Shown: piece after piece, positions 1 to 6,268 of the stretch
Layout: each line of letters opens with the position of its first letter
Position numbering within the stretch: position 1 is the stretch's first letter
Source: an uncultured Oscillospiraceae bacterium
GTDB lineage: Bacteria; Bacillota; Clostridia; Oscillospirales; Ruminococcaceae
Reading direction: 5' to 3'
DNA: 6,268 nucleotides
Assembly (NCBI GenBank): GCA_934408835.1
Contig: CAKRVU010000080.1
Location: forward strand, 1-6,268
The notes under the pieces: generated by a model
Seen by the model: the letters and a program-made list of their open reading frames with translations, nothing else
The model's database searches: none
What the model was told of the DNA's origin: nothing
Made by a program: the position numbers and the translations under genes

Positions 1-69
1 AGCTAGAGAGACTAGTGTTGCGGTAGCAGTAGCTTTATTACTGATATCTGTATAACGAATTTGCAACAT
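1..69 (-). CDS. 5' end of an unrecognised leftward gene (partial)
   Basis: An open frame of 23 codons runs from an ATG at 69-67 off the left edge. The start is supported by a GGGGG-type ribosome binding site about 8 nt upstream on the minus strand (complement of about 78-84) and by a well-formed sigma-A promoter further upstream (148-176). The visible peptide begins MLQIRYTDIS and continues with an alanine/threonine-rich stretch. I recognise no family from so short a piece. There is no obvious signal peptide. It is divergent from spoIIID. The start signals make a real gene likely; its function is unknown. Confidence 0.6.
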   Translation of the reverse strand, partial: MLQIRYTDISNKATATATLVSLA

Positions 70-105
70 AGCTCGTTCCCCCTTCATGGAATACAAATTT
101 CGACA

Positions 106-127
106 GTGCGGAAGAATATTCCGACAC
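106..127. promoter_or_regulatory. Inverted repeat in the leader of the leftward gene
   Basis: CGGAA (109-113) pairs with TTCCG (119-123) around a 5-nt loop. The stem extends through GTG (106-108) and CAC (125-127) if A124 is bulged. GAATATTC (114-121) is itself a perfect palindrome. The element lies between the predicted transcription start near 141 and the start codon at 69, so it could be an operator or a leader hairpin. No T-run follows on the minus strand, so it does not look like a terminator. The role is inferred only from position. Confidence 0.3.
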
Positions 128-147
128 ACAATGTAAAATATACCAAC

Positions 148-176
148 ATCATAGCACAAAAATTGGATGATGTCAA
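148..176 (-). promoter_or_regulatory. Sigma-A promoter for the leftward gene at 1-69
   Basis: On the minus strand there is a perfect -35 box TTGACA (complement of 171-176), a 17-bp spacer and a -10 box TATGAT (complement of 148-153), one mismatch from consensus. Transcription would start near 141 and give a leader of about 70 nt before the ATG at 69. It is the best housekeeping promoter match in the left intergenic region and points away from spoIIID. Confidence 0.75.
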
Positions 177-500
177 GAAAAAAGACTTCTATTAAAAAGG
201 TATGAATTGTTAGAAAAGTGATTGGAAAGCCAGGAAACGCACAGGTGGAAAATGTGTAGTGAGGCTCTTTTGAAAAAACAAAGCAACGCAGGCATCATTT
301 GAGTAAAAAGCGGAGTGGTGCAGAGATGTGCGTCGAATCTGTCTCAATTTTGGGGTAGCAGAGGGATTACACGGAAGGCGTCCATGCAGTTGAGCGATTA
401 TTTTGTTTGGTTTTGTATCATAAAGCATATTTGCGCATATAGATAAACATGACAGAATGCTTTTCAGATGATCTGCAACGGCATTGTTCAAATAATATGT
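177..500. other. Intergenic stretch with no convincing gene
   Basis: Together with 70-176, this leaves about 440 bases between the leftward gene start and the spoIIID start. Short open frames exist on both strands, but none has a ribosome binding site plus recognisable protein content. Sigma-E-like fragments occur just upstream of spoIIID: CATATAGA at 436-443 resembles a -10 box, and GCATATT at 425-431 and TCATAAA at 418-424 resemble -35 boxes. I could not pair any of these at the usual 13-15 bp spacing, so the spoIIID promoter is not firmly placed. Confidence 0.5.
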
Positions 501-506
501 GAGGTG
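501..506 (+). promoter_or_regulatory. Ribosome binding site setting the spoIIID TTG start
   Basis: GAGGTG at 501-506 lies 6 nt before the TTG at 513. This spacing favours TTG-513 over the in-frame ATG at 468, which has no purine-rich box near it and would add 15 residues absent from known SpoIIID proteins. Confidence 0.6.
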
Positions 507-512
507 TTTAAC

Positions 513-746
513 TTGAAAATTCAAATCGATGATCGCTGCATCATGCTCGGTAATTATATTGTAGAACATAAATCGACAGTACGTGCGGCAGCTAGGGAGT
601 TTGGCATTTCCAAAAGTACCGTACATACAGATGTTGGGTGTTGGAATGGTCAAAGGCGTTTTAAGATTGCGGGAATGGGTACGACCGAACCACACAACAG
701 AAATAGGTTAACCGGCGAAATAGTCTATCAGACCATGTTCTTTTAA
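513..746 (+). CDS. spoIIID: SpoIIID N-terminal half, interrupted by the element
   Basis: SpoIIID is a small DNA-binding regulator of the sporulation mother cell, acting between sigma-E and sigma-K. Codons from the TTG at 513 to 626 encode 38 residues that match its N-terminal half: a first helix with LGNYIVEHKSTVR, then the start of the helix-turn-helix, AAAREFGISKSTVH. After 626 the similarity stops and the frame runs 39 unrelated codons into the element, ending with the TAA at 744-746 and overlapping the 3' end of the leftward radC gene. In this configuration it can give only a 77-residue chimera that lacks the end of the recognition helix and the C-terminal helices. The missing half is at 3335-3469, in frame if 2,708 bp are removed. 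Family assignment is from motif recall, not a search. Confidence 0.88.
   Translation: MKIQIDDRCIMLGNYIVEHKSTVRAAAREFGISKSTVHTDVGCWNGQRRFKIAGMGTTEPHNRNRLTGEIVYQTMFF
601..648 (+). other. Left attachment site (attL) of the spoIIID element
   Basis: The left junction contains GTACATA at 621-627, repeated exactly at 3329-3335. Left of it is spoIIID coding sequence; right of it (626-648) is one arm of the predicted attP palindrome. The likely crossover dinucleotide is CA at 624-625, the asymmetric centre between GTA and TAC. It falls in the histidine codon of the SKSTVHKD recognition-helix motif. Confidence 0.75.
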
Positions 747-1442
747 GGAATAATAGTCCAGATTTTTTCCTACAATGATATGATCTTCCAATAAAATACC
801 AATTTCAGCAAGCGTATTTTTCAAAGACTGGGTTAAATAACGGTCATCGCGAGATGGAGTAGCCATACCGAGGGGATGGTTGTGCGACAATAAAATCCGA
901 TGACTCTGATGCTTCATGGCAAATTGAACAATCATTGAATTGATAACAGGAACCTGATTGAAGTCGCCTTCATCGAGAATTTTCCACGCGGTAATGTGAT
1001 TTTCATCGTCTAGTGCCGCGATTAGCAATATTTCAACGGTACGTCCGATGTATTTGGGAACGAGGAACTGGGAGCGCTTTTCGGTGGTGTCATAAACCGC
1101 GCCCGGCTGCAGCTTGGAATCCATATATCGCTGGAACAGCTGTGGAATCAGTTTGATTAAGGTTGCGGTATGTTTACTAATTCCTTTAATCTTACACAAT
1201 TCTTCATAAGGAGCGTCAAAGACGCTATGAAGAGCGCCGAACTCGTTGAGCAGCTCGTGCGCAAGCGCATTGGTATCCTTGATTGGTATGGTATAAAAGA
1301 GGAGCAATTCAAGTACGTTATGAGTTTCAAACGAGTCCAGACCTTCCCTTAAAAATCGGTTTTTTGTCCGAATTCGATGATATTTGTGGAGATCGGAAGC
1401 AGAAGATTTTTTAGGGGATTTGGTTTGATTAGACGATGACAT
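708..1442 (-). CDS. radC: RadC-family JAB/JAMM-domain protein (UPF0758), element cargo
   Basis: This 244-residue protein has the RadC layout. A basic N-terminal tail (1-30) is followed by a helix-hairpin-helix region (about 45-105, with KGISKHTATLIK around 86-97) and a C-terminal JAB/MPN-type metalloprotease-like domain (about 115-240). The metal motif H-x-H-x10-D is intact as H187, H189 and D200 in HNHPLGMATPSRDD, and a likely partner glutamate is E137. The biochemical role of RadC is unsettled; an old link to DNA repair was withdrawn, and family members are common on mobile DNA. I chose the ATG at 1442-1440 because AAAGGA lies 8 nt upstream; an in-frame ATG at 1451 would put that box directly against the start. 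It lies wholly within the element, divergent from the recombinase operon, and would leave the chromosome on excision. Confidence 0.85.
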   Translation of the reverse strand: MSSSNQTKSPKKSSASDLHKYHRIRTKNRFLREGLDSFETHNVLELLLFYTIPIKDTNALAHELLNEFGALHSVFDAPYEELCKIKGISKHTATLIKLIPQLFQRYMDSKLQPGAVYDTTEKRSQFLVPKYIGRTVEILLIAALDDENHITAWKILDEGDFNQVPVINSMIVQFAMKHQSHRILLSHNHPLGMATPSRDDRYLTQSLKNTLAEIGILLEDHIIVGKNLDYYSLKEHGLIDYFAG

Positions 1443-1536
1443 GTCAAACATCCTTTCTTATGGAACGATGATTGAGACGGCGGTTTCCTGATTAGGGGAG
1501 TGGCTGCAAAGGACGCCAATCATCAAATTTATCTTT

Positions 1537-1565
1537 ATTATACCTCATTTTGACATTATTTTCCA
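1537..1565 (-). promoter_or_regulatory. Sigma-A-type promoter for radC
   Basis: On the minus strand a perfect TATAAT (complement of 1537-1542) is preceded by a 17-bp spacer and TGGAAA (complement of 1560-1565), four of six matches to TTGACA. The start would be near 1530, leaving a leader of roughly 90 nt. This suggests the cargo gene is expressed in growing cells, unlike the recombinase operon on the other side of the same region. Confidence 0.5.
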
Positions 1566-1610
1566 GACTGTTTTTAAAATTTTTTCAGGAATTTGTATGA
1601 TGTTAATTTT

Positions 1611-1640
1611 GAATAAGCGGCAATCTCAGCTGCATATAGT
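1611..1640 (+). promoter_or_regulatory. Sigma-E-like promoter of the recombinase operon
   Basis: GAATAAG at 1611-1617 fits the sigma-E -35 pattern (k-m-ATA-w-w, last base off). CATATAGT at 1633-1640 fits the -10 pattern CATAyAnT. The spacer is 15 bp, within the usual range. A start near 1647 precedes the small ORF ribosome binding site by about 10 nt. No clear sigma-A promoter in the rightward direction was seen here. Mother-cell control would match a developmentally timed recombinase. The consensus is recalled, and the promoter was not tested. Confidence 0.5.
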
Positions 1641-1670
1641 GGGATAACAGATAAAAAGGAGGGGAAAAGA

Positions 1671-1874
1671 TTGCAACCGAAAAGGACAAGCATGGAGGTT
1701 GTTTTTCACAATCCCAATCAGGAGCGGGATATGGTGCAGTTCCTTCTGTTTCGGATTGCAGAGGATCTAATCGGTCGTTTGGAGAAGACAACTGCATGGA
1801 CGAGGGAAGGGGAAGAAATTGAAGATTGCAGCTTACTGTCGGGTATCGACGGACAAGACAGATCAAATCAATAG
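1671..1874 (+). CDS. Small 67-residue protein overlapping the recombinase gene
   Basis: This ORF starts with TTG at 1671, about 6 nt after a very strong ribosome binding site, AAGGAGGGG (1656-1664). An alternative ATG at 1692 is preceded by AAAGGA. The protein is short, soluble and charged, with a likely amphipathic helix in QFLLFRIAEDLIGRLEK and no cysteine pair, membrane segment or signal peptide. I do not recognise a family. Its last 56 nt overlap the recombinase start in another frame, so translation is probably coupled. A small protein next to a serine recombinase could be a recombination directionality factor, like SprB of SPbeta or the skin-encoded factor reported in Clostridioides difficile. 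That is inference from position and size only. Confidence 0.6.
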   Translation: MQPKRTSMEVVFHNPNQERDMVQFLLFRIAEDLIGRLEKTTAWTREGEEIEDCSLLSGIDGQDRSNQ

Positions 1875-3336
1875 TCTTCAGGCGCAAATCCGATTTTTTT
1901 CGGAGTTTACGGAAAAAGAAGGACATGAACTGGTGGGGATCTACGCCGATGAGGGAATTTCCGGAACCAGAATGAAGAACCGCCGTGAGTTCCTTCGATT
2001 GCTTTCCGACGCGAAAGACGGATTGTTTGAAATGGTGGTTGTAAAGGATATTTCGCGTTTTGCAAGGAACACGGTGGATTTTTTGCAGAGCGTTCGCGAA
2101 TTAAAAACGATGGGAGTTGAAACGGTTTTTTTGACGGCGAATATGTCGGCGTTAGGAAATTCGGAGTTTGTTCTCACCATTTTCGGGGCGCTTGCGCAGG
2201 AAGAAAGCGCAAACACCTCTAAACGCGTCAAGTTCGGAAAGCAGATCAATGCTCAAAAAGGGCGGGTTCCCAATTTGATATATGGATACGAAAAAACAGC
2301 GGGCGATTATTTCCATTTGGAAATCAATCAGGCGGAAGCGGACGTGATTCGAAGGATTTTTTCTCGTTATACGCAAGAGGGGTTGGGGTGCACCAGAATA
2401 GCCAATTGGTTAAATCAGGCGGGATTCCGAACCAAAAGGGGCTACTTATGGTCACAGAATGCGGTTTCGCGTATTTTGCAAAACCCGATTTATCAGGGGG
2501 ATGTGGTGAATGGGAAGGAAGAAGTGGCAGATTTTTTAACTGGACGGAGAGTGCGAAAAAAGGAGCAGGACTGGGTAGTTGTCCGGCGACCGGAGCTTGC
2601 AATTGTTTCCGATGAGGTGTTTGCATCAGCGCAACAAATTTTCCAGTCCAGGAGATCTCAAAAAGGATCGCCGCCAAAGTGCAGGCAGCTGAGTTCCTCT
2701 CTTTATCGCAACCTGATTCGCTGTCAATTGTGCGGGTATCCGTATCGCAGAGTGATACGCAGATACCAAAATACCTATATTCGGTGGATTTGCAGCGGTC
2801 ATAACGGGAAAGGAAACGATTTTTGCGGGAATAAGTTTGCTGTTGACGAAGGAGAATTGACGGAAGAAATCAAACGATATCTATTTTCTTTGTTTCATTC
2901 TCAGAGGGAATGGGTAGAACGGGAATGGACGCGCGCACTCCATCGGGGGCGAAGGAAACATGGAGACGAACAAAACAGGCGCAGACTAGAAGAAACTGCA
3001 TATCGCTTGCGACAGAAAAAAGCGAGGTACCTTTCTTTATATGGCGATGAGCTGCTCACACGCGAAGAACTGGAGCCGCTGCTGGCGGCCCTTGAGGACA
3101 AGCTTGACGAGATATCCCGTCTGCAAAAGGAAGAGGGAGCCGCTGAGCAAACGGAGGGGGGCTGCAATGCCGAACAATGGTCGGAAGAAGAAATCCTGCA
3201 GGATTGGTTTGAAGGGATTACCCGGGCGCGATTTGCAGAAATTGTTGATAGGATTGAGGTTGCCGAGTCTGGAACAGTGGAAGTGTATTTCAGACTACTG
3301 CAAAAAAACGTTCCGACTCGTAACGTCGGTACATAA
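1819..3336 (+). CDS. Large serine recombinase (SpoIVCA-like), excisionase of the spoIIID element
   Basis: This 505-residue protein is close in length to SpoIVCA. The resolvase-type catalytic domain (about 1-145) holds the nucleophile S10 in YCRVSTD, the GISGTRMKNR loop (46-55), and R80 and R84 in DISRFARN. A recombinase domain follows (about 155-275, GYEKTAG onward), then a zinc-ribbon (C302, C305, C325, C336), a charged coiled-coil region (about 385-440) and a C-terminal tail. The TTG start at 1819 is forced: it follows a GGAAGGGG box by about 6 nt and gives MKIAAYCRVS, the typical N-terminus; the next in-frame ATG would remove S10. The stop TAA (3334-3336) lies in the right attachment core. 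In the excised circle the frame would continue 12 codons to the TAA at 662-664. All expected catalytic residues seem present, so the enzyme is probably active. Confidence 0.93.
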   Translation: MKIAAYCRVSTDKTDQINSLQAQIRFFSEFTEKEGHELVGIYADEGISGTRMKNRREFLRLLSDAKDGLFEMVVVKDISRFARNTVDFLQSVRELKTMGVETVFLTANMSALGNSEFVLTIFGALAQEESANTSKRVKFGKQINAQKGRVPNLIYGYEKTAGDYFHLEINQAEADVIRRIFSRYTQEGLGCTRIANWLNQAGFRTKRGYLWSQNAVSRILQNPIYQGDVVNGKEEVADFLTGRRVRKKEQDWVVVRRPELAIVSDEVFASAQQIFQSRRSQKGSPPKCRQLSSSLYRNLIRCQLCGYPYRRVIRRYQNTYIRWICSGHNGKGNDFCGNKFAVDEGELTEEIKRYLFSLFHSQREWVEREWTRALHRGRRKHGDEQNRRRLEETAYRLRQKKARYLSLYGDELLTREELEPLLAALEDKLDEISRLQKEEGAAEQTEGGCNAEQWSEEEILQDWFEGITRARFAEIVDRIEVAESGTVEVYFRLLQKNVPTRNVGT

Positions 3337-3355
3337 AGACGTCAGTACACGCTTG
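3309..3355 (+). other. Right attachment site (attR) of the spoIIID element
   Basis: GTACATA at 3329-3335 is the right copy of the core. The sequence to its left (3309-3331) is the second arm of the predicted attP palindrome and also encodes the recombinase C-terminus. To its right is spoIIID coding sequence. The predicted crossover dinucleotide CA is at 3332-3333. The site overlaps the recombinase stop codon. Confidence 0.75.
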
Positions 3356-3469
3356 GAGCGGGTGAATCCGCAGTTATATCAGCAGGTAAAGCAGGTTTTG
3401 GAGATCAACAAGCAAGAACGGCATATCCGCGGGGGAATTGCCACCCGCAAAAAATATCGCGGCGAGTAA
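3329..3469 (+). CDS. spoIIID: SpoIIID C-terminal half, displaced by the element
   Basis: Reading GTA at 3329 onward gives VHKDVSTRLERVNPQLYQQV and then a tail with ERHIRGGIATRKKY before the TAA at 3467-3469. This matches the second half of SpoIIID: the end of the recognition helix, the R-L-x-x-x-N-P turn, and the basic R-H-I-R-G-G-x-A-T-x-x-K-Y tail. It has no ribosome binding site and start of its own that would give a useful protein; a GTG at 3362 could only yield a 35-residue piece. Excision supplies the N-terminal half at 513-626 and gives an 82-residue SpoIIID, a little shorter than the B. subtilis protein of about 93. The frame is intact with no extra stops, so the sequence still seems under selection. 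It overlaps the recombinase 3' end by 8 bp. Confidence 0.88.
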   Translation, partial: VHKDVSTRLERVNPQLYQQVKQVLEINKQERHIRGGIATRKKYRGE

Positions 3470-3476
3470 AAATCTC

Positions 3477-3505
3477 TTGACAAATATCAAAAAAACAATT
3501 ATATT
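3477..3505 (+). promoter_or_regulatory. Sigma-A promoter for ilvA
   Basis: TTGACA (3477-3482, perfect) and TATATT (3500-3505, five of six) are separated by 17 bp. The promoter starts only 8 bp after the spoIIID stop. The predicted leader is about 55 nt and shows no T-box-like or attenuator structure long enough to support. It gives ilvA expression independent of spoIIID. Confidence 0.75.
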
Positions 3506-3567
3506 ACAATTAAAGTATTGTTTGGAAATCAATGGATTTGATGTAAAAGCGAAAGAGGAAGAATGAT

Positions 3568-4767
3568 ATGTTGACATTAGACCAAATTTACAAATCTGCT
3601 CATTTATTAAAAGGCGTTGCAGTAGTCACCGATTTGATGAAAGCGCCTAGGCTCTCTGATGATTTTGATATGTATCTGAAAATGGAAAACCTGCAGGTGA
3701 CAGGTTCGTTTAAGGTTCGGGGTGCCTACTGCAAACTGTCGCAACTGACGGAGGCGGAAAAAAAGAGAGGTATTATAGCCTGCTCTGCTGGGAATCATGC
3801 ACAAGGCGTTGCTTTGTCGGCGCAGCGGGCGGGAATTTCTGCAATGATCTGTCTGCCGGATGGGGCGCCGATTTCCAAAATCGAGGCAACCCGCCGCTAT
3901 GGCGCGGAAATTGTTCGGGTTGATGGCGTTTATGATGACGCATATCACCGGGCGATCACCCTTCAAAAACAAACGGGGCGTACTTTTATCCATCCGTTTG
4001 ACGATCTCGATGTGATAGCGGGGCAAGGGACGGTCGGACTGGAGATTATGGAACAGCTTCCGGAAGTCGACGCAATCCTTGTACCTGTTGGCGGCGGCGG
4101 TCTGATTTCAGGCGTTGCTTTCGCTGTCAAATCGCTTTGTCCTCGAGTGAAGGTATACGGCGTCCAGGCGGCTGGGGCGCCCTCGATGTATCAGTCGGTT
4201 CACCATCAGAAAATTGAAGAGCTTCGCGCGGTTGCAACCATCGCGGACGGTATTGCTGTAAAACGACCGGGAGAGCATACCTATGAGCTCTGTAATCAGT
4301 ATGTGGATGATATTGTGACGGTTACGGACGATGAAATTTCAACTGCTATTTTGACCCTTTTGGAAGAACAGAAGGTGATTACAGAGGGCGCGGGCGCAGC
4401 TTCGGTGGCCGCGGCGATGTTTGGGAAATTGCCGTTGCAGGGGAAAAAGGTCGTTTCCATTCTGTCCGGCGGAAATATTGACGTCAGTATCTTATCGCGA
4501 ATTATCACGCGCGGATTAATCAAATCTGGACGTACCACAAAACTGACCATTTCCATTTTAGATCAGCCGGGAGAATTGCAGCGCGTTTGCAAGATTATTT
4601 CGGATTATAATGCCAATGTCATCTCTATTTATCACAATCGAGCGGAAAAGGATTTGAAGTTGAACACCTGCTTTTTGGAGGTCGTTATCGAGACAAGAGA
4701 TCACTCTCATATTGCCATCATTGAGCGGGCTCTGAAAGATTCGGGATATGAAATCATCCGAGATTAA
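3568..4767 (+). CDS. ilvA: Threonine ammonia-lyase with a C-terminal ACT domain
   Basis: This cytoplasmic PLP enzyme deaminates L-threonine to 2-oxobutanoate and ammonia, either as the first step toward isoleucine or for threonine breakdown. The 399 residues show a fold-type II PLP domain (1 to about 320): K49 in TGSFKVRGA forms the Schiff base, SAGNHAQG is at 73-80, the phosphate-binding loop GGGGL is at 175-179, and SGGN near 304 contacts the cofactor. A single ACT domain follows (about 325-399, starting TKLTISILDQPGELQRV). This is the architecture of the shorter one-ACT threonine dehydratases, not the two-ACT E. coli IlvA, so a catabolic TdcB-like role is also possible. The ATG at 3568 follows an AGAGG box (3554-3558). 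It has its own promoter and terminator and is apparently monocistronic. There are no frameshifts. Confidence 0.92.
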   Translation: MLTLDQIYKSAHLLKGVAVVTDLMKAPRLSDDFDMYLKMENLQVTGSFKVRGAYCKLSQLTEAEKKRGIIACSAGNHAQGVALSAQRAGISAMICLPDGAPISKIEATRRYGAEIVRVDGVYDDAYHRAITLQKQTGRTFIHPFDDLDVIAGQGTVGLEIMEQLPEVDAILVPVGGGGLISGVAFAVKSLCPRVKVYGVQAAGAPSMYQSVHHQKIEELRAVATIADGIAVKRPGEHTYELCNQYVDDIVTVTDDEISTAILTLLEEQKVITEGAGAASVAAAMFGKLPLQGKKVVSILSGGNIDVSILSRIITRGLIKSGRTTKLTISILDQPGELQRVCKIISDYNANVISIYHNRAEKDLKLNTCFLEVVIETRDHSHIAIIERALKDSGYEIIRD

Positions 4768-4915
4768 ACGGATTGCGCTCTTGAAGAAGCAAACCGTCCT
4801 GTCTGTTTTCGGGACAGATGGGGGGCGCGTTTCTTTGACAGGCGGTATTTTCCCGACTTCTTGATGAGGCATTTGTTACGATAGAATTCAATAAAACAGG
4901 AATGATAAAACAAAC

Positions 4916-4951
4916 AAAGCAACGGAGGATATTGTCTCCGTTGCTTTTGTT
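4916..4951 (+). terminator. Intrinsic terminator after ilvA
   Basis: A perfect 12-bp stem pairs AAAGCAACGGAG (4916-4927) with CTCCGTTGCTTT (4936-4947) around an 8-nt loop, followed by a T-rich run (TTTTGTT). It sits about 150 nt after the ilvA stop and just before the ylmC gene, so it separates the two transcription units. The A-rich left flank could also let it act leftward. Confidence 0.88.
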
Positions 4952-4991
4952 ATCATTATCATGAGCGTTCATGAAGAGGGGAGGAGCAGGT

Positions 4992-5306
4992 ATGACCACA
5001 AACGAACGGCTCTGTAAACTGGAAGATTTGCGGAATAAGGATGTAATTAATTTAAAAAATGGTGCGCGGATTGGGAGCGTCGACGATGTTGTTATCAATA
5101 TTGAATGCGCTACAGTCGTGTCTTTAGTGATTTACGGACGCCGGAAATGCTTTGGGCTTCTGGGGCGGGAGAGCGATGTCATTATTTCGTGGAAGGATAT
5201 CAGCGTTATCGGGGAGGACACGGTTTTAGTATGCCTGGAGGGAGGGAATCCTCCTTCTTGCGGATGCAAAAAGAAAGGACGTTTTTTGGCGTCCTTGTTT
5301 GAATGA
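4992..5306 (+). CDS. YlmC/YmxH-family sporulation protein (PRC-barrel)
   Basis: The 104-residue protein matches the small YlmC/YmxH family found across spore-formers, which consists of a PRC-barrel-like beta domain. Diagnostic stretches are ERLCKLEDLRNKDVINLKNG near the N-terminus (about 5-24), the IGSVDDVVINIE strand pair, and IISWKDISVIGEDTVLV (about 71-87). The tail is cysteine- and lysine-rich (SCGCKKKGRF). There is no membrane segment. The molecular role is not established; membership in spore-former genomes suggests a sporulation link. The start at 4992 is set by a GGGGAGGAG box (4978-4986) about 5 nt upstream; an in-frame ATG at 4971 lacks such a box. The gene follows the ilvA terminator and converges on the aminotransferase gene. 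Confidence 0.82.
   Translation: MTTNERLCKLEDLRNKDVINLKNGARIGSVDDVVINIECATVVSLVIYGRRKCFGLLGRESDVIISWKDISVIGEDTVLVCLEGGNPPSCGCKKKGRFLASLFE
5275..5296 (+). terminator. Possible hairpin terminator overlapping the end of ylmC
   Basis: AAGGACG (5275? to 5281 reading 5275-5281 as A-A-G-G-A-C-G) pairs with CGTCCTT (5290-5296) around an 8-nt loop, forming a 7-bp stem inside the last codons of the ylmC gene. Only a short TGTTT follows, so termination strength is doubtful. I saw no better terminator between the convergent genes. Confidence 0.25.
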
Positions 5307-5376
5307 TATCATCCATTTGATTGAGATGAGTCTGGTTGTAATCTATCATGCTGTTTGCGGAGTTTATGGATTGATA

Positions 5377-6268
5377 TCAGGCAAAAGCGGTTGCTTCGGG
5401 TTCTTGACCGCGATCACGCAGGATTTTCTCGATACTGGCTATTTTGACACAGACGCAAAAAACCTGCATGGCTTGTTCCAGTTCTCCGATGGGGGGATAG
5501 GTAGGCGCAATTCGGATGTTCCGATTGAGCGGGTCGATTCCATAGGGATAGGTGGCGCCGACTTTGGTTAAAACAACGCCAGCTTGCTTGCAAAGCTCTC
5601 CGATTCGTTTCCCGCATCCGGGTAAGGCGTCGAACGAAATAAAATAACCGCCCCTAGGCTCAGTCCAGTTGCCAATTCCGCAGGGAGTAATTTGCCGATT
5701 GAGATACTCGATGACGAGATCGAATTTTGGCTTAATGATTTTTGCGTGCGCCTCCATATGACGCTGCAGTTTTCCCTCTGAGCCGAAAAATTTGCAATGC
5801 CGAAGTTGATTGATTTTATCATGCCCGATGGTTTGAATCGACATGATAGATAAAATATACTTGATATTTTTGGGAGTTGTTGCCAAGGCTGAAATGCCGC
5901 CGCCGGGGAAGGATATTTTAGAGGTTGAGGTGAATTCTAATACCATATCTTCGCTGTGATATGTTTGGCAAGCATCAAAAATATTGAGCAGCCGGTCATG
6001 GGATTCTGCTAGGTGATGGACAACATAGGCGTTGTCCCAGAAAATCTGAAAATCCTTTGCGGCGGGCTTTAACGCGGCAAAGGCGCGGACAACCTCGTCC
6101 GAATAGGTGATTCCTGTGGGATTCGAGTATTTTGGTACGCACCAGATTCCTTTGACGAGGGGATCTTGTTCTACTAAATTCCGAATTTGATTCATATTGG
6201 GACCGTCTTTGTTCATGGAAATCTGGATCATTTCAATTCCAAACAGCTCGCAGATGGCAAAGTGACGG
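5377..6268 (-). CDS. PLP-dependent aminotransferase, aspartate aminotransferase family (C-terminal part)
   Basis: A leftward frame is open from the right edge to the TGA at 5379-5377; 296 residues are visible and the N-terminus lies outside the window. It is a fold-type I aminotransferase. Visible motifs are KYSNPTG (the NPTG turn), FWDNAYVVHHL (the aspartate contacting the PLP ring nitrogen and a nearby tyrosine), and STSKISFPGGGIS, whose lysine is the Schiff-base residue. EPRGGYFISF and NIRIAPTYPP follow, the latter with the substrate-carboxylate arginine. The overall wording resembles the clostridial class I/II group often annotated as aspartate aminotransferase of about 420 residues, so roughly 120 residues would be missing. 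The exact amino donor cannot be read from sequence. It is a cytoplasmic enzyme, convergent with ylmC, with about 70 bp between the stops. Confidence 0.88.
   Translation of the reverse strand, partial: RHFAICELFGIEMIQISMNKDGPNMNQIRNLVEQDPLVKGIWCVPKYSNPTGITYSDEVVRAFAALKPAAKDFQIFWDNAYVVHHLAESHDRLLNIFDACQTYHSEDMVLEFTSTSKISFPGGGISALATTPKNIKYILSIMSIQTIGHDKINQLRHCKFFGSEGKLQRHMEAHAKIIKPKFDLVIEYLNRQITPCGIGNWTEPRGGYFISFDALPGCGKRIGELCKQAGVVLTKVGATYPYGIDPLNRNIRIAPTYPPIGELEQAMQVFCVCVKIASIEKILRDRGQEPEATAFA

Follow-up and report, generated by a model that had tools for sequence, protein, structure and literature searches.

An intervening recombinase element in the sporulation gene spoIIID, recurrent at one codon in Clostridia and predicted to be excised

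Our study of a 6,268-nucleotide stretch of DNA from an uncultured Oscillospiraceae bacterium, hereafter termed the window, describes a spoIIID gene whose two halves are separated by a 2,708-bp element carrying its own large serine recombinase, and whose reading frame would be restored by precise excision. The gene is expressed in the mother cell and its product acts upstream of sigK. The presence of a skin-like recombinase element within spoIIID, proposed in a preliminary description of this DNA, is backed by features of the window and by comparative data, which locate interruptions at the same codon in other genomes. These splits suggest that a DNA switch in spoIIID is likely widespread and operates early in the sporulation programme.

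The interrupted gene and the ends of the element

The 5' half of spoIIID (513–625, from a TTG start, comprising residues 1–37 and the CA of the His 38 codon) matches the profiles PF12116 (4.4e-13) and TIGR02844 (5.8e-12), and the 3' half (3334–3469, with the last base of this codon, residues 39–82 and the stop) matches them at 2.9e-18 and 8.2e-16; both lie on the forward strand, as do all features described below except for one cargo gene. In the Pfam and NCBIfam profiles the halves occupy the contiguous positions 3–37 and 38–79/80, as expected for a gene that is split inside His 38 by an intervening unit. Their joining at GTACATA in silico yields a single frame of 82 codons in which the SKSTVHKD motif is kept, thus bearing out the restoration claimed previously, and the resulting protein passes the TIGR02844 cut-off (115.6 versus 111.5 bits), whereas the separate halves score 45.8 and 58.1 bits and the unexcised 5'-half reading frame remains below it at 49.0 bits. 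An uninterrupted spoIIID was sought in relatives and is found in the near relative P0121, where 78 of 82 residues are identical to the joined window protein; among the SpoIIID matches listed, the best-scoring ones are nearly full length. Whereas the preliminary description had referred to elements of Bacillus, the host is not Bacillus-like, and the named relatives of its SpoIIID are Oscillospiraceae, Porcipelethomonas, Ruminococcus and other Clostridiales. The host flank outside the element encodes a threonine ammonia-lyase (3568–4767; TIGR01127, 483.8 bits, over cut-off) with 57–65% identity to its best 80 loci, which have Ruminococcus and Oscillospiraceae MAGs near the top and include Gastranaerophilales and others; no close host relative is present among these 80, one of which has spoIIID nearby in a different arrangement.

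The 7-bp direct repeats that were initially noted are present at 621–627 and 3329–3335, with the described spacing of 2,708 bp, but prove nothing by themselves, because about one common 7-mer is expected by chance between two 120-nt stretches (by arithmetic) and chance repeats of 6–10 bp were seen at other loci. The attachment site is instead supported by a dyad at the ends of the element and by its recurrence at one codon. The left arm (626–655) is an imperfect inverted repeat of the right arm (3302–3331, which doubles as coding sequence for the recombinase C-terminus) about the dinucleotide CA, with pairing at 17 of 30 positions, a value reached in 0 of 2000 shuffles and compared with at most 11 pairs at 16 alternative centres. 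Across 23 elements, including the window, the dyad is centred exactly on CA (427 of 690 pairs, versus fractions of 0.18–0.31 at 16 centres elsewhere). In light of the joined frame and this centre test, the crossover is likely best placed at CA inside the repeat, with the attL core at 624–625 and the attR core at 3332–3333.

The recombinase (1819–3336, 505 residues) is an intact open reading frame with the domains PF00239, PF07508 and PF13408, confirming this part of the earlier description, and its TAA stop (3334–3336) lies beyond the core, in the spoIIID sequence. In an alignment with five relatives Ser 10, Arg 8, Cys 302, Cys 305, Cys 325 and Cys 336 are invariant, which we take to be catalytic and zinc-binding residues. 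Besides the recombinase, the recognised genes of the element are a 67-residue open reading frame and, on the reverse strand, a cargo gene coding for a RadC-like protein with a JAB domain (708–1451, 247 residues; PF04002, 3.2e-27) that was not matched in any other spoIIID locus compared. In other spoIIID elements, the cargo includes genes with riboflavin-pathway domains. PHROG matches assign the recombinase to an integrase family and the RadC-like protein to a DNA-repair family, and no phage structural or replication genes, which would define a prophage or its remnant, are found in the element. Its location in the interior of a mother-cell gene, the frame restoration in silico, the intact recombinase, the dyad attachment sites and the existence of uninterrupted relatives are instead the features of a skin-type element.

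Recurrence of the interruption in Clostridia

Among 394 genomes of one order, at least 21 have spoIIID broken at the same site (14 with the halves on one contig and 6.7–35 kb apart, two with halves on two contigs and five with one half), and among 391 genomes sampled from the class at least 12 more do (three on one contig, four on two contigs and five incomplete or frameshifted in the 5' half). The recurrence amounts to about 4–6% of the sampled genomes. Genomes with a best SpoIIID match below about 1e-22 were counted as unsplit, a scheme which would miss a genome carrying both a split and an intact gene and which makes all split counts lower bounds. Four candidates were rejected, G337 where the match spans the site at a contig edge, G212 where a frameshift at the site separates adjacent halves, G523 where a weak match is full length and G203 where the match is too weak for spoIIID. 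In the split single-contig genomes G018 and G535, no second spoIIID of comparable quality is found. At least 23 other genomes have both halves open, and every one of them is split at the same codon as the window. This recurrence provides strong comparative evidence for an integrated element and leaves an assembly artefact hardly conceivable, since despite the fact that the window is a single record, the recombinase protein is present in three contigs and two of the 23 other genomes split at this codon are assembled into one contig each, of 3.0 and 4.07 Mb.

The comparison also bears on whether the insertion is dead, with spoIIID broken for good in a non-sporulating host. Such an outcome would be compatible with the frameshift in the 5' half of G640 and of G706 and with the presence of sporulation genes in some relatives that, according to an excerpt of the respective paper, are reported as non-sporulating, such genes thus being no proof of sporulation (PMC8547878). 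We nevertheless regard it as very improbable, since 23 of the 25 genomes in which both halves were located retain them as open frames, and since SpoIVA scores above its cut-off in all 23 split genomes tested, although spoIVA is itself split in G535, G460 and G698 (in G397 the match is limited to the first 402 positions). Moreover, in related split pairs dN is far below dS in both spoIIID halves and in the recombinase, with values for the spoIIID halves of 0.047 and 1.34 in G199/G320 and of 0.059 and 0.49 in G149/G305, dS being saturated in two of five pairs. These ratios reflect purifying selection on both halves, which is not datable to the split state.

Control of excision and mobility of the elements

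The 67-residue open reading frame (1671–1874) starts with TTG behind AGGAGG, and its last 56 nt are shared, in the +1 frame, with the start of the recombinase gene. Neither Pfam nor NCBIfam matches it at E 1, but a profile of the conserved small protein in spoIIID elements detects its family in 16 of 34 loci, with E < 1e-6 in 12 of the 18 elements, the window among them, whose two halves share a contig. The protein was not found in G080, G172, G356, G449, G462 and G535, in the last of which the ends alone were covered, and its family occurs also in Blautia and Extibacter. AlphaFold predicts one helix (pTM 0.36), and a profile search of the family against the PDB returned nothing below E 0.15. 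This conserved small protein is a candidate recombination directionality factor.

Upstream of this gene, a weight matrix built from spoIIID promoters of other genomes predicts a sigma-E-like promoter GAATAAG-N15-CATATAGT at 1611–1640, a modest match in the window (shuffle p 0.02; p 0.24 in a plain consensus scan of the window alone). When pooled over 16 elements, sites of this kind before the candidate factor are highly significant (Fisher p 5e-11), and they are found 20–45 nt before it in 14 of the 16 versus 5.4 expected, with p > 0.1 in four (G099, G024, G269 and G320); the elements cannot be counted as independent, one site being common to G305 and G092, and their start codons were picked by hand. 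An earlier matrix, with a mostly coding background and the window in training, had also scored the region upstream of the recombinase as significant (Fisher p 3e-5), which points to base-composition bias, and the final test was freed of the coding background and of the window among its training sites.

Based on these features, we consider it quite likely that the element is precisely excised by its own recombinase in the mother cell, probably under the control of sigma-E, and that spoIIID is rejoined before the SpoIIID stage. After polar division, both overlapping genes would be transcribed from the sigma-E-like promoter, the 67-residue protein would switch the recombinase from integration to excision, and the latter would pair attL and attR, cleave at CA and free a circle, leaving the rejoined spoIIID to be read from the promoter of the host. 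Because the mother cell dies, the element would be kept in the spore. SpoIIID could not be required for excision, which would therefore impose the order sigma-E, excision, SpoIIID, sigma-K. A gate in the mother-cell cascade is suggested by the candidate directionality factor, the sigma-E-like promoter and the place of SpoIIID upstream of sigK.

Alternatively, the spoIIID codon could be the mere attachment site of a mobile element that exits at random or under stress, with a minority of excised cells sporulating and no developmental timing. Mobility is suggested by the relatedness of the recombinases, which does not track that of the host SpoIIID (Mantel r 0.05, p 0.35, n=17), as in G149 and G092, whose recombinases are 90% and SpoIIID proteins 62% identical. 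The contigs L160–L163 of the viral collection IMG/VR contain a related free attP of the predicted form, and spoIIID has no match in the 9.5 kb examined of each; these contigs were obtained with an alignment of 14 recombinase relatives, whereas the window recombinase as single protein detected nothing. In addition, yin of C. botulinum is excised at all time points, as described in an excerpt of its report (PMC10747680). We still consider an untimed exit unlikely, as most of the 16 tested elements have a sigma-E-like site before the candidate factor and random excision would permanently lose cargo such as the riboflavin-pathway-domain genes. Furthermore, according to excerpts of the literature, mother-cell sigma factors set the timing of skin and SPbeta, and the recombinases of gin and vfbin are expressed at sporulation (PMC6957869, PMC5595907, PMC5025042), yin being the exception.

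Returning to developmentally timed excision, a search for the recombinase in the 394 genomes of the order, made blind to the state of spoIIID with up to three candidates scored per genome, found matches at E <= 1e-120 in 16 genomes, 15 of which are spoIIID-split with each match adjoining the spoIIID 3' half. The free attP on the viral contigs also agrees with this reading. On balance, we lean towards a family of integrative elements of 2.7 kb to 65 kb, likely including phages, that spreads horizontally and whose home across Clostridia would be a single codon in the part of spoIIID coding for the DNA-binding region. The recombinase would borrow its stop codon from spoIIID, and programmed excision of the elements would gate the transition from sigma-E to SpoIIID. 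Where a genome has further elements in sigK and spoIVA, its mother cell would carry out two or three DNA deletions in a fixed order.

Relation to known rearrangements

In our search of the open-access literature, judged from titles, the beginnings of abstracts and some texts, we found no report of an interrupted spoIIID. The genome of the C. pasteurianum phage phi6013 includes a spoIIID-like gene, and an excerpt of the corresponding paper does not mention its interruption (PMC5027557); in an excerpt of a paper on capsid-packaged gut DNA, skin appears in reference titles alone (PMC12946183). Known sporulation rearrangements are either late (sigK, gerE) or concern structural or metabolic genes. 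If our proposal is correct, the spoIIID switch would excise DNA as the SpoIIID stage begins, without the SpoIIID that skin systems need. Given a recurrence of this extent in a host group with poorly known sporulation, annotation pipelines would therefore score a likely-present spoIIID as missing or broken. The spoIIID elements also offer a family of serine recombinases with defined attachment sites and candidate directionality factors.

The element resembles skin in sigK (SpoIVCA and Skr in B. subtilis, CD1231 and CD1234 in C. difficile) in its location in the gene of a mother-cell regulator and in the combination of a large serine recombinase with a small directionality factor, here a candidate. 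As described in part of one report, the coding sequence of the 64-residue Skr shares 101 nt with the 5' end of spoIVCA, read in the +1 frame (PMC6957869), compared with 56 nt here. In contrast to skin, the target is spoIIID, one step earlier, and the element has 2.7 kb without a phage structural gene. Excerpts of a further source describe skin recombinase expression or excision as requiring SpoIIID (PMC5025042), which would be impossible for an element in spoIIID itself. With gin in gerE of B. cereus ATCC10987 (GirC/GirX), as far as covered by excerpts of its description, the element shares the non-phage character, the very small mother-cell regulator gene, a dyad attachment site with a central dinucleotide and the directionality factor, again a candidate in our case, whereas gin, from B. 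cereus and B. toyonensis strains, has 28.6 kb, three recombinases and a different target gene (PMC5595907). Other recombinase-borne elements that, according to partial sources, restore sporulation genes include vfbin (spoVFB), vrin (spoVR), SPbeta (spsM), phi3T (kamA) and yin (yabG), whose targets are structural, metabolic or protease genes and in these sources comprise no early regulator. Among solved structures, the SPbeta integrase SprA/YokA is the nearest relative of the window recombinase whose match extends beyond the catalytic domain (1.1e-9), with a distant similarity only and a different site. The element is thus of a known kind, represented by skin, gin and yin, with a new target in spoIIID, one step before sigK.

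An interrupted spoIIID gene and the ends of the inserted element

The division of spoIIID by a recombinase element, proposed in a preliminary description, is reflected in the alignment of its parts to the SpoIIID profile (Pfam, NCBIfam), where the open 5' part (513-625) covers positions 3-37 and the open 3' part (3334-3469) positions 38-79/80, with neither gap nor overlap. Between them resides a large serine recombinase of 505 residues with resolvase, recombinase and zinc-ribbon domains (1819-3336), together with a radC-like gene on the minus strand (708-1451) and a 67-residue open reading frame (1671-1874), and no phage structural gene was recognised in the element. The expected restoration of the gene was reproduced by a scripted join at the repeat, which yields an 82-residue SpoIIID scoring 115.6 bits compared to a curated cut-off of 111.5, the separate halves scoring 45.8 and 58.1 bits and the unexcised N-terminal reading frame 49.0 bits.

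Although joining at the 7-bp direct repeats restores the gene, about one such repeat is expected by chance between two 120-nt stretches, and the case for the element thus rests on the structure of its ends and on recurrence. The innermost-lying 30 nt at each end form an imperfect inverted repeat around the dinucleotide CA, with 17 of 30 positions paired, a number reached in none of 2000 shuffles. Over 23 elements, including that of the window, the centre of the dyad falls exactly on CA (427/690 pairs vs fractions of 0.18-0.31 at 16 shifted centres), and no other two adjacent bases are common to left and right cores in all 23 once these are aligned on CA. The right core of genome G397, missed by the pattern search since the residue following His differs, was read by eye. 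Because the dyad is centred on CA, and CA alone is shared by both sides, crossover likely occurs inside the codon of His38 (CA/T).

Recurrence and probable retention of function

Profile searches for spoIIID covered 394 genomes around Faecalispora jeddahensis, of which 337 gave a match, and a broader set of 391, of which 280 did; these, judging by the name of the central genome, we take to sample the order Oscillospirales and the class Clostridia, respectively. Only half-length matches were found in 23 genomes of the order sample, from which G337 (match at a contig edge) and G212 (halves side by side, the reading frame shifting at the site) were dropped. Both halves are located on one contig, 6.7-35 kb apart, in 14 of the 21 genomes kept and on two contigs in 2, with a single half in 5. 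The class sample listed at least 13 further candidates beyond G028 and G092, which were already counted; after removal of G523, 12 hold, with both halves on one contig in three, on two contigs in four, a frameshifted 5' half in G640 and G706 and one half in three. The same codon is split in all 23 genomes where both halves were found open. The elements of these genomes range from 6.7 to 65 kb, that of the window (2.7 kb) being smaller than any of them, and in G018 and G535, assembled as single contigs of 3.0 and 4.07 Mb, the split copy is the sole spoIIID-grade match.

The frameshift in G640 and G706 (L156-L159), two AT-rich metagenome-assembled genomes of near-identical sequence in this region, reflects either decay or sequencing error. 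In G212 (C147:38737-38968, L137), which carries no element, the frameshift coincides exactly with the predicted crossover and is possibly the scar of a faulty excision, or possibly an assembly error.

Substitution patterns and the presence of SpoIVA suggest that function is kept in split genomes. Comparison of the split halves gave dN 0.047 and dS 1.34 for G199 and G320, dN 0.059 and dS 0.49 for G149 and G305, and dN 0.08-0.16 with dS of 1.70 or saturated for three other genome pairs; the recombinases of G199 and G320 gave dN 0.047 and dS 0.64. SpoIVA scores above its cut-off in 23/23 genomes, but is itself split in G535, G460 and G698, and in G397 the match is confined to the first 402 profile positions. 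An uninterrupted gene, sought in relatives, is represented by the sister SpoIIID P0121 (78/82 residues identical), which may stem from a strain that lacks the element or from a gene copy after excision.

Recombinase, small protein and mobility

When the order sample of 394 genomes was searched blindly for the window's recombinase (E <= 1e-120, up to three first-look candidates scored per genome), 15 of the 16 genomes matched were spoIIID-split, with the match adjoining the 3' half in every one. The exception, G046, contains a related recombinase (44% identity; C2:98394-99863) and an intact spoIIID. Among 30 right ends inspected, 4 were too short, 5 lacked a long reading frame ending near the core and 21 contained one, whose stop codon in 16 cases, including the window, follows CA immediately and lies in the spoIIID flank. 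In G305 the recombinase extends beyond the core; G080 and G535 encode theirs elsewhere in the element. A C-terminal Thr, as expected of recombinases ending at this site, is found in 59 of 63 database recombinases of 500-520 residues among 120 matches listed, including P0002 (66% identity), an observation that is no more than suggestive.

In the viral collection IMG/VR, four contigs of 50-119 kb (L160-L163, of which three agree over the stretch compared) encode recombinases with 71-72% identity to P0009, itself related to the window's enzyme. At the recombinase end of each, right arm, CA and left arm are joined in a palindromic att site fitting spoIIID, as predicted from the split genes for free attP. 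The 9.5 kb analysed from each contig gave no spoIIID match, and the small protein described below is present in all four; three weaker matches (L164-L166) showed no free attP.

Of 34 loci sets, 16 contain this conserved protein of about 50-67 residues (consensus MKKRKLNYRFHxPN...ANxxKVExAI) at E < 1e-6, including four that served as seeds. It is present in 12 of the 18 elements whose halves share a contig, and in 11 of the 16 the recombinase follows it at a distance of less than 500 nt. In the window, it corresponds to the 67-residue reading frame, which begins at a TTG following AGGAGG and shares 56 nt with the start of the recombinase gene, in the +1 frame; PMC6957869 describes such an overlap of skr with spoIVCA in skin. 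At E 1 this reading frame had no counterpart in Pfam or NCBIfam, and its only PHROG match was at E 0.17. The family comprises 655 proteins, P0248 and P0268 among them, and its presence also in Blautia and Extibacter makes it likely that it serves recombinases at other sites as well.

Predicted control by sigma-E was assessed with a matrix built from 16 spoIIID promoters at other loci, excluding the window. From the known regulation of spoIIID and the sigma-E consensus, these are presumably sigma-E promoters. Dinucleotide shuffles, or plain ones where these failed, served as background, and starts were picked by ribosome-binding site (G099 by hand; that of G024 is doubtful). Taken together, the 16 elements have a sigma-E-like site ahead of the small protein (Fisher p 5e-11 vs shuffles), with p 0.02 in the window and p above 0.1 in 4/16. 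In 14 of them, against 5.4 expected (p 1.3e-5), the best-scoring site is 20-45 nt upstream of the start.

The elements move between hosts, as identity among recombinases is not correlated with that among the SpoIIID proteins of their hosts (Mantel r 0.05, p 0.35, 17 elements). Their cargo varies. Eight cargo proteins, each tested by its first 60 residues, pointed to genes with riboflavin-biosynthesis domains inside the 7.7-kb element of G172 (L114), a flagellin in G320 and genes of surface-polysaccharide type in G024; radC was seen in the window's element only. Loss of such cargo would harm a growing cell, a cost that, we infer, fits removal in the doomed mother cell only.

Further split genes and the mother-cell cascade

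Six split-spoIIID carriers also contain split sigK-type genes, with parts 6.6 to 78 kb apart (G535:C1:498635-505944, G460:C5, G371:C4, G092:C34, G199:C21 and G080:C1); in two of them, G371 and G199, the 5' part has an internal stop codon. An interruption of spoIVA, close to profile position 402, is found in G535 (C1:2487075-2494442, L171), G460 (C2:27145-68041, L174, L175) and G698 (C3:381-28267, L172, L173), with parts 5.9, 39 and 26 kb apart, respectively, and a serine recombinase 29% identical to that of the window adjoining the 3' part. Such carriers would need further excisions. The lists of interrupted sporulation genes consulted, among them those in PMC6957869, PMC5025042 and PMC10747680, do not include spoIVA.

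Since full SpoIIID cannot come from the split locus until excision, the latter must come before SpoIIID, the timing of these events being predicted throughout. According to PMC5025042, the skin recombinase in B. subtilis and skin excision in C. difficile both require SpoIIID as well as sigma-E. The spoIIID element is of a known kind, with a new target and widespread, its excision being predicted from sequence, and it likely occupies a new position, earlier in the cascade than that of the known systems.
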